Source: an uncultured Pelagibacteraceae bacterium (GTDB lineage: Bacteria; Pseudomonadota; Alphaproteobacteria; Pelagibacterales; Pelagibacteraceae). From it: a DNA stretch of 64,000 bases. The DNA is taken from NCBI GenBank assembly GCA_902557775.1, contig CACEBD010000001.1, positions 1-64,000 on the forward strand, written 5' to 3'. This document shows, piece by piece, positions 1 through 64,000 of the stretch. The notes beneath the pieces are model-generated. The model searched no databases. It had not been told where the DNA came from and saw only the letters and a program-made list of their open reading frames with translations. Position numbers and translations under genes: made by a program. How positions within the stretch are numbered: position 1 is the stretch's first letter; each line of letters starts with the position of its first letter.

Positions 1-1941
1 AGATCCTGATCTTCCAGGATGATAGCTGTATTTAGTATTGTCGTTAACAAAAAGATTTTTTTCTTTAATGCCTAGTTCAACTAAAGTTCTTATAACATCT
101 CCTTTTATATCAAAAATATCGACATCTCTTTCTTTATCTAACCAGCTTTTTCTATTTATTTTTCCAGATTTTAAACCTCCAACAATAGTTTGTTGTTCTC
201 CTGGATTTTTTCCAAAGAATATTGGACCAATTTCAAATAAAGATAAATCTTCATATCCTCTGTCTTGATTTTTTTTAAGATAAATAGCTAAATTGGAAAA
301 AATTGAACGTCTTAAAACATCAAGATTGGTCGAAATTGGATTAAATATTGAAATTTCTTTTTCACTTTTAGAGAACTGTTTGTCAATTTTTGAGTCTGTA
401 AATGACCAAGTTACTATTTCCATATAGCCTTTTGATGCTAAAGATCTCTGTGATAAATGAAAAAGCTTTTGTTTAAAATTTAAAGTATCTTGAGTCCTGT
501 TTTTAGCAGGTTTGATTAATTTTATATTATTAAAACCCTTGATCCGGATTAGTTCCTCAATTAAATCTTCGTCCAAACTAACATCTGGTCTCCAGCTTGG
601 TACTTCTACTTTCATGGCTTTTGAACTTTTTTTACACTTAAAACCTAGAGAAGATAAGATTTTATCAATTTCGTTTGTTGTGATTGGAAATCCAATTAGT
701 CTTTCAAATTTTTCTACTTGAAAGTTAATTACCTTATTTTTTTTATTAGTCTTTCCAGTAATTTGGAACTTACTAGCTTCCCCTCCACAAATTTTTAAAA
801 TAAGTTCAGTCGCAAGTTCTAGCCCCTCTTTAATTGAATCAGGATCTACTCCTCTTTCAAATCTGTATTTTGCATCAGTGTTTATATTAAGTGCTCTAGC
901 TGTTTTTCTTATTGAAGAGGGGCTGAAATATGCAGCCTCTAAAAGTATATTTCTTGTGTCTAATTCGGTAGAGGTAGTTGTTCCTCCAATAATTCCGCCT
1001 AGTCCAAGAACGCCAGATTTATCAGAGATTACACACATATCTTTTTTTAATTTATATTTTTTATTATCTAGTGCCTCGAAAGTCTCACCTTCCTTAGCGT
1101 TTCTAACAATAATTTCTTTATTAATTTTGTCCGCATCATAAGCATGCAATGGTCTATTGAGGTCAAACATTACATAGTTTGTAATATCCACTACAGCTGA
1201 TATGGGTTTTAAACCTAATGCAACTAATTTATTCTTGAGCCATTCAGGACTTTCTTTATTAGTGATGTTTTTAATATAACAGCTTCCAAAGATATCACAC
1301 CCTTGGTTTTTTTCTTTTGTAATCGATGTTTTTATTTGATGTTTTTTATTTTGTTTGATCTTTTTTCTTTTTATTTTAATTAACTTTCCAATTCCTGTGG
1401 ACGAAAGATCTCTTGCGATGCCTCTAACTCCTAAACAATCAGCCCGATTAGGAGTTATGGAAATATCAATTACTTTTTGTGAGCTACTTTTAAAATAGCT
1501 ATTTCCTATTTCTTTCTCTTTATTTTTAAGTTCAACAATTCCATCACTCTCGTTAGATAAATTTAGTTCACTTTCGGAGCAAAGCATCCCTCTCGACTCC
1601 ACTCCTCTTATTTTAGCTACCTTTAATTCAAAATTAGTTTTTGGTATTACAGCTCCAGGAGGTGCGTAGATTGTGATCAAACCCTCTCTAGCATTTGGGG
1701 CTCCACATACAACTTTTAAAATCTCTTTCTCACCGATAGTAACTTCACAAACTTTTAATTTATCAGCATTTGGATGTTTTTCAGCTTTTAAAACTTTAGC
1801 AATTTTAAACTTGCCCAAATCTCCAAAGTTTTCTTTTACACCTTCTACTTCAAGTCCAATGTTTATAAGCCGGTCAATAATCTCATTATCTTTAGCTGAT
1901 GTTCTAAGATGTTCTTTAAGCCATGGAATTGTGATGATCAT
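1..1941 (-). CDS. pheT: Phenylalanine--tRNA ligase beta subunit (partial)
   Basis: Beta subunit of the alpha2beta2 phenylalanyl-tRNA synthetase. It provides tRNA binding and editing while the alpha subunit carries catalysis. Reading the minus strand gives an uninterrupted protein that starts [20 protein letters not shown] and runs about 647 residues to the window edge, so the C-terminal part is missing. The N-terminal OB-fold tRNA-binding region (roughly residues 40-150, including [11 protein letters not shown] and [12 protein letters not shown]) and the [18 protein letters not shown] segment are typical of PheT. The ATG overlaps the pheS stop as ATGA, so the two are probably translationally coupled. 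The family assignment is firm. Confidence 0.96.
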
Positions 1942-3005
1942 TTACTTAGTCCCCTATAATTTGTTGGAACATCTAACGGGTCAAATCCAAAATGACTTAG
2001 CCATCTATAATCTGCCTCGAAGAAAGCTCTCAAGTCATTAATTCCATATTTCAACATTGCTAAACGATCGATCCCTATTCCGAAAGCAAATCCTTGATAT
2101 TTTTTCGTATCGATTTTTACATTTTTTAATACATTAGGATGAACCATTCCACATCCTAAAACTTCTAACCATTTATCCCCTTCACCAATAACGATTTTTC
2201 CTTTTTCAATTTTGTAGCCAATATCAACTTCTGCCGATGGTTCCGTAAAAGGGAAATGACTTGGTCTGAATCTCATCTTTACATTTTTAACTTCAAAAAA
2301 TTCCTTTATAAAATAATCTAGGCAGCCTTTAAGATGTCCCATTGTAATACCTTTGTCTATGTGAAGACCTTCAAGCTGATGAAACATCGGAGCGTGAGTT
2401 TGATCACTATCACATCTGTAAGTTCTTCCAGGTACTATTATTTTAAAAGGTGGATTGCTTGACATCATTGTTCTAATCTGAACTGGAGATGTATGTGTTC
2501 TTAACAGTAATTTTTTATTTTCCTCTAAATAAAAAGTATCGTGCATGTCTCTTGCAGGATGTTCCTCTGGCGTATTTAAAGCTGTAAAATTATTATATTC
2601 TGACTCAACATCAGGCCCTTCGGCGACTGAAAATCCTATTTCTGAAAAGATAGAAGATATTTCATCTATAACCTGTGAGACTGGATGAATTTTACCTTGC
2701 CGACTTGGTCTAATTGGAAGTGTAACATCAATCTTTTCATTTTTAAGCTTTTCATTTATTTCGATAGTTTCAATTTCAATATTTTTTTGCTCTAGTTGAT
2801 GTGTAAAATCGTCTTTAATCTTATTCAAATTTGAGGCAAACTCTTTTCTTTTTTCCGGATCTAAAGAGCCTAAAGTTTTAAACTGTTTTGTAATTTGACC
2901 ATTTTTTCCAAAAAACTCAGTTTTAATGTGCTGTAAATCTTCCTTGGTTTTTACAGAGTCAATTTTAGCATTAAATATAGAATTTATTTTATCCAAATCA
3001 CTCAT
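1938..3005 (-). CDS. pheS: Phenylalanine--tRNA ligase alpha subunit
   Basis: Catalytic alpha subunit of phenylalanyl-tRNA synthetase, a class II enzyme that charges tRNA-Phe in the cytoplasm. At 355 residues it has the usual length. The N-terminal ~90 residues are the charged coiled-coil that contacts tRNA. Class II motif 2 is visible around [19 protein letters not shown] and motif 3 around [14 protein letters not shown]. The ATG start at 3005 gives the standard N-terminus. It lies downstream of rplT and overlaps pheT by 4 bp, the conserved thrS-infC-rpmI-rplT-pheST order. Confidence 0.98.
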
Positions 3006-3031
3006 TAGATATTTGATTTTTTATATTAAAG

Positions 3032-3047
3032 TTTGATTTAAATCAAA
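3032..3047. repeat. 16-bp perfect palindrome between rplT and pheS
   Basis: TTTGATTTAAATCAAA is a perfect 8+8 palindrome in the 49-bp gap between the rplT stop and the pheS start. As RNA it has no room for a good loop, so a protein-bound DNA site or chance in AT-rich sequence is likelier than a terminator. Function unknown. Confidence 0.4.
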
Positions 3048-3054
3048 GACCCTT

Positions 3055-3411
3055 TTAACTAAGGGAGGATTGAACCTTTTTTACTACTGATTTAAAGACT
3101 TCTGGATTATTATAAGCTAGCTCTGCTAAAACTTTTCTATCTAGTTTAATTTTAGATTTAGCCAGCCCATTGATAAATTTGGCATATGTTAGACCTTCAG
3201 ATCTAACTCCTGCATTTATTCTTTGAATCCACAAAGAACGAAATTCTCTTTTTTTAGCTTTTCTATCACGATAAGCGTACTGCATTGCTTTTTCCATTGC
3301 TTGACGAGCAATCCTAATAGTATTTTTTCTTCTACCGTACTGGCCTTTTACTGATTTTAAAACTTTTTTATGTTTTGCTCTGCTTATAACACCACGTTTT
3401 GTTCTAGCCAT
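3055..3411 (-). CDS. rplT: 50S ribosomal protein bL20
   Basis: Large-subunit assembly protein bL20, which binds 23S rRNA early in 50S assembly. The 118-residue length is normal. The strongly basic N-terminal extension ([19 protein letters not shown]) and the core [26 protein letters not shown] are family signatures. It starts 1 bp beyond the rpmI stop. In E. coli bL20 represses rpmI-rplT translation; nothing I can see here proves the same control. Confidence 0.98.
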
Positions 3412-3412
3412 G

Positions 3413-3619
3413 TTATCCTCTTAAGTTATATGGCATATACGACTTTACAATTTTGGAGTCTTGTTTTGTCATTATCGTAGTACCTCTTTGTTTTCTTATT
3501 TGAGAATTAGTTCTCTTAATCATGCCATGTCTCTTACCAGCTTGAGGCATTTTAATTTTACCTGAAGCAGTAAATCTAAATCTTTTTTTAGCTGAGCTTT
3601 TTGTTTTTAATTTAGGCAT
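3413..3619 (-). CDS. rpmI: 50S ribosomal protein bL35
   Basis: Small basic 50S protein bL35, 68 residues. The start [23 protein letters not shown] and the [20 protein letters not shown] tail are characteristic. It sits between infC and rplT as in most bacteria. A 59-bp gap separates it from infC, the widest gap in this operon, and a plausible internal promoter lies inside it. Confidence 0.98.
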
Positions 3620-3633
3620 AAATATTCCGGTCT

Positions 3634-3660
3634 TATATATGCTAAAGCTAATCTTATCAA
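3634..3660 (-). promoter_or_regulatory. Possible internal promoter before rpmI
   Basis: On the minus strand TTGATA (3655-3660) is followed after 15 bp by TATATA (3634-3639), about 15 bp upstream of the rpmI start at 3619. It fits a sigma70-like element that would let rpmI-rplT-pheST be transcribed apart from thrS-infC. The spacing is short and the background very AT-rich. Confidence 0.3.
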
Positions 3661-3678
3661 GGCGCTATAATTACTGAT

Positions 3679-4224
3679 TTAAATGGGTTGAATGATCATC
3701 ACCATTTGTTTGCCTTCGAATTTAGGCTGGCTCTCAACTTTTGCAATGTCTTTTGTTTCTTCAATAATCTTATTCATTAATTCTTTTCCAAGCCCTGTGT
3801 GTTGCATTTCTCGTCCTTTAAATTTTACAGTAAATTTAACCTTATCTCCCTTGCTAATAAATTTTTTTGCATTTTTTATTTTAAAATTGTAATCGTGAGT
3901 TTCTGTGCCTGGTCTTAGTTTTATTTCTTTTAATGATACCGTTTTTTGCTTTTTCTTCGCTTGATTAGCCTTTTTTTGTAAATCATATTTATATTTTCCC
4001 ATGTCCATAATTTTGCAAACGGGAGGATTAGCATTAGGTGAGATTTCTATTAAATCTAAATCTTCTTTCTTCGCAAGTTCTATTGCTTTGTTTAAAGGCA
4101 TTGCGCCAAGATTTGCTCCGTCACTTCCAATAACTTGGACATCTAGTGCTCTTATACGTTCATTAGCTCTTGGACCTTGAGGCTTTGTTCTTCTTTGAAA
4201 ATAGTTTTGTTTTGAGTTTGACAC
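3679..4224 (-). CDS. infC: Translation initiation factor IF-3
   Basis: IF-3 binds the 30S subunit, blocks premature 50S joining and proofreads initiator tRNA and start codon. The 181-residue protein has the N domain (NERIRALDVQVIGSDGANLG), the basic linker (KKANQAKKKQKTVSLKEIKLRPGT) and the C domain ending KFEGKQMVMIIQPI. The start is GTG at 4224, immediately after the thrS TAA with no gap, so reinitiation or coupling is likely. E. coli infC uses AUU for autoregulation; GTG here is a non-ATG but ordinary alternative start. Confidence 0.97.
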   Translation of the reverse strand: MSNSKQNYFQRRTKPQGPRANERIRALDVQVIGSDGANLGAMPLNKAIELAKKEDLDLIEISPNANPPVCKIMDMGKYKYDLQKKANQAKKKQKTVSLKEIKLRPGTETHDYNFKIKNAKKFISKGDKVKFTVKFKGREMQHTGLGKELMNKIIEETKDIAKVESQPKFEGKQMVMIIQPI

Positions 4225-6144
4225 TTAATTTAAAGGCATCTTATTTAAGTCTAACATAATTTTGATTAAGTCTTCTCTCTTCATTAGCTCTTGTTTGTCT
4301 GTGCCAAGTTTTCTGATTGTAACTGTATTTTCAGTGACCTCTTTTTTACCACAAACTATAATATAAGGAATTTTAGCAAGAGAATGTTCTCTTATTTTAT
4401 AATTAATTTTTTCATTCCTTAAATCCATTTCACATTTTATACCTTCTTTAAACAAATCTTCAAATAACTTTTTAACATAATTATTGTTCTCTTCTGCAAT
4501 AGGACATACTACTACTTGTGCCGGAGATAACCAAAAAGGTAGTTTACCCGCGTAATTTTCGATTAATATCCCAATAAATCTCTCAAGAGAGCCAAATAAA
4601 GCTCTATGCAGCATAACAGGAATTTTTTTTGTTCCATCTTTTGCAACGTATGAAGCTCCAAGCCTGCCAGGTAAGTTTAGGTCAACTTGTAAAGTTCCGC
4701 ATTGCCAATCTCTTCCAATAGCATCTCTCAAAACAAATTCAATTTTGGGACCATAAAACGCTCCCTCCCCTTTATTAATTGTGTATTCCAATTTGGATTT
4801 TTTAATTGCAGTTAAAAGAGCAGACTCTGATTTATCCCAAACACTATCCTCTCCGACTCTTTCTTTTGGTCTATCTGAGTATTTTAATATTACATTTTTA
4901 AAACCTAAATCTTTATATATTTCTAAAATGAGGTTTGTGACAGATAATGACTCTTCTGTAATTTGATCTTCAGTACAAAATATATGTGCATCATCCTGAG
5001 TAAATGCTCTTACTCTCAATAATCCATGTAATGCTCCAGATGGTTCATATCTATGAACCTTACCGAATTCTGAAAGTTTTAAAGGTAAGTCTCTATAACT
5101 TTTTAATCCTTGATTAAAAATCTGTACACAGCCAGGACAGTTCATTGGTTTAACAGCAAAAGTTTTTTCATCTGGAGTTTCGGAGGTGAACATGTGCTCA
5201 CCAAATTTTTCCCAATGACCTGATTTTTCCCATAAAGATTTATCTAAAAGCTCAGGTGTATTAATTTCTTTATAACCAGCTAGCCTCTGCTTCATTCTCA
5301 TATACTCAATCAATCTTTGAAAAAGCAGCCAACCTTTTTCATGCCAAAAAACAGATCCTGGGCTTTCCTCTCTAAAATGGAAAAGATCCATTTCCTTTCC
5401 TAGCTTTCTATGATCTCTTTTTTCAGCTTCTTCAAGTCGATGCAGATAATCTTGCAATTCTTTGTTAGTGCTCCAACAAGTGCCATAAATTCTTTGAAGC
5501 ATTTCATTATTTGAATCACCTCTCCAGTAAGCTCCTGAAACCTTGGTTAACTTAAATGCTTTTCCAATTTTTCCAGAGGAAGCCAAATGTGGACCTCTAC
5601 ATAAGTCATGCCAAGTATCACCATGGTGATAAATGGAAAGCTCTTCATTTTTTGGTATACTCTCGATAATCTCAGCCTTGTATTTTTCACCAATTTTTTT
5701 GAAATGAGAAATTGCTTTGTCTCTTTCCCAAATTTCTCTTTTCGTTTTAACATCTCTGTCAATTATTTCTGACATTTTTTTTTCAATTTTTTTAAGATCA
5801 TTATCAGTAAATGGCTCTTTTCTTGCAAAGTCGTAAAAAAAACCATTTTCTATAACTGGCCCAATTGTCACCTGGGTACCTGGATATAGCTCTTGAACAG
5901 CCATTGCCATAATATGGGCCGCGTCATGTCTAATAACTTCAAGACCCTCCTTGTCCTCAGATGTGATTATTCTGACCTTAGAGTCTTTTACAATCTCATG
6001 GCTCAAATCTTTCAGCTCACCATCTACCTCCATGATCAAAGCGGATTTTTCAAGTGACTTACTAATTTTTTTAGTTAGTTCAAATCCACTAATTGATTTT
6101 TGAAAAGGAATTTTTTTTCCATCTAATAGTTGAATTTGAGGCAT
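4225..6144 (-). CDS. thrS: Threonine--tRNA ligase
   Basis: Class II synthetase that charges tRNA-Thr. The 639 residues show the full bacterial layout: a TGS domain (about 1-65), the editing domain (RHDAAHIMAMAVQELYP near 73 and the HHGDTWHDLCRGPHL segment near 175), the catalytic core with the zinc cysteine in KPMNCPGCVQIF (near 335) and FTQDDAHIFC, and a C-terminal anticodon-binding domain from about 540. The ATG overlaps the stop of the upstream glycosyltransferase by 1 bp (TAATG). It leads the infC-rpmI-rplT-pheST run. Confidence 0.98.
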   Translation of the reverse strand: MPQIQLLDGKKIPFQKSISGFELTKKISKSLEKSALIMEVDGELKDLSHEIVKDSKVRIITSEDKEGLEVIRHDAAHIMAMAVQELYPGTQVTIGPVIENGFFYDFARKEPFTDNDLKKIEKKMSEIIDRDVKTKREIWERDKAISHFKKIGEKYKAEIIESIPKNEELSIYHHGDTWHDLCRGPHLASSGKIGKAFKLTKVSGAYWRGDSNNEMLQRIYGTCWSTNKELQDYLHRLEEAEKRDHRKLGKEMDLFHFREESPGSVFWHEKGWLLFQRLIEYMRMKQRLAGYKEINTPELLDKSLWEKSGHWEKFGEHMFTSETPDEKTFAVKPMNCPGCVQIFNQGLKSYRDLPLKLSEFGKVHRYEPSGALHGLLRVRAFTQDDAHIFCTEDQITEESLSVTNLILEIYKDLGFKNVILKYSDRPKERVGEDSVWDKSESALLTAIKKSKLEYTINKGEGAFYGPKIEFVLRDAIGRDWQCGTLQVDLNLPGRLGASYVAKDGTKKIPVMLHRALFGSLERFIGILIENYAGKLPFWLSPAQVVVCPIAEENNNYVKKLFEDLFKEGIKCEMDLRNEKINYKIREHSLAKIPYIIVCGKKEVTENTVTIRKLGTDKQELMKREDLIKIMLDLNKMPLN

Positions 6145-7301
6145 TAGTTTTTTAATAATTTTTTGTATTCTCTTAAATTTGAGTCACACATAACTTCAAC
6201 GTCGAATTTTCTTGTTATATTTTTTCTACCCTCGTTTCCCATAAATTTCAAATCTTCTTGATTTAATTGAATAACAGTATTTAAATTTTTAGCAAGTTCT
6301 CTTGGATCATCATGTTTATATAAAAAACCAGTTTTTTTATTCAAAACTGTTTCTTTTGATCCACCTAAATTACTTGCAATAATAGGTTTACCCATTGCTT
6401 GTGATTCAACTGCGACCCGGCCAAAAGCTTCGGGTTCAATCGACGCTGAAACTACAACGTCAGCTAATGAATAAGCTAATGGCATTTCTTTACAGTTTTC
6501 AATAAACTTGACTTTCTTTGTTAAACTATACCTCTCTACTAAACTATGAAGTTTTTTTGTGTAAACTTTTCTACCTTGATCGGAGCCAAGTAATATTGCT
6601 TGGAAATTTGTAGTATTGTAATCTTCAATTAATATATTTAGAGATTCAATAAGTTTTTCTTGTCCTTTCCAGGAAGTTAATCTACCAGGCATTAATATAG
6701 TAAATTTATTTTGTTCAAGGCCCCACTCCATCTTAAGTTTTTCTTGTTTTAAAACTGAAATATTTTTTTGACTAAAGTAATCAATGTTTATACCTCTAAA
6801 TATAACTCTAAGCTTTTTTTTCTTATTTAAGTATTCATTATAATTTTCGTTGATATGACTAAAAATGAAATTTGATCCTGCAATTGTTAAATTAGATCTC
6901 AACATTACACTATTATAAAATTTTTTTAATTTATTATTAAAATTGTATGTACCGTGAAAAGTAGTGACGAAAGCCCTATTAGTAAGAAGACAAGCTAGGT
7001 AGCATGACCAAGCAGGGGCTCTACTTCTTGCATGAACAATGTTTATTTTTTTTGCTAAGATAAAAAAGGACAAAAAAATTGCGTTTAAAAAAATTAAAAT
7101 TGGATTTTTAGAATGAACTGGAATTTTAAAAATGCCTACTCTATTTTTTTTAACAAATTTAAGTAATTCTCCCCCAGATGTAGCAATGTAAGAACCGCAT
7201 TCCTTTTCTGCTAAATAATGAGCTATGTCATAACAGCCAGTTTCAGCACCCCCATATCCAAGTTTTGGAATAACTTGTAAAACATTTATTTTAGTAATCA
7301 T
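6144..7301 (-). CDS. Glycosyltransferase family 4 (GT-B fold)
   Basis: Probable sugar transferase of envelope polysaccharide or glycolipid synthesis, cytoplasmic or at the inner membrane face. The N-terminal acceptor domain begins with a beta strand and glycine-rich loop (NVLQVIPKLGYGGAETG). The donor domain carries LMPGRLTSWKGQEKLIES and the GT4 signature PEAFGRVAVESQAMGKP followed by NLGGSKETV. I use ATG 7301 (385 residues) because the only upstream in-frame start is a TTG at 7322 with no homology support. It overlaps thrS by 1 bp, an odd partner for a sugar transferase. Substrate unknown. Confidence 0.85.
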   Translation of the reverse strand: MITKINVLQVIPKLGYGGAETGCYDIAHYLAEKECGSYIATSGGELLKFVKKNRVGIFKIPVHSKNPILIFLNAIFLSFFILAKKINIVHARSRAPAWSCYLACLLTNRAFVTTFHGTYNFNNKLKKFYNSVMLRSNLTIAGSNFIFSHINENYNEYLNKKKKLRVIFRGINIDYFSQKNISVLKQEKLKMEWGLEQNKFTILMPGRLTSWKGQEKLIESLNILIEDYNTTNFQAILLGSDQGRKVYTKKLHSLVERYSLTKKVKFIENCKEMPLAYSLADVVVSASIEPEAFGRVAVESQAMGKPIIASNLGGSKETVLNKKTGFLYKHDDPRELAKNLNTVIQLNQEDLKFMGNEGRKNITRKFDVEVMCDSNLREYKKLLKN

Positions 7302-7338
7302 CTTTTTTATATATAATAGCAAAATCAGTGATCGTTAT

Positions 7339-8121
7339 ATGAAAAAATTTAAGTATCTTAAAATTTCAAAGACAAAAAAACTTAGATATATTGACAATTA
7401 TTTTAAAAAAAAACTATATATTATTTTTCTTCCAGGTTTTATGTCAGATATTGAAGGAGAAAAACCTCAAGCCTTTAAAAAATATGCTGTAAAAAATAAA
7501 TTAGGTTTTTTAGCTATTGAGTATTCAGGACACGGTAATTCATCAGGTAAATTTACAAAAGGAAATATAACCGAATGGTCTAATGATGCTAAGATTTCAA
7601 TAAAAAAAATTGTTAAAAAAAATAAATTTATTCTTATAGGTTCTAGCATGGGAGCATGGATCTCTTTAAATCAATTTAAATATTATGAAAATCAAATTTT
7701 AGGTTTTGTTGGTGTAGGTTCAGCTCCCGAATTTCTTGAAAGATTAATGTGGAAAAAATTTCCAAAAAAAATTAAAAATGAAATTATTAATAAAGGGATA
7801 AGTATTATCAAGAATGGGCAGTATGAGTATCCTATCACATTCCAACTAATTAAAGATGGAAGAAAAAATAAAATCCTATCTAAAAAAATAAGATCTAGAA
7901 TAGAAGTAACAATGATTCATGGTAGTAAAGATGAAGTTGTGCCAGTATCCTTTTCAAGAAAAGTTCTTTCGGTATTTCCTTTTGCAAAAAAGAAATTATT
8001 AATAATTAAAGGTGGTGACCATAGTCTATCGAATAAAAAACCGCTGAGAAGAATAATTAAAGAATTAAATATTATTGTTAAAAATGTGATTCAATCCTTC
8101 GACGTACGTTGGAAATTTTAA
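7339..8121 (+). CDS. Alpha/beta hydrolase
   Basis: Predicted serine hydrolase of the alpha/beta-hydrolase fold, 260 residues, substrate unknown. The nucleophile elbow GSSMGAW places Ser at about 103. The oxyanion-side loop is LPGFMSD, and the acid and base of the triad are probably the Asp in HGSKDEVVP (near 198) and the His in GGDHSLS (near 228). It lacks a signal peptide. It is divergent from the glycosyltransferase and its 3' end runs 57 bp into the convergent epimerase gene. A TATAAT at 7312-7317 could be its -10, leaving a very short leader. Confidence 0.85.
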   Translation: MKKFKYLKISKTKKLRYIDNYFKKKLYIIFLPGFMSDIEGEKPQAFKKYAVKNKLGFLAIEYSGHGNSSGKFTKGNITEWSNDAKISIKKIVKKNKFILIGSSMGAWISLNQFKYYENQILGFVGVGSAPEFLERLMWKKFPKKIKNEIINKGISIIKNGQYEYPITFQLIKDGRKNKILSKKIRSRIEVTMIHGSKDEVVPVSFSRKVLSVFPFAKKKLLIIKGGDHSLSNKKPLRRIIKELNIIVKNVIQSFDVRWKF

Positions 8122-8943
8122 ACTGTAATTAAAAAAAGTTTTCATCTTTTTATTATCTACTTTTTTTGAGTCTTTATAAAAATTTTTTAACATTTCACTT
8201 TCAACTTCTTCGAGTTCTATAGAGGTTGGTTGATTTAATTTTAATAGTTTTGCTCCATAAGCAGCAACTTCGCCTTGCGGCGCTGGTTTATCATCGCAAA
8301 TATTGTAAATTTCTTTATTCTTAAAATTTTTAATAGACCTATATAAAATATTTGCAATGTCCTCGACATGAATTCTTGAAAAAAAATGGTTCTTTTTATT
8401 TACTATTTGCGCTTTACCACTCTTTAGTCTTTTCAAGATATTAAACTCATGGGAATATATTCCAGCTAATCTAAAAATTTGTAGAGGAAAATTAATTTTA
8501 GTTGATAAACTTTTCCAAGCCTTTTCAGCATTAAGCCGGTCAGTTCCATTTTTAGAAGTTGGTTTAGTAATACTTCTCTCGTTTACCCAGTCACCTTTGT
8601 GATCTCCATAAACACTTGTTGCTGAAAGATATGTGACCCAGTTACAGTTTTCAATATTTTTAAAATTAGCCTTAAAGTAGTCTACTACGATGTCTTTACC
8701 ATCGACTGGTGGGATAGAAATTAAAATATAATTAGCTTCTTCTACTTTTTCTATAATAGAGGCATCGATCTTGCTATTAGTAAATTGGTATGAGTTGATT
8801 TTTAAATTATTAAACTCTACTTGATGAGTTTCTTGTCTGGAAGAAATACTTAGGTCAAAAGCTTTCTTTTCATAAATTAATTTATTTACAAAACTTTCTG
8901 CAACTTGACCAAAACCAAAGCAGAAAACTTTAAGTTTACTCAT
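8065..8943 (-). CDS. NAD-dependent epimerase/dehydratase-like protein (YeeZ-like)
   Basis: Atypical short-chain dehydrogenase/reductase, 292 residues. The N-terminal Rossmann motif is FGFGQVAESF, followed by YILISIPPVDGKD and the SATSVYGDHKGDW segment typical of the YeeZ-type group. The mid-protein FRLAGIYSHE and HVEDIANILY strands resemble sugar-nucleotide epimerases. I do not see a clear YxxxK catalytic pair, as expected for atypical SDRs, so enzymatic activity is uncertain. Its ATG overlaps the gltB stop (TAATG), so it is probably cotranscribed with gltDB. Its 3' end overlaps the convergent hydrolase. Confidence 0.8.
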   Translation of the reverse strand: MSKLKVFCFGFGQVAESFVNKLIYEKKAFDLSISSRQETHQVEFNNLKINSYQFTNSKIDASIIEKVEEANYILISIPPVDGKDIVVDYFKANFKNIENCNWVTYLSATSVYGDHKGDWVNERSITKPTSKNGTDRLNAEKAWKSLSTKINFPLQIFRLAGIYSHEFNILKRLKSGKAQIVNKKNHFFSRIHVEDIANILYRSIKNFKNKEIYNICDDKPAPQGEVAAYGAKLLKLNQPTSIELEEVESEMLKNFYKDSKKVDNKKMKTFFNYSLKFPTYVEGLNHIFNNNI

Positions 8944-11900
8944 TAACCTGCTTTCTTGATATATGGTTTTAAACTAATAGGATTATCTAATTTATCCAGC
9001 ATCTCAATAGGGCAAACTTGTTTAAAATATTTTTGTTCTGTTGCAAAATTTTCAATTATTTTTTTTGCCTTTTTAGAGGAAGTCTTAGACTCGAAATCTA
9101 TAATGCTTTCTTTTAAAAATTTTTTCCAAAAATCAGTTTCAACTGATTGCCAGATTATGGATGCGGGATTAGCAAAATTTTCAAATTCATTTTTTTCATC
9201 GTAAATAAAAGCCATACCTCCTGTCATTCCAGCCCCGAAATTATCTCCCACTGGTCCTAATATAATTGCGTTTCCACCTGTCATATACTCGCATCCATGA
9301 GCTCCACAACCTTCCACAATTGCAAAGCTTCCAGAATTTCTTACAGCAAATCTTTCTCCTGCTTGGCCAGAGGCATAGAGTATTCCTGATGTAGCGCCAT
9401 ATAAAACTGTGTTTCCGATAATTGTATTTTGATCAGAAACTAATTTACTTTTTTGTGAAGTTTTCACAATTATTTTTCCCCCAGAAAGACCTTTGCCAAC
9501 GTAGTCGTTACAATCACCTTCTACTGTTAAACATATCCCTTTTGTTAAAAATGCTCCTAGAGACTGGCCTGCGGAACCTATTAATTTAATGTTTATAGTC
9601 TCATCATTTAATTTTTGATTCCCATATTTTTTATAAACGTGGTGTGAAAGCCTTGTCCCAACAGATCTTAACGTATTTTCAACTTCATATTCAAAGATAT
9701 TTTTTTCTGAAGGATTAATCTTGTCTTTAATATCAAACCAAATTTTTTCGTCTAAAGTTTCAGGAACTTTATTGATATGATTGTTTTTACAATATCTAAG
9801 ATTTTCCCCAGGATCTGCTTGAACTAGAAGAGGATTTAAGTCTAAATCATCTAAATTTGATGCTCCCTTATTTACTTGTGACAAAAGATCGGTTCGTCCA
9901 ATAATTTCATTTATGGATTTAAATCCTAAGGAAGCTAAAATTTCTCTAACCTCAGTTGCTACAAATTTAAATAGGTTTACAACTTTTTCAGGGGTACCTG
10001 TAAATTTCTCTCTTAAAGAAGTGTCTTGGCTACAAACTCCGACTGGACATGTATTAGAGTGACATTGTCTTACCATTATACAGCCCATAGCTACTAAAGA
10101 AGAAGTTCCCATACCATATTCCTCAGCACCCATCATTGCAGCAATTACTACGTCTCTTCCAGTTTTTAATCCTCCATCAGTTCTTAGTGTTACGTTATGC
10201 CGTAAATTGTTTAGAGTTAAAATTTGATTAGCCTCAGTTAAGCCCATCTCCCAAGGAATTCCAGCGTACTTAATGCTTGTTTGAGGACTAGCACCTGTTC
10301 CACCCGAATGACCAGAAATTAAAATAATATCTGCTTTTGCTTTTGCAACACCGGCTGCAATGGTGCCTATTCCTGTAGAAGCTACTAATTTAACTCCTAC
10401 TCTAGCTTTAGGATTTATTTGTTTTAAGTCATAAATTAATTGAGCTAAATCTTCGATAGAGTAAATATCGTGATGTGGTGGAGGTGAGATAAGGGTCACT
10501 CCTGGAGTCGAGTGTCGTAATCTTGCGATCTCCTCAGTGACTTTAAAACCTGGCAATTGCCCTCCTTCACCTGGCTTAGCTCCTTGAGCCATTTTAATCT
10601 CAATTTCGTTTGCGTTATTTAAATAATCGACTGTAACTCCAAATCTTGCTGAAGCTATTTGTTTTACTCTTGAGTTTGCACTGTCACCATTCGATAGTGT
10701 TTTAAATCTTTTAGCGTCCTCCCCACCTTCTCCACTACAAGAAGCTCCTTTTATCCTGTTCATGCCGGTGGCAAGAGTTTCATGAGCTTCAGCTGATAGA
10801 GCTCCGTGCGACATGCTCCCACTTCCAAATCTTTTAAGTATATTCTCAATCGGCTCAACATCTTTTATATCTATCGAGTCTTTTGATTTTTTGAATTCTA
10901 ACAAATCTCTTAAATTTATTGGTGGTAAATTGTGAATACCTGCAGAGTACTTTTTATATTTTTCATATGATCCTGTTCCGACTGCACTTTGTAAAAGATG
11001 AATCAATTTACCTTGATATTGATGACTCTCTCCACTTTTTCTGTATCTGTAAAGACCTCCAATTGGTAAAGTAAATACATTTTTGGAGTTAAATTTTGCG
11101 TGTAACTCTTTTATCTTTTTCTCTATTCCGATTATACCAATACCTGAAATTCGAGATGACATTCCCGAAAAGTAGTCAGACACTATTGCTCTACTTAAAC
11201 CAACTGCCTCAAAGTTACAACCACCTCTATACGAACTAATTACAGAAATTCCCATCTTAGACATAATTTTTAATAATCCTGCATCAATTGATTTTTTAAA
11301 TTTCTCGACACAGCTTTCAAAATCAGACTTGCCAAACAATTTCTTCTCAAATCTTTGATAAATGCTATCTATAGCTAGGTAAGGATTAATAGTTGTTGCG
11401 CCAACTCCAATTAAAACTGCGAAAGAGTGAGTATCTAATGCGTCTGAGCACTCAACATTTAAAGAGCAATATCCCCGCAAGCCTAACTTAACTAAGTGAG
11501 AATGAACCGCGCCAACAATTAAAATACTGGGTATGCTTGCTTTTTTGTTGGAAATATTTTTGTCTGATAATACTAAACATGTGCTTCCTTCTCTTACCGA
11601 GGTTTCAGCTTCTTCTCTAATAGACTCAATTCTGTCTTTGAGAGAAGAAGAAATATCAAACGTACAGTCTATTTCTTTTATTTTTTTTGAAAAAAATTTT
11701 TTAAATTTTTTAAATTGTGAGTTTGTAAGTATTGGGCTATCTAAAACATAAATATTTTCCTCTGTTAAGTTATCGAAATCAAGAATATTTCCTAGATTTC
11801 CAAATCTTGTTTTTAAACTCATTACTTTATTTTCTCTTAAGGAGTCGATAGGAGGGTTTGTAACTTGACTAAAGTTTTGTCTAAAATAATGTGATACAGG

Positions 11901-13439
11901 TCGAAAGTGACTTGATAAAACCGCAACTGGAGTATCATCTCCCATAGAACCTGAGGCTTCTTTGCCTTCCTCAGCCATCGGATGAAGTATTAATTCCAAG
12001 TCTTCTATACTTAATCCGGACAAATATTGTCTTTTTCTCAGCTCTTCACTTATAAAGTTTGGTTTTTCACTTTCATTTGAAATCTTCTTTTCAAGATCAA
12101 TAATTTGTTTACTGTATTTTTTGTAATCTTTTGCAAGTAAATCTTTTATTTCTTTATCTTTAAATAGTTTTCCTTTTTTTAGATCGATTGCAATAATTTG
12201 GCCTGGGCCTAACTTTCCTTTCTCAATTATATTTTCTTCAGGTATCTTAATCATGCCAGTCTCAGACCCTGCAAAAAATAAATCGTCATTAGTTAAGGTA
12301 TATCTTAAAGGTCTTAAACCATTTCTGTCAGAAGAGGCTAATACCCATTTTGCATCTGTTGCACAAATAGCAGCCGGCCCATCCCATGGTTCGATAGTAC
12401 TGTTTAAAAAATTGAACAAATCTTGATGGTTTTTCGGAACTGTTTTGCTTCGTTTAGACCATGCGTCAGGTATCATCATTAATTTTATTAGAGGTGCTAA
12501 TTTTCCAGAGTGTACTAATAATTCAAAAACATTATCAAGCGCTCCAGAGTCTGATGAACTTCTTATTACTGGTTGAAGATCTTTTACATTTTTAAACAAC
12601 GAACTGGACATGTCTTGCTCATGAATTTTCATCCAATTTATATTCCCTTTTAGAGTATTAATTTCTCCGTTATGCGCGAGTGTTCTAAAAGGTTGTGCCA
12701 AATCCCAACTAGGAAAAGTATTTGTAGAGTATCTTTGATGAAAAACTGCAAATCTTGAAGTTAATTTTTTGTCATTTAAATCTGGATAAAACTCTGAGAG
12801 CATTTCAGCTAAAAACATACCTTTATACACAATTGATCTAGAGCTAAATGAGCAAATATAAAAATCTTTAAGCTGGCTGTCTCTTGCAATTTTTTCTATT
12901 TTTTTTCTTGTTTCAAATAAATCTCTTTCAAGGTCATTTGTTGCTAAATTTTCATTTTTTTTAAACATCACTTGAGCTATTTCTGGTCTGTTTTGATCTG
13001 CAGTTTTTCCTAAAACACCTGGATTAATAGGTACTTGTCTCCAGCCGTAAATGTAATAATTTCCGCTGAGTAAAGCTGACTCAATTATCTCTCTACACTT
13101 TTCTTGTTCGGAATAATCTGTTCTTGGTAAAAAAACCATTCCAACACATATTCTATTATTATCGTCCGGTGTGTGTCCTGTTGCTAGAATCTTTTCCTTG
13201 AAAAAATCAGGAGCGATTTCAATTTGAATACCGGCTCCATCTCCAGATTTTCCGTCTGCATCAACTGCACCACGATGCCAAATAGCTTTTAAAGCTTCAA
13301 TTCCATATTCAACAACTTTACGAGATTTTTTTCCATTTGTTGATGCTACTAAACCAACTCCACAAGCATCATGTTCCATTTCAGATTTGTAGTTATGAGT
13401 TTTTTCTAAGAGTAATTTATTTTTTTTATAATTATTCAT
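8943..13439 (-). CDS. gltB: Glutamate synthase (NADPH) large subunit
   Basis: Large subunit of GOGAT: it releases ammonia from glutamine and passes it to 2-oxoglutarate on an FMN site, giving glutamate. The 1498-residue length is normal. After a ~25-residue propeptide the class II amidotransferase nucleophile is Cys26 (HDACGVG). The central and FMN domains follow (GGEDAKRFKTL, GGQLPGFKVTEEIARLRHS), the 3Fe-4S cysteines are in CIMVRQCHSNTCPVGVC, and the C-terminal glycine-rich beta-helix contains GNTVLYGATSGILYASGQAG. It lies 1 bp after gltD and is the main assimilation route for ammonium with glutamine synthetase. Confidence 0.98.
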   Translation of the reverse strand: MNNYKKNKLLLEKTHNYKSEMEHDACGVGLVASTNGKKSRKVVEYGIEALKAIWHRGAVDADGKSGDGAGIQIEIAPDFFKEKILATGHTPDDNNRICVGMVFLPRTDYSEQEKCREIIESALLSGNYYIYGWRQVPINPGVLGKTADQNRPEIAQVMFKKNENLATNDLERDLFETRKKIEKIARDSQLKDFYICSFSSRSIVYKGMFLAEMLSEFYPDLNDKKLTSRFAVFHQRYSTNTFPSWDLAQPFRTLAHNGEINTLKGNINWMKIHEQDMSSSLFKNVKDLQPVIRSSSDSGALDNVFELLVHSGKLAPLIKLMMIPDAWSKRSKTVPKNHQDLFNFLNSTIEPWDGPAAICATDAKWVLASSDRNGLRPLRYTLTNDDLFFAGSETGMIKIPEENIIEKGKLGPGQIIAIDLKKGKLFKDKEIKDLLAKDYKKYSKQIIDLEKKISNESEKPNFISEELRKRQYLSGLSIEDLELILHPMAEEGKEASGSMGDDTPVAVLSSHFRPVSHYFRQNFSQVTNPPIDSLRENKVMSLKTRFGNLGNILDFDNLTEENIYVLDSPILTNSQFKKFKKFFSKKIKEIDCTFDISSSLKDRIESIREEAETSVREGSTCLVLSDKNISNKKASIPSILIVGAVHSHLVKLGLRGYCSLNVECSDALDTHSFAVLIGVGATTINPYLAIDSIYQRFEKKLFGKSDFESCVEKFKKSIDAGLLKIMSKMGISVISSYRGGCNFEAVGLSRAIVSDYFSGMSSRISGIGIIGIEKKIKELHAKFNSKNVFTLPIGGLYRYRKSGESHQYQGKLIHLLQSAVGTGSYEKYKKYSAGIHNLPPINLRDLLEFKKSKDSIDIKDVEPIENILKRFGSGSMSHGALSAEAHETLATGMNRIKGASCSGEGGEDAKRFKTLSNGDSANSRVKQIASARFGVTVDYLNNANEIEIKMAQGAKPGEGGQLPGFKVTEEIARLRHSTPGVTLISPPPHHDIYSIEDLAQLIYDLKQINPKARVGVKLVASTGIGTIAAGVAKAKADIILISGHSGGTGASPQTSIKYAGIPWEMGLTEANQILTLNNLRHNVTLRTDGGLKTGRDVVIAAMMGAEEYGMGTSSLVAMGCIMVRQCHSNTCPVGVCSQDTSLREKFTGTPEKVVNLFKFVATEVREILASLGFKSINEIIGRTDLLSQVNKGASNLDDLDLNPLLVQADPGENLRYCKNNHINKVPETLDEKIWFDIKDKINPSEKNIFEYEVENTLRSVGTRLSHHVYKKYGNQKLNDETINIKLIGSAGQSLGAFLTKGICLTVEGDCNDYVGKGLSGGKIIVKTSQKSKLVSDQNTIIGNTVLYGATSGILYASGQAGERFAVRNSGSFAIVEGCGAHGCEYMTGGNAIILGPVGDNFGAGMTGGMAFIYDEKNEFENFANPASIIWQSVETDFWKKFLKESIIDFESKTSSKKAKKIIENFATEQKYFKQVCPIEMLDKLDNPISLKPYIKKAG

Positions 13440-13440
13440 T

Positions 13441-14886
13441 TTACGCTGCTTTAATAGATCCAGTTTTATTATTTTTAGATTTTAAATACTTTTCAATTTG
13501 CACCGCTGCATCTCTACCATCTCTAATCGCCCAAACGACTAAAGAGGCACCTCTTACTATATCGCCGGCGGCAAAAACTCCATCTAAGTTTGTTTGCATA
13601 GAATTTAAATCTATTTTAATTGTTCCCCACTTAGAAACTCCTAACTCTTTTGCGTTAAAAAGTTTTGGTAAATTTTCAGGATCAAATCCCAAAGATTTGA
13701 TCACTAAATCAGCTTTAATTTTATATTCTGCACCCTCAGCAATTATAGGTTTTCTTCTTCCAGAAGAGTCGGGTTCTCCAAGCTTCATTTGATTTACTTC
13801 AACGCCCTCGACTTTTGTTTTACCAAAAAAACTTTTTGGACTTGATAACCATACAAAATCTACTCCTTCTTCAATTGCATTTCCAACTTCTCTAGCAGAA
13901 CCTGGCATATTCTCTCTATCTCTTCTGTACAAACATTTTACAGATTTTGCTTTCTGCCTTACAGATGTTCTTACGCAGTCCATTGCGGTATCACCCCCTC
14001 CTATTACGACCACATCTTTTCCTTCAGCATTAAGTATTCCTTCGTCAAATAATTTTACTTTATCACCTAATCCTTTTCTGTTAGATGCTGTTAAGAATTC
14101 CATAGCTGGAAAAATGTTTTTTAAGCTCTGCCCAGGGATATCGATTTCTCTTGCCTTATAAACCCCTGTTGCTATTAAAATTGCACCATGCTTTTCTTTT
14201 AATTCATATAGAGTTTTATCTCTTCCAACTTCAAAATTTTGGACAAAATTTATACCACTGTCTTTTAAAAGCTTAGTTCTTCTCTCTACTACGTATTTTT
14301 CTAATTTAAAATTGGGTATGCCATATATTAAAAGGCCACCGGGTCTATCGTATCTATCATATATAGTAACTTGATAACCTGATTTTCTTAATTCCTCTGC
14401 GCACGCCATACCTGCAGGTCCTGCTCCAATAATACCTATGGATTGTTTTAATTCTTTTTTTACTTTTACAGGTTTGACCCAGCCTCGTTCCCAAGCAGTA
14501 TCATTGATATATTTCTCAATCGATCCTATTGTAACTGTTCCGTGACCTGATTGTTCAATCACGCAATTACCCTCGCAAAGTCTATCTTGTGGGCATATTC
14601 TTCCACACACTTCGGGCATATTGTTCGTGCTTTGAGAAATTTCATATGCCTCTTTTAATCTACCTTCAGCTGTAAGCTTTAACCAATCTGGAATATTATT
14701 ACTTAGTGGACAGTGAATTTGGCAAAAAGGCACTCCGCACTGTGAGCACCTGCTAGACTGGTCTTTTGCTTTGTCTGTAATGAATTCGTTATAAATTTCA
14801 TTGAAATCACCTTTTCTCTTTACTGAACTTCTTTTTACAGGCGTTTCCTGTTTTAGATCAACGAATTGAAGCATTTTTTTTTTCAT
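13441..14886 (-). CDS. gltD: Glutamate synthase (NADPH) small subunit
   Basis: Small GOGAT subunit: oxidises NADPH on FAD and sends electrons through 4Fe-4S clusters to GltB. The N-terminal cluster cysteines lie in CSQCGVPFCQIHCP and CGRICPQDRLCEGNC, the FAD loop is GIIGAGPAGMACAEEL and the NADPH loop VVVIGGGDTAMDC. The C-terminal GVFAAGDIVRGASLVVWAI completes the FAD site. I choose ATG 14886 (481 residues) over the in-frame TTG at 14895, because the latter sits almost on the predicted transcription start. First gene of gltD-gltB-epimerase. Confidence 0.97.
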   Translation of the reverse strand: MKKKMLQFVDLKQETPVKRSSVKRKGDFNEIYNEFITDKAKDQSSRCSQCGVPFCQIHCPLSNNIPDWLKLTAEGRLKEAYEISQSTNNMPEVCGRICPQDRLCEGNCVIEQSGHGTVTIGSIEKYINDTAWERGWVKPVKVKKELKQSIGIIGAGPAGMACAEELRKSGYQVTIYDRYDRPGGLLIYGIPNFKLEKYVVERRTKLLKDSGINFVQNFEVGRDKTLYELKEKHGAILIATGVYKAREIDIPGQSLKNIFPAMEFLTASNRKGLGDKVKLFDEGILNAEGKDVVVIGGGDTAMDCVRTSVRQKAKSVKCLYRRDRENMPGSAREVGNAIEEGVDFVWLSSPKSFFGKTKVEGVEVNQMKLGEPDSSGRRKPIIAEGAEYKIKADLVIKSLGFDPENLPKLFNAKELGVSKWGTIKIDLNSMQTNLDGVFAAGDIVRGASLVVWAIRDGRDAAVQIEKYLKSKNNKTGSIKAA

Positions 14887-14907
14887 AACTCGCAAAATAA
14901 TTAAAAA

Positions 14908-14937
14908 ATGTTAAAATGAATAGAGTTTTTAGGTCAA
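14908..14937 (-). promoter_or_regulatory. Probable sigma70 promoter of gltDB
   Basis: Minus-strand TTGACC (14932-14937), an 18-bp spacer and TAACAT (14908-14913) precede gltD; transcription would begin near 14901, giving a leader of about 15 nt before ATG 14886. I saw no obvious nitrogen-regulator site. Confidence 0.5.
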
Positions 14938-14985
14938 TAATCGTTACCTATATCCAAATTTTTCTCCATTTTTAAATAATTTTAT

Positions 14986-15002
14986 TGCATAGCTGATATG
15001 CA
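14986..15002. repeat. Dyad symmetry between gltD and uppP
   Basis: TGCATA-GCTGA-TATGCA, a 6-5-6 inverted repeat in the 166-bp divergent region between gltD and uppP. It lies about 50 bp upstream of the uppP start and could be an operator; no factor is indicated. Confidence 0.3.
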
Positions 15003-15052
15003 TTTAATAATTGTGTCATCAAAAAAACATTCTTCATATCTACCTCTAGATA

Positions 15053-15808
15053 ATGATTGAAACTTTAATCTTATCTATCGTTCAAGGAATCACTGAATTT
15101 TTACCCATAAGCTCATCTTCTCATTTAATTCTGATTTCTAAATTTACAAATTACCATGCACAAAGCCTATCAATTGATGTTAGTCTTCATGTGGGTTCTT
15201 TCATCGCAATTCTAACTTATTTCAGAAAAGATATTTTCAATTTTGTTAGCAATAAGGATTTATTTTTAAAAATTATAGTATCTTCAATTCCAATAATATT
15301 AATAGGTTTTGTTTTAGTCAAAACTGGTTTAATTGAAAAATTAAGAAATATTCAAGCCATTGGTTGGACTACTATTATCTTTGGTTTACTTCTATATATA
15401 AGCGATAAATTCAAGCTTACTAAAAATATAGAATATAACTTTGATTATAAATCAGCAATTATTATTGGAATAATTCAAGTAGTTTCTTTAATTCCAGGTG
15501 TCAGCAGATCAGGAATATCTATTACTGCAGCTCGTTTTTTGAATTTTAAAAGAGTAGACTCGGCTAAGATATCTTTTTTGCTCTCTATTCCTACTCTTGG
15601 TGCTGTTTCTATTTACGGTGTAAGTAATATTGTTTCATCGAATGTGAGTTTTTCAATTTTGAACATTAGCGCAATAGTTTTATCTTTTATTTTTTCTTTG
15701 ATAACAATTAAATATTTCATCGAATATATTAAAAACTTTAGTCTTAATCTCTTCGTATATTATAGGGTTATTTTGGGAGTAATTTTACTTTATTTTGCTT
15801 ATTTATAA
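15053..15808 (+). CDS. uppP: Undecaprenyl-diphosphatase
   Basis: Integral membrane phosphatase (BacA/UppP family) that converts undecaprenyl pyrophosphate to the monophosphate, recycling the lipid carrier for peptidoglycan and polysaccharide synthesis. At 251 residues it has the family's two signatures: GITEFLPISSSSH (residues 12-24) and PGVSRSGISITAARFLN (about 146-162), the glutamate, serine, histidine and arginine-rich active site. The rest is hydrophobic with about 7-8 membrane spans. An O-antigen-ligase-like gene lies just downstream, after a tRNA gene. Confidence 0.97.
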   Translation: MIETLILSIVQGITEFLPISSSSHLILISKFTNYHAQSLSIDVSLHVGSFIAILTYFRKDIFNFVSNKDLFLKIIVSSIPIILIGFVLVKTGLIEKLRNIQAIGWTTIIFGLLLYISDKFKLTKNIEYNFDYKSAIIIGIIQVVSLIPGVSRSGISITAARFLNFKRVDSAKISFLLSIPTLGAVSIYGVSNIVSSNVSFSILNISAIVLSFIFSLITIKYFIEYIKNFSLNLFVYYRVILGVILLYFAYL

Positions 15809-15880
15809 AATTATAGTAAATAAAACTAAAATTATTAAAACTACGATAAAAAATACTATTACTGACTTTTGTAACGACAT
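15803..15880 (-). CDS. Possible 25-residue single-pass membrane peptide
   Basis: A minus-strand ORF begins MSLQKSVIVFFIVVLIILV and stops at 15803, overlapping the end of uppP by 6 bp. It would be a tiny protein made of a short polar N-terminus and a single hydrophobic helix. No strong Shine-Dalgarno sequence is visible, and AT-rich DNA readily yields hydrophobic ORFs, so this is a candidate only. Confidence 0.25.
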   Translation of the reverse strand: MSLQKSVIVFFIVVLIILVLFTIIL

Positions 15881-15928
15881 AATTTACTTTAATTAAAATA
15901 AATTTTAAGAAAAAACAATGAAATAAAT

Positions 15929-16005
15929 TGGTGCGCCTGCTAGGATTTGAACCCAGAACCTCCTGGTCCGTAGCCAAGCGCTCTATCCAATTGAGCTACA
16001 GGCGC
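15929..16005 (-). tRNA. tRNA-Arg (ACG)
   Basis: Reverse complement folds as a full cloverleaf: acceptor stem GCGCCTG/CAGGCGC (15999-16005 with 15933-15939), D-arm GCTC..GAGC, anticodon stem CTTGG/CCAGG with loop CTACGGA (anticodon ACG) and T-arm CTGGG-TTCAAAT-CCTAG. The discriminator is A and the 3' CCA is encoded. ACG implies A34-to-I editing to read CGU/CGC/CGA. Confidence 0.97.
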
Positions 16006-16074
16006 AAAATTACTCTTTTATAAATAATAATAATATCATAATACTTACTCAATAATAATGATTTATCGAAAAAA

Positions 16075-17364
16075 ATGAACCTTACAGAAATAAAAATTTT
16101 AGACCCAAAAAATATCTTAAACGTTTTATTAAGTATTATACCTATTAGTTTTATTGCAGGAAATTTGATAATAAATTTAAACTTATTATCAATTATATTA
16201 TTCACGTCTATATTTTATGGAAGAAACTTAATTTCATTAAAATTCTTATTAATAGACAAAATTATAATATTTTTATTTTTTTTTATTTTTTTTGTTGGGC
16301 TAACAAATTCATTTAATCTATATGAAAATATTTTAAATTTTGAGGAAAATATAATCTTAAAAAAAAGTTTATTCTTTTTTAAATACTTAATTTTTTATTT
16401 TTGTATAAGAACTCTCGTAGAAAATAATATTTTCAATTTCAAATTTTTTTTTGTTTCTTCCAGTTTTTGTGTTTTATTTGTATCTTTAGATTTAATTTAT
16501 CAACTTATTTTTGGAAAAGATATATTTGGTTATGAAAGAATAGATCATAAACTATCTGGGCCTTTTGGTGATGAACAAATTGCGGGGGGTTACCTACAAA
16601 GATTTTCTTTTTTTTTATTTTTCCTTTTTTTTGTTTTGGATAAGAAAATTGAAAAAAAATTTTTATACTTTGTTCTTATTTCGCTATTTTTAGTAACAAG
16701 TTTTGCTGTTCTAATATCAGGAAATAGAGTGCCATTTGTAATGTACTTACTATCTTGGTTTTTTTTATTTTTATTAGAAAAAAGAATAAGAAAATATTTT
16801 TTACCTTTTCTAATACTTTCTTTTACCTTTGTTATTTTAATTTTTTTAAATGTCGATCAAGTAAGAAATAATGTAACTAATTTTTACTCAATGTTACATC
16901 AGATGGTGAATTTCTTTCCCCAATTATTCGAGAATAATGCAAATTTAAATTTTCCTAATGTATATATAAAGGAACTGTATTCTGGTTTAGTTACTTGGAA
17001 AATTAATCCTATTTTTGGAGGTGGGATAGAATCTTTTAATATCAACTGTAGCAAATTAGTAAAAACATGTGCTAGCCATCCGCATAATTATTATCTAGAA
17101 ATTTTGTCTGAAATAGGCTTACTTGGTTTATTGATGGTTTCTTTAATATTTTTATTCGTTTTTTATATTGCGATATTTAAAAAATTTATAGATGAGTCTC
17201 TGTTTCAAAATAATAATTATATTTCTCCTTTTGCTATAATGTTTCTAATAGAAATTTTCCCAATCAAATTTTCGGGTAGTTTTTTCACCACGGGAAACTC
17301 AACCTATATATTTTTTATTATTGCTGTAATACTAGGTCTATATCGTAAACAGCAATTAAATTGA
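16075..17364 (+). CDS. O-antigen ligase / Wzy-like polymerase family membrane protein
   Basis: Polytopic inner-membrane protein, 429 residues, with roughly 10-12 hydrophobic segments. The long periplasmic loop near residues 270-340 ends in CASHPHNYYLEILSEIGLLGL, the hallmark HPHN/E motif of the O-antigen ligase (WaaL/Wzy) superfamily. It probably transfers or polymerises lipid-linked glycans at the periplasmic face. The gene is extremely rich in A+T and in Phe/Ile/Leu/Lys codons, even for this window, and stands alone apart from uppP. Ligase versus polymerase cannot be decided from sequence alone. Confidence 0.8.
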   Translation: MNLTEIKILDPKNILNVLLSIIPISFIAGNLIINLNLLSIILFTSIFYGRNLISLKFLLIDKIIIFLFFFIFFVGLTNSFNLYENILNFEENIILKKSLFFFKYLIFYFCIRTLVENNIFNFKFFFVSSSFCVLFVSLDLIYQLIFGKDIFGYERIDHKLSGPFGDEQIAGGYLQRFSFFLFFLFFVLDKKIEKKFLYFVLISLFLVTSFAVLISGNRVPFVMYLLSWFFLFLLEKRIRKYFLPFLILSFTFVILIFLNVDQVRNNVTNFYSMLHQMVNFFPQLFENNANLNFPNVYIKELYSGLVTWKINPIFGGGIESFNINCSKLVKTCASHPHNYYLEILSEIGLLGLLMVSLIFLFVFYIAIFKKFIDESLFQNNNYISPFAIMFLIEIFPIKFSGSFFTTGNSTYIFFIIAVILGLYRKQQLN

Positions 17365-17389
17365 CAATATACAAATTTATGATGATATT
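17361..17389 (+). promoter_or_regulatory. Probable promoter of the thiolase gene (leaderless?)
   Basis: TTGACA (17361-17366), exactly 17 bp, then GATATT (17384-17389). Transcription would begin about at 17395-17397, which is the ATG of the thiolase. No Shine-Dalgarno sequence precedes that ATG, consistent with a leaderless mRNA. Confidence 0.5.
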
Positions 17390-17394
17390 CATTT

Positions 17395-18573
17395 ATGCTA
17401 AAAAAGGAAATTTTTATAACATCAGCTTGTAGAACTGCAGTAGGCTCTTTGGGTAAAACTCTTAAAAATGTAAGTGCTGAAGAGCTCGGATCAGCAGTAA
17501 TTTCAAATGCAATAAAAAGATCGAATATCAAACCTGGTGATCTTGATGAAATAATTATGGGTCAAGTTCTGACAGGAGGAAGTGGACAAAATCCAGCAAG
17601 ACAAGCAGCAATGAAATCAGGTGTACCAAAAGAAAAACCTGCATACATTGTAAATCAAGTTTGTGGTTCAGGTATAAGATCTGTTGCTTCTGGTTTTCAA
17701 AGTATTAAATCAGGAGATGCAAAAATACTTATCGCTGGTGGTCAAGAAAATATGTCATTAGCGCCTCACGTAATTCATTTAAGGGATGGCAAAAAGTTAG
17801 GCGATGCGGAATTAATTGATACGTTGATTAAAGACGGGTTATGGGACGCGTTTAATGGTTACCATATGGGAATAACTGCAGAAAATGTTGCGGAAAAATT
17901 TCAAGTAACAAGAGACGAACAAGATAAATTTGCGTTTAACTCCCAAGAAAAAGCTTTGAAAGCACAAAAAGACGGTAAGTTCGAAGATGAGATAATAAAT
18001 TTTAAAACTAAATCCAAAAAGGCTGAATTAGATTTTAAAAAAGATGAACACCCAAGAGAAGGTATCAACTTTGATGTACTCACTAGATTGAAACCAGTAT
18101 TTAAAAATGATGGTACAGTTACAGCAGGAAATGCATCAGGGATTAATGATGGAGCAGCTGCTGTTACCCTTATGAGAAGTGATGAAGCTGAAAAAAGAAA
18201 TGTAGAAAAATTAGTTTCGATAAAATCTTGGGCTAGTTGTGGCGTGGATCCAGCTTTAATGGGAACAGGTCCAATACCTTCAGTAAAAAAAGCCTTAGAT
18301 TTGGCTGGATGGACGGTTAAAGATGTAGATTTATTTGAAATCAATGAAGCTTTTGCAGCCCAGAGTTTAGCTGTGATCAAAACACTTTCTATTCCAAGTG
18401 AAAAAGTAAATGTGAATGGTGGAGCTATTGCCTTAGGCCACCCAATTGGTGCATCTGGAACAAGAATTCTCGTAACTCTAATTCATGAGATGATAAAAAG
18501 AGATGTCAAAAAAGGTTTAGCGACTCTTTGTATCGGTGGTGGAATGGGTATTGCAATGTGTGTTGAAAGATAA
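17395..18573 (+). CDS. phaA: Acetyl-CoA C-acetyltransferase (thiolase)
   Basis: Degradative/biosynthetic thiolase, 392 residues, that interconverts two acetyl-CoA with acetoacetyl-CoA and CoA. The acyl-accepting Cys90 is in NQVCGSGIRS, the catalytic His in GGAIALGHPIGASGTRI and the second Cys in CIGGGMGIAMC near the C-terminus. The EINEAFAAQSLAV motif is also present. The convergent acetoacetyl-CoA ligase two genes on suggests a shared acetoacetate module. The symbol reflects the closest well-known family (PhaA/AtoB); no PHA synthase is in the window. Confidence 0.93.
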   Translation: MLKKEIFITSACRTAVGSLGKTLKNVSAEELGSAVISNAIKRSNIKPGDLDEIIMGQVLTGGSGQNPARQAAMKSGVPKEKPAYIVNQVCGSGIRSVASGFQSIKSGDAKILIAGGQENMSLAPHVIHLRDGKKLGDAELIDTLIKDGLWDAFNGYHMGITAENVAEKFQVTRDEQDKFAFNSQEKALKAQKDGKFEDEIINFKTKSKKAELDFKKDEHPREGINFDVLTRLKPVFKNDGTVTAGNASGINDGAAAVTLMRSDEAEKRNVEKLVSIKSWASCGVDPALMGTGPIPSVKKALDLAGWTVKDVDLFEINEAFAAQSLAVIKTLSIPSEKVNVNGGAIALGHPIGASGTRILVTLIHEMIKRDVKKGLATLCIGGGMGIAMCVER

Positions 18574-18586
18574 ATATTATCTTTTA

Positions 18587-19480
18587 ATGGAACTTCCAGT
18601 TATAAATCACCCTGATTACGTAGCAAAAATAAATGATGATAATAAATTTCCTATTAAAAAATTTGGTGCATTAGCTAACCATCTTTTAGAAACTGATGTT
18701 GTAAAAAAATTTCATATACCTAAAGAGTGTTCTATAGAGACTATGAAAACTTCTCACTCTTTAAAATACATTAATGATATTAAAAATAAGACACTTGATG
18801 TCAAAGCACAAAAAAAAATTGGATTCCCAATTAATGATAGTGTTGTGAGAAGATCTTTTGTAGCAACTGGGGGCACTGTTTTGGCAAGTAAATTAGCTTT
18901 AGACTCAAAGCTTGCTTGTAATACTGCAGGAGGCAGTCATCATGCAACTTTTGATTTTGGAGCAGGATATTGTGTTTTTAATGACACTGCAGTTGCAGCA
19001 AATTATTTGAAAAATAAAAGATATGCTAAAAGAATCTTGATTTTAGATCTAGATGTTCATCAAGGTAATGGTAATTCAGAAATATTTCAAAATGACAAAA
19101 ATGTTTTAACTTTTAGTATGCATTGTGCCTCAAATTACCCTGCGAAAAAATCTAAAAGCGATATTGATATCGAGCTACGAGATAATATGGAAGACGATGA
19201 ATATCTAAATATTTTAAGTAAAAACTTAAAAAAGTTAAACCAGAACAAATATGATTTTGTGTTTTACGTTGCAGGAGTTGATATTCATCATAATGACAGA
19301 TTAGGAAAACTTAAAATTACTGATGAGGGTATTAATAAAAGAGATCGAATTGTAATTGAAAACTTTTACTCAAAAAATATTCCTTTGTGTGGTGTTCTAG
19401 GTGGAGGTTACAATAAAAGTTTTGATAAACTTATAGAGCTTCATTCAATGTTGCACAAAAACTGTGCTGAATATTTTTAA
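18587..19480 (+). CDS. Histone deacetylase / acetylpolyamine amidohydrolase family protein
   Basis: Zinc-dependent deacetylase of the arginase/deacetylase fold, 297 residues from ATG 18587. The catalytic dyad and zinc ligands are visible in NTAGGSHHATFDFGAGYCVFN (shown in part), LILDLDVHQGNGNSEIF and AGVDIHHNDRLGKLKIT. The upstream in-frame ATG at 18536 lies inside the thiolase gene and adds a non-homologous stretch, so the ATG 14 bp after the thiolase stop is preferred. Bacterial members remove acetyl groups from acetoin-related proteins, polyamines or AcuC targets; the substrate is not determinable here. Confidence 0.88.
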   Translation: MELPVINHPDYVAKINDDNKFPIKKFGALANHLLETDVVKKFHIPKECSIETMKTSHSLKYINDIKNKTLDVKAQKKIGFPINDSVVRRSFVATGGTVLASKLALDSKLACNTAGGSHHATFDFGAGYCVFNDTAVAANYLKNKRYAKRILILDLDVHQGNGNSEIFQNDKNVLTFSMHCASNYPAKKSKSDIDIELRDNMEDDEYLNILSKNLKKLNQNKYDFVFYVAGVDIHHNDRLGKLKITDEGINKRDRIVIENFYSKNIPLCGVLGGGYNKSFDKLIELHSMLHKNCAEYF

Positions 19481-19487
19481 TTGGTCC

Positions 19488-19523
19488 TGGCTCTAGATGA
19501 CTTGAATTTAGGGACTAGAGCCA
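19488..19523. terminator. Hairpin between convergent genes
   Basis: TGGCTCTAG (19488-19496) and CTAGAGCCA (19515-19523) form a 9-bp stem with an 18-nt loop between two convergent stops. It could end transcription from both sides, but neither strand has a clear T-run after the stem. Confidence 0.45.
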
Positions 19524-19581
19524 AGATTAATTTAATCATATAAAATTTAAGAATTTAATTTAATTAATATTTCTGACGCAC

Positions 19582-21507
19582 TTATTTAAGCTGTGGTAGA
19601 TTCGCAAAAAACTCGAGAGACTCTGGATTGGCTATAGCTTCTTTATTATTTATTTTTTCACCATTAATTACTTGTCGCACTGCTAACTCTACAATTTTTC
19701 CGCTTTTAGTTCTTGGAATCTCTGGGACTTTTATAATTATTGAAGGAACATGTTTTGGAGAGCAGTTTTTTCTTATTCTTGATTTTATTGATTTAATTTT
19801 TTCTTCATCTATTGCCTGGTCATTTTTAGTTGTAACGAACAAAATAACTCTCACGTCATCATTGAAGTCTTGACCCACAACTAGACCTTCAGTTATAAAA
19901 TCTATGTCCTCCACTTGCTGGTAAATTTCAGATGTTCCGATTCTTACTCCCCCAGGATTTAATGTGGAGTCAGATCTACCGCGCATAATAAATCCATTTT
20001 TATTAGTTCTTTCAATAAAATCTCCATGATGCCAAATATTTTTAAATTTTGTAAAGTAAGCTTTGTGATATTTTTGACCATCATCATCTCCCCAAAACTT
20101 AATTGGCATAGATGGAAAAGGTTGTTTAACAACTAGTTCTCCTTTGTCTCCATCTGCAGTACTAATCCCATCATCGGTAAAAACATCGACATCAATTCCC
20201 AAACTTTGCCCTTGGATCTCACCTTTATGAACATTTGAAAAAAGATTTCCAAGTACTAAACATCCAACCAAATCTGTTCCTCCAGCAATGGAGGCAAGGT
20301 GAACATCTTTTTTTATATTATTATATACATATTTAAAACTTTCCTCTGCTAACGGGGAGCCAGTTGAAGTAATAATTTTAATAGAATTTAAATCTAAATT
20401 TTTACTGTTGTACTTTTCGTTCTTAAGATGATCTATATATTTTGCACTAACACCGAATAAATTTATTTTTTTGTTTTGACAATATTCAAGCAAAACATCT
20501 ATCTTAGGATAAACTGGAGCCCCATCAAAAAGAAAAATTGATGATCCTGTAGCAAGCCCTCCTACCAACCAATTCCACATCATCCAACCAGTTGTTGTGT
20601 AATAAAACAACTTGTCATTATCTCTGATATCACAATGTAGCATGAACTCTTTGTTATGTTCGATTAATACATTCCCAGTTCCATGAGTGATACATTTAGG
20701 TTTTCCAGTCGTACCACTTGAAAAAAGAATATAAATTGGATGATTAAATTCAAACCTCTCAAAAGACTCATCTGACTCAATATTTAGGGCCTCTTCAAAA
20801 TCAATAAAATTTTTTAAGCTTTTTTTTTCTTTTTTGTAATAATTAAAAACAACTACTTTCTCAATAGTCGGTATTTGTTTGAGAACTTCATCAACTTTGT
20901 CTAAAATATTAATTTTTTTTCCATTATAAAAATAATAATCACTTGTAATTAAAACTTTTGGCTCAATTTGTTTAAATCTATCAACCACACCTTGAACTCC
21001 AAAATCGGGAGAACATGATGACCATATTATCCCATTTTTAGCACAGGCTAAGAAACTAATTATGGTTTCTATTTTGTTTGGTACATACGCAGCAACTCTA
21101 TCACCTTTTTTTAAACTTAATTTTTTAAGATAATTAGAAAACCTACATACCTTTTCATATAAGTTATTCCAAGTTATATGTTCTTCAAAACCTTTTTCAG
21201 ATAAAAAATTAATAGCTATATCATTTGATTTTTTCTTAAGAATATTTTGCGCATAATTTAATTTTGAGTCTGGGAAAAATTTTGATTTATTGAAAATTTC
21301 ATCTTTTTTAATTATTTCTGATCCTTTGTCTCCTATAATTTTTGAGTAATCCCAAAACTTTGACCAGAACTCTTCGGGATTTTTTACTGACCATTGCCAT
21401 AATTCTTTAAAACTATCTGATGATTTAAAATTAATAAATTTGCAAAAATCTTGCAGGATAGATTCCTGTTTTAATTTTTGAGAAGGTTGCCACAGAGGTT
21501 TGTTCAT
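19582..21507 (-). CDS. Acetoacetate--CoA ligase
   Basis: ATP-dependent acyl-CoA synthetase of the acetoacetyl-CoA synthetase type, 641 residues. The N-terminal LWQPSQKLKQESILQDF block and the C-terminal PRTKSGKIVELAVRQVINGE are characteristic of this branch rather than acetyl-CoA synthetase. The P-loop-like ILFSSGTTGKPKCITHG binds ATP, and the terminal lysine in SGKIVE is the conserved adenylation lysine. It would activate acetoacetate for the nearby thiolase. Its start codon lies inside a 25-bp palindrome. Other short-chain acids cannot be excluded as substrates. Confidence 0.9.
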   Translation of the reverse strand: MNKPLWQPSQKLKQESILQDFCKFINFKSSDSFKELWQWSVKNPEEFWSKFWDYSKIIGDKGSEIIKKDEIFNKSKFFPDSKLNYAQNILKKKSNDIAINFLSEKGFEEHITWNNLYEKVCRFSNYLKKLSLKKGDRVAAYVPNKIETIISFLACAKNGIIWSSCSPDFGVQGVVDRFKQIEPKVLITSDYYFYNGKKINILDKVDEVLKQIPTIEKVVVFNYYKKEKKSLKNFIDFEEALNIESDESFERFEFNHPIYILFSSGTTGKPKCITHGTGNVLIEHNKEFMLHCDIRDNDKLFYYTTTGWMMWNWLVGGLATGSSIFLFDGAPVYPKIDVLLEYCQNKKINLFGVSAKYIDHLKNEKYNSKNLDLNSIKIITSTGSPLAEESFKYVYNNIKKDVHLASIAGGTDLVGCLVLGNLFSNVHKGEIQGQSLGIDVDVFTDDGISTADGDKGELVVKQPFPSMPIKFWGDDDGQKYHKAYFTKFKNIWHHGDFIERTNKNGFIMRGRSDSTLNPGGVRIGTSEIYQQVEDIDFITEGLVVGQDFNDDVRVILFVTTKNDQAIDEEKIKSIKSRIRKNCSPKHVPSIIIKVPEIPRTKSGKIVELAVRQVINGEKINNKEAIANPESLEFFANLPQLK

Positions 21508-21529
21508 ATGAGCTAATTTAGCTCTTATG
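21505..21529. promoter_or_regulatory. 25-bp palindrome over the acetoacetate--CoA ligase start
   Basis: GAGCTAA-T-TTAGCTC (21510-21524) is a perfect 7-1-7 dyad, extended on both sides by CATA/TATG with one mismatch to 25 bp. It covers the ATG (21505-21507) of the ligase and its ribosome-binding region. It may be an operator or an RNA hairpin that occludes initiation; no regulator is identified. Confidence 0.5.
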
Positions 21530-21537
21530 AAATTATC

Positions 21538-21565
21538 TTAATAGATATTTTTTTAATAGATATTT
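21538..21565. repeat. 13-bp direct repeat, period 15
   Basis: TTAATAGATATTT occurs at 21538-21550 and again at 21553-21565, one and a half helical turns apart, in the intergenic region between the acetoacetate--CoA ligase and aceE. It could be a tandem regulator site or AT-rich duplication. Confidence 0.4.
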
Positions 21566-21665
21566 CTGAACAATCTGACCCTGGTTGCTTCTTATTTCTT
21601 TCTTTTTGAACAATAAATTAATTAGCCATTTCATAGCTTATAAAAGCATTCAGAGGTGACAAAAA

Positions 21666-21767
21666 ATGGCAAAAAATGTGTCAAAAGTAGAACTATTCAA
21701 CTTACAAGCGCTATTCTTTCTAGTTTATTATTCAATAACTTTTTTATATGTTCCATCCAGTTTATAA
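21666..21767 (+). CDS. Possible 33-residue upstream ORF before aceE
   Basis: ATG at 21666 preceded by GAGGTGA (21653-21659, 6-bp spacing) opens a frame starting MAKNVSKVELFNLQALFFLV that stops at 21767, 7 bp before the aceE ATG. The product would have a polar start and a hydrophobic second half. The Shine-Dalgarno is better than that of aceE itself. It may be a small membrane protein or a leader peptide that couples translation into aceE. Homology unknown. Confidence 0.4.
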   Translation: MAKNVSKVELFNLQALFFLVYYSITFLYVPSSL

Positions 21768-21774
21768 TAGAGAT

Positions 21775-24700
21775 ATGGCTCAGAATATTTCAGTCCCAGA
21801 TATAGGTGATTTTAAAGACGTAGAAGTAATAGAAATTTTAGTCAAACCAGGTGATCAAATAAATAAAAATGATCCTATAGTTACAATTGAAAGTGATAAA
21901 TCTAGTGTAGAAATTCCATCACCTTCAGCTGGCCAAATTAAAGATTTAAAAGTAAAAATAGGAGATAAAGTATCTGAGGGAAGCTTATTAGCAACTATTG
22001 AAAATGGTAAAGCAGATTCTTCACCAAAACAAGAAATAAAACAAGAAGTTGTTAAAGAAGAATTAATCGAAGAAAAACCAAAAACAAACGGTAATTTAAA
22101 TCCTGTAAAACAAGTTAAAAAGGTTTTTGCAGAGCCAGCCTCAAAAGATGACATTGATCCTATCGAAACAAATGAATGGATTGAGTCATTAAATTCAGTG
22201 ATTGAGTCTGACGGAGCACCAAGAGCAAGCTACCTACTTAATAAAGTAATTGATCAAGCTTATAAATCAGGACTAGTTTTGCCTGATACTAGAACAACTC
22301 CGTATATAAATACTATTCCGCCAGAAGCAGAAGCTAAATCCCCAGGGGACCAAAATATTGAAAAAAAATTAAGAGCAATCATAAGGTGGAATGCAGCTGC
22401 CATGGTCGTTAAGGCGAACAAGAAAAGTTCTGAACTAGGTGGGCACATAGGTACTTTTGCATCAGCAGCAACACTATATGACGTTGGTATGAATCATTTT
22501 TGGAGAGCAAAAAATAATAAATTTGGAGGAGACTTAGTTTATTTTCAAGGTCACTCAGCTCCAGGTATGTACGCAAGAGCATTTTTAGAGGGAAGGCTCT
22601 CAGCAAAACAATTAGATGGATTTAGACAAGAGGTTGGTAAAGATGGTCTATCATCTTATCCTCACCCTTGGTTAATGCCTAACTTTTGGCAGTTTCCAAC
22701 AGTGTCGATGGGTCTTGGTCCTATCATGGCAATTTATCAAGCGCGGTTCTTAAAATATCTAATCAATAGAGGTTTAGTCAAAGATGAGGGAAGAAAAATT
22801 TGGGTATTCTTAGGAGATGGAGAAATGGATGAGCCGGAGTCTATGGGAGCAATCGGTTTAGCTGCAAGAGAAAAATTAGACAATTTGATCTTTGTAATTA
22901 ACTGTAACCTTCAAAGACTTGATGGGCCTGTTAGAGGTAATGGAAAAATTATTCAAGAGCTCGAAGGAAGTTTTAGGGGAACTGGATGGAATGTAATCAA
23001 AGTTATTTGGGGATCTTATTGGGATAAACTTTTGATGAAAGATAAGTCTGGCCTTCTTGTGAAAAGAATGAATGAATGTGTTGATGGAGAGTACCAAGCT
23101 TTTAAAGCGAAGGATGGTTTATACGTTCGAGAAAAATTCTTTGGTAAGTATCCTGAACTAAAAGAAATGGTATCTACTATGACAGATAAAGACATTTGGA
23201 GATTAAATAGAGGAGGCCATGATCCTCATAAAGTCTACGCTGCCTACCATTCAGCAATGCAACACACTGGTTCTCCAACTGTTATTCTTGCTAAAACTAT
23301 TAAAGGTTATGGTATGGGAAAATCTGGTGAAAGTATTAATACAACGCACCAACAAAAAAAATTAGATGAGGAGGATTTACTTTATTATAGAGATAGATTT
23401 GGCGTACCTCTCACAGATAAACAGGTAAAAAATATTGAGTATTACAAACCAGATGAAAATTCTGAAGAAATTAAATATCTAAAAGACCAAAGAATAAAGC
23501 TTGGTGGTTTTATTCCAGAAAGATCTTCATTCGCAAAACAAATAAAAGCTCCGCCTAAGGAAATTTTCGATAACTTTATGAAATCTACAGGAGATAAAGA
23601 AATGTCAACTACGATGGCATTAGTTAGAATGCTTACTGCATTATTAAGAGATAAAAATATATCACCAAGATTAGTTCCTATCATCCCCGATGAAGCAAGA
23701 ACTTTTGGGATGGAAGGTTTTTTCCAAAAAATAGGAATATATGCTCATGAGGGTCAAAAATATGAGCCTGTAGATTCAGAGCAGTTAAGCTCATACAGGG
23801 AAGATAAAAGCGGCCAAGTATTAGAAGAGGGAATAAATGAATCAGGAGCAATGTCATCTTGGATTGCAGCAGGTACTGCTTACACAAATCACGATTTAGA
23901 AATGATACCGATTTATATTTTTTACTCTATGTTTGGTTTTCAAAGGGTTGGGGATTTGGCTTGGGCCGCTGGGGATTCTCAAGCAAGAGGTTTCTTGATT
24001 GGGGCTACTGCAGGGAGAACTACTTTAGCTGGAGAAGGACTTCAACACCAAGATGGTCATAGTCATTTACTTGCATCAAATATTCCTAACTGTATTAGTT
24101 ATGATCCTACGTTTGCTTATGAAATGGCTGTAATATTAAGAGATGGACTAAAAAGAATGCATGAGAAAAAAGAAAATATTTTCTACTACATCACTGCAAT
24201 GAATGAAAATTATTCTCACCCAGAAAAGCCAAAGGGTTCAGATGAAGGAATTTTAAAGGGAATGTATTTATTTAAAGAAAATAATAACAAGAATAAAACT
24301 AAAGTGCAGCTTTTAGGTTCAGGAACAATTTTAAGAGAAATAATTGCTGCTGCAGAAATTTTATCAAAAGATTATGGTGTAGACTCTGATGTATGGAGCG
24401 TTACTAGCTTCAATGAATTAAGAAAAGACGGTATGGAAACTGAGAGATGGAACTTACTAAATCCAAATGAAAAAAAGAAAAAATCATATGTTCAAAAGTG
24501 TTTAGAAAAAACAGATGGACCAGTTATTGCTGCATCAGATTACACTAGATCATTTTCAGATCAAATAAGACCTTACACAGAAAAACCATTTTACTCTTTA
24601 GGTACAGATGGTTATGGAAGAAGTGATACCAGAAAAAATTTAAGAAAGTTTTTTGAGGTCGATAAAGAACATATAGTTGCCTATACATTAAGTGCTTTAG

Positions 24701-24792
24701 CAAAAGAACAATTGATTGAGACCAAGAAAGCTGAAAGTGCGATCAAAAAGTTTAAGATTAATAAAGATAGAGATTTTCCATCTAATTTATAA
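21775..24792 (+). CDS. aceE: Pyruvate dehydrogenase E1 (homodimeric) with N-terminal lipoyl domain
   Basis: Thiamine-diphosphate E1 that decarboxylates pyruvate and acetylates lipoyl groups. From ATG 21775 it is 1005 residues, about 110 longer than typical AceE. The extra part is an N-terminal lipoyl domain (residues 4-75, lipoyl Lys42 in IESDKSSVEIPS) and a Glu/Lys-rich linker to about 125. The E1 core follows, with the ThDP motif GDGEMDEP near 348 and NCNLQRLDGPVRGNG. The upstream in-frame ATG at 21748 overlaps the small ORF and adds nine unconserved residues. The lipoyl domain closely resembles that of the adjacent AceF. aceF starts 2 bp downstream. Confidence 0.95.
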   Translation: MAQNISVPDIGDFKDVEVIEILVKPGDQINKNDPIVTIESDKSSVEIPSPSAGQIKDLKVKIGDKVSEGSLLATIENGKADSSPKQEIKQEVVKEELIEEKPKTNGNLNPVKQVKKVFAEPASKDDIDPIETNEWIESLNSVIESDGAPRASYLLNKVIDQAYKSGLVLPDTRTTPYINTIPPEAEAKSPGDQNIEKKLRAIIRWNAAAMVVKANKKSSELGGHIGTFASAATLYDVGMNHFWRAKNNKFGGDLVYFQGHSAPGMYARAFLEGRLSAKQLDGFRQEVGKDGLSSYPHPWLMPNFWQFPTVSMGLGPIMAIYQARFLKYLINRGLVKDEGRKIWVFLGDGEMDEPESMGAIGLAAREKLDNLIFVINCNLQRLDGPVRGNGKIIQELEGSFRGTGWNVIKVIWGSYWDKLLMKDKSGLLVKRMNECVDGEYQAFKAKDGLYVREKFFGKYPELKEMVSTMTDKDIWRLNRGGHDPHKVYAAYHSAMQHTGSPTVILAKTIKGYGMGKSGESINTTHQQKKLDEEDLLYYRDRFGVPLTDKQVKNIEYYKPDENSEEIKYLKDQRIKLGGFIPERSSFAKQIKAPPKEIFDNFMKSTGDKEMSTTMALVRMLTALLRDKNISPRLVPIIPDEARTFGMEGFFQKIGIYAHEGQKYEPVDSEQLSSYREDKSGQVLEEGINESGAMSSWIAAGTAYTNHDLEMIPIYIFYSMFGFQRVGDLAWAAGDSQARGFLIGATAGRTTLAGEGLQHQDGHSHLLASNIPNCISYDPTFAYEMAVILRDGLKRMHEKKENIFYYITAMNENYSHPEKPKGSDEGILKGMYLFKENNNKNKTKVQLLGSGTILREIIAAAEILSKDYGVDSDVWSVTSFNELRKDGMETERWNLLNPNEKKKKSYVQKCLEKTDGPVIAASDYTRSFSDQIRPYTEKPFYSLGTDGYGRSDTRKNLRKFFEVDKEHIVAYTLSALAKEQLIETKKAESAIKKFKINKDRDFPSNL

Positions 24793-24794
24793 AT

Positions 24795-26054
24795 ATGGCT
24801 AGTACAAAAATTTTAGTTCCAGATATGGGTGACTTTAAGGATGTAGAGATTATTGAAGTTCTAGTTAAAGAGGGTCAACAAATAAAAAAAAATGATTCTC
24901 TTATTACATTGGAAAGTGACAAATCAAGCGTTGAGGTACCCTCCACTCACGAGGGAGTTATTGAAAAAATAAATGTTAAAGTAGGAGATAAAGTTAATAA
25001 GGGAGACTTAATTCTTAGTCTGAATGCAGAAAGTGCTACTGAGGAAAAAAAAGAAGCAGTCAGTGAGAAAAAAAAAGTAGAAAAGACAGAAATAAAAGAA
25101 ATCAAACCTCAAAAACCAAAAGAAATAATTCCTATAGCGCCTACATCACAAACAAGCAGTAAGTCAGCTAGTCCAAAAGTTAGAAAATTTGCAAGAGAGT
25201 TAGGTGCCAATATAGTTGAAATACCTGGATCTCAAAGGAGTGGGAGAGTTTCCGAGGAAGATGTTAAAAATTTTGTAAGATCTCAGGTTACAGTCAGCGG
25301 TGGGAAAATAGAAAAGAAAGTTCATAAAGAAGAGTATCCGCACGAAGAGTTTGGTGAGATCGAATTAAAAGATATACCTAGAGTGAAAAGATTATCCGGT
25401 CCTCACTTAGTAAGATCTTGGACTGAAATTCCCCATGTCACACAGCATGATGAAGTTGATATAACAGAAATGGAGCAATTTAGATCATCATTATATGATT
25501 ACTATACTGGTGAGAAAATAAAAGTAACGCCTCTTGCTTTTATAGCAAAAGCACTTGTAAGTGCTCTGAAGAAATTTCCAAATTTTAATTCTTCGATTGA
25601 CAGTGCTAACGATAAAATTATTTATAAAAAATATTTTCACGTTGGTTTTGCAGTAGATACCCCTCATGGATTAATGGTGCCTAAAATAAGAGATGTTGAT
25701 CAAATGAGTATAAAAGAAATTGGAAGTGCTTTAAGAAAAACAAGTAGGCTTTGCAGAGATTTAAAAATTGATAAGAAGGAATTTTTTGGTGGCTCAATGA
25801 CGATATCAAGCTTGGGTGGTATTGGAGGTACTTTCTTTACCCCAATAATAAATCCTCCTGAAGTAGCGATACTTGGAGTTGGAAAAAGTTTTGATAGATT
25901 AGTAAAAGTTAAAGACAAATTTGTTTCAAGAAAAATTTTACCAATTTCACTTTCATACGACCATAGAATAATTGATGGCGCTGAGGGTGCTAGGTTCTGC
26001 GTTTATCTCGGTAAATGCCTTGGCAAAGACTTTGCTTTCAAGCTTGCTGTATAG
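24795..26054 (+). CDS. aceF: Dihydrolipoamide acetyltransferase (PDH E2)
   Basis: E2 core of the pyruvate dehydrogenase complex: transfers the acetyl group from lipoyl-lysine to CoA. The 419 residues contain one lipoyl domain (Lys43 in LESDKSSVEVPS), a charged linker, the peripheral-subunit-binding domain (SPKVRKFARELGANIVEIPG, about 122-158) and the catalytic domain ending in the SYDHRIIDGAEGARF motif (His near 390). With a single lipoyl domain it is short for a gammaproteobacterial-type AceF, and the lipoyl domain on AceE may compensate. No E3 (lpd) gene is adjacent. Confidence 0.96.
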   Translation: MASTKILVPDMGDFKDVEIIEVLVKEGQQIKKNDSLITLESDKSSVEVPSTHEGVIEKINVKVGDKVNKGDLILSLNAESATEEKKEAVSEKKKVEKTEIKEIKPQKPKEIIPIAPTSQTSSKSASPKVRKFARELGANIVEIPGSQRSGRVSEEDVKNFVRSQVTVSGGKIEKKVHKEEYPHEEFGEIELKDIPRVKRLSGPHLVRSWTEIPHVTQHDEVDITEMEQFRSSLYDYYTGEKIKVTPLAFIAKALVSALKKFPNFNSSIDSANDKIIYKKYFHVGFAVDTPHGLMVPKIRDVDQMSIKEIGSALRKTSRLCRDLKIDKKEFFGGSMTISSLGGIGGTFFTPIINPPEVAILGVGKSFDRLVKVKDKFVSRKILPISLSYDHRIIDGAEGARFCVYLGKCLGKDFAFKLAV

Positions 26055-26077
26055 ATCAAATTAAATTAGTAAGGGTC

Positions 26078-26980
26078 ATGAAGAATAATTTAATCCCTAT
26101 ATCTTGTGCCCTTGCGTGTTCTTTTCTTTGGGGAACAACTTTTGTTGCCCAAGATACAGGAATGGACTTCATTGGACCTTATACATTTTGTGCTGTTAGA
26201 TTATTTTTAGGATTTTTGGGATTATTGCCTTTTTTTATATATTTTGAATTTAATGAAATTAAAAAAATTAATTTTAATTTAAAAAAAGTCTTTTTCTTTA
26301 CATTAATACTAGGCTCAATTTTTGGAATGGCAAATATACTTCAGCAAGTTTCGCTTCTTTATACGGACATTGCTAACTCTGCAGTCTTTACTGTTCTTTA
26401 TGTTGTCATAGTCCCGTTGATTTCGTATTTTATTTTTTCAATAAAAATTCACCCATCTATTTGGCCTTCCGTTACGCTTTGTTTAATAGGTGGATTGCTT
26501 TTAAGTGAAATTAAAAATTATGATGTAAGATTTGGTGATATGCTAGTCATCATAGGAGCGTTTTTTTGGGCTTTTCACATAATCTTTATTTATAAAGTTT
26601 TGAAAATTTTTAATTTTCCAATAGCAATTGCAACTTTTCAATGTTTAGTTGCAGGTATATTTTGTTCTTTCCCTGCTTTAACTTTTGAGACAGTGACAAT
26701 CAATTTAATTTCAAAAGAAATTACAGAATTACTTTACGCTGGAATTTTATCTAGTGGAGTTGCTTTTATGCTTCAAGCATATGCTCAAAGAGTTTTATCT
26801 CCTGCATCTGTAGCAATTATATTTTCTCTTGAGGGAGTGTTTGCTTCAATTTTTGGATGGATACTTTTAAATCAGTTTTTAAGTGAAATAAAAGTGTTTG
26901 GAATAATGATTATTTTATTAGCAGTAATATTTTCACAATTAATACCAATTTATGGTAAAAAAAATTATGGACGAATCTAA
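26078..26980 (+). CDS. DMT-superfamily (EamA) transporter
   Basis: Inner-membrane transporter with about ten hydrophobic spans arranged as two EamA repeats, 300 residues. The N-terminal repeat begins CSFLWGTTFVAQDTGMDFIGP and the second ends SPASVAIIFSLEGVFASIFGW, both typical of drug/metabolite exporters. ATG 26078 is chosen because AAGGG lies 4 bp upstream; an earlier in-frame ATG (26015) is inside aceF. Substrate unknown, perhaps an amino acid or other small metabolite. Confidence 0.87.
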   Translation: MKNNLIPISCALACSFLWGTTFVAQDTGMDFIGPYTFCAVRLFLGFLGLLPFFIYFEFNEIKKINFNLKKVFFFTLILGSIFGMANILQQVSLLYTDIANSAVFTVLYVVIVPLISYFIFSIKIHPSIWPSVTLCLIGGLLLSEIKNYDVRFGDMLVIIGAFFWAFHIIFIYKVLKIFNFPIAIATFQCLVAGIFCSFPALTFETVTINLISKEITELLYAGILSSGVAFMLQAYAQRVLSPASVAIIFSLEGVFASIFGWILLNQFLSEIKVFGIMIILLAVIFSQLIPIYGKKNYGRI

Positions 26981-27344
26981 TAAAGGATTTATGAAACATC
27001 TCGGCGGGTTAGAGCTAAAAAAAATTAGCGAAACTCAATATGAGTTTACAGTAGAGGTCAAAGAAATTCATTTAAACACTGGTAAAATTGCACATGGTGG
27101 GTTCCTCTCTACTATTGCTGATACTGGTATGGGGACTGCTGCACATAAAGTTGCCGGGGACAAGAGATGTGTAACAATTAATTTAGATATGAAATTTATC
27201 TCAGTAGGCCAACTTGGCGATAAACTTATTGGGAAAGTGAAAATATTAAAAAAAACTAAAACACTAATTTTTATTTCTTGTGAAATTTCTAATTCAAGCG
27301 ACATAGTAGCCTCTGCAAGTGGAACTTGGAAAATACTACAGTAG
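26967..27344 (+). CDS. PaaI-like hotdog-fold thioesterase
   Basis: Small acyl-CoA thioesterase of the hotdog fold, 125 residues from ATG 26967 (130 if ATG 26952 is used; neither has a clear ribosome-binding site). The motif KIAHGGFLSTIADTGMGTAAH is the PaaI/YbgC-type active-site segment, and CVTINLDMKFI the following strand. It overlaps the transporter stop by 14 bp and lies 6 bp before the FG-GAP gene. Substrate unknown; PDH-locus context gives no decisive hint. Confidence 0.85.
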   Translation: MDESNKGFMKHLGGLELKKISETQYEFTVEVKEIHLNTGKIAHGGFLSTIADTGMGTAAHKVAGDKRCVTINLDMKFISVGQLGDKLIGKVKILKKTKTLIFISCEISNSSDIVASASGTWKILQ

Positions 27345-27350
27345 TATTTA

Positions 27351-28802
27351 ATGAAATTAAAAACTGTCTTCGTTTCGATATTACTTATTTTTATTTCAAT
27401 AAAAAGTGCATGGGCTAATTTTTTTAATAACATTACTGATTTAATAGAAAATAACTATGAAAGTCTTAGATATGGTATTTCTGTAGCTGATGTTAATAAT
27501 GATGGCACTTATGAATTTTTAGTAGCTGGTTTTGGAAGTGAAAATTTAGCTTTGTCATACAAAAATAATAAACTAATAAATATTGTAAATGATGCTAAGT
27601 TTACAGATAAAAGAAGTTTTACCATTGGTGTAGCTGCTTGCGATATCGACTCAGATGGGTACGAAGAGATTTATTTTTTAAATACTGATACTTATAGCGG
27701 TGAAAAGAAATATTCCGACCGATTAATAGATCTTAAAAATAAAAAATTCTTTGATATTTTTGAACAAAAGAAAAATCAAATAGATTTAAACTTCACAGCA
27801 GGTCGCTCCGTTGTTTGTGTAGATAGAAAAGGAAATGGCAAATATGGTATTTATGTTGCTAATTATGGTGGTCCAACGAGATTTTATGAAAAGTTTAAGG
27901 GAAGAATAAAAGATAGGGCAGCAGAGTTTGGGTTGGATAAAATAACTGGAGGAAGAGCAGTCGTTGCTGGACATATATTATCAAACAATATTGATATTTT
28001 TGCAGCTAATGAAAGAGGTGTTAACTTTTTGTACAAAAACGTTGATGGTACTTTTTATGATGTAGCATCCGGGTACAATGTTTTAGACCCTTATGAAAAT
28101 GGAAGAGGTACTGCGTTAAGTGATATTTTATACAGAGGTCAATTAGATATTGTTAGTGGAAATTGGGATGGAGAACATCGTATTTTTATAAAGGAAGAAA
28201 ATTCTTTTAAAGATATTGCCGATAGCAATTTTAAAAGGCCGTCTAAAATTCGAACAGTTATCACAGCTGATTTTGATAATGATGGATATGATGAAATATT
28301 TCTTAATAATATCGGCGAAGCAAATAAATTATTTAAAATTAAGGAAAATGCAAAATTAGAGGAAATAGATATCACTTCTAACTCTGAAGCAAATGGTCTT
28401 GGAACTGGTGCTGCTGTAGCGGATATTGATAAAGACGGAATTCTAGAATTATTGATTGCTCACGGAGAAACAGGAAATCAAATACTTACACTTTACAAAG
28501 CAAACGTAAAAAAAGATAAAAATTATTTAAGAATAAAAGCTTTGAATAAAAATGGAGCTCCGGCTAGAGGTGCAACGGTGACACTAAAATCTAATTTAAG
28601 AAAACATTCTAAAACCATAGACTCTGGTTCAGGATATCTGTGCCAAATGGAACCTGTTGCCCATTATGGAATTAGAAATGGTGAAAAAGACTTTGAAGTA
28701 CAAATTAAATGGACAAACGGGAAAACAAATAATTATAAAATAAAAGAAACAGGGAAGACTTATATTTTTAAACAAAGCAAACTGACTATCTCGCCATCCT
28801 AA
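27351..28802 (+). CDS. Secreted FG-GAP/VCBS repeat protein with ASPIC/UnbV domain
   Basis: 483-residue exported protein. A signal peptide (MKLKTVFVSILLIFISIKSAWA) is followed by beta-propeller-like FG-GAP repeats with calcium-binding DxDxDG loops: DVNNDGTYEF, DIDSDGYEEI, DFDNDGYDEI and DIDKDGILEL. The C-terminal ~100 residues (YLRIKALNKNGAPARGATVTL, then VAHYGIRNGEKDFEVQIKW) match the ASPIC/UnbV module of CRTAC1-like proteins. Probably periplasmic or cell-surface; ligand unknown. Its 3' end overlaps the convergent Cys-rich gene by 17 bp. Confidence 0.85.
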   Translation: MKLKTVFVSILLIFISIKSAWANFFNNITDLIENNYESLRYGISVADVNNDGTYEFLVAGFGSENLALSYKNNKLINIVNDAKFTDKRSFTIGVAACDIDSDGYEEIYFLNTDTYSGEKKYSDRLIDLKNKKFFDIFEQKKNQIDLNFTAGRSVVCVDRKGNGKYGIYVANYGGPTRFYEKFKGRIKDRAAEFGLDKITGGRAVVAGHILSNNIDIFAANERGVNFLYKNVDGTFYDVASGYNVLDPYENGRGTALSDILYRGQLDIVSGNWDGEHRIFIKEENSFKDIADSNFKRPSKIRTVITADFDNDGYDEIFLNNIGEANKLFKIKENAKLEEIDITSNSEANGLGTGAAVADIDKDGILELLIAHGETGNQILTLYKANVKKDKNYLRIKALNKNGAPARGATVTLKSNLRKHSKTIDSGSGYLCQMEPVAHYGIRNGEKDFEVQIKWTNGKTNNYKIKETGKTYIFKQSKLTISPS

Positions 28803-29484
28803 TAAAAATATCACCCATACCAATATTCATTTCTTCTAGCGGAATATCATTTTTAAAAGCGCAAAATCTACCTGTAATTTCATTGGCTTCTATCTTTTTG
28901 ATATCGGCTTTTTGACATTTTTTGGCTTCATAGAAAAGACCTATCACAAGCTTACCGTCGACTACAAATACTTCGTCATCATTTAGTCTTTGATTTTTAC
29001 AAAAATAATTTCTATTTACTTCCACAGGAAAATCTTTTTTTGAACAAGGATTGTTAATGAGTAAAACATCAATTTTTTTAAGACCATCTTTAAACTTGTG
29101 TTTAATTTTTTTAACTTTTGTATAATTCATTAGATCACAGGAACAAGGCCAACAACATCTATAAAGCTCACCACAAATATTTTTTTGTGTTCTTAACTCC
29201 TTAACATAGATATAATCAGGTTTTTCTCCTGGATTGATTAAAGAACCTGAAACAGGGCAATAAAATTTATTATATTCTTTAAACTCTTCATAAGTTAAGT
29301 CTTGATCTATTAAATATTTGAAAAACCTTGGACCTGCAGCATTCCTGTTACTGTCTGGAAATATTTTAGACCAATTTTTAACCAGATTTTCGTAATAGAA
29401 TTTTTTTTGCTGAAAATTAACTTCAGCAAAACTAATCGCATTTAGGAATATACTTAAAATTAAAGCTTTAAAAAAAATTCTCAT
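28786..29484 (-). CDS. Secreted cysteine-rich protein of unknown function
   Basis: I do not recognise this family. The 232 residues begin with a signal peptide (MRIFFKALILSIFLNAISFA) and the mature part holds ten cysteines: one in FYCPVSGS, five clustered in CGELYRCCWPCSC, and four spread through the C-terminal half (NNPCSK, YFCKN, KKCQK, RFCAF). Such content suggests disulfides or metal binding in the periplasm. DsbB is encoded elsewhere in the window. The gene precedes nothing obvious on its strand; the TRAP permease lies 43 bp upstream and could be cotranscribed. Confidence 0.75.
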   Translation of the reverse strand: MRIFFKALILSIFLNAISFAEVNFQQKKFYYENLVKNWSKIFPDSNRNAAGPRFFKYLIDQDLTYEEFKEYNKFYCPVSGSLINPGEKPDYIYVKELRTQKNICGELYRCCWPCSCDLMNYTKVKKIKHKFKDGLKKIDVLLINNPCSKKDFPVEVNRNYFCKNQRLNDDEVFVVDGKLVIGLFYEAKKCQKADIKKIEANEITGRFCAFKNDIPLEEMNIGMGDIFIRMAR

Positions 29485-29526
29485 ATTTATTATTTAAATA
29501 GATTTTTTGATAAAAGCACTGCGCTT

Positions 29527-31863
29527 TTATGTTGCTGGAGAAGACTTGTTTCTATAATTTAAATATCCAATAACTAATAGAAATAATAATGCAAAAGGAT
29601 ATACTATTGCTTTATTAGGTCTTTCTGGATTTTCAATTTTAAAATTACTAATAATATCACCCATTTGAATACCAGATTTTTTTGCTTCCCCTTTCCAGTT
29701 TAATTTATCAACTGTTAATTGATCATTCTGGTCGACTAATGTTACGCCGTATTCTTCAAGGTTATAATTATTTTCAAATTTACCTTTATCGATAACAAAC
29801 AATTTATACCTTTCTCCATATTCAGTAACTCGTGTGACTTTAATATGAACTTCTTTTGAAGGGTCAAAAGATAAATTTTGAATGCTTTGCGCCGAAAGTT
29901 TTTGCTCATTGAATTTAGGATAGAATTTACCTAAAACATAATCTGGAGCTAGAAAAGATAAAGATATTATTAAAAACGCTATGATTTCATACCATCTTAG
30001 CCTATTTATAAACCATTGTTGAGTAGCGGCAGTAAAAACTAAAATTCCAATCAATGAAGTTACTATAACTAATAAAGCTTGCCATATACTATCTACCCCA
30101 ATTAAAAGAAGCTCGTGATTAAACAAAAAGACTATTGGTAAAATTCCAGTTCTTAAACTATACCAAATAGCTTGGAGTCCCGTTCTTAAAGGATCGCCAC
30201 CAGAAATTGCAGCTGCTGCATAAGATGCTAAACCAACTGGTGGTGTAACATCTGCCATCAATCCAAAATAAAATACGAATAAATGCACTGCGATTAATGG
30301 AAAGATAAACCCAGACGCATTACCAACATCAACTAAAACTGTAGCCATTAGGGAGGCCACTACTACATAGTTTGCAGTTGTAGGAAGACCCATACCAAGT
30401 AACAAGCAAAGTATAATAGTTAATAAAATTAATATAATTACATTATCTCTTGCTATCGTCTCAATCACTATGATTAAATTAGTACTTAGACCTGTAGAAC
30501 CCACTGCGCCAACAATTATCCCTGCTGTAGCGATCGCGATACCTACCCCCACCATGTTAATCGCACCTTTTTGAAGACCAACTATTGTTTGATTATACCA
30601 GTCAATTAAACCAGTTTTAAAATCTGGATTTTTAAAAATACGGCTTACTAAGTTTACTAATACTAAAGATAACGTTGCGTAAAAGATAGAAAAGCCCGCT
30701 GTATATCTCATATAAACAAGTAAAAAGATTAAAACAAAAATAGGTATCAAAAAATGTAAACCAGATAAAAAAGTTTTCTTTAAGTGAGGAACATCGGCAT
30801 CATCCATTCCCTTTAATCCCAATTTTAGGGCTTCTAAATGAGAGATGTAAAATAAAGCAATGTATGAAATGATAGCTGGTAAAAAAGCATGTTTAACTAC
30901 TTCAAAATAAGTAACTCCAATAAAGCTTGCCATTACAAAAGCAGCGGCACCCATAACCGGTGGCATTATCTGACCATTGACTGAAGAAGATACTTCAATA
31001 GCTCCCGCTTTCTCTTGAGAGAAACCTGTTTTTTTCATTATTGGAATTGTAAAAGTTCCCGTTGTTACAGTATTTGCTATTGAAGAACCTGAAATCATAC
31101 CAGTCATTCCAGATCCTAATATTGCCGCTTTAGCTGGGCCTCCTCGCATTTTTCCAACCATTGCAAAAGCTAAATCTAAAAAATACTTTCCTCCACCAGC
31201 AGTTTCTAACAATGCTCCAAAGAGTACGAATAAGAATATGAAATCAACTGAAACTCCTATCGGAATTCCAAAAATTGCCTCTTGATCAAACCATTGAAAT
31301 CCTACTAATCTTTTAACAGAAAGTCCGCCATGAGAAATAATATCAGGAGCATATTTTCCAAAATAAGAAAATAATAGAAAACAAATAGCGATTATAACTA
31401 AAGGTAAACCAATAGCACGTCTAGTTGCTTCTAACAAAATCAATATACCTATGGCCCCAATTATAAGCTCAACTGGGACTTTAAAACCAAATATATCTTT
31501 TACTAAAAGGATACCGCCTCTATTTACTAAATCGTCATAAAAAAAATAAATGTATAAACAACTTAATGCCCCGGTAATACTGATAATAATATCAATTACT
31601 GAAATTTTTTTTCCCCTAACTGCTGGGAAAATTAAAAAAGCTAAGGTTAAGGCAAAACCTAAATGAATTGCTCTAGCAGGTAATCCTTTAAACATTCCAA
31701 AATTAAACCAAAAAGGAAATGGTGAAGCATACCAAAGTTGAAAAAAAGTCCAAAGAATTGCAATTCCAAAAACTATTTTTAAGTGAATACCTGATAAGTT
31801 TCGAGTTGGAGAAATATCTTCTTGAATTTTATCTTTAATCTTACTTTGAATGTTTTGATTCAT
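29527..31863 (-). CDS. TAXI-type TRAP transporter, fused permease (DctQM)
   Basis: Membrane component of a TRAP transporter, 778 residues with the small (4-TM) and large (12-TM) subunits fused, as usual for TAXI systems. The large-subunit part contains GALLETAGGGKYFLDLAFAM and GSGMTGMISGSSIANTVTTG, the binding and gating regions. About 110 residues at the C-terminus (VTRVTEYGERYKLFVIDKG onward) form the soluble DUF3394-type domain seen in many TAXI permeases, followed by one more TM helix. Ion-driven uptake of a dicarboxylate or glutamate-like acid is probable; substrate not known. Confidence 0.93.
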   Translation of the reverse strand: MNQNIQSKIKDKIQEDISPTRNLSGIHLKIVFGIAILWTFFQLWYASPFPFWFNFGMFKGLPARAIHLGFALTLAFLIFPAVRGKKISVIDIIISITGALSCLYIYFFYDDLVNRGGILLVKDIFGFKVPVELIIGAIGILILLEATRRAIGLPLVIIAICFLLFSYFGKYAPDIISHGGLSVKRLVGFQWFDQEAIFGIPIGVSVDFIFLFVLFGALLETAGGGKYFLDLAFAMVGKMRGGPAKAAILGSGMTGMISGSSIANTVTTGTFTIPIMKKTGFSQEKAGAIEVSSSVNGQIMPPVMGAAAFVMASFIGVTYFEVVKHAFLPAIISYIALFYISHLEALKLGLKGMDDADVPHLKKTFLSGLHFLIPIFVLIFLLVYMRYTAGFSIFYATLSLVLVNLVSRIFKNPDFKTGLIDWYNQTIVGLQKGAINMVGVGIAIATAGIIVGAVGSTGLSTNLIIVIETIARDNVIILILLTIILCLLLGMGLPTTANYVVVASLMATVLVDVGNASGFIFPLIAVHLFVFYFGLMADVTPPVGLASYAAAAISGGDPLRTGLQAIWYSLRTGILPIVFLFNHELLLIGVDSIWQALLVIVTSLIGILVFTAATQQWFINRLRWYEIIAFLIISLSFLAPDYVLGKFYPKFNEQKLSAQSIQNLSFDPSKEVHIKVTRVTEYGERYKLFVIDKGKFENNYNLEEYGVTLVDQNDQLTVDKLNWKGEAKKSGIQMGDIISNFKIENPERPNKAIVYPFALLFLLVIGYLNYRNKSSPAT

Positions 31864-31890
31864 TTTAGCTAAGATACCTTATTCTAAAAA

Positions 31891-31920
31891 AAAAGGCCCA
31901 AAAAATATTGGGCCTTTTTT
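31891..31920 (-). terminator. Hairpin between TAXI binding protein and permease
   Basis: GGCCCA (31895-31900) and TGGGCC (31909-31914) form a 6-bp GC-rich stem with an 8-nt AT loop, flanked by A-runs and T-runs on either side. On the minus strand it lies 27 bp downstream of the binding-protein stop, ahead of the permease. A leaky terminator or 3'-end stabiliser would give more binding protein than permease. Confidence 0.75.
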
Positions 31921-31940
31921 AATAAAACTTAAAAGATAGA

Positions 31941-32945
31941 TTACATTAATCCAGCTTCTTTGTAGTACTTAATTGCGCCTGGATGTAACGGAGCCGATAA
32001 ACCATCAGCTATCATGTTTTTCTTTTCCAGTGGTCCAAAAGCAGGGTGTTGAGCTCTGAAATCATCAAAGTTTTCCATCACCGCTTTTGTAACTAAGTAT
32101 ACAAGCTCTTCAGAAACATTAGCACTTGTTACAACAGTAGCTTTTACACCAAATGTTGTAGCGTCTTTTTTCTGATTTGAGTAAGTTCCTTTAGGAATAA
32201 CTGCTTTAGCATAGTAGTCCGCTCCATCAATTAAACCTTGAACTGGTGCACCTGTTAAATTAATTGGGCTAGCTTTTGCTTTGCAAGTAGCTGCTTGCTC
32301 CATAGCGCCATTTGGAAATCCTACTGAATACCCAAATGCATCTATTTTACCGTCACAAAGAGCTTTTACTTGTTCAGAAGAAGTAAGTTCAGTAGTTGCT
32401 TTGAACATACTCATATCAGCTCCCATAGCTTTCATTAATTCTTCCATTGTTCCTCTTTGACCAGAACCAGGGTTACCGATGTTTACTGTTTTTCCTTTTA
32501 GGCCTTTAAAATTCTTAATTCCAGATTTTTTACTTGCCCAAATTTGGAAAGGTTCATTATGAACAGAAAATACAGCTCTTAAGTCACTGAACTGTTTTCC
32601 TTCCCATTTGCTTGAACCATTGTAAGCATGATACTGCCAGTCTGACTGAGCAACACCAAATTGAAACTCACCATCTTTGATTTGTCCAATATTGTAGTTT
32701 GATCCACCTGTTGAAGGTGCAGTACATCTGTAAGCTTTAGCTGTACCTTTTTTTCTACCGTGGTCAGCACTAATTGCTGATTTATGTAACATTTTACAAA
32801 TTGCGTTACCTGTTTGGAAATATACTCCTGTAGGTCCGCCTGTTCCTATTGTAAAGAACTCTGCTGATTTAGCGATTGATGTAATGGGGCTTGAAAAAGC
32901 AAACATTACTAGTACCGCTGAAATCAATGACATCATTTTTTTCAT
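31941..32945 (-). CDS. TAXI family TRAP transporter solute-binding protein
   Basis: Periplasmic receptor of the TRAP system, 334 residues. The signal peptide (about residues 1-28) is followed by the TAXI N-terminus EFFTIGTGGPTGVYFQTGN; other family segments are NIGNPGSGQRGTMEELMKAMG and LVTKAVMENFDDFRAQHPAF. The mature protein has conserved cysteines (for example in KALCDGKI). AGAGGAG 6 bp ahead of the ATG is one of the strongest ribosome-binding sites in the window, and a near-consensus promoter lies upstream, both in keeping with a highly expressed binding protein. Confidence 0.95.
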   Translation of the reverse strand: MKKMMSLISAVLVMFAFSSPITSIAKSAEFFTIGTGGPTGVYFQTGNAICKMLHKSAISADHGRKKGTAKAYRCTAPSTGGSNYNIGQIKDGEFQFGVAQSDWQYHAYNGSSKWEGKQFSDLRAVFSVHNEPFQIWASKKSGIKNFKGLKGKTVNIGNPGSGQRGTMEELMKAMGADMSMFKATTELTSSEQVKALCDGKIDAFGYSVGFPNGAMEQAATCKAKASPINLTGAPVQGLIDGADYYAKAVIPKGTYSNQKKDATTFGVKATVVTSANVSEELVYLVTKAVMENFDDFRAQHPAFGPLEKKNMIADGLSAPLHPGAIKYYKEAGLM

Positions 32946-32971
32946 GTGTACTCCTCTTGTTATAATTATTA

Positions 32972-33000
32972 ATTTAACTACGTTATCAGTAAGAGGTCAA
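32972..33000 (-). promoter_or_regulatory. Probable sigma70 promoter of the TAXI TRAP operon
   Basis: Minus-strand TTGACC (32995-33000), a 17-bp spacer and TTAAAT (32972-32977) stand about 27 bp upstream of the binding-protein ATG. Spacing and position are good. Confidence 0.6.
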
Positions 33001-33008
33001 AGAGATTC

Positions 33009-34247
33009 TTATAAATTTTTGGCCCAATTTGATAGCTTGGAAGTACCTTCAACTACATTTGGGGCATACCTTTTGACCATTTCATCACTAATAGTTTTAT
33101 AGTCTGTAACATTTTCAAAGAATTGAGTTCCATCAAAATCTGTATAACTTAGTCTTGTTAACATTTTATTAGGTTTAAAACCAAAATCTGAGCCTGGCAA
33201 CATAGCAACTCCAGTCTCATTTAAAATTGCTTCACATAATTTTGAAGAAGTTTTAAATTTTTTATTTTTAAATTCAGGCATTAAATAAAAAGCTCCTTGA
33301 GGTGGATTTATTAAAACTTTATTTGATTTAAGATTATTATAAACATAGTTTCCAACTGAATTAAGTATAGATCTTACTTTTAGTTTGTACCGCTCATAGT
33401 CACCCTCATAAGCTTCAACCGCAGCAAACTGGGTCGGTGTATTTACAGTTGAATATGACTCACTTGCTAATGATTTTAAACTATTCATAAATTGTTTTGA
33501 TCCATTAGGGACTGCTAAAAAACCAAGTCTCCAACCTCCTGCGCCACACCACTTGCTTAATCCTCCACTGATGAATGTAGCTTCTGGGTAAAATTTGGAG
33601 ATAGAGTTGTAACTATTATCAAATGAGAGATCTGTATATATTTCATCTGATAAAATTATTAGTTTATATTTTTTAGCTACTTGAGCTAATTCTTTCAAAT
33701 TTTTACAGATTGCACCAGAGGGGTTATTCGGTGAGTTTAAAATTAAAATAATATTTTTATTTTTTCCAATTTTCTTTAATTTCTTTTCAAGTTCACTTGA
33801 TGTTGGAAACCAGTTGTTCACTCTAGAAGTTTCTAGCCAATGAACTTTATTTGAACCAATTTGTGCTTGTGGTTCATAGGACACCCAGCTTGGAGCTGGA
33901 GTTAAAATTTCTCCATTAAATGTAACGTGCATTAACAACATAGCTTCTTTAGATCCAGGAGTAATTAGAATATTTTCTTTAGAATATCTTACACCTGTAT
34001 TTTTAAATAAATGATTAGAAATTTTTTCTCTTAATTCGGGTAAACCTTGTATAGGTAAGTACTCTTTTTTATGAGCATTAAGTTTTAGCGTATCTACAAC
34101 TCTTTCTGGAATTTGAAATGGTGATTGGCCAAAACCAAATCTATAAATTTTTTTACCAGACTTAATCAATTCTTTTGATTTTTCATTAATCGCTAAAGTT
34201 GAGGACTCTTTTAATTTTAAAATATTTTTTTTTACTTTAGATGACAT
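33009..34247 (-). CDS. PLP-dependent aminotransferase, class I/II
   Basis: Fold-type I aminotransferase, 412 residues. The PLP lysine is in SGGLSKWCGAGGWRLGFLAV, the cofactor aspartate in ILSDEIYTDL and the substrate-binding asparagine in NSPNNPSGAICK. The C-terminal arginine in MLTRLSYTDFDG would bind the carboxylate. It resembles aspartate/alanine-type enzymes, but specificity cannot be read from these motifs. It is the gene just upstream (same strand) of the TAXI transporter, perhaps by chance, since that operon has its own promoter. Confidence 0.88.
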   Translation of the reverse strand: MSSKVKKNILKLKESSTLAINEKSKELIKSGKKIYRFGFGQSPFQIPERVVDTLKLNAHKKEYLPIQGLPELREKISNHLFKNTGVRYSKENILITPGSKEAMLLMHVTFNGEILTPAPSWVSYEPQAQIGSNKVHWLETSRVNNWFPTSSELEKKLKKIGKNKNIILILNSPNNPSGAICKNLKELAQVAKKYKLIILSDEIYTDLSFDNSYNSISKFYPEATFISGGLSKWCGAGGWRLGFLAVPNGSKQFMNSLKSLASESYSTVNTPTQFAAVEAYEGDYERYKLKVRSILNSVGNYVYNNLKSNKVLINPPQGAFYLMPEFKNKKFKTSSKLCEAILNETGVAMLPGSDFGFKPNKMLTRLSYTDFDGTQFFENVTDYKTISDEMVKRYAPNVVEGTSKLSNWAKNL

Positions 34248-34317
34248 TTTAACTTTGAATTATCTATACGGGGACTACCTATTGGAAGTCAAATCAATTG
34301 TTTAAAAGTAGGAACAT

Positions 34318-34346
34318 TTGACAAATCGATTCGGTCATGTTTTAAT
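34318..34346 (+). promoter_or_regulatory. Probable promoter of the helicase-TerB-fdxA-carD operon
   Basis: TTGACA (34318-34323), 17 bp, TTTAAT (34341-34346), start expected near 34353, giving a leader of about 55 nt. A second AT-rich element (TATAGTATAAAAT at about 34376-34388) lies closer to the ATG and may be an alternative -10. Confidence 0.55.
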
Positions 34347-34407
34347 CACATTTTGTTCTCAAAAGTGATCTACATATAGTATAAAATAAATTTGCTAGCA
34401 CAAAAAA

Positions 34408-36873
34408 ATGAATAATCAATCTGAAAAAATAATCGCGTTACTTGGACCGACTAATACAGGCAAAACTCATGTTGCAATAGAAAAAATGCTTAAGTTTAAA
34501 ACTGGTATTTTTGGATTACCTCTTAGACTGCTTGCTAGAGAAATATATGACAAATGCGTTGATAAAGTGGGAGTTGAAAAAGTAGCATTAATTACAGGTG
34601 AGGAAAAAATTATTCCAAGCACTGCTGATTATTTTATCTGCACAGTGGAGTCTATGCCAAAAAATAAAGAAGTTGATTTTGTAGCCATTGATGAAATTCA
34701 AATGTGTGCGGACAGAGAAAGAGGTCACATTTTTACTGAAAGGCTTTTAGAGTCACGCGGTAAAAAACTTACGATGTTTTTAGGTTCACAAATTATGGAA
34801 AATATTGTTTCAGAATTAGTTGGTAATGTAGAATTTGAAAAAAAAGATAGATTTTCAAAACTAAGTTACTCAGGTATTAAAAAAATTTCAAGATTAGAGA
34901 GAAAAGTTGCAATTATAGCTTTTTCAATTGAAGAAGTTTATGCAATTGCAGAGCTAGTACGAAGGCAAAAAGGTGGTGCTGCAGTTATTATGGGATCTTT
35001 AAGTCCCAAAACAAGAAATTCACAAGTAGGTCTATATCAATCAGGAGATGTTGATTATCTAATTGCTACCGATGCTATAGGCATGGGGCTTAATATGGAT
35101 ATAAACGAAATTTATTTTTCAAATTTAAAAAAATTTGATGGAAAAAAAACAAGAAGATTAAACCTTATTGAAATGTCTCAAATTGCAGGTAGAGCAGGTA
35201 GATTTAAAAATGATGGGGGTTTTGGAACAACTGGTGATTGTGAGACTCTTAATTCAGATGAGATAGAAAAAATTGAAAAACATCAATTGCCAATTACAAA
35301 AACGATTTTCTGGAGAAATTCACACTTAAACTTTACTAGTCCAGAAAAATTAATTTCTTCTCTCGAGCTCAAACCAAATCAAAAAAATCTTTTAAGAACG
35401 AATGACTCGCTAGATGAAAGTGTGCTTAGATTTTTTCTAAAAAAAGGTACAAATAATATAATTTACCATAAAAATTTAGAGTTGCTTTGGGAATGTTGTC
35501 AAATACCAGATTTTGAAAAAAAAGCTTATGGGCAACATATAAATGTTATCGACAAGGTTTTTCAATTTTTAACTACTAGGAAAAATAAAATACCAAGCTC
35601 TTTTATGAAAGAACAACTAAAGGGGCTCGAGAAAGATCATGGAAATGTGGATTTGCTTTCTCATAGATTGTCTAATGTTAGAACTTGGTCATATGTTGCT
35701 AATAAAAAAAATTGGGTGGAAAACTCAGATTATTGGGTGCAACTTACAAAAAGCATAGAAGACAAATTGTCTGATAAGTTACACGATGAGTTAACAAAAA
35801 GCTTTATTGATAAAAAAATAAGTATTCTTTCAAGAAGCTTAAAACAAGACCTCGTCCTAAATACAGAAATTAATGATGAAAATAAAATTTATATTGATGG
35901 ACAGTTAATCGGAGAATTAAAAGGATTAAAGTTTTTAATAGAGGTAACTTCTAAAACATTAGATACCGACATTAAATCAATAAAAAAGGCTGCTAGGAAA
36001 GGCGTTGAAAAAGAGCTAGTGCAAAGAGTTGATAAAATACTTGAGGATAAAGCTCTTAATGTAAGCAATGAAAACAAAATAATCTGGAAAGATAGTCCAA
36101 TAGCAAGATTAAAAAAAGGGAACGATTATTTAAGTCCTGAAATAGAAATAATTGCAGATGACTCTCTCAATGAAGAGTCAAAAATGAAATTAATAAATTA
36201 TTTAAAAAAATGGCTTGATGAGTATATTAGTGAATTATTAGGTGACCTTATTAATTTAACTAAACATAAAATAAACAATCAATATCTTAGAGGTTTAGTA
36301 TTTCAGCTTTATGAGAATAATGGCGTAATTAAAAGAAACATTGTTGATAAAATAGTAAAATTAATTCCAGCTGAAGAAAGAAAAAAATTATGGGGCATGG
36401 GAATAAAAATAGGACGATATCATATTTATCTACCAAAAATGTTAAAACCTAAAGCTGTTGAATTTAGGATCAGTTTATGGAAGTTATTTAATAACCTTTC
36501 TGATGAAAATGAAATTCCTAAATCAGGTTTAAATTTTTTAACTAATTCAATATTTGACAAAAATTTTCTATTATTATGTGGTTTTGAAAAATTCCAAAAT
36601 TTTTTTGTTAGAATCGATATTTTAGAGAAATTATTTCTCAAAATTATAGAAAACACTAAAGATAGAAAATTTACAGTAAATTCAGAAATGATGAATTTAT
36701 TAGGTTGTTCTAAAGAAAATTTTTATAAATTAATGAATTACATGGACTACAAAAAAGATAAAGCTGCAGATACTTACATTTTTAAGGGAGAACGAAAGCA
36801 AAAGAAGAAAATAATACGATTTGACAAAAAAGAAAATCCATTTAATAAACTTCTTTCTTTAAATATAAAATGA
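34408..36873 (+). CDS. Suv3-like superfamily 2 RNA/DNA helicase
   Basis: 821-residue ATP-dependent helicase. Motif I is LLGPTNTGKTHVAIEKM, motif II DEIQM (in place of DEAD), motif III LGSQIME and motif VI QIAGRAGRFKNDGGFG; this set matches the mitochondrial Suv3 / alphaproteobacterial helicase group. The C-terminal half is Lys/Glu-rich and less conserved. The N-terminus starts directly with motif I, so ATG 34408 is secure. It overlaps the TerB-like gene by 4 bp and is followed by fdxA and carD. It probably acts in RNA turnover; no direct partner is evident. Confidence 0.9.
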   Translation: MNNQSEKIIALLGPTNTGKTHVAIEKMLKFKTGIFGLPLRLLAREIYDKCVDKVGVEKVALITGEEKIIPSTADYFICTVESMPKNKEVDFVAIDEIQMCADRERGHIFTERLLESRGKKLTMFLGSQIMENIVSELVGNVEFEKKDRFSKLSYSGIKKISRLERKVAIIAFSIEEVYAIAELVRRQKGGAAVIMGSLSPKTRNSQVGLYQSGDVDYLIATDAIGMGLNMDINEIYFSNLKKFDGKKTRRLNLIEMSQIAGRAGRFKNDGGFGTTGDCETLNSDEIEKIEKHQLPITKTIFWRNSHLNFTSPEKLISSLELKPNQKNLLRTNDSLDESVLRFFLKKGTNNIIYHKNLELLWECCQIPDFEKKAYGQHINVIDKVFQFLTTRKNKIPSSFMKEQLKGLEKDHGNVDLLSHRLSNVRTWSYVANKKNWVENSDYWVQLTKSIEDKLSDKLHDELTKSFIDKKISILSRSLKQDLVLNTEINDENKIYIDGQLIGELKGLKFLIEVTSKTLDTDIKSIKKAARKGVEKELVQRVDKILEDKALNVSNENKIIWKDSPIARLKKGNDYLSPEIEIIADDSLNEESKMKLINYLKKWLDEYISELLGDLINLTKHKINNQYLRGLVFQLYENNGVIKRNIVDKIVKLIPAEERKKLWGMGIKIGRYHIYLPKMLKPKAVEFRISLWKLFNNLSDENEIPKSGLNFLTNSIFDKNFLLLCGFEKFQNFFVRIDILEKLFLKIIENTKDRKFTVNSEMMNLLGCSKENFYKLMNYMDYKKDKAADTYIFKGERKQKKKIIRFDKKENPFNKLLSLNIK

Positions 36874-37259
36874 ATAATTTAGATAAAGAGAGTGTAATTG
36901 GAATATCTGCACTATTAGTACATGCAGCACTTATAGATGAAATTTATACTAAGCACGAAAAAGATTTAATTTTACAGTTTATAAAATCTTATTTAGAAGA
37001 CGTTAATGCTGATGAGATTTTAAAAAAAGCAGAAGATATTGAAAAAAATTCAAATCAATTATTAAATTATACTAATATTATAAAAAAAAACTCACTAGAT
37101 ATAAAAAAGAACATAGTTGAACATCTGTGGAAAGTAATCATTTCAGATAATTCGGTAGATCAATATGAATCTAATCTCATGCGAAGAATTTGTGGTCTGA
37201 TTTATTTTCCGGATAAAGAATGCGCAGAAATAAAATTAAAATTACTTCAAACAAAATGA
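36870..37259 (+). CDS. TerB-like small helical protein
   Basis: 129-residue, mostly helical acidic protein. The N-terminal segment [24 protein letters not shown] and the central [25 protein letters not shown] resemble the two repeats of the tellurite-resistance TerB fold. ATGA overlaps link it to both the helicase before and the ferredoxin after it, so it is translated as part of this operon. In many alphaproteobacteria this position is held by an S4 RNA-binding protein; I see none here. Tellurite resistance itself is not implied. Confidence 0.75.
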
Positions 37260-37597
37260 CTTATATTGTTAAAGATGAATGTATAAAATGTAAACTCACT
37301 GATTGTGTAGAAGTTTGTCCAGTTGATTGTTTTTATGAAGGTGAAAATATGCTTGTTATAAATCCTGATGAATGCATCGACTGTGGGGTATGTGAGCCCG
37401 AGTGCCCAATAGATGCTATAAAGGCTGATACGGATGATTCAGTTGAAGATAAAGAAAAATGGTTGTTGCTAAATAAAAAGTTTTCTGCAAAATGGCCTAA
37501 TATTTCGAAAAAAAAAGATCCTATGAAAGACCATGAAAAATTCAGAAATGTAAAAGATAAATATAGTAAACATTTTTCTGAGAAACCTGGAAAATAG
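37256..37597 (+). CDS. fdxA: 7Fe ferredoxin (FdxA)
   Basis: Small electron carrier, 113 residues from ATG 37256, which overlaps the TerB-like stop as ATGA. The N-terminal half has the two-cluster pattern: [21 protein letters not shown] and [16 protein letters not shown] (shown in parts), consistent with a [3Fe-4S][4Fe-4S] protein. The C-terminal half ([15 protein letters not shown]) is the usual FdxA tail. An earlier in-frame ATG at 37220 is inside the TerB-like gene and adds a basic, unconserved stretch. Linked to carD as in other alphaproteobacteria. Confidence 0.95.
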
Positions 37598-37602
37598 ATA
37601 GA

Positions 37603-38274
37603 ATGGCAAAAAAGAAAAAAACAAAAACAATAAAAAAAACGAAAAAAACTAAAAGAGCTAAAAATTTAAAAATAAAACCAGTTTTAAAAACTACGGAAAA
37701 AAAGAGCTCAGTATCAGGTCAAGAGGATAAACCAGAGATAAAAAAAATTAAAAAACAACCAACTGAAAAAAGGATCTATAATTTAAAAGATTTTGTTGTT
37801 TATCCGAAACATGGAGTTGGTAAAATTACCGCAGTAGAAAAAGCTACGATAGGTGAAATAGATATTCAATTTTATAAAATTCTTGTTGAAAAAGAAAAGT
37901 TAACTTTGACTGTTCCAATTAATCAGCAATCGAAACTTAGACCAATTTCAACAATCAATCAGATAAATAAGTGTATATCAATTTTAAAAACAAAACCAAA
38001 AATTAAAAGAACTATGTGGAGTAGAAGGGCTCAAGAGTATGATCAAAAAATAAATTCAGGAAAAATTTACGAATTAGCAGAAGTTGTAAAGGATCTTAAT
38101 AAAAATACCGACATTATTGCGGATCAGTCTTATTCTGAAAGACAATTATTTGAAAAAGCTTATGATAGACTTAAGTCTGAATTTGAGGCAGTCTTAAAGG
38201 TTTCACCTGAAGAAGTTCAAAAGAAAATGGATAAAGCTTTAGGAAGAGCAAAAATCTCAGAAGATGCACAATAA
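37603..38274 (+). CDS. carD: CarD family transcriptional regulator
   Basis: RNA-polymerase-binding regulator, 223 residues. The CarD/RID domain starts near residue 60 (YNLKDFVVYPKHGVGKITAVE), with VPINQQSKLRPIS closing the beta-barrel, followed by a helical DNA-contacting C-terminal part (MWSRRAQEYDQKINSGKIYELAEVV in part). The first ~55 residues are a Lys/Thr-rich tail (MAKKKKTKTIKKTKKTKRAK), which may bind DNA or be disordered. CarD stabilises open promoter complexes, typically at rRNA promoters. Last gene of the operon. Confidence 0.93.
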   Translation: MAKKKKTKTIKKTKKTKRAKNLKIKPVLKTTEKKSSVSGQEDKPEIKKIKKQPTEKRIYNLKDFVVYPKHGVGKITAVEKATIGEIDIQFYKILVEKEKLTLTVPINQQSKLRPISTINQINKCISILKTKPKIKRTMWSRRAQEYDQKINSGKIYELAEVVKDLNKNTDIIADQSYSERQLFEKAYDRLKSEFEAVLKVSPEEVQKKMDKALGRAKISEDAQ

Positions 38275-38316
38275 AAAAACGCCCTCTTTAAAATTAGAAT
38301 AATTGTAAAAAGGGCG
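38274..38316 (-). terminator. Rho-independent terminator of the 23-residue basic ORF
   Basis: CGCCCT (38280-38285) pairs with AGGGCG (38311-38316). Read on the minus strand the stem is followed by a run of seven Ts (38273-38279), the classic form, 18 bp after the stop of the small basic ORF at 38334. On the plus strand, after carD, the T-run is missing, so termination is mainly for the minus strand. Confidence 0.7.
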
Positions 38317-38333
38317 CTTAATTAAATAGAAAA

Positions 38334-38405
38334 CTATCTTCTTCTTCTTCTCTTTTTTGCTTTCTTTTTAGTTTTCTTTTTAGCTTTTTTTCTTCTTTTA
38401 GCCAT
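38334..38405 (-). CDS. 23-residue Lys/Arg-rich basic peptide
   Basis: A minus-strand ORF of 23 residues that begins MAKRRKKAKKKTKKKAKK and ends in five arginines: 11 Lys, 7 Arg, 3 Ala, one Thr and one Met. AAGGGAGA lies 6-8 bp before the ATG, a strong Shine-Dalgarno; a TTGACA promoter precedes it and a T-tailed hairpin follows its stop, so it looks like a complete one-gene unit. The product would bind nucleic acid, perhaps rRNA or the nucleoid. It resembles the basic N-terminal tail of the adjacent CarD in composition only. No family recognised. Confidence 0.6.
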   Translation of the reverse strand: MAKRRKKAKKKTKKKAKKRRRRR

Positions 38406-38452
38406 CTTTTCTCCCTTGTTTTAAACAAATCTTAATGATTCGTTTGTTAATA

Positions 38453-38483
38453 AATACATTAATTAATTAAGAATTCATGTCAA
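38453..38483 (-). promoter_or_regulatory. Promoter of the small basic ORF
   Basis: Minus-strand TTGACA (38478-38483) is a perfect -35. The -10 is TGTATT (38453-38458, 19-bp spacer) or the overlapping TAATGT (38456-38461, 16-bp spacer). The leader would be about 40 nt. The remaining 38484-38614 stretch, between this and the acyl-CoA ligase stop, shows nothing I can name. Confidence 0.5.
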
Positions 38484-38614
38484 ACATAAATTATTTTACA
38501 AAAGTGAATCAAAATTAAATTTTTTTAATTATTTTTAATATTCTTTTAATAATTTAAAAAAGTTAGTAATATCAATGTTTTTTTAAGCAAATAAAATAAG
38601 TTTTAATTTAATTT

Positions 38615-40291
38615 TTAATAAAGATTTTCCAGTTGTTGTTTATAATTTTTAATTATTTCTTTTCTTTTTAACTTTAAAGTTGGTGTTAACATTCCGTTTT
38701 CAATTGTAAATTCTTCATTAATTAAGACAAATTTTTTAATTTTTTCTATTAAATTTAAATTTTCGTTTATATTTTCAATTATAAGTTTAATTTTTTCTTT
38801 ATTAACTTCTTTTTCACTTACTACTAACGCAACTAAATAATTTTTTTTATCTCCATAAACAAAAGATTGTTTAATATTTTCATTTAAACATAAAATATTT
38901 TCTATCTTACTCGGTGAAATATTATCTCCACCTAAGTTAACAATAATATCTTTTTTTCTATCAGTAATTTTTAAATAATCATTTTCATCAAATTCACCTA
39001 TGTCACCAGTATGAAGCCATCCATCTTTAATTACTTTTTCTGTCTCCTCTTTTAAATTCCAATATCCTAACATTACGTTCTCACCTTTAATAAGAATTTC
39101 CCCATCTTCTGCTATTCTGACTTTATTTGTCCTAAAAGGAGGTCCTACCGATTCGACTTTAACTAAATCCGGTAAATTACAGCTTACAACTGGAGAGGCT
39201 TCGGTTAAGCCATATCCTTGTAGTGTGGGTAAACCAACTGCGTTTAAAAACTCTCCAATATTTTGATCTAAAGCTCCTCCCCCGGACACGAAGGCTTGAA
39301 GATTTCCACCAAACTGGTTTCTGATTTTTTTTCTAACTAATTTTTCACATAGAAAATTTGTGATTTTTTCACTAAATTTCAATTCTTCTTTTTTAAGTAT
39401 TTTTTTACCTAAATTTAAAGTCTGATTTATTAGTTTTCTTTTTAACCCAGATTGCTTCTCAAAATTCATATTTATTTTTGTAAAAAGATTTTGATAAAAT
39501 CTAGGAACGGCTGTCATGATTGTAGGTTTTGCAACTCCCATATTAGAAATCAGTTTTTCCAAACTTTCAGCGTAAAAAACTTTTGCTCCAACTATAATTT
39601 GAATAAATTGAACTGTGTGCTCATAAGAATGAGATAAAGGTAACCAAGTTAAAAATACTGGATCTTTTTTTTTAGTTAAAATTTCTAATAATTCAACTGC
39701 GCCTTCACAGTTAGATAAAATACCGCCATGACTTAAGACAACTCCTTTAGGATTTCCAGAAGTGCCTGATGTATAAATTATACAAGCAGGCATATTCCGT
39801 TTTAAATCTTTATTAACTATTTTTTCATTAGTTTCTTCATTTAATATTTCTTTAATTAATAAACTGTCATTATCTATTTCTTCAAAAGATATTATTTTCT
39901 TTACATCGCTATTGATAAAATTTTTAATTTTATTGAATTGATCTTGATTTGATACAAATATCAATGAGGGCTTACAATCATTTAAAATATATTCATAATC
40001 GTTTGCTGAATAAGTTGTAAAAATAGGAACTGAAATACCGCCTGCATTCATGATAGCGATATCGGTCATTAACCAATATGGTCTATTTTCAGAAAGTATT
40101 AAGCATCTATCACCTTGTTTTATTAACGATTTAATTTTTGCGGTAAGTTTATAAATTCTTTCAGTTACATCTTCCCAATTATAAGTTCGTTTGTCAGGTT
40201 TAAGCCATTTTAGAAATGGTATTTTACCCTCAACTTCTTCTGTCTTTTTAAAGTAAAGTTCAACTAAGCTATTTAATTTACTTATATCCAT
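38615..40291 (-). CDS. Long-chain acyl-CoA ligase family (AMP-forming)
   Basis: ANL-superfamily adenylating enzyme, 558 residues. The ATP loop is ACIIYTSGTSGNPKGVVLSHG, followed by LQGYGLTEASPVVSCN, the ATP aspartate in GWLHTGDIGEFDEN, and ITDRKKDIIVNLGGDNISP. The fold and length fit long-chain fatty-acid-CoA ligases (FadD/AMP-binding type). It probably activates fatty acids scavenged from the medium. Its C-terminal tail is Lys-rich. It stands just 4 bp upstream of the tRNA-Leu gene on the same strand. Confidence 0.87.
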   Translation of the reverse strand: MDISKLNSLVELYFKKTEEVEGKIPFLKWLKPDKRTYNWEDVTERIYKLTAKIKSLIKQGDRCLILSENRPYWLMTDIAIMNAGGISVPIFTTYSANDYEYILNDCKPSLIFVSNQDQFNKIKNFINSDVKKIISFEEIDNDSLLIKEILNEETNEKIVNKDLKRNMPACIIYTSGTSGNPKGVVLSHGGILSNCEGAVELLEILTKKKDPVFLTWLPLSHSYEHTVQFIQIIVGAKVFYAESLEKLISNMGVAKPTIMTAVPRFYQNLFTKINMNFEKQSGLKRKLINQTLNLGKKILKKEELKFSEKITNFLCEKLVRKKIRNQFGGNLQAFVSGGGALDQNIGEFLNAVGLPTLQGYGLTEASPVVSCNLPDLVKVESVGPPFRTNKVRIAEDGEILIKGENVMLGYWNLKEETEKVIKDGWLHTGDIGEFDENDYLKITDRKKDIIVNLGGDNISPSKIENILCLNENIKQSFVYGDKKNYLVALVVSEKEVNKEKIKLIIENINENLNLIEKIKKFVLINEEFTIENGMLTPTLKLKRKEIIKNYKQQLENLY

Positions 40292-40295
40292 AACT

Positions 40296-40382
40296 TGGTG
40301 GGCGAAGAGAGACTCGAACTCTCAAGGTATTGCTACCACCGGATTTTGAGTCCGGCGCGTCTACCAGTTCCACCATTCGCCC
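40296..40382 (-). tRNA. tRNA-Leu (CAA)
   Basis: Class II tRNA, 87 nt: acceptor stem GGGCGAA/TTCGCCC (40376-40382 with 40300-40306), anticodon stem CCGGA/TCCGG with loop CTCAAAA (anticodon CAA, codon UUG), a long variable arm and T-arm GAGAG-TTCGAGT-CTCTC. Discriminator A; CCA encoded. Confidence 0.97.
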
Positions 40383-40396
40383 TTTTTCAGGATAAT

Positions 40397-41242
40397 CTAA
40401 TTGATTTTTCTTACTATGAGAACAAAAATAATTGAGGTGCAAAACATAATTAATGCATAGGCCGCTGTTGGTACCATAAACACAATGTCATCAAATAATT
40501 GTGTTGTAACAAACACTGCTAAAGTTCCGTTTTGTAAGCCACATTCCAATGAAATGCATTTTCTTTGCGCAATTCCTGATGTCCAGAATTTTGCAATATA
40601 ATATCCAACAAAAATCATAGTCATATTCAAAATGAAAGCTATTAAACCTGCTCTGGCAATGTAAGAAATAATTCTGTCCCATTCCTCTACCCAAATTGCA
40701 ATAAATACTATTAAGAATAAAATTACTGATAATCTTTGGATAATAAGTGTTTTAGAAATAATAAAATTAGTCATTAGACTTCTAACAATCATTCCAAAAA
40801 TAACAGGAACAGTTACTACAAAAAACATTTTCAATGCTATATTAAGCATTGATATATTTTTTGCTGTTTCAATCCCTAAAAATGCAGCTGAATTAAAGAC
40901 TATAAATGGAACAATCAAAATACTTAATAAACTGACAATCGCTGTCAAACTGACTGATAGAGCAACATCTCCATCGGCAAACTTAGTAAGAATATTTGAG
41001 GTTACTCCTCCTGGTGCTGCAGCTATTACCATAACTCCTAAAGCTATTTCTAGTGGAAGTGAAATAATATTAATTAAAATAAAAGCAATTATTGGAAGCA
41101 AAATAACCTGACAAAAAAAACCTACTAGGAAGTCTCTTGGATTTTTTAAGACCCTTGTAAAATCCCCTATCGTTAAGCCAAGACCTAAACCGAACATTAT
41201 TATGGCAAGGCATACGGGTGCAATTGTAGTTACGATTTCCAT
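40397..41242 (-). CDS. Bile acid:sodium symporter family (BASS) transporter
   Basis: Sodium-coupled organic anion transporter, 281 residues, nine or ten hydrophobic spans. The N-terminal GLGLTIGDFTRVLKNPRDFLVGF and the central VMVIAAAPGGVTSNILTKFADGDVALS are BASS/SBF signatures; GLQNGTLAVFV holds a sodium-site-like motif. Bacterial members take up pantoate, pyruvate or sulfur/organic acids, so bile acid transport itself is not implied. A tRNA-Leu gene lies 14 bp downstream on the same strand. Confidence 0.88.
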   Translation of the reverse strand: MEIVTTIAPVCLAIIMFGLGLGLTIGDFTRVLKNPRDFLVGFFCQVILLPIIAFILINIISLPLEIALGVMVIAAAPGGVTSNILTKFADGDVALSVSLTAIVSLLSILIVPFIVFNSAAFLGIETAKNISMLNIALKMFFVVTVPVIFGMIVRSLMTNFIISKTLIIQRLSVILFLIVFIAIWVEEWDRIISYIARAGLIAFILNMTMIFVGYYIAKFWTSGIAQRKCISLECGLQNGTLAVFVTTQLFDDIVFMVPTAAYALIMFCTSIIFVLIVRKIN

Positions 41243-41256
41243 AATTTTATAAGTTC

Positions 41257-42306
41257 CTATTCTACTTTAAAGGGAGAGTTTTTCATGAGGTCGAAAATTG
41301 TAGTTACGAAAACAGCTTTATGCTTTTGATTATGCATGTAGTTTTCTTCAAAAGATTTGATATTTTTGGGAGATGGTAAAAGTATATATTCTAGCTTTTT
41401 ATTTTTCGTTACTAACTTTTCTTTTGTAAGATACTTTAATTTTCTAATGACTGTGGCTCTTGGTATTTTTGAAATTTCTGAAATAGAAGAGGCGTTTATT
41501 CCATTTTTGGGAGTATGCCTTAAAAGATGCAAATATAAGTCAGCGTAAGTTCTCGGATCTTCAACAACTCTGCCTTTTACTTGTTTTGAATAATCGGTAA
41601 ATTGTGAGATACCAATAGCACCCCAAACATTCCACGTTTCTAAATCACCAAAAAAAGTTCTGTGTCTTACTAAAAAGGGAATCTGAAGCCTTAGCCAATG
41701 TTGCCAACATATAGTAAAGTAAGTGTCTATAAATTTCTCAATTTCTTCTTTTGTGAATGATCTTCCAAACCAGTCTTCTTTCCCAAGGATGGTGCTGGTT
41801 TTTTCTAGGAAATTCGCCATCATTATTTTTGAATTAGATGGTTTTTGCACTCGATTTATTGAGTTATTAAAAATAATAGTTTTCCCTTTTCTAAAAATTA
41901 TATTTTGACTTTGCAAAAAATTAACTTTTCTTCTTATTGTTTCTTTAGGAATATTAAGCTCTTTTGAAATCTCAATTAGGTTAATCTTATCAATATTTAA
42001 TTCGTTTTTTTCATAAAATTCCTGAAATGAAAGATATTGAAAACGATCTGAATATTTTTGAAATACTTGATTTACTAAATAAACTAAAATTAAATAACTA
42101 TCGTAATCTTTAAAGGTACTATAAGCATTATTGCACCATGATTGCTGTAACTTGAACCACAAAGATACTGTTTCATTAGAATTTTTAGATAAGACGTCGT
42201 AAACTTGGTCAGAATTTAATGTATTAAAAATTTTGTTTTCAAAAGACGGTTTTTTTTTTAAAGGCTCGAAAATTTTTACAGTTTTTAGATCTACTGGCTT
42301 AGACAT
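41257..42306 (-). CDS. Putative regulator with two winged-helix-like domains
   Basis: 349-residue protein I cannot place in a named family. Two helix-turn-helix segments are visible: LIEISKELNIPKETIRRKVNFLQSQ with a basic beta-wing (RKGKTIIF), near residues 113-150, and SISEISKIPRATVIRKLKYLTKE with wing KKLEYILLP near 272-315. Between them lies an aromatic-rich stretch (TYFTICWQHWLRLQIPFLVRH). The arrangement suggests a single-chain pseudo-dimer DNA-binding protein. It follows a 61-residue membrane protein with no gap and lies 14 bp upstream of the BASS transporter, which it may regulate. Confidence 0.7.
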   Translation of the reverse strand: MSKPVDLKTVKIFEPLKKKPSFENKIFNTLNSDQVYDVLSKNSNETVSLWFKLQQSWCNNAYSTFKDYDSYLILVYLVNQVFQKYSDRFQYLSFQEFYEKNELNIDKINLIEISKELNIPKETIRRKVNFLQSQNIIFRKGKTIIFNNSINRVQKPSNSKIMMANFLEKTSTILGKEDWFGRSFTKEEIEKFIDTYFTICWQHWLRLQIPFLVRHRTFFGDLETWNVWGAIGISQFTDYSKQVKGRVVEDPRTYADLYLHLLRHTPKNGINASSISEISKIPRATVIRKLKYLTKEKLVTKNKKLEYILLPSPKNIKSFEENYMHNQKHKAVFVTTIFDLMKNSPFKVE

Positions 42307-42492
42307 TTATTTTTTCCACGTTACGCTTTGATTAATTAAAATAGCCATCAAAATCCAAATAATAAACGTCCCTTCCGGCGAGAAACCGTAATCAGCACCA
42401 AACATTCCTGCAACTATAACGATTGAATAAATAGCGACTGTAGATAATATTAGACTTGCCAGATACCTGAGGATTGTGCATTTTAAATTCAT
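42307..42492 (-). CDS. Small two-helix membrane protein
   Basis: 61 residues, with two hydrophobic stretches (YLASLILSTVAIYSIVIVAG and TFIIWILMAILIN) separated by a short polar loop (FGADYGFSPEG). Function unknown. The stop abuts the regulator's start codon directly, so the two are probably one transcript. Its ATG (42490-42492) overlaps the divergent YqaA ATG (42491-42493) as CATG; if both are real, the two genes share start codons and promoters must lie inside the opposite gene. Confidence 0.6.
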   Translation of the reverse strand: MNLKCTILRYLASLILSTVAIYSIVIVAGMFGADYGFSPEGTFIIWILMAILINQSVTWKK

Positions 42493-43090
42493 GATCTTAA
42501 AAAAATTATACGATAGATGTGTTGAGCTTGCTAGACATAAATTTTCAAAGCCTTTATTAGGTTTTGTAGCATTTATCGAAAGTTTCTTTTTCCCAGTTCC
42601 GCCTGATTTAATGATTGTTCCAATGGTAGTGGCAAAGAGAGAGGATTATCTTAAGATATTTTTTATAGCTACAACGGGCTCTGTTTTAGGAGGGTTGTTT
42701 GGATACATGCTAGGAGTTTTCTTTTTAGATGCATCGATGGTCATTATTGAATTTTATGGTTACGAGGAAAAAGTTTTTGAGATGCAAGATAAGATGTCTA
42801 CAAAAGGTGGTTTTTTAGCATGGCTTGGAATTATGTTTTTAGCTGGCTTTACCCCACTTCCTTTTAAAGTTTTTACTATTACCAGTGGAGTGATCGCCTA
42901 TAATCTTCCAGTATTTTTCTTTATATGTTTATTTACCAGAGGACTAAGATTTTTCTTAGTTTCTTATTTAACATTTCTTTTTGGGAAAAAATTTGGTGAT
43001 TTCATCGAAAAAAAAGGTGCGCTATGGTTTACTTTAACTGGAATTTTTATTGTGATTTTAGCCGTCGTCCTTTATATAATTTTCACCTAA
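42491..43090 (+). CDS. YqaA/DedA-family membrane protein
   Basis: 199-residue membrane protein. Segments PLLGFVAFIESFFFPVPPDLM and GFTPLPFKVFTITSGVIAYN are typical of the YqaA branch of the DedA/VTT superfamily, whose members support envelope integrity and may flip phospholipids. ATG 42491 is preferred over an in-frame GTG at 42476, which has GAGG only 3 bp away. The stop overlaps the dsbB start (TAATG). Confidence 0.87.
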   Translation: MILKKLYDRCVELARHKFSKPLLGFVAFIESFFFPVPPDLMIVPMVVAKREDYLKIFFIATTGSVLGGLFGYMLGVFFLDASMVIIEFYGYEEKVFEMQDKMSTKGGFLAWLGIMFLAGFTPLPFKVFTITSGVIAYNLPVFFFICLFTRGLRFFLVSYLTFLFGKKFGDFIEKKGALWFTLTGIFIVILAVVLYIIFT

Positions 43091-43572
43091 TGTTGAGTAA
43101 CAATAAGTTTATTTTAAACAGTATTTTAGCTTTTAGTTTTTTATCTTTGGCTATAGCTTATTTCATTCAATACATATTAGGACATGAACCTTGTAATTTG
43201 TGCCTAATTGAGAGAATTCCTTATTTAGCGTCTTTAATACTTATTTCGTTAATATTTATAATTAATAAATTTGAAAAATTAATTGCTAGTATTGTGCTAT
43301 TATTTTTTATTTTTGGTTCTGTAGTTTCTTTTTACCATGTGGGGATCGAACAAGGATTTTTTAGTGAGTCTTTGGTGTGCGATTTGGGTTCGTCTAATGT
43401 AAACATGTCTAAAGAAGATTTATTAAAACAACTTCAAAATAAAACTCCAATAAGCTGTAAGGACGTAACTTTTAGGTTTTTTGGACTTTCTCTTGCTACA
43501 ATAAATACAGTTATTTCGATATTGTTAAGTGGTATTATGATCAAAGTAATAAAGAATTATGGAAAAAACTAA
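43090..43572 (+). CDS. dsbB: Disulfide bond formation protein B
   Basis: Quinone reductase-like inner membrane protein that reoxidises DsbA. 160 residues from ATG 43090, with four TM helices. The first periplasmic CxxC is in HEPCNLCLIERIPYL; the second pair is the Cys in SLVCDLGSS and that in PISCKDVTFRFFGLS. An earlier in-frame ATG at 43024 lies inside YqaA and has no homology. The 3' end overlaps coq7 by 14 bp. Coupling of YqaA, DsbB and a quinone-synthesis hydroxylase suggests a shared transcript. Confidence 0.94.
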   Translation: MLSNNKFILNSILAFSFLSLAIAYFIQYILGHEPCNLCLIERIPYLASLILISLIFIINKFEKLIASIVLLFFIFGSVVSFYHVGIEQGFFSESLVCDLGSSNVNMSKEDLLKQLQNKTPISCKDVTFRFFGLSLATINTVISILLSGIMIKVIKNYGKN

Positions 43573-44092
43573 TAAAAAAACTTTAGAAGAGATTATAAGA
43601 GTAGATCATGCTGGAGAACGTGGTGCTATTAAAATTTACGAAGGCCAGCTACTTGCTCTAAAAACCTTCAAACAAAATGCTTCTTTAAAAAGAAAGATTG
43701 AAGAAATGAAAGAGCACGAAAGAGAGCATTACGAGTACTTTGATAACGAAATTAGAAAGAGAAATATACAGCCAACTAAACTTTTGCCTCTCTGGGACTT
43801 AATGGGAGTAACTCTAGGTTTTGGAACTGCTATGCTCGGTGAAAAAGCGGCTATGTTATGTACAGCTTCAGTTGAAGAAGTAATCGATGGCCATTACAAA
43901 GATCAAACTTACAAACTTGGTAAAGATGAGGAAGAGTTAAAAAAGAAAATTATGAAGTTTAGACAAGATGAACTTGATCACAAAGATATGGCTTATGATA
44001 ATGGAGCAACGAAAAAAGGTTTATTTGGTGTATTAGATAAAGTTATCAAAACTTCATCAAGAATAGCTATTACAATTTCTGAAAAAATTTAA
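43559..44092 (+). CDS. coq7: Demethoxyubiquinone hydroxylase (Coq7/UbiM-like diiron)
   Basis: Diiron monooxygenase of ubiquinone synthesis, adding a ring hydroxyl. 177 residues with the Coq7 metal ligands in order: DHAGERGAIKIYEGQL, KEHEREHYEYFD, KAAMLCTASVEEVIDGHY and RQDELDHKDMAYD. The C-terminus is a mildly amphipathic helix for membrane association. The gene overlaps dsbB by 14 bp, which matters because DsbB reduces ubiquinone, the product pathway. Its stop abuts the convergent HNH gene. Confidence 0.94.
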   Translation: MEKTNKKTLEEIIRVDHAGERGAIKIYEGQLLALKTFKQNASLKRKIEEMKEHEREHYEYFDNEIRKRNIQPTKLLPLWDLMGVTLGFGTAMLGEKAAMLCTASVEEVIDGHYKDQTYKLGKDEEELKKKIMKFRQDELDHKDMAYDNGATKKGLFGVLDKVIKTSSRIAITISEKI

Positions 44093-44662
44093 TTACGGTT
44101 CTAATTCGATATCCCAATATAGATAATCCATCCAGCTTTCGTGTAAAAAATTAGGTGGGAAGTTTCTACCATTTCTGTGTAGGTCTTCAACAGTAGGAGC
44201 GTAAGGTTTGTTGGCTAATTTCAAATCACAATCTCTATAAAGCTTACCTCCTTTTTTTACATTACAACTTGAACAAGCTGTAACTACGTTATTCCAATCT
44301 GTTAGACCACCTTTGGACTTTGGAAGAAGGTGATCAAATGTTAAATCTTTTTTATCTCCACAATATTGGCAAGTAAACTTATCTCTCAAAAAAACATTAA
44401 ATCTTGTGAAGTTTGGATTTTTTGATGGTTGAATAAAATTTTTTAAAGCTATCACGCTTGGTAAATTCATTTCGAAAGATGGACTTCTAATTTTTCTTTT
44501 ATAATTTGAAACGATACTCACTCTATCTAAAAAAACTGATTTGACTGCATCTTGCCAGCACCAAATAGAAAGCGGATAATAACTTAAAGGTCTAAAATCA
44601 GCATTAAGAACTAATGCTGGACACTTTTCTAATGGAACTTTATCTGCAGAAGAAATAATCAT
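44093..44662 (-). CDS. HNH endonuclease family protein
   Basis: 189-residue protein with an HNH core and zinc-binding cysteines: CQYCGDKKDLTFDHLLPKS followed by WNNVVTACSSCNVKKGG. The N-terminal 90 residues (LNADFRPLSYYPLSIWCWQDAV) are the conserved lead-in of a widespread alphaproteobacterial HNH family of unknown role. It does not lie beside mobile-element or restriction genes, so a housekeeping DNA function is likelier than a homing nuclease. Confidence 0.9.
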   Translation of the reverse strand: MIISSADKVPLEKCPALVLNADFRPLSYYPLSIWCWQDAVKSVFLDRVSIVSNYKRKIRSPSFEMNLPSVIALKNFIQPSKNPNFTRFNVFLRDKFTCQYCGDKKDLTFDHLLPKSKGGLTDWNNVVTACSSCNVKKGGKLYRDCDLKLANKPYAPTVEDLHRNGRNFPPNFLHESWMDYLYWDIELEP

Positions 44663-44723
44663 ACTTAAAGCTAACTGATAAGAAAAATTTTATCAAGTTA
44701 TAATTATGTAACAAGTAAAATAG

Positions 44724-45380
44724 TTATAATTCAAAATGTTTTTTAATGAATTGTAGACCCAAACTTGACCCTTCAGTAGGTATACGATGTTCACAGTTTT
44801 TAAATATTTTTGTTTCAATTTCGTAATTATTTTTTCCAAAAAAGTCTTTAGCTTCAAGCAGTGATTCTATGGGAACAACTTGATCAAGATCTCCATGCAT
44901 CAAGATAATATTTGGTCTAGAAATTATATTTTTAGAGAGATGCTCTGTACTTATAATTCTTCCAGAATATCCAAAAATAGAATTTATAGTATCTTTTCTC
45001 TTTATTCCTGTTTGTAAAGTTATCATACAACCCTGGCTGAAACCTCCAATGATAATTTCATTAGCTTTCAAATTATATTTTTCCTTAACTTCATCTATTA
45101 ATTTATTAAGTTTATTCTCAGCTACAAAAGATTTTGATAAAATCTGTTCAGGAGTTTGATCCATTAAGTCGAACCATTGAAAACCTGTTGGGCTTGCTGC
45201 ACATTTTTCAGGTGCATCTGGGCAAATTATAATAGTGTCTGGCAGGTGTGCTCTCCAATAACTGGCTAAAATTGAAATATCTTTTCCATCTCCACCATAA
45301 CCGTGGCAAAGAATTACTGCATTCTTTGGTTTTTCTTTTGAAAGTGGCTCTAAAATAATTGTATTTAATGAAAAGGTCAT
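44724..45380 (-). CDS. Phospholipase/carboxylesterase family hydrolase
   Basis: Alpha/beta hydrolase of the LysoPLA/carboxylesterase type, 218 residues. Oxyanion segment HGYGGDGKDIS, nucleophile Ser in IIGGFSQGCMIT, aspartate in MHGDLDQVVPIES and histidine in NCEHRIPTEG make a full triad in order. No signal peptide, so cytosolic. It probably hydrolyses small acyl esters. It lies divergent, 15 bp away, from the HIG1 protein. Confidence 0.88.
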   Translation of the reverse strand: MTFSLNTIILEPLSKEKPKNAVILCHGYGGDGKDISILASYWRAHLPDTIIICPDAPEKCAASPTGFQWFDLMDQTPEQILSKSFVAENKLNKLIDEVKEKYNLKANEIIIGGFSQGCMITLQTGIKRKDTINSIFGYSGRIISTEHLSKNIISRPNIILMHGDLDQVVPIESLLEAKDFFGKNNYEIETKIFKNCEHRIPTEGSSLGLQFIKKHFEL

Positions 45381-45395
45381 ATAGATAAAATACCA

Positions 45396-45596
45396 ATGTC
45401 AGAATTTTTATTTAACTTTATAGGTTTCACTTTATTAGGTGCAGTTGCTATAGTTTTAATAATGGGTATTTATACTTTATTTAAAGGTGGAAGTACTAGT
45501 AAAAAATATTCAAATAAACTTATGCAGTTAAGAGTATTATTGCAATTTATTGCAATTATTGTTTTAGTTTTACTTGCCTATTTTTTTAAAGACTAA
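45396..45596 (+). CDS. HIG1-domain twin-transmembrane protein
   Basis: 66-residue membrane protein with two helices (NFIGFTLLGAVAIVLIMGI and VLLQFIAIIVLVLLAYFF) and the conserved loop SNKLMQLRVLLQ of the HIG1 (hypoxia-induced gene 1) family. Mitochondrial relatives assist cytochrome oxidase and supercomplex assembly; bacterial copies are common in alphaproteobacteria but their role is not established. The stop overlaps the convergent TlpA-like gene by 4 bp. Confidence 0.85.
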   Translation: MSEFLFNFIGFTLLGAVAIVLIMGIYTLFKGGSTSKKYSNKLMQLRVLLQFIAIIVLVLLAYFFKD

Positions 45597-46120
45597 ATAT
45601 ATTTTCTTAAAAGTTTAATAAATTCCTCGCTAGCAAAATCGATTTCACCAATCACTTTTCCGAATTCTTTACCTTCTTTATTAATTAATATGCTTGTAGG
45701 TAAGCCTCTTAATTTGAACCCTTTGACTAATCTCAATTCGGGATCGTAGTAGGTTTTTAGATCTTTTACTCCTATATCTTTAAAAAATTTATCTACTTTT
45801 ATATTATTTGGTTTTTCCATATTCACTGCAAAAATTTCAATTTCTGGTAACTTAGTGCCTAGTTTTTCTAAAGAGGGCATTTCTTTTCGACACGGTGCAC
45901 ACCATGTAGCCCAAAAATTTATTATCATGATCTTGCCTCTTTTGTTGATTAAATCAACGTCTTGAAGATTTGAGTCTTTAAATTTGAGTTCGCTAATAAT
46001 TTGAGGTTTTTCATGAATAATAACGTTTTTTGAAAAATCTTCTGCTCCAGTAAGATTTTGGCTAACAAGAGATAAAACTATTATGTGAATATAGATTTTA
46101 AAAGATTTACTAATTTTCAT
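45593..46120 (-). CDS. TlpA-like periplasmic thioredoxin
   Basis: 175 residues: a signal peptide or membrane anchor (about 1-25) then a thioredoxin domain with active site NFWATWCAPCRKEMPSLE and the cis-proline in GLPTSILINKEG. It probably reduces periplasmic disulfides, for instance during cytochrome c maturation. Divergent from argH, 30 bp between starts. Confidence 0.88.
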   Translation of the reverse strand: MKISKSFKIYIHIIVLSLVSQNLTGAEDFSKNVIIHEKPQIISELKFKDSNLQDVDLINKRGKIMIINFWATWCAPCRKEMPSLEKLGTKLPEIEIFAVNMEKPNNIKVDKFFKDIGVKDLKTYYDPELRLVKGFKLRGLPTSILINKEGKEFGKVIGEIDFASEEFIKLLRKYI

Positions 46121-46150
46121 ATTAATTTAAATTGTAAATAACATAGTAAA

Positions 46151-47533
46151 ATGAAAAATAAAACTGTTTGGGCGAATAGACTAAAGGGAAAGACATCACT
46201 TTCTTTTCAAAAAATAGGCTCATCTATAAGTTCTGATAATAGACTTTATGAGCAAGATATAGCTGCGTCCATTGTTCATACCAAAATGCTCGCTAAACAA
46301 AAGATTATTGGCAAAAAAGAAGGAACTAAAATTATCAATGGTCTTAAAAAAATTAAATCAAAGATTGATAAGGGAAAGTTTAAATTTCAAGAAAAATTTG
46401 AAGATATACATTTGAATATAGAAAAAAAATTATTTGAATTGATTGGCCCTTCAGCAGGCTTTTTGCACACAGCCAGATCAAGAAATGATCAAGTTGTTAC
46501 AGATTTCAAATTATGGATTAAAAAATCGTCAAAAGAAACTATAGATAATATTAACTCTTTAATGAAAATTTTAATCAAAAAAGCAGAGAAAAATGTTGAT
46601 ACTGTTATGCCTGGCTTAACACATCTCAAGAATGCTCAACCTATTTCATTTGCACATTATCTTCTATCTTACTTTGAAATGTTAAAAAGAGATAAAAAAA
46701 GATTTGAAAATAATATAAAACTTTTAGATGAGTGCCCATTAGGTTCAGCCGCACTAGCTGGAACTTCTTATAAAATAGATAGAAATTATACTTCAAAACA
46801 ACTTGGTTTTAAGAAACCAACTGATAATTCAATAGATTCTGTTGCAGACAGAGACTTTGCAGTAGATTTTTTATATGCCTCTGCTTTATGTGCAATGCAT
46901 TTATCTAGATTAGCTGAAGATTTTATAATTTTTAATTCAAATGCATTTAATTTAATTTCATTTGATGACAGTATGTTAACTGGTTCATCGATAATGCCAC
47001 AAAAGAAAAATCCTGACCCTGCTGAATTAATCAGAGGTAGAGTTGGTTTGAACTATGGCAATTTAAATTCGATGCTTACTATAATGAAGGGACTTCCAAT
47101 GTCTTATTTTAAAGATCTTCAGGATGATAAAAAACTTGTTTTTGATGGATTTGATACTTTAAATGACTCATTGGTTTTGAGTCTTGAGTTAGTGAATTCA
47201 ATAAAGCCTAATAAAAAAAATATGCTCAGAATGGCTAATGAAGGTTTCACCACGGCTACTGATTTTGCTGATTATTTGGTAAAGGAAAAGAAACTCACTT
47301 TTAGAGACTCTTATGCAGTTGCAGCAAAATTAGTAAATTATGCCGAAAAGAAAAATAAATTGTTATCTGAGTTATCTTTACAAGAAATGATGAAAATTTA
47401 CAAAAATCTAGATAAAAATGTACTAAAAATATTTGATGTAAATAATTCTATGAACTCAAAAAAATCCTATGGAGGAACTTCTACTGCTAATGTTAAAGCA
47501 ATGATTAAAAAATATAAAAAGGAGGTAAAATGA
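46151..47533 (+). CDS. argH: Argininosuccinate lyase
   Basis: Last step of arginine synthesis: splits argininosuccinate into arginine and fumarate. 460 residues, typical length. The fumarase-superfamily signature GSSIMPQKKNPDPAELIRGR is present, and the catalytic-loop region near HTARSRNDQVVTDFKLW and TPLTHLKNAQP-type segment (here MPGLTHLKNAQPISFAH) are conserved. Its stop overlaps the start of a small lipoprotein gene (ATGA), followed by lysA, an order seen widely in proteobacteria. Confidence 0.98.
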   Translation: MKNKTVWANRLKGKTSLSFQKIGSSISSDNRLYEQDIAASIVHTKMLAKQKIIGKKEGTKIINGLKKIKSKIDKGKFKFQEKFEDIHLNIEKKLFELIGPSAGFLHTARSRNDQVVTDFKLWIKKSSKETIDNINSLMKILIKKAEKNVDTVMPGLTHLKNAQPISFAHYLLSYFEMLKRDKKRFENNIKLLDECPLGSAALAGTSYKIDRNYTSKQLGFKKPTDNSIDSVADRDFAVDFLYASALCAMHLSRLAEDFIIFNSNAFNLISFDDSMLTGSSIMPQKKNPDPAELIRGRVGLNYGNLNSMLTIMKGLPMSYFKDLQDDKKLVFDGFDTLNDSLVLSLELVNSIKPNKKNMLRMANEGFTTATDFADYLVKEKKLTFRDSYAVAAKLVNYAEKKNKLLSELSLQEMMKIYKNLDKNVLKIFDVNNSMNSKKSYGGTSTANVKAMIKKYKKEVK

Positions 47534-47640
47534 AAATATTGGTATCAATTTGTATAATAATTTTAACTCTCTCTGGATGTGGAAAGAAATCAGAGCCAAA
47601 GTATCAAGGAAAATTTAATCATATACAAATAATTTTATAA
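47530..47640 (+). CDS. lptM: LptM-like small lipoprotein
   Basis: 36-residue prelipoprotein: MKILVSICIIILTLSGC gives a lipobox LSGC, then GKKSEPKYQGKF, the polar C-terminus resembling the CGxKGPL-type core of LptM/YifL. GGAGG lies 5 bp ahead of the ATG, inside the end of argH, and the ATG overlaps the argH stop. In E. coli LptM promotes LptD disulfide formation in lipopolysaccharide export. Placement between argH and lysA matches the family's usual location. Too small for most gene finders. Confidence 0.8.
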   Translation: MKILVSICIIILTLSGCGKKSEPKYQGKFNHIQIIL

Positions 47641-47644
47641 TCTT

Positions 47645-48874
47645 ATGCAAAATTTAAGATATGTAGGTAAAAATTTATTTCTGGAGCGAGTATCTATTCA
47701 GAATTTTTTAAAGAAAAATAAAACTCCCTTTTATATTTATTCTGAAAATCAAATAGTTTCTAATTATTTAAATTTTGTAAAAACATTTAAAAAAACTGAT
47801 CCTTTAATATGTTTTGCTGCAAAATCAAATAGCAATACAAATATTTTAAGAATTTTAGGTAAACTTGGTGCTGGAGCTGATGTAGTGTCTGGCGGAGAAC
47901 TATTAAAGGCTCTTAAAGCAGGCATTAAACCAAAAAAAATTGTTTTTTCGGGAGTTGGTAAGTCTGAGGACGAGTTAAAAATAGCAATTAATAAAAAAAT
48001 TTTATTGATCAACTGTGAGTCTGAGAGTGAAGCGAAATTAATTAACGAATTAGCAAAAAATTTAAGAAAAAAAGTTTCCATAGGCTTTAGGTTAAATCCT
48101 AATGTCGATGCAAAAACACATAAAAATATATCTACTGGTAAAGCAGATAATAAATTTGGTTTATCAATAAAAAATTTTAAGTCTTTTCTAAGAGAGATAA
48201 ATAAATTTAAAAATATAAAACTTGAAGCGTTAAGTGTGCATATAGGAAGTCAAATCTTGCATGATGGGCCATTTAAAAAGACGCTTAACGTAATGAATAA
48301 GTTAATTAAAGAGTTAAAATTAAATTTGAAATATGTTGATTTAGGTGGAGGTTTTGGAATTAATTATAGTGATAGAGAAAAGCCAATAAATCTTAATAAT
48401 TACGCAAAATTAGTAAATAATTTTGCAAAAAAACTAAAATGTAAAATTATTTTTGAACCAGGTAGATCTATAATTGGAAATACAGGTTTACTTGTCAGTA
48501 AAGTTCAATTTATAAAAAAAGGGCTCAATAAAAACTTTATAATTTTAGATGCAGGTATGAACGATTTTATGCGACCAGCTTTATACGATGCATTCCATAA
48601 AATTATTCCTATAACAAAAAATTCATCCAAAATGAAAAGCGCAATTGAATTTGTAGGGCCAATATGTGAAAGCACTTGTAAATTTGGAGTATATAAAAAA
48701 TATCAAAAATTAATTGAGAATGACTTTGTGGCAATCACAAATGTTGGTGCGTATGGCTCTTCATTATCATCAAATTATAATACAAGACCTTTAATCGCTG
48801 AAATTTTAATCAATAAAAATAAATTTAAATACATTAGAAAAAAACAAAATTTACAAAAATTGATTAATTCTTAA
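47645..48874 (+). CDS. lysA: Diaminopimelate decarboxylase
   Basis: PLP enzyme that converts meso-diaminopimelate to lysine. 409 residues. Fold-type III PLP lysine in FAAKSNSNTNILR, the glycine-rich phosphate loop in DLGGGFGINY, EPGRSIIGN and the DAPM-binding CESTCKFG. It lies 4 bp after the lipoprotein and 1 bp overlaps plsC. dapF is not next to it, unlike in many relatives. Confidence 0.97.
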   Translation: MQNLRYVGKNLFLERVSIQNFLKKNKTPFYIYSENQIVSNYLNFVKTFKKTDPLICFAAKSNSNTNILRILGKLGAGADVVSGGELLKALKAGIKPKKIVFSGVGKSEDELKIAINKKILLINCESESEAKLINELAKNLRKKVSIGFRLNPNVDAKTHKNISTGKADNKFGLSIKNFKSFLREINKFKNIKLEALSVHIGSQILHDGPFKKTLNVMNKLIKELKLNLKYVDLGGGFGINYSDREKPINLNNYAKLVNNFAKKLKCKIIFEPGRSIIGNTGLLVSKVQFIKKGLNKNFIILDAGMNDFMRPALYDAFHKIIPITKNSSKMKSAIEFVGPICESTCKFGVYKKYQKLIENDFVAITNVGAYGSSLSSNYNTRPLIAEILINKNKFKYIRKKQNLQKLINS

Positions 48875-49581
48875 TGCAATTTATTAAATCCTTAATTTTT
48901 AATATCTTCCTATATTTGGGACTTGTTCTAATTTTCATTTTAGCAATACCAACATTAGTTCTTCCTAATAAAGTTACAATTTTTTTTGGATGGTTATCAG
49001 CAAAATATATTGTTTTAATTTTAAAAGTTGTATTGAATACTAAAGTAATTTTTCATGGTGAAGAAAATTTAAAAAAAGTTGATCAATTTTTTGTCGCTGC
49101 TGCTCATCAATCAATGTTTGAAACTTTTGCATTACAAATTCCGCTTGATGGTCCAATTTTTATTTTAAAAAAAGAGCTATTAAATATACCTTTATTTGGT
49201 TGGTATTTAAGAAAAATTGGTTCTATAGCAATCATTAGAGAGACTACCACTAAAGAAAATTTAAATTTTTTTGATAAAATAAAAGAAAGATTAGAGAAAA
49301 ATAAAAGACCACTTTTGATATTTCCTCAAGGTACACGGGTTAAATTAGATGAACAGCCTCCCTTTAAAAAAGGAGTTGGTCGGATATATAAAGCGTTGAA
49401 TTTGCCCTGTATTCCAGTCGCATTGAATACTGGAAAAGTCTGGCCTAAAAATAGTTTTATGAAATTCTCAGGAGATATTCATATTTCATTTCTAGACCCT
49501 ATTATGCCTGGTAAAGAAAATGATGAATTTATAAAAGAAATTGAAAACAAAATTTATTCTGAAATAAAAAAATATTATTAA
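48874..49581 (+). CDS. plsC: 1-acyl-sn-glycerol-3-phosphate acyltransferase
   Basis: Membrane-bound enzyme that acylates lysophosphatidate to phosphatidate in phospholipid synthesis. 235 residues, an N-terminal TM helix, then the HxxxxE/D motif AAHQSMFETF (E in place of the usual D) and FPQGTR (Q replacing E of FPEGTR). Both variations occur in alphaproteobacterial PlsC-like proteins. The ATG overlaps the lysA stop by 1 bp. Its stop abuts the convergent tyrA. Confidence 0.92.
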   Translation: MQFIKSLIFNIFLYLGLVLIFILAIPTLVLPNKVTIFFGWLSAKYIVLILKVVLNTKVIFHGEENLKKVDQFFVAAAHQSMFETFALQIPLDGPIFILKKELLNIPLFGWYLRKIGSIAIIRETTTKENLNFFDKIKERLEKNKRPLLIFPQGTRVKLDEQPPFKKGVGRIYKALNLPCIPVALNTGKVWPKNSFMKFSGDIHISFLDPIMPGKENDEFIKEIENKIYSEIKKYY

Positions 49582-50478
49582 TTATTTTCTTCCAAAGTCA
49601 GGTTTTTCAGTATCCTGCCCAGCTTCAATAATTTCTTTTCTTACTTTTTTAGTTGATGAAAATATTTCTAGAAGCTTCTTACTGTCTTTATTTTTTATTG
49701 CGCTTTTAATATCATCGAGATTTTTTGAGTAATTATCTAAAACTTTCAATATATTTTCACTGTTATCAATAAAAATATCCTTCCACATCAAAGGATCTGA
49801 AGCAGCAATTCTGGTAAAATCTCTTAATCCTCCAGCGCTATATTGAATAATATCATTTTTAAATTTGTCCTCATTATTAATTGCAGTTCTAACAATGCTG
49901 TATGCAACCGCATGTGGAAGATGACTTGTTAAAGACAAAACATAATCATGGTCTTCAAATGACATGACTTTAACTTTACTTCCTAATTTGGACCAAAATT
50001 TTTCTAGATTTTCTATTTTATCTTTAGAAACTTGTTTGTCAGCTGAAAGAATACACCATCTATTTTTAAATAAACTTGAAAATCCTGCAGTAGGTCCGCT
50101 ATATTCTGTTCCGGCTATTGGGTGTGAGGCTATCCAACTAATATTTTTTAGACCTAAATTGTTAATAATTTTGTTTACTTCTTTTTTAGTGGAACCGGTA
50201 TCAGTAAGAATAGATCCTTCTTTTAAGTTTGATTTTATAGAAAGCAAAATTTCTTTGTAACTGCTTAATGGTGCAGAAATTATTATCAGGTCTGCATCTT
50301 TTGCAGACTCTGTTGCATTAGAACAAATATCAGCTGTAAAATTTTTTTTTAAATATTCCATGACTTTGTTTGACTTGTCATGAACACTTATTTTTTGAGC
50401 TAATTTTTTTTCCTCTGTTACTCTCAGAATTGAAGAACCAATCAATCCGCAGCCTATGATACTTATTTTACCGAACAT
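49582..50478 (-). CDS. tyrA: Prephenate/arogenate dehydrogenase
   Basis: NAD-dependent enzyme of tyrosine synthesis. 298 residues; Rossmann motif IIGCGLIGSSILRV, then TDTGSTKKEVNKI, ASHPIAGTEYSGP (active-site histidine region) and LTSHLPHAVAYS. Standard single-domain TyrA without ACT or chorismate mutase fusion. It overlaps hisC upstream by 11 bp, so the two are cotranscribed; HisC-type aminotransferases often convert the product keto acids. Confidence 0.94.
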   Translation of the reverse strand: MFGKISIIGCGLIGSSILRVTEEKKLAQKISVHDKSNKVMEYLKKNFTADICSNATESAKDADLIIISAPLSSYKEILLSIKSNLKEGSILTDTGSTKKEVNKIINNLGLKNISWIASHPIAGTEYSGPTAGFSSLFKNRWCILSADKQVSKDKIENLEKFWSKLGSKVKVMSFEDHDYVLSLTSHLPHAVAYSIVRTAINNEDKFKNDIIQYSAGGLRDFTRIAASDPLMWKDIFIDNSENILKVLDNYSKNLDDIKSAIKNKDSKKLLEIFSSTKKVRKEIIEAGQDTEKPDFGRK

Positions 50479-51553
50479 TTAAAATTTTTTTCATTTTTTT
50501 AATTAATGCAATATTTTCTGATGTTGTCCCAATTGTTATACGTAAAGAATTTTTAATTCCATAAACATCCATTTTACGGACCAGTATTCCCGATTTTGCG
50601 AGTAATTCAAATACTTTAGCAGAATTTATTTTAACTTTATCAAATTTTACCAATAAGAAATTAGTAAAACTTTTATTTGTTTCTATTCTCATTTTTTTAA
50701 ACTCAGAATACATTTTTTTACTCCATTTATTTACGTGGTTAATTTCTTTATTCAGCCATGGACTATCTTTTACTGCAGCAGAAGCTGCAAACAAAGCCGG
50801 TCTGCTAACATTAAAAGGTGGCTTAACCTTATTTAATGCTGAAATAATTTCTTTTGATCCATATCCCCAGCCCACTCTGAGACCTGCTAAACCATATATT
50901 TTTGAAAAAGTTCTTGTCATAACTACATTTTTAAAATTTGTAAAAGTTTTTAAACCAGACAAATAATCTTTATTTTTTACATACTCAAAATAAGCATCAT
51001 CCACTACTAACAAGATATCACTTCTTAGTTCTTTTCTTAAAAAGAGCAATTCTTTCTTTGGAATATATGTTCCAGTTGGATTATTCGGGTTAGCTAGGAA
51101 GACTATTTTGGTTTTTCTTGTAACTTTTTTGAGTATATCATCAGTTGAAACAGTGAAATTATTCTCTTTCGAATAAATAACTTTTGCTCCATTCATTCTA
51201 CTGTAAATTCGGTAAATTATAAAACTAAACTTAGGGACTATAACTTCATCTCCTTTCTTTAGGAACGATTTACATATAAGTTCAAAAATTTGATCAGAAC
51301 CTGATCCTAAGATTATTCTATTTTTATCAACCTTAAACTTCTTGGCTAGCGTATTTCTTAAAAAGGTTCCATCGGAGTCGGGATATCTTGCAAAGTTTTT
51401 TGAAACTTCTAAGTATTGTTTTCTTGCTTTCGGGCTAGGGCCAAGAGCAGACTCATTAGCAGATAATTTAATCTTTGCTAATTTACTCTTGAATAAGCTC
51501 ATTCCAGCTACATATTTCTCTGCAACTATCATATTTGGTTTCGGAAATCTCAT
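50468..51553 (-). CDS. hisC: Histidinol-phosphate / aromatic aminotransferase
   Basis: PLP aminotransferase, 361 residues. The PLP lysine is in TRTFSKIYGLAGLRVGWGYG; NPNNPTGTYIPK binds the substrate or phosphate, and LRITIGT closes the active site. Family members act on histidinol phosphate and, in tyrosine/phenylalanine pathways, on aromatic keto acids. The 11-bp overlap with tyrA argues for an aromatic role, but I cannot exclude both. A plain transcription start is not evident. Confidence 0.92.
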   Translation of the reverse strand: MRFPKPNMIVAEKYVAGMSLFKSKLAKIKLSANESALGPSPKARKQYLEVSKNFARYPDSDGTFLRNTLAKKFKVDKNRIILGSGSDQIFELICKSFLKKGDEVIVPKFSFIIYRIYSRMNGAKVIYSKENNFTVSTDDILKKVTRKTKIVFLANPNNPTGTYIPKKELLFLRKELRSDILLVVDDAYFEYVKNKDYLSGLKTFTNFKNVVMTRTFSKIYGLAGLRVGWGYGSKEIISALNKVKPPFNVSRPALFAASAAVKDSPWLNKEINHVNKWSKKMYSEFKKMRIETNKSFTNFLLVKFDKVKINSAKVFELLAKSGILVRKMDVYGIKNSLRITIGTTSENIALIKKMKKILNVR

Positions 51554-51613
51554 TTAATTAATGTATTATCTAAATTGTTTAAGTTTTTCTATAGCTCTTT
51601 ATCGTATATAAAA

Positions 51614-51642
51614 TTGACAAGTTTGTGATGATTTAGTAAAAA
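51614..51642 (+). promoter_or_regulatory. Promoter of the SAM-II/metX transcript
   Basis: TTGACA (51614-51619), 17 bp, TAAAAA (51637-51642). Transcription would start near 51648, at the first base of the riboswitch stem, which supports both calls. Confidence 0.6.
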
Positions 51643-51646
51643 TTAC

Positions 51647-51698
51647 TCGCGCTGATTTAACCATATTGCAAGCGCATAATAAATGTAGCTAAAAAGGG
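51647..51698 (+). promoter_or_regulatory. SAM-II riboswitch
   Basis: The segment carries the conserved SAM-II order: TCGCGCTGATTTAACC at the 5' side, GCAAGCGC closing stem P1 (GCGCT 51649-51653 with AGCGC 51671-51675), AAAT, then AGCTAAAAAGGGG at the 3' pseudoknot strand. SAM-II folds as an H-type pseudoknot that binds S-adenosylmethionine and shuts expression of methionine-synthesis genes in alphaproteobacteria. It lies 32 bp before the metX ATG and just ahead of a terminator. Confidence 0.95.
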
Positions 51699-51701
51699 GA
51701 T

Positions 51702-51727
51702 GCCCAGTTTAGCTGGGCTTTTTTTTT
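51702..51727 (+). terminator. Rho-independent terminator (riboswitch expression platform)
   Basis: GCCCAG (51702-51707), loop TTTAG, CTGGGC (51713-51718), then nine Ts (51719-51727). It would end the transcript before metX when SAM is bound. It ends 2 bp before the metX ATG. Confidence 0.85.
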
Positions 51728-51729
51728 GG

Positions 51730-52869
51730 ATGAATATAAAACTTGAGAATATAAAGAAATTAGATGTTACTAAACCACTTAAACTGGACTGCGGAAAAAC
51801 TATAAAGAATTTTCCTCTCGCTTACGAAACTTACGGAAAATTGAGTGATAACAAAGATAATGCAATACTTATTTTTCATGCGTTAACAGGGGATCAGTTC
51901 GTAACTGGAAATAATCCTATTACTAATAAAGAAGGTTGGTGGGTAACTGCAGTAGGCCCTGGTAAAGCAATAGATACAAATAAATATTTTGTAATCTGTG
52001 CTAACGTTATTGGTGGTTGCATGGGGTCATTAGGACCTAGAAATATAAATCCAGATACTAATAAACCTTATGGTTTAGATTTCCCAGTAATAACAATTAA
52101 AGATATGGTTAGAGCACAAGAGTCTTTGCTTGAACATCTTGGAATAAAAAAACTTTTATGTGCAACTGGTGGTTCAATGGGAGGAATGCAACTATTACAA
52201 TTTTGCGCAACGTTTCCTGACAAAGCTTTTGCTGCAATCCCGATAGCTTGTAGTTCAAGTCATAGTGCTCAAAATATTGCTCTGAACGAGTTAGCACGTC
52301 AGGCAATAATGGCTGATCCTGTATGGGATAATGGGCAATATGTTTTAAAAAATGTTCAACCAAAAAATGGTTTAGCTGTAGCGAGAATGGTTGGTCACAT
52401 CAGCTACCTATCAGAAAAAGGTATGCAGGAAAAATTTGGAAGAAAATTACAGGAGAAAGCAGACTATGAATTTAGTTTTAATGCTGATTTCCAAGTTGAG
52501 AGCTATTTAAGACATCAAGGCTACGCCTTTGTAGAAAGATTTGATGCTAACTCAGTATTGTATATTACCAGAGCGATGGATTATTTTGATCTTTCAAAAC
52601 AATTTAAAGGAGGTTTGGTAGAAGCATTTAAAAATCAAAAAACGAAATTTTTGATTATATCATTTTCCTCAGATTGGCTTTACACAACTAAAGATAATAA
52701 GGATATAGTTATTGCATTAAATGCATCGGGAGCGGATGTATCTTATTCTGAAATTATTACAGATAAAGGTCATGACTCTTTTTTGCTAAATGAACCACAA
52801 TTTTTAAAAACACTAAAAGGTTTTATCGACTCAATGTATGAAAGATTTAAAAATGAAAAAAGAATTTAA
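51730..52869 (+). CDS. metX: Homoserine O-acetyltransferase
   Basis: First committed step of methionine synthesis from homoserine, 379 residues from ATG 51730. Alpha/beta hydrolase-type catalytic serine in GGSMGGMQLLQF, aspartate in SFSSDWLYTT and histidine in KGHDSFLLN. An earlier in-frame ATG at 51700 would translate through the terminator hairpin and add a non-homologous MPSLAGLFFW; I prefer 51730, but it has no Shine-Dalgarno sequence outside the hairpin region. Regulated by the SAM-II riboswitch. metW follows with 17 bp of overlap. Confidence 0.95.
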   Translation: MNIKLENIKKLDVTKPLKLDCGKTIKNFPLAYETYGKLSDNKDNAILIFHALTGDQFVTGNNPITNKEGWWVTAVGPGKAIDTNKYFVICANVIGGCMGSLGPRNINPDTNKPYGLDFPVITIKDMVRAQESLLEHLGIKKLLCATGGSMGGMQLLQFCATFPDKAFAAIPIACSSSHSAQNIALNELARQAIMADPVWDNGQYVLKNVQPKNGLAVARMVGHISYLSEKGMQEKFGRKLQEKADYEFSFNADFQVESYLRHQGYAFVERFDANSVLYITRAMDYFDLSKQFKGGLVEAFKNQKTKFLIISFSSDWLYTTKDNKDIVIALNASGADVSYSEIITDKGHDSFLLNEPQFLKTLKGFIDSMYERFKNEKRI

Positions 52870-53446
52870 AGTAATAGCAGATTTATTACCTAATAATACA
52901 AGAGTTCTTGACGTAGGCTGTGGTGACGGATCTTTAATGAGCCTCCTTAATGAAGAAAAACAAATTGAGGTTCGTGGTTTAGAGCTTAATCAAGAAAATG
53001 TCCAAGAATGTATTCACAAAGGACTCCCAGTTATCCAAGGTAACGCAGAAACTGAATTACATCAATTTCCCGATAAATCTTTTGACTATGTAGTTCTCAG
53101 TCAAACGCTACAAGCTTTTTATGAGCCTGAAAAAGTTTTAAGAAATCTTTTGAGAATTGGAAAATCAGTAGTTATTTCAATTCCTAATTTTGGCTTCTGG
53201 AAAGTAAGAATTAAACTTTTGTTTTTTGGTGAGATGCCAGTTACAAAAACATTACCTAATACGTGGTATAATACGCCTAATTTACATATGTGTACAATAA
53301 AAGATTTATTCAATTTTTGCGATGAGAAAAAAATTATTATAAAAAAGGCTGTTGGGGTTAATGAAAATAAGACTTCAATAATTAAGAAGAGTAATCTAGA
53401 AATTAGAAACCTTTTTTCAAAAGTTGGTATTTTTTTAATAGGCTAA
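52853..53446 (+). CDS. metW: MetW methionine biosynthesis protein
   Basis: Class I SAM-dependent methyltransferase-like partner of MetX in many proteobacteria, 197 residues. The SAM-binding motif I is TRVLDVGCGDGSLM; FDYVVLSQTLQAF and SIPNFGFWKVR are family segments. ATG 52853 gives the usual short N-terminus; ATG 52838 is possible. Overlaps metX by 17 bp, so translation is coupled, and it shares the riboswitch. In some bacteria MetW stimulates MetX. Confidence 0.93.
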   Translation: MKKEFKVIADLLPNNTRVLDVGCGDGSLMSLLNEEKQIEVRGLELNQENVQECIHKGLPVIQGNAETELHQFPDKSFDYVVLSQTLQAFYEPEKVLRNLLRIGKSVVISIPNFGFWKVRIKLLFFGEMPVTKTLPNTWYNTPNLHMCTIKDLFNFCDEKKIIIKKAVGVNENKTSIIKKSNLEIRNLFSKVGIFLIG

Positions 53447-53447
53447 G

Positions 53448-54206
53448 ATGATAATAGAAATTATTCCATGTTTGAGTGACAATTATAGTTACTTAATTCA
53501 CGAAAAAAAATTTAATACTATTTCAATTGTTGATCCGTCAGAATTTAAAAGTTGCGATGAAGCAATTAAAAAGTATAAAAAGCTAGATTTTATTTTAAAC
53601 ACTCATCATCATGCTGATCATGTAGGTGCAAACTTAGAACTCAAAAAAAAATATAATTCTAAAATTTTAGGTTCTGATCTAGATAAAAATCGCATTCCAG
53701 GTATAGACATATTTCTTAAAGAAAATCAAAAACAAAAGATTGGGAATTTAGAATTCGAAGTAATATTTATTCCAGGTCACACGAAAGGCCATATTGCTTT
53801 TTTCTTTAGAAAAGAAAAGATTGCTTTTACTGGAGATACATTATTTTCATTAGGATGTGGTAGAGTTTTTGAGGGAACTCACGAGGAAATGTTTAATTCT
53901 TTGAATAAAATTAAAAAACTTCCGCCTGAAACGAAAATCTATTGTGGACACGAATACACAAAAACAAATTTGAATTTTTGTTTAACGTACAATCCTGAAA
54001 ATACATTGCTAAAAGAAAAACAGGTCGATATTCTAAAAAAATTGAATTCTAATCAACCAACTATTCCATCTACTTTAGGTCAAGAAATTGAAACAAATAT
54101 TTTTTTAAGGTGTAATGATCCAGAAATAAAGCATGCTATAGGTCTAAAAGACTCCTCAGAGTTAGAAGTTTTTTCAAAATTACGAGATTTAAAGGATACT
54201 TTTTAA
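53448..54206 (+). CDS. gloB: Hydroxyacylglutathione hydrolase (glyoxalase II)
   Basis: Binuclear metallo-beta-lactamase-fold thiolesterase, 252 residues, that hydrolyses S-lactoylglutathione in methylglyoxal detoxification. The metal motif is NTHHHADHVGANLEL, with further ligands in PGHTKGHIAF, FTGDTLFSLGCGRVFEG and CGHEYTKTN. The start is 1 bp beyond the metW stop, so it may belong to the same transcript, with no obvious link to methionine. Confidence 0.94.
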   Translation: MIIEIIPCLSDNYSYLIHEKKFNTISIVDPSEFKSCDEAIKKYKKLDFILNTHHHADHVGANLELKKKYNSKILGSDLDKNRIPGIDIFLKENQKQKIGNLEFEVIFIPGHTKGHIAFFFRKEKIAFTGDTLFSLGCGRVFEGTHEEMFNSLNKIKKLPPETKIYCGHEYTKTNLNFCLTYNPENTLLKEKQVDILKKLNSNQPTIPSTLGQEIETNIFLRCNDPEIKHAIGLKDSSELEVFSKLRDLKDTF

Positions 54207-54217
54207 CTTCAATAATC

Positions 54218-54245
54218 TTGACTTGCAGGCGATCAAGGCTATATT
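54218..54245 (+). promoter_or_regulatory. Promoter of the rplU operon
   Basis: TTGACT (54218-54223), 16-bp spacer, TATATT (54240-54245); transcription near 54252, 21 bp before the rplU ATG. The best-looking promoter in this part of the window. Confidence 0.65.
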
Positions 54246-54272
54246 GCGTTGAAATTAAGAAAAAGAGATTTT

Positions 54273-54680
54273 ATGTCGTTTGCTATAATTGAAACAGGTG
54301 GAAAACAGTACAAAGTATCTGCTAGTAAAATATTAGAAATTGAAAAACTGAATGCCAAAGTTGGTCAAACCATTAAATTTGACAATGTTTTGCTTTTAAA
54401 TGACGACAAAAGCACAGAAATAGGAAATCCTAAAGTTGAGGGGGCTACAGTAGAAGCTAAACTTTTAGACAATGTTAAAGATAGAACTGTATTAGTTTTT
54501 CATAAGAGAAGAAGAAAACACTCTAGAAAAAAAAATGGTCATAGACAACGTCATTCTAAAATACAAATTACAAAGATTTTAGCAAAAGGCGGCAAAGTTA
54601 TAGGAGAAGCAAAAATAGTAGAAAAAAAGAAACCTATAAAAGATGAGAAAAAAGTTATAAAAAAGGAAGTAAAGAAATAG
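54273..54680 (+). CDS. rplU: 50S ribosomal protein bL21
   Basis: Large-subunit protein bL21, 135 residues from ATG 54273. The N-terminal MSFAIIETGGKQYKVSASK and the basic VLVFHKRRRKHSRKKNGHRQ are diagnostic. A further in-frame TTG at 54249 precedes the predicted transcription start and is rejected. About 30 residues beyond the normal end are a Lys/Glu-rich tail (KIVEKKKPIKDEKKVIKKEV), a variable feature. Followed by rpmA after 8 bp. Confidence 0.96.
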   Translation: MSFAIIETGGKQYKVSASKILEIEKLNAKVGQTIKFDNVLLLNDDKSTEIGNPKVEGATVEAKLLDNVKDRTVLVFHKRRRKHSRKKNGHRQRHSKIQITKILAKGGKVIGEAKIVEKKKPIKDEKKVIKKEVKK

Positions 54681-54688
54681 GAAACTAA

Positions 54689-54943
54689 ATGGCAACAAAA
54701 AAAGCAGGTGGATCATCGAAGAACGGCCGAGATAGTAAAGGTAGACGCCTAGGAGTCAAAAAATATGGTGATCAAATTGTAATACCTGGGAACATCATAG
54801 TAAGACAAAGAGGAACTAAAATCCATCCTGGCGATAATGTTGGCATGGGTAAAGATCACTCGATTTTTTCTCTAGTCAAAGGAAAAGTAAAATTTAAAAA
54901 ATCAAAATTAAACAGAACTTTTGTTTCTGTAATCCCCAATTAA
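54689..54943 (+). CDS. rpmA: 50S ribosomal protein bL27
   Basis: bL27 sits at the peptidyl-transferase centre. 84 residues: [40 protein letters not shown] and [20 protein letters not shown] segments are those of the family. Good company: rplU-rpmA-obgE is a conserved order. Confidence 0.98.
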
Positions 54944-54951
54944 ATCTATAT

Positions 54952-54969
54952 AAATAACCTAAGTTATTT
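54952..54969 (+). terminator. Weak hairpin after rpmA
   Basis: AAATAAC-CTAA-GTTATTT forms a 7-bp AT-rich stem with a tetraloop, in the 40-bp gap before obgE. Too weak to terminate by itself; it may mark or stabilise the rplU-rpmA mRNA end. Confidence 0.3.
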
Positions 54970-54983
54970 GTATTATAATTAGT

Positions 54984-55967
54984 ATGAAATTTTTAGATCA
55001 AGCAAAAATTTATATAAAAGCTGGAAATGGTGGATCAGGTTCTGCGAGTTTCAGAAGAGAAAAGTTTGTAGAGTATGGCGGACCTGATGGTGGAGATGGA
55101 GGAGATGGTGGATCTATAATTGTTCAATCTGATAGAAATCTCAATACGTTAATTGATTTCAGATATGCGCAACATTTTAAAGCTCAACATGGAAAGCCTG
55201 GAAGTAAAAGAAATAAAACTGGAGCTAATGGAGAAGATTTGATTTTAAGAGTTCCTCTTGGAACACAAGTGTATGAAGAAGACAACAATACTCTAATTTA
55301 TGATTTTACAAAAAATAAGGAAAAATATCTTGTAGCTTCGGGTGGTAAAGGTGGTCTTGGAAATGTAAGATTTAAAAGCTCGACAAATAGAGCTCCAAGA
55401 AAAAAGACAAATGGAAAATTAGGAGAAGAATTTTGGATTTGGCTTCAATTAAAAGTAATCGCCGATATTGGTATTATAGGTAAACCAAATGCTGGTAAAT
55501 CAAGTTTGCTCGCAGCATTAACAAGAGCAAAACCAAAAATAGCCAATTATCCTTTTACAACAATTAACCCAAATTTAGGGGTATCTTACTATGGAGGTAA
55601 AGAGATTACTTTAGCTGATATACCTGGTTTAGTAGAAGGTGCGCATAAAGGTGTTGGTCTTGGAGATAAATTCTTAAGACATATAGAAAGATGTAAAATT
55701 TTACTTCACTTAATAGACTTATCAGAAGATAATTTATTTAATTCTTATAACAAAATTAAATTAGAACTTTCTAATTATGATAAAAATTTAATAAAAAAAA
55801 AGGAAATTATTTTTTTTAATAAGTCAGATTTATTAAAGGATAATGAAATAAATACAAAATTAAAAGAGTTTAGAAATAAAATTAAAAATAAATATGAAAT
55901 TATATCTGTTTACTCAAATAAAGATATTCAAAAAATAAAAAAATTATTGATTAAATATGCTAATTAA
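54984..55967 (+). CDS. obgE: GTPase ObgE/CgtA
   Basis: Essential 50S-associated GTPase, 327 residues. The glycine-rich Obg fold occupies residues 1-~157 (KAGNGGSGSASFRREKFVEY, GGPDGGDGGDGGSIIV), followed by the G domain: P-loop GKPNAGKSSLLAAL, switch II DIPGLVEGAHKGVGLG and NKSD in FFNKSDLLK. The C-terminal variable domain is missing, so the protein is at the short end. Overlaps proB by 11 bp. Confidence 0.97.
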   Translation: MKFLDQAKIYIKAGNGGSGSASFRREKFVEYGGPDGGDGGDGGSIIVQSDRNLNTLIDFRYAQHFKAQHGKPGSKRNKTGANGEDLILRVPLGTQVYEEDNNTLIYDFTKNKEKYLVASGGKGGLGNVRFKSSTNRAPRKKTNGKLGEEFWIWLQLKVIADIGIIGKPNAGKSSLLAALTRAKPKIANYPFTTINPNLGVSYYGGKEITLADIPGLVEGAHKGVGLGDKFLRHIERCKILLHLIDLSEDNLFNSYNKIKLELSNYDKNLIKKKEIIFFNKSDLLKDNEINTKLKEFRNKIKNKYEIISVYSNKDIQKIKKLLIKYAN

Positions 55968-57048
55968 AAATGCAAATAAAATAGTTTTAAAACTTGGATC
56001 AGCTACTGTAGTTGATAGTAAAGGTGTTTTTAAAAAAAAGTGGGTAACTTCTCTTATTAAAGATATAAAAAAATACGGAAAAGGGAAAAAGTTCGTTATT
56101 GTTTCCTCAGGGGCAATAGCACTTGGGCAAAAATTTCTAAAAATAAAAAAAGGAAGAATTAAACTAGAAATGAGTCAAGCTATTGCAGCAGTTGGTCAAA
56201 TTCATTTGGCAGGAGAATTTCAAAAACTATTTGATAAATATAAAATTAAAACTGGTCAAATTTTGATAAGTCCAGATGATACAGAACAAAGAAGAAGGGC
56301 TATCAATGTTAGAAGAACTTTTGATAACCTGTTTAAACTGAAAGCTATCCCAGTAGTAAATGAAAATGACTCAACTGCAACAAGTGAAATAAAGTATGGG
56401 GACAATGATAGATTAGCTGCACGAGTAGCTCAAATTATTGGGGCTGATATGCTAATATTGTTTTCTGATGTAGATGGGCTTTATGATAAATCAAAAGGTA
56501 AAAAAATAATAAAAGAAGTAAGTTCAATTAATGAAAAGATAACATCTCTTATTGATAACAAGAAAAATAAATTTGGCTCAGGAGGAATTGCTACAAAATT
56601 AGACGCTGCTAAGATTTGTATGAATTCAGGCAGTCATATGTTTATTGCAAATGGTAAAGTAAATAACCCGATTTTAAACATGATTAAAAATAAAAAATAT
56701 ACACATTTTTTGCCGAAAATTTCTACCTTAGATGCTAGAAAAAAATGGATCATCGGTTCTCTAAATTATAATGGAACAATATATATAGATAGTGGAGCAG
56801 CTAAAGCTTTATCAAACGGTAAAAGCTTGTTAGCTGCTGGTATAACTAAAATTAATGGAAATTTTAAAAAGGGAGAAAATGTAATAATTTTAAATCAGAA
56901 TAACATTCAGATAGCTAGAGGACTTTCTTCTTTCAGCTCTACCGAAATAGATAAAATTAAAGGCAAACAAAGCAAAGAAATAGAGGCAATTCTTGGTTAT
57001 CTTAGCAAAACTGAGGTAATTCATAAAGATGATATGGTATTATTATAA
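55957..57048 (+). CDS. proB: Glutamate 5-kinase
   Basis: First step of proline synthesis. 363 residues: the kinase domain with IVLKLGSATVVDSKG, IVSSGAIALG and NENDSTATSEIKYGDND, and a C-terminal PUA domain from about residue 270. Start at 55957 overlaps the obgE stop region by 11 bp; proA follows with no gap. Usually feedback-inhibited by proline. Confidence 0.96.
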   Translation: MLIKNANKIVLKLGSATVVDSKGVFKKKWVTSLIKDIKKYGKGKKFVIVSSGAIALGQKFLKIKKGRIKLEMSQAIAAVGQIHLAGEFQKLFDKYKIKTGQILISPDDTEQRRRAINVRRTFDNLFKLKAIPVVNENDSTATSEIKYGDNDRLAARVAQIIGADMLILFSDVDGLYDKSKGKKIIKEVSSINEKITSLIDNKKNKFGSGGIATKLDAAKICMNSGSHMFIANGKVNNPILNMIKNKKYTHFLPKISTLDARKKWIIGSLNYNGTIYIDSGAAKALSNGKSLLAAGITKINGNFKKGENVIILNQNNIQIARGLSSFSSTEIDKIKGKQSKEIEAILGYLSKTEVIHKDDMVLL

Positions 57049-58290
57049 ATGAATTATTTAAAATCAATAGGTAAGAACGCTAAAAAAGCTTTTGAAGATT
57101 TAAAAAACGTAAATCATAAAAAAATAAAAAAAGTTTTAGAAAATTACAATCAATCACTTTTAAAACATACCAACGAAATTATAAGGGAAAATTTAAAAGA
57201 TGTAAAAAATGTTAAAAGAAAACATCTAGTTGATAGGCTTATCTTAAATAAAAAAAGAATTGAAGGTATTAGACATTCGATAAATGAAATAGCAAAGTTT
57301 AAAGATCCAATTGGAAGAGTTTTAGAAACATGGCGTAGACCTAATAATTTGACAATTCGAAAAATAACAACTCCAATTGGGGTTATAGGTGTGATATATG
57401 AAAGCAGACCTAATGTAACTGCAGACGTTGCAGCATTATGTTTAAAATCAGGTAATTGCTCTATTTTGAGAGGCGGGTCTGAAGCCTTTAATTCAAATAG
57501 ATTATTAGCTAATTTATTTAGAGAAAATTTAAAGAAAAACTATATTAATCAAAACTGTGTTCAGTTCATTGAGAATAAAAATAGAAAAATAGTAGATCGT
57601 TTATTATCAAAAATGAGCGCATACATTGATGTAATTGTTCCAAGAGGTGGGAAAGGACTTGTAGCTAAAGTACAAAAATTTTCTAATGTTCACGTAATTG
57701 GCCATCTTGAGGGTTTGTGCCATATTTATGTTGATAAAACTGCAAATATAAAAATGGCGATAGAATTAATTACAAACGCAAAAATGAGAAGGACAAGTAT
57801 TTGTGGAGCGGTTGAAACTCTTCTAATCGAAGAAAAAGCTTTAAATTCACACGCCAAAGAAATAATAAATACTCTTTTGAGTTTAGGTTGTGAAGTTAGA
57901 GCCGATAAAAAAGTAAATAAACTTTTCAAAGGAAAATTAAAAAAAGCAGTAGAAAAAGATTGGAAGACAGAATATCTAGATGCAATAATCTCAATTAAGG
58001 CAGTTAAAAATGTTAAAGGTGCTATCGAACATATTTTGAAATATGGCACAATGCATACTGATAGCATTATTACTAACAACAAAAAAAATGCCGAAATTTT
58101 TTTAAATGGAGTAAATAGTTCAATAGCAATGCATAATGTTTCAACTCAATTCGCTGACGGTGGGGAATTTGGTTTTGGTGGTGAAATTGGCATCTCTACT
58201 AACAAACTTCCGCCCAGAGGTCCTGTAGGCATAAATCAATTAACATCATACAAATATCTTGTTTCTGGGAAAGGGATTGTAAGACCATAG
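57049..58290 (+). CDS. proA: Gamma-glutamyl phosphate reductase
   Basis: Second step of proline synthesis, NADPH-dependent reduction of glutamyl phosphate. 413 residues; TPIGVIGVIYESRPNVTADV, SGNCSILRGGSEAFNSN, RRTSICGAVETLLI (catalytic cysteine) and FGFGGEIGISTNKLPPRGP are conserved family blocks. It directly abuts proB, and nadD starts 3 bp after its stop. Pairs with ProB as a multienzyme step. Confidence 0.97.
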   Translation: MNYLKSIGKNAKKAFEDLKNVNHKKIKKVLENYNQSLLKHTNEIIRENLKDVKNVKRKHLVDRLILNKKRIEGIRHSINEIAKFKDPIGRVLETWRRPNNLTIRKITTPIGVIGVIYESRPNVTADVAALCLKSGNCSILRGGSEAFNSNRLLANLFRENLKKNYINQNCVQFIENKNRKIVDRLLSKMSAYIDVIVPRGGKGLVAKVQKFSNVHVIGHLEGLCHIYVDKTANIKMAIELITNAKMRRTSICGAVETLLIEEKALNSHAKEIINTLLSLGCEVRADKKVNKLFKGKLKKAVEKDWKTEYLDAIISIKAVKNVKGAIEHILKYGTMHTDSIITNNKKNAEIFLNGVNSSIAMHNVSTQFADGGEFGFGGEIGISTNKLPPRGPVGINQLTSYKYLVSGKGIVRP

Positions 58291-58293
58291 TTG

Positions 58294-58830
58294 ATGGCAG
58301 GAATCCAAAAAAAATATATTGGTTTATTAGGTGGTAGCTTTGATCCCGCTCATAAAGGTCACTTGGGTATATCAAATATTGCTATAAAGAAATTGAAATT
58401 AAAAAAAATTTACTGGATTGTTACTAAAAAAAACCCATTCAAAGAAAAAACTTTTTATTCTTTAAATGAGAGAATGAGATATGCAAAAAAAATAGCTAAA
58501 GCTCAGAAGAAAATTAAAACAATCTATATAGATAATATCATTAAATCTTCAAGAATTATTGATGTAATAAAATATATTACAAATAAAAAGAAAATCAAAA
58601 ATATCCTTTTAATAATTGGTTCTGACAATTTAATTAAATTTCACAAGTGGAAAAAGTGGAAAAAAATAGTTAAAATGGCAAAATTAGTTGTTTTTTCTAG
58701 AAAAGGATATGATAGAAAGGGAATGAAATCAATCGTGGCTAAAAATTTTAAAAATAGAATCATCTTTATTAAAAACAAGCCAATATCTATTTCATCAACA
58801 CAGTTAAAAAAACGGAAAATGAATATCTAA
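58294..58830 (+). CDS. nadD: Nicotinate-nucleotide adenylyltransferase
   Basis: NaMN to NaAD step of NAD synthesis, 178 residues from ATG 58294 (a TTG at 58291 is in frame). The nucleotidyltransferase loop is IGLLGGSFDPAHKGHL; the C-terminal ISISSTQLKKRKM is the SSTxxR-type motif with Lys in the arginine position. It is slightly short for the family. The stop overlaps rsfS (TAATG). Confidence 0.93.
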   Translation: MAGIQKKYIGLLGGSFDPAHKGHLGISNIAIKKLKLKKIYWIVTKKNPFKEKTFYSLNERMRYAKKIAKAQKKIKTIYIDNIIKSSRIIDVIKYITNKKKIKNILLIIGSDNLIKFHKWKKWKKIVKMAKLVVFSRKGYDRKGMKSIVAKNFKNRIIFIKNKPISISSTQLKKRKMNI

Positions 58831-59177
58831 TGGGAATTATTGATATTAAAAATAATATTGAAAAAATATTAGATGATAATAAAGCTCAAAATATAACATG
58901 TATTGACTTAAAAAATAAATCATACATAGCAGATTATATGGTTATAGCCTCTGGGACATCTTCAAGACATTTGCAAGCATTATCTGAAATTCTAGTAATT
59001 CAATTAAAAAAATTAGGATTGGACAATTGCCGAATTGAAGGAAAAGATAGTAATGATTGGAAATTAGTAGATGCTCAAGATGTTATTGTACACATATTTC
59101 ATCCAGAAAAAAGAGAGTTTTATGATTTAGAAAAAATGTGGTCAGAGGAAATTCCTAAAGAAAAGGCAATGATATGA
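58830..59177 (+). CDS. rsfS: Ribosome silencing factor RsfS
   Basis: Binds uL14 on the 50S subunit and blocks 30S joining in starvation. 115 residues, with KSYIADYMVIASGTSSRHLQAL and DNCRIEGKDSNDWKLVDAQDVIVHIF matching the DUF143 family (shown in part). Follows nadD as usual. rlmH, the common next gene, is absent here; ctpA overlaps by 4 bp. Confidence 0.95.
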   Translation: MGIIDIKNNIEKILDDNKAQNITCIDLKNKSYIADYMVIASGTSSRHLQALSEILVIQLKKLGLDNCRIEGKDSNDWKLVDAQDVIVHIFHPEKREFYDLEKMWSEEIPKEKAMI

Positions 59178-60310
59178 AAAAGTTTTTAATATTTTTAATT
59201 TTTTTTTTCATTTTTGTTAATTCATCTGTTTATTCAAAAAACGATCTTTATGAAAAAATAGATCTTTTTGGAGAAGTGTTAGAAAATATTAAAAAAGATT
59301 ACGTAGATGATGTGAGTCAAGCTGAAATGATTGATTCAGCAATAAATGGCGTGCTACAATCTCTAGATCCATATTCTGCTTATATGAGCCCTGAACTTTT
59401 TAAAGAAATGCAAACAGACACAAAAGGTGAATTTGGTGGATTGGGAATAGAAATAGGTATGGAGGCAGGTGTTGTAAAAGTTATATCTCCAATAGATGAT
59501 ACACCTGCATCAGAAGCAGGGATTAAAGCTGGAGATTACATTGTAAAAATAGGCAATGAGCAAGTTCAAGGAAAATCTTTGCTAGAAGCTGTAAAGATGA
59601 TGAGAGGACCAGTTGGAACATCAATTGATCTTACAGTAAGGCGAAAAAATGTAAAAAAACCACTTGAATTTAAAATCGTCAGAAAAATAATTGAAGTTAA
59701 ATCTGTAAGCTCAAAAATTATAGGGAGTGACAAAAATTTAGGTTACATAAGATTAAAATCATTTAACGAAAATAGCGATAAACAATTTTTAAGTTCAGTA
59801 AAAAAATTTGAAAAAAATTCTAAAATCAAAGGATACGTATTTGACTTAAGAAACAATCCTGGAGGATTATTAACCCAAGCTATAAATATAACTGACTTTT
59901 TTTTAGATGATGGAGAAATAGTCTCAACAAAAGGAAGAAAAATTTCTGAGACAAGAAAATTTTTTGCGAGAAGAGGTGATGAAATAAATGGAAAACCCAT
60001 AGTAGTTTTAATAAATAATGGCTCAGCTTCAGCGTCTGAAATATTTGCTGGTGCTTTAAAGGATCATAAAAGAGCTATAATTTTAGGTGAAAGTTCATAT
60101 GGAAAAGGTTCAGTCCAATCTATTATACCTTTAGGGAATGGCGGGGGTATGAGAATTACTATTTCTAAATATTATTTACCGTCCGGCAAATCTATATCCG
60201 AAGTTGGAGTAACACCCGACATATTAGTTGAGGAAGAGGGAAATGATTTCAGGGTTAATTCTGAAAAAGACAATCAACTTAATTACGCAATTAATCTATT
60301 TAGTTTATAA
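59174..60310 (+). CDS. ctpA: C-terminal processing peptidase, S41 family
   Basis: Periplasmic serine protease that trims or degrades envelope proteins. 378 residues: signal peptide (about 1-22), PDZ domain (GEFGGLGIEIGMEAGVVKVI through LTVRRK), then the S41 core with VVLINNGSASASEIFAGALKDH (catalytic Ser) and ILGESSYGKGSVQSIIPL (catalytic Lys). The ATG overlaps the rsfS stop by 4 bp. rppH begins 4 bp after it. Confidence 0.95.
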   Translation: MKKFLIFLIFFFIFVNSSVYSKNDLYEKIDLFGEVLENIKKDYVDDVSQAEMIDSAINGVLQSLDPYSAYMSPELFKEMQTDTKGEFGGLGIEIGMEAGVVKVISPIDDTPASEAGIKAGDYIVKIGNEQVQGKSLLEAVKMMRGPVGTSIDLTVRRKNVKKPLEFKIVRKIIEVKSVSSKIIGSDKNLGYIRLKSFNENSDKQFLSSVKKFEKNSKIKGYVFDLRNNPGGLLTQAINITDFFLDDGEIVSTKGRKISETRKFFARRGDEINGKPIVVLINNGSASASEIFAGALKDHKRAIILGESSYGKGSVQSIIPLGNGGGMRITISKYYLPSGKSISEVGVTPDILVEEEGNDFRVNSEKDNQLNYAINLFSL

Positions 60311-60313
60311 TTC

Positions 60314-60784
60314 ATGAAACAAAAAAATCTTCCAATGCGTACTGGTGTGGGCATTGTAGTTTTAAACAATCAAAATAAGGTTTTTGTTGGAAAAAGAAAA
60401 GATAATCCAGTAGACAAATGGCAAATGCCACAAGGTGGTGTAGATGATGGGGAAGATTATCTTTCAGCTATGAAGAGAGAACTTTTTGAGGAAACTAGTA
60501 TTAAAAGTATAAAAGTTTTAGAGGAAATAGAGAGATTTTTTGAATATGAGCTGCCAAAAAATTTAATAGGTATTATTTGGAAGGGTAAGTTTAGGGGACA
60601 AAAACAAAAATGGTTTATTACAAAATTTGTTGGTAAAGAAAAAGAAATTAATTTAAATACCAAAAATCCAGAATTTATTGAATGGAAATGGATAATACCA
60701 GAGGAACTTCCTAACGTTATAGTTGATTTTAAAAAAAAAATTTATCTTGATCTTTTAAAAGATATCAAAAAGTTTACTGCTTAA
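60314..60784 (+). CDS. rppH: RNA pyrophosphohydrolase
   Basis: Nudix enzyme that removes pyrophosphate from mRNA 5' ends to trigger decay. 156 residues; N-terminal LPMRTGVGIVVLNNQNKVFVG and WQMPQGGVDDGED, and the Nudix box GGVDDGEDYLSAMKRELFEE (with TSI) fit RppH. The 3' end overlaps the convergent atpC by 11 bp. Confidence 0.95.
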   Translation: MKQKNLPMRTGVGIVVLNNQNKVFVGKRKDNPVDKWQMPQGGVDDGEDYLSAMKRELFEETSIKSIKVLEEIERFFEYELPKNLIGIIWKGKFRGQKQKWFITKFVGKEKEINLNTKNPEFIEWKWIIPEELPNVIVDFKKKIYLDLLKDIKKFTA

Positions 60785-61166
60785 TATTTTTTAAAGTCTC
60801 TATCTTATAAGATAGTAAATATTTTTCTTTATCGGAAATTTCACCATTGCTGATTTTTTTTTCAGCTTCATTAATAGATTTTTCTAATAATTCAGCGTTG
60901 AAATCATTTAATTCTTTTGCTTTAGATGTTAAAATTAAAAGATTATTATTTGAAAATTCTACTGTTCCTTCCTCAACAAAAAATTTCTTTTTATCAGCGA
61001 CATTAATTATAGTAATTACACCAGGTCGTAAAAAAGTAATTAGGGGAACATGGTCTTTGAGAATACCCATTTCTCCCTCATATGACGGTATCACAACTTC
61101 TGTAGTGCTTGACTTAATAATTGACTTCTCTGGTGATATAATTTCAATTGTAAAATTTTCAGACAT
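60774..61166 (-). CDS. atpC: ATP synthase F1 subunit epsilon
   Basis: Central-stalk subunit of F1, inhibitory in many bacteria. 130 residues: the beta-sandwich N-terminal domain (FTIEIISPEKSIIKS, SYEGEMGILKDHVPLITFLRPG) and a short two-helix C-terminal domain. It starts 2 bp beyond the atpD stop and is last in the operon, as usual. Confidence 0.95.
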   Translation of the reverse strand: MSENFTIEIISPEKSIIKSSTTEVVIPSYEGEMGILKDHVPLITFLRPGVITIINVADKKKFFVEEGTVEFSNNNLLILTSKAKELNDFNAELLEKSINEAEKKISNGEISDKEKYLLSYKIETLKNIKQ

Positions 61167-61168
61167 TA

Positions 61169-63470
<2,302 letters not shown>

Positions 63471-63471
<1 letters not shown>

Positions 63472-64000
63472 TATTTTTTATTTTTTTTATGTTCTTCGAT
63501 AATTTGAATTAATAATTTTTCCGTACTCTCTTCAAGTTTTCCAGATGATTGAATTTGATCAATAATTTTAGGTTGTTCAGATTTAATTTTGTCAAGAATT
63601 TCAATTTCAAATTTTTTTATTTTCGGTAGATCTACATCATCCAAAAAACCTTTTACTCCTGTAAATACTGATATTACTTGCTCAGCTACTGTCATGGGGG
63701 AATATTGGTCTTGCTTTAATAATTCTGTTAATTTAGCTCCTCGATTAAGCAATTGTTGAGTCGAAGCGTCAAGATCTGAGCCAAATTGTGCAAAGGCTGC
63801 CATTTCCCTATATTGTGCCAGTTCTAATTTGATAGAGCCAGCAACCTTTTTCATAGCTTTTGTTTGAGCAGCAGACCCAACTCTAGAAACAGATAAACCA
63901 ACGTTAACTGCAGGGCGTATTCCTTGATTGAATAATTCAGTTTCTAAAAAAATCTGTCCGTCTGTAATTGAAATTACGTTAGTGGGTATATATGCGGATA
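63471..64000 (-). CDS. atpA: ATP synthase F1 subunit alpha (partial)
   Basis: The C-terminal ~176 residues of the non-catalytic alpha subunit are in view. The reading frame continues past the ATG at 63854 to the window edge: [30 protein letters not shown] (in part) and [20 protein letters not shown] belong to AtpA. The N-terminal nucleotide-binding part lies outside the window. Stop overlaps the atpG start by 1 bp. Confidence 0.97.

Follow-up and report, generated by a model that had tools for sequence, protein, structure and literature searches.

A conserved Lys/Arg-rich peptide gene convergent to carD in the SAR11 order Pelagibacterales

Introduction

In a 64,000-nucleotide stretch of DNA from an uncultured Pelagibacteraceae bacterium (hereafter the window), a 72-base open reading frame (ORF) lies between the carD gene and an acyl-CoA ligase gene and encodes a peptide made largely of lysine and arginine. 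The locus raises the question of whether such an ORF is a gene and, if so, what its product would do in the cell. An ORF of 72 bases falls under the usual size limits of gene calling. Moreover, trypsin cuts after lysine and arginine, so it would leave almost nothing of the peptide for standard proteomics.

SAR11 bacteria are among the most abundant marine cell groups (PMC12636525) and have very small genomes. Among the literature matches listed, no title or abstract opening dealt with this gene; the sORF list in the supplement of the HIMB5 study (PMC6429828), of which the main text was partly available, may include it. The accessible parts of PMC5069961, PMC11364881 and PMC12636525 contained nothing on the peptide gene. 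The available portion of Table 1 in PMC2704228 had no row with carD or an acyl-CoA ligase; that table ends at ~26% GC, and the GC content of the intergenic region holding the peptide gene was 18.8%.

Results

The ORF was located on the minus strand at 38334..38405, with an ATG start and a TAG stop, and encoded the 23-residue peptide MAKRRKKAKKKTKKKAKKRRRRR. The original prediction had spoken of a Lys/Arg-only peptide, which does not hold literally, since the residues were 11 Lys, 7 Arg, 3 Ala, 1 Thr and 1 Met, in the numbers that the prediction itself had listed. The Shine-Dalgarno sequence AAGGGAGA was found at 38410..38417 (minus strand), and a TTGACA -35 box at 38478..38483 (minus strand). 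An intrinsic terminator was recognized by pattern and fold at 38273..38319 (minus strand) as a GCGCCC...GGGCG hairpin (stem at ~38280-38318) followed by 7 T, and its T run overlapped the stop codon of the convergent carD/cdnL gene (37603..38274, plus strand). The acyl-CoA ligase gene (AMP-binding; 38615..40291, minus strand) was the upstream neighbor on the same strand and was used as context only. Hence, the Shine-Dalgarno sequence, the ORF, the GC hairpin with its 7-T tail and the TTGACA box were all present as predicted, on the minus strand, which the prediction had left unnamed.

The predicted -10 options stood less firmly next to the TTGACA box. A canonical -10 element was absent, and a spacing of 16-17 nt offered TAATGT or AATGTA alone; the weak -10 region was placed from this spacing at 38455..38461 (minus strand). 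A consensus scan of 37600-39000 yielded 6 promoter-like sites compared to 8.1 in shuffled sequences, none of them at the TTGACA of the peptide unit, and reported no -10 region there. The terminator was not reported by the same scan, whose loop limit of 8 was smaller than the loop of the hairpin. In one study, as far as its accessible text goes, most of the alphaproteobacterial sigma-70 promoters analyzed had no thymine at -7 (PMC8407463), and a poor -10 region in the peptide unit was therefore unsurprising.

A hairpin, AAACGAATC-ATTAA-GATTTGTTT, was predicted by folding, close to the expected mRNA 5' end (38423..38445, minus strand; -7.1 kcal/mol, z -4.3). Among the ATG-start ORFs of 20 aa or longer in the window, only the MAKRRKKAKKKTKKKAKKRRRRR ORF reached 60% K+R, and when the window was simulated 200 times with an order-1 Markov model, no ORF of this kind occurred.

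The conservation of the unit was examined at 161 carD loci of the order Pelagibacterales (SAR11), in which f1 denotes the family of the window, g1 its genus and f2 the sister family. Of the genomes sampled, 162 of 197 at the level of the family, 106 of 118 at that of the order and 99 of 114 at that of the class had a CarD match. The order-level loci comprised 30 of g1 (the window being L004), 39 of other f1 genera, 12 of f2 and 80 from Pelagibacteraceae/Pelagibacterales records, HIMB058 among them; the 30 g1 loci may share genomes with these 80 records. Loci L154 and L155 were the two ends of one contig. Locus L070 (wrong coordinates, without carD), L134 (a duplicate of L063) and the search by-products L001-L003 and L034 were left out of the set.

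The original prediction depended on the ORF, the ribosome-binding site (RBS) and synteny being kept in close relatives, and all three were. A basic ORF was present at the convergent place beside carD in 154 of the 161 loci, and in the other 7 the contig stopped 91-114 bases past the carD match, within the basic ORF. The convergent strand was scanned for this count, and both strands were covered in the other locus scans of the ORF. The 154 ORFs comprised 81 different DNA sequences, which encoded 63 different peptides, and across the order their stop codons lay 52-179 bases from the carD match. A G-rich motif of Shine-Dalgarno type was found at most 18 nt from the start in 154/154 ORFs, the start choice having favored such a motif; in one f1 locus (L063) the start codon was GTG. 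A GGGCG-type stem end with a T run was detected by pattern search in 150 of the 154 downstream stretches. It is practically certain that the peptide gene is real and order-wide within the sampled loci.

The prediction that the ORF sits between carD and the acyl-CoA ligase was confirmed for f1 only. There, the ligase was next after the peptide ORF in 121 of 149 loci, and the other 28 contigs ended within 475 bases. None of the 12 f2 loci gave a ligase match, and 11 of these held 2.5-3.5 kb; therefore, the peptide gene was tied to carD and not to the ligase. In genus g5, a tRNA-Arg gene (anticodon cct) separated the ligase from the peptide promoter (L057, 3096-3172; L063, 3074-3150). Two inverted carD copies were observed on one contig in L154/L155 and on contig C6 of genome G030; these are probably assembly or amplification chimeras.

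Contigs often ended close to the gene. Of the 80 Pelagibacteraceae/Pelagibacterales loci, 22 ended less than 350 bases after carD, and 2 were cut short within ~2.9 kb upstream. GC content fell to its minimum for the window (9% over 120 bases, in 38440-38640) directly upstream of the peptide promoter, and coverage loss in AT-rich DNA is likely a sufficient explanation for the contig ends after carD.

Outside the order, the carD locus alone was examined, in 47 of the 97 carD-bearing non-order genomes of the class sample; 2 of these 47 loci held less than 250 bases downstream of carD. No ORF of at least 50% K+R was found at the place of the peptide in these 47 loci of other alphaproteobacterial families, nor was any convergent ATG-start ORF of 14-200 aa with at least 40% K+R found less than 500 bases from carD. 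When GTG starts were allowed, one such ORF appeared, convergent, 21 aa long and directly downstream of carD in L099 (43% K+R). Six non-order loci had ORFs of 40-48% K+R, but at least 520 bases from carD. At the carD loci examined, the peptide gene was seen in the SAR11 order only, tied to carD.

The promoter and leader were conserved together with the frame. Where 120 bases or more of upstream sequence were available, TTGAC was present in 139/139 regions and the full TTGACA in 130/139. In upstream regions of 100 bases or more, CGAATC occurred at most 75 nt from the start in 140/140, and the spacing from TTGAC to CGAATC was 38-41 nt in 139/139 regions. This would put CGAATC a few bases past the expected transcription start. 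CGAATC formed the left arm of the leader hairpin, whose right arm varied (GATTTG or GATTCG). In the g5, g7, g9 and g12 leaders, the stem was extended, with arms such as CACTTA/TAAGTG or CACATA/TATGTG; that the two arms change together was noted by eye. Six leaders were folded, with z-scores from -3.2 to -5.6. The hairpin would likely serve message stability or translational control. In 10 of the 154 loci (L050, L051, L055, L058-L062, L064 and L074; genera g7, g9 and g12), a CTCC was able to pair with the GGAG of the RBS, a hint that the RBS could be hidden in these genera and translation thereby controlled.

It was also considered that CGAATC...GATTCG could be a dimer operator. This was rejected, as the spacing of the halves varied and g12 dropped the right half yet kept a hairpin. 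A genome-wide search with TTGAC-N31-39-CGAATC gave 2 matches, one of them this unit, and the reversed control pattern likewise gave 2; the second genomic copy was not AT-rich.

The length of the peptide varied widely, from 19 to 99 aa over the 154 ORFs. The g1 peptides had 21-25 aa, with no residues other than A, K, M, R and T, and contained 78-82% K/R. Peptides of 19-58 aa were found in the other f1 genera and of 40-99 aa in f2, where one form opened with MEELKVIFAKARKKAKKKAAPKKK and continued with KAAPKKK/KAAKRKPAKKK repeats. The C-terminus consisted of three or more K/R in 154/154 peptides. Low-complexity repeats rich in K, A and P (KAAPKKK / KKPAAKKRK) were clear in f2 and g12; the window genus had no clear repeat unit, and the form of the window itself had no proline. 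At most ~11 residues preceded the basic stretch, in f2, and no N-terminal domain of AlgP type was found. An in-frame length range of this kind is a trait of H1-like/AlgP-type repeat proteins. The series reads as one protein that would have gained or lost in-frame units, although in-frame length changes would also be favored simply by slippage at three-base repeats. We infer that the direction of the series was shrinkage.

Further, the codons of the peptide were compared between ORF pairs of equal length, which are not independent of each other. Among 29 loci, codons for the same residue differed in 107/1485 cases for K (7%), 62/1038 for R (6%), 3/412 for A (0.7%) and 0/87 for T. The corresponding K/R/A/T values were 16/27/38/32% for HU (a label for the best Bac_DNA_binding matches) and 18/33/54/49% for bL34, in each case from the 30 best-scoring loci of the search and from genomes partly different from those of the peptide set. 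Across 104 loci, the differences were 7/5/4/0% for the peptide versus 23/35/57/58% for carD.

Runs of A were also kept short. Of 70 distinct f1 ORFs, 2 had runs of at least 9, compared to 80% after resampling with the codon usage of the window, the sequences being related and not independent trials; for the peptide ORF of the window alone, the resampling share was 0.045. In f2, runs did not exceed 8 in 10 of 11 distinct ORFs, and one had a run of 12. Weaker avoidance was recorded for the lysine-rich CarD tails (46% vs 81%), and the genes of the window showed little of it (14 runs vs 19.4 expected). The simplest reading of the codon constraint and the short A-runs would be that the peptide frame is under strong selection to be expressed accurately. 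A dnaX-type slippery heptamer, A_AAA_AAG, was observed in frame in 19 of the 70 distinct f1 ORFs and was not universal.

The CarD of the window matched PF21095 (CarD_C, 3.6e-20) and PF02559 (CarD_TRCF_RID, 1.7e-11), both above cut-off. Its N-terminal tail (37603-37746) was rich in K/R, in agreement with the original prediction, and H1-like; the tails in the SAR11 loci listed contained 32-46% K/R, below the share of the peptide. Genus means of tail length ranged over 40-115 aa in the order and followed the genus means of peptide length (Spearman 0.93, n=13 genera). Contrasts on a CarD-core tree gave a correlation of 0.35 (sign-flip p 0.007), with the same sign in 23 of 45 informative contrasts. 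The trend may come mostly from a few deep splits, and the co-variation was regarded as suggestive by genus means and weak by contrasts. Basic CarD tails (25-44% K/R) also occurred in alphaproteobacteria that had no peptide at this place (L101, L104, L106, L108 and L128), and in other alphaproteobacteria (L100, L109 and L110) the tail was short or absent.

Sequence databases were searched with several forms of the peptide. No Pfam or NCBIfam model exceeded the cut-off for MAKRRKKAKKKTKKKAKKRRRRR. The 85-, 58- and 99-aa forms had no Pfam match and a single NCBIfam match at 9.4 bits, far from the 157-bit cut-off; the curated Hc1/Hc2/H1-like model was not matched by these longer forms. Among PDB chain sequences, none matched MAKRRKKAKKKTKKKAKKRRRRR and one matched the 85-aa form at E 0.52, which was not meaningful. 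Rfam yielded no family at or above its gathering score (best 27.2 bits, E 0.02, with 47 needed). These searches correct for composition, and their negative results were therefore weak evidence for a peptide of such composition. Phage records gave no match with the low-complexity filter on. The 85-aa form, when searched across the class, matched 0 of 76 genomes, the own genome of the window included, and this search was uninformative.

Discussion

A stand-alone gene unit of the order Pelagibacterales was thus delineated, in which the -35 box, the leader hairpin, the RBS, the frame and the terminator, as recognized by sequence, were kept convergent to carD. We proposed, with somewhat better than even confidence, that the peptide is a polycation resembling an H1 tail in minimal form, which would act on nucleic acid and whose most likely site is the nucleoid. 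Transcription would start at the gene's own promoter, and the message would be translated; expression may be strong. The peptide would be a polycation of the histone-H1-tail/AlgP-repeat type, probably disordered when free, and its 18 K/R of 23 residues would bind the phosphates of nucleic acid without sequence specificity. The main target would be chromosomal DNA, whose charge would be neutralized and whose compaction in the nucleoid would be aided, parallel to the role thought for H1-like tails in other bacteria. The peptide would act beside the HU/IHF-family proteins, since Bac_DNA_binding genes were found in 51/51 genomes of the genus sample. The CarD family binds RNA polymerase, and the free peptide may be an untethered counterpart of the basic tail of CarD.

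The composition, the H1-like longer relatives and the company of CarD are compatible with nucleic-acid binding and favor it. This explanation was weakened by the lack of proline and repeat in the form of the window, by the absence of an AlgP N-terminal domain and by basic CarD tails that were not specific to the order. The sequence does not separate DNA, rRNA and polyphosphate as the target.

A more far-reaching version was put forward tentatively, as a possibility that we judged to be rather below even. The peptide would be a protamine-like SAR11 'micro-histone', derived from an ancestral protein of H1-tail type, encoded beside carD, which genome streamlining would have shrunk to 19-25 residues, with a dedicated promoter, a 5' leader hairpin and codons that keep A-runs short. 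A free polycation and one tethered to RNA polymerase through the basic tail of CarD would then act jointly on one nucleoid.

The best rival was that the peptide is a tiny ribosomal protein of the bS22/eL41/bL37 kind, a basic helix in an rRNA pocket overlooked for its size, which we regarded as unlikely but worth keeping in view. According to the accessible part of PMC10618245, the bS22 of Borrelia contains 61% K/R, was unannotated until the ribosome structure and was called analogous to the single-helix eL41 of 24 residues. The g1 peptides were equally short and even richer in K/R, and the CTCC...GGAG pairing potential of some leaders would suit autoregulated translation. However, the conserved length of a pocket-fitting protein was not found across the order: the wide length range, with gain and loss of repeats and with the KAAPKKK repeats of f2, disfavors a fixed rRNA pocket. 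No family model and no PDB chain pointed to a ribosomal protein either, for what searches so weak with this composition can tell.

Binding of polyphosphate or granules, as proposed for Pseudomonas AlgP, was given a slim chance. The KPAA tail of AlgP is needed for the spacing of polyphosphate granules, as described in the part of PMC9239181 that was available, and the longer relatives of the peptide share K/A/P repeats. The N-terminal domain of AlgP is missing here, however, and the neighboring carD and acyl-CoA ligase genes do not indicate polyphosphate.

Slimmer still was the chance that the transcript itself is the product, as a regulatory RNA, or that it acts in addition to the peptide. This would explain a synonymous constraint well beyond that of HU and bL34 and the conserved leader hairpin. 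On the other hand, the frame was kept through every length change, the amino-acid make-up was steady from 19 to 99 aa, and avoidance of A-runs, as protection of the frame, accounts for part of the constraint; moreover, the ORF was mostly weakly paired in folds, and the best Rfam score was far from what is needed. A chance ORF in A/T-rich DNA, in which lysine codons are many, was rejected as next to impossible on the strength of the 200 simulated windows and the order-wide conservation, and the original prediction that the unit is much stronger than a random AT-rich ORF was borne out by both.

The gene was present in all 154 order-level loci whose contigs run through, and its codons were tighter than those of HU and a ribosomal protein, so it likely matters to the cell. 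If the peptide is a protamine-like compactor, it would offer a concrete handle on DNA packing in the tiny SAR11 cells; if it is a ribosomal protein, a lineage-specific part would be added to the ribosome. The forms from f2 to g1 would be a natural series for the minimum length of a functional H1-like tail.

Several known systems resemble the peptide in part. The C-terminal KPAA tails of Pseudomonas AlgP (AlgR3) and PhaF are K/A/P polycations, H1-like and DNA-binding, according to the accessible text of PMC9239181, and the f2 and g12 forms are alike. AlgP differs in having a helical N-terminal domain of 124 aa and a repeat region of 154 aa, whereas the form of the window has 23 aa and no proline. 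The Hc2 protein of Chlamydia, grouped here with the H1-like proteins of Bordetella, is lysine-rich, binds DNA and varies in size with the number of its repeats (PMC2848022); its length of 165-237 aa and its repeat elements of 36 aa differ from the peptide, and no family model was matched by the forms of the peptide. The bS22/eL41/bL37 proteins, as far as PMC10618245 was accessible, are like the g1 peptide in size and charge, but sit in a fixed rRNA pocket, in contrast to the 19-99 aa observed here. Finally, the HMGA-like domain of Myxococcus CarD (PMC5324124, available in part) and the N-tails of SAR11 CarD provide a basic nucleic-acid-binding part on the CarD protein itself, whereas here the polycation is separately encoded, with a promoter-like region of its own.
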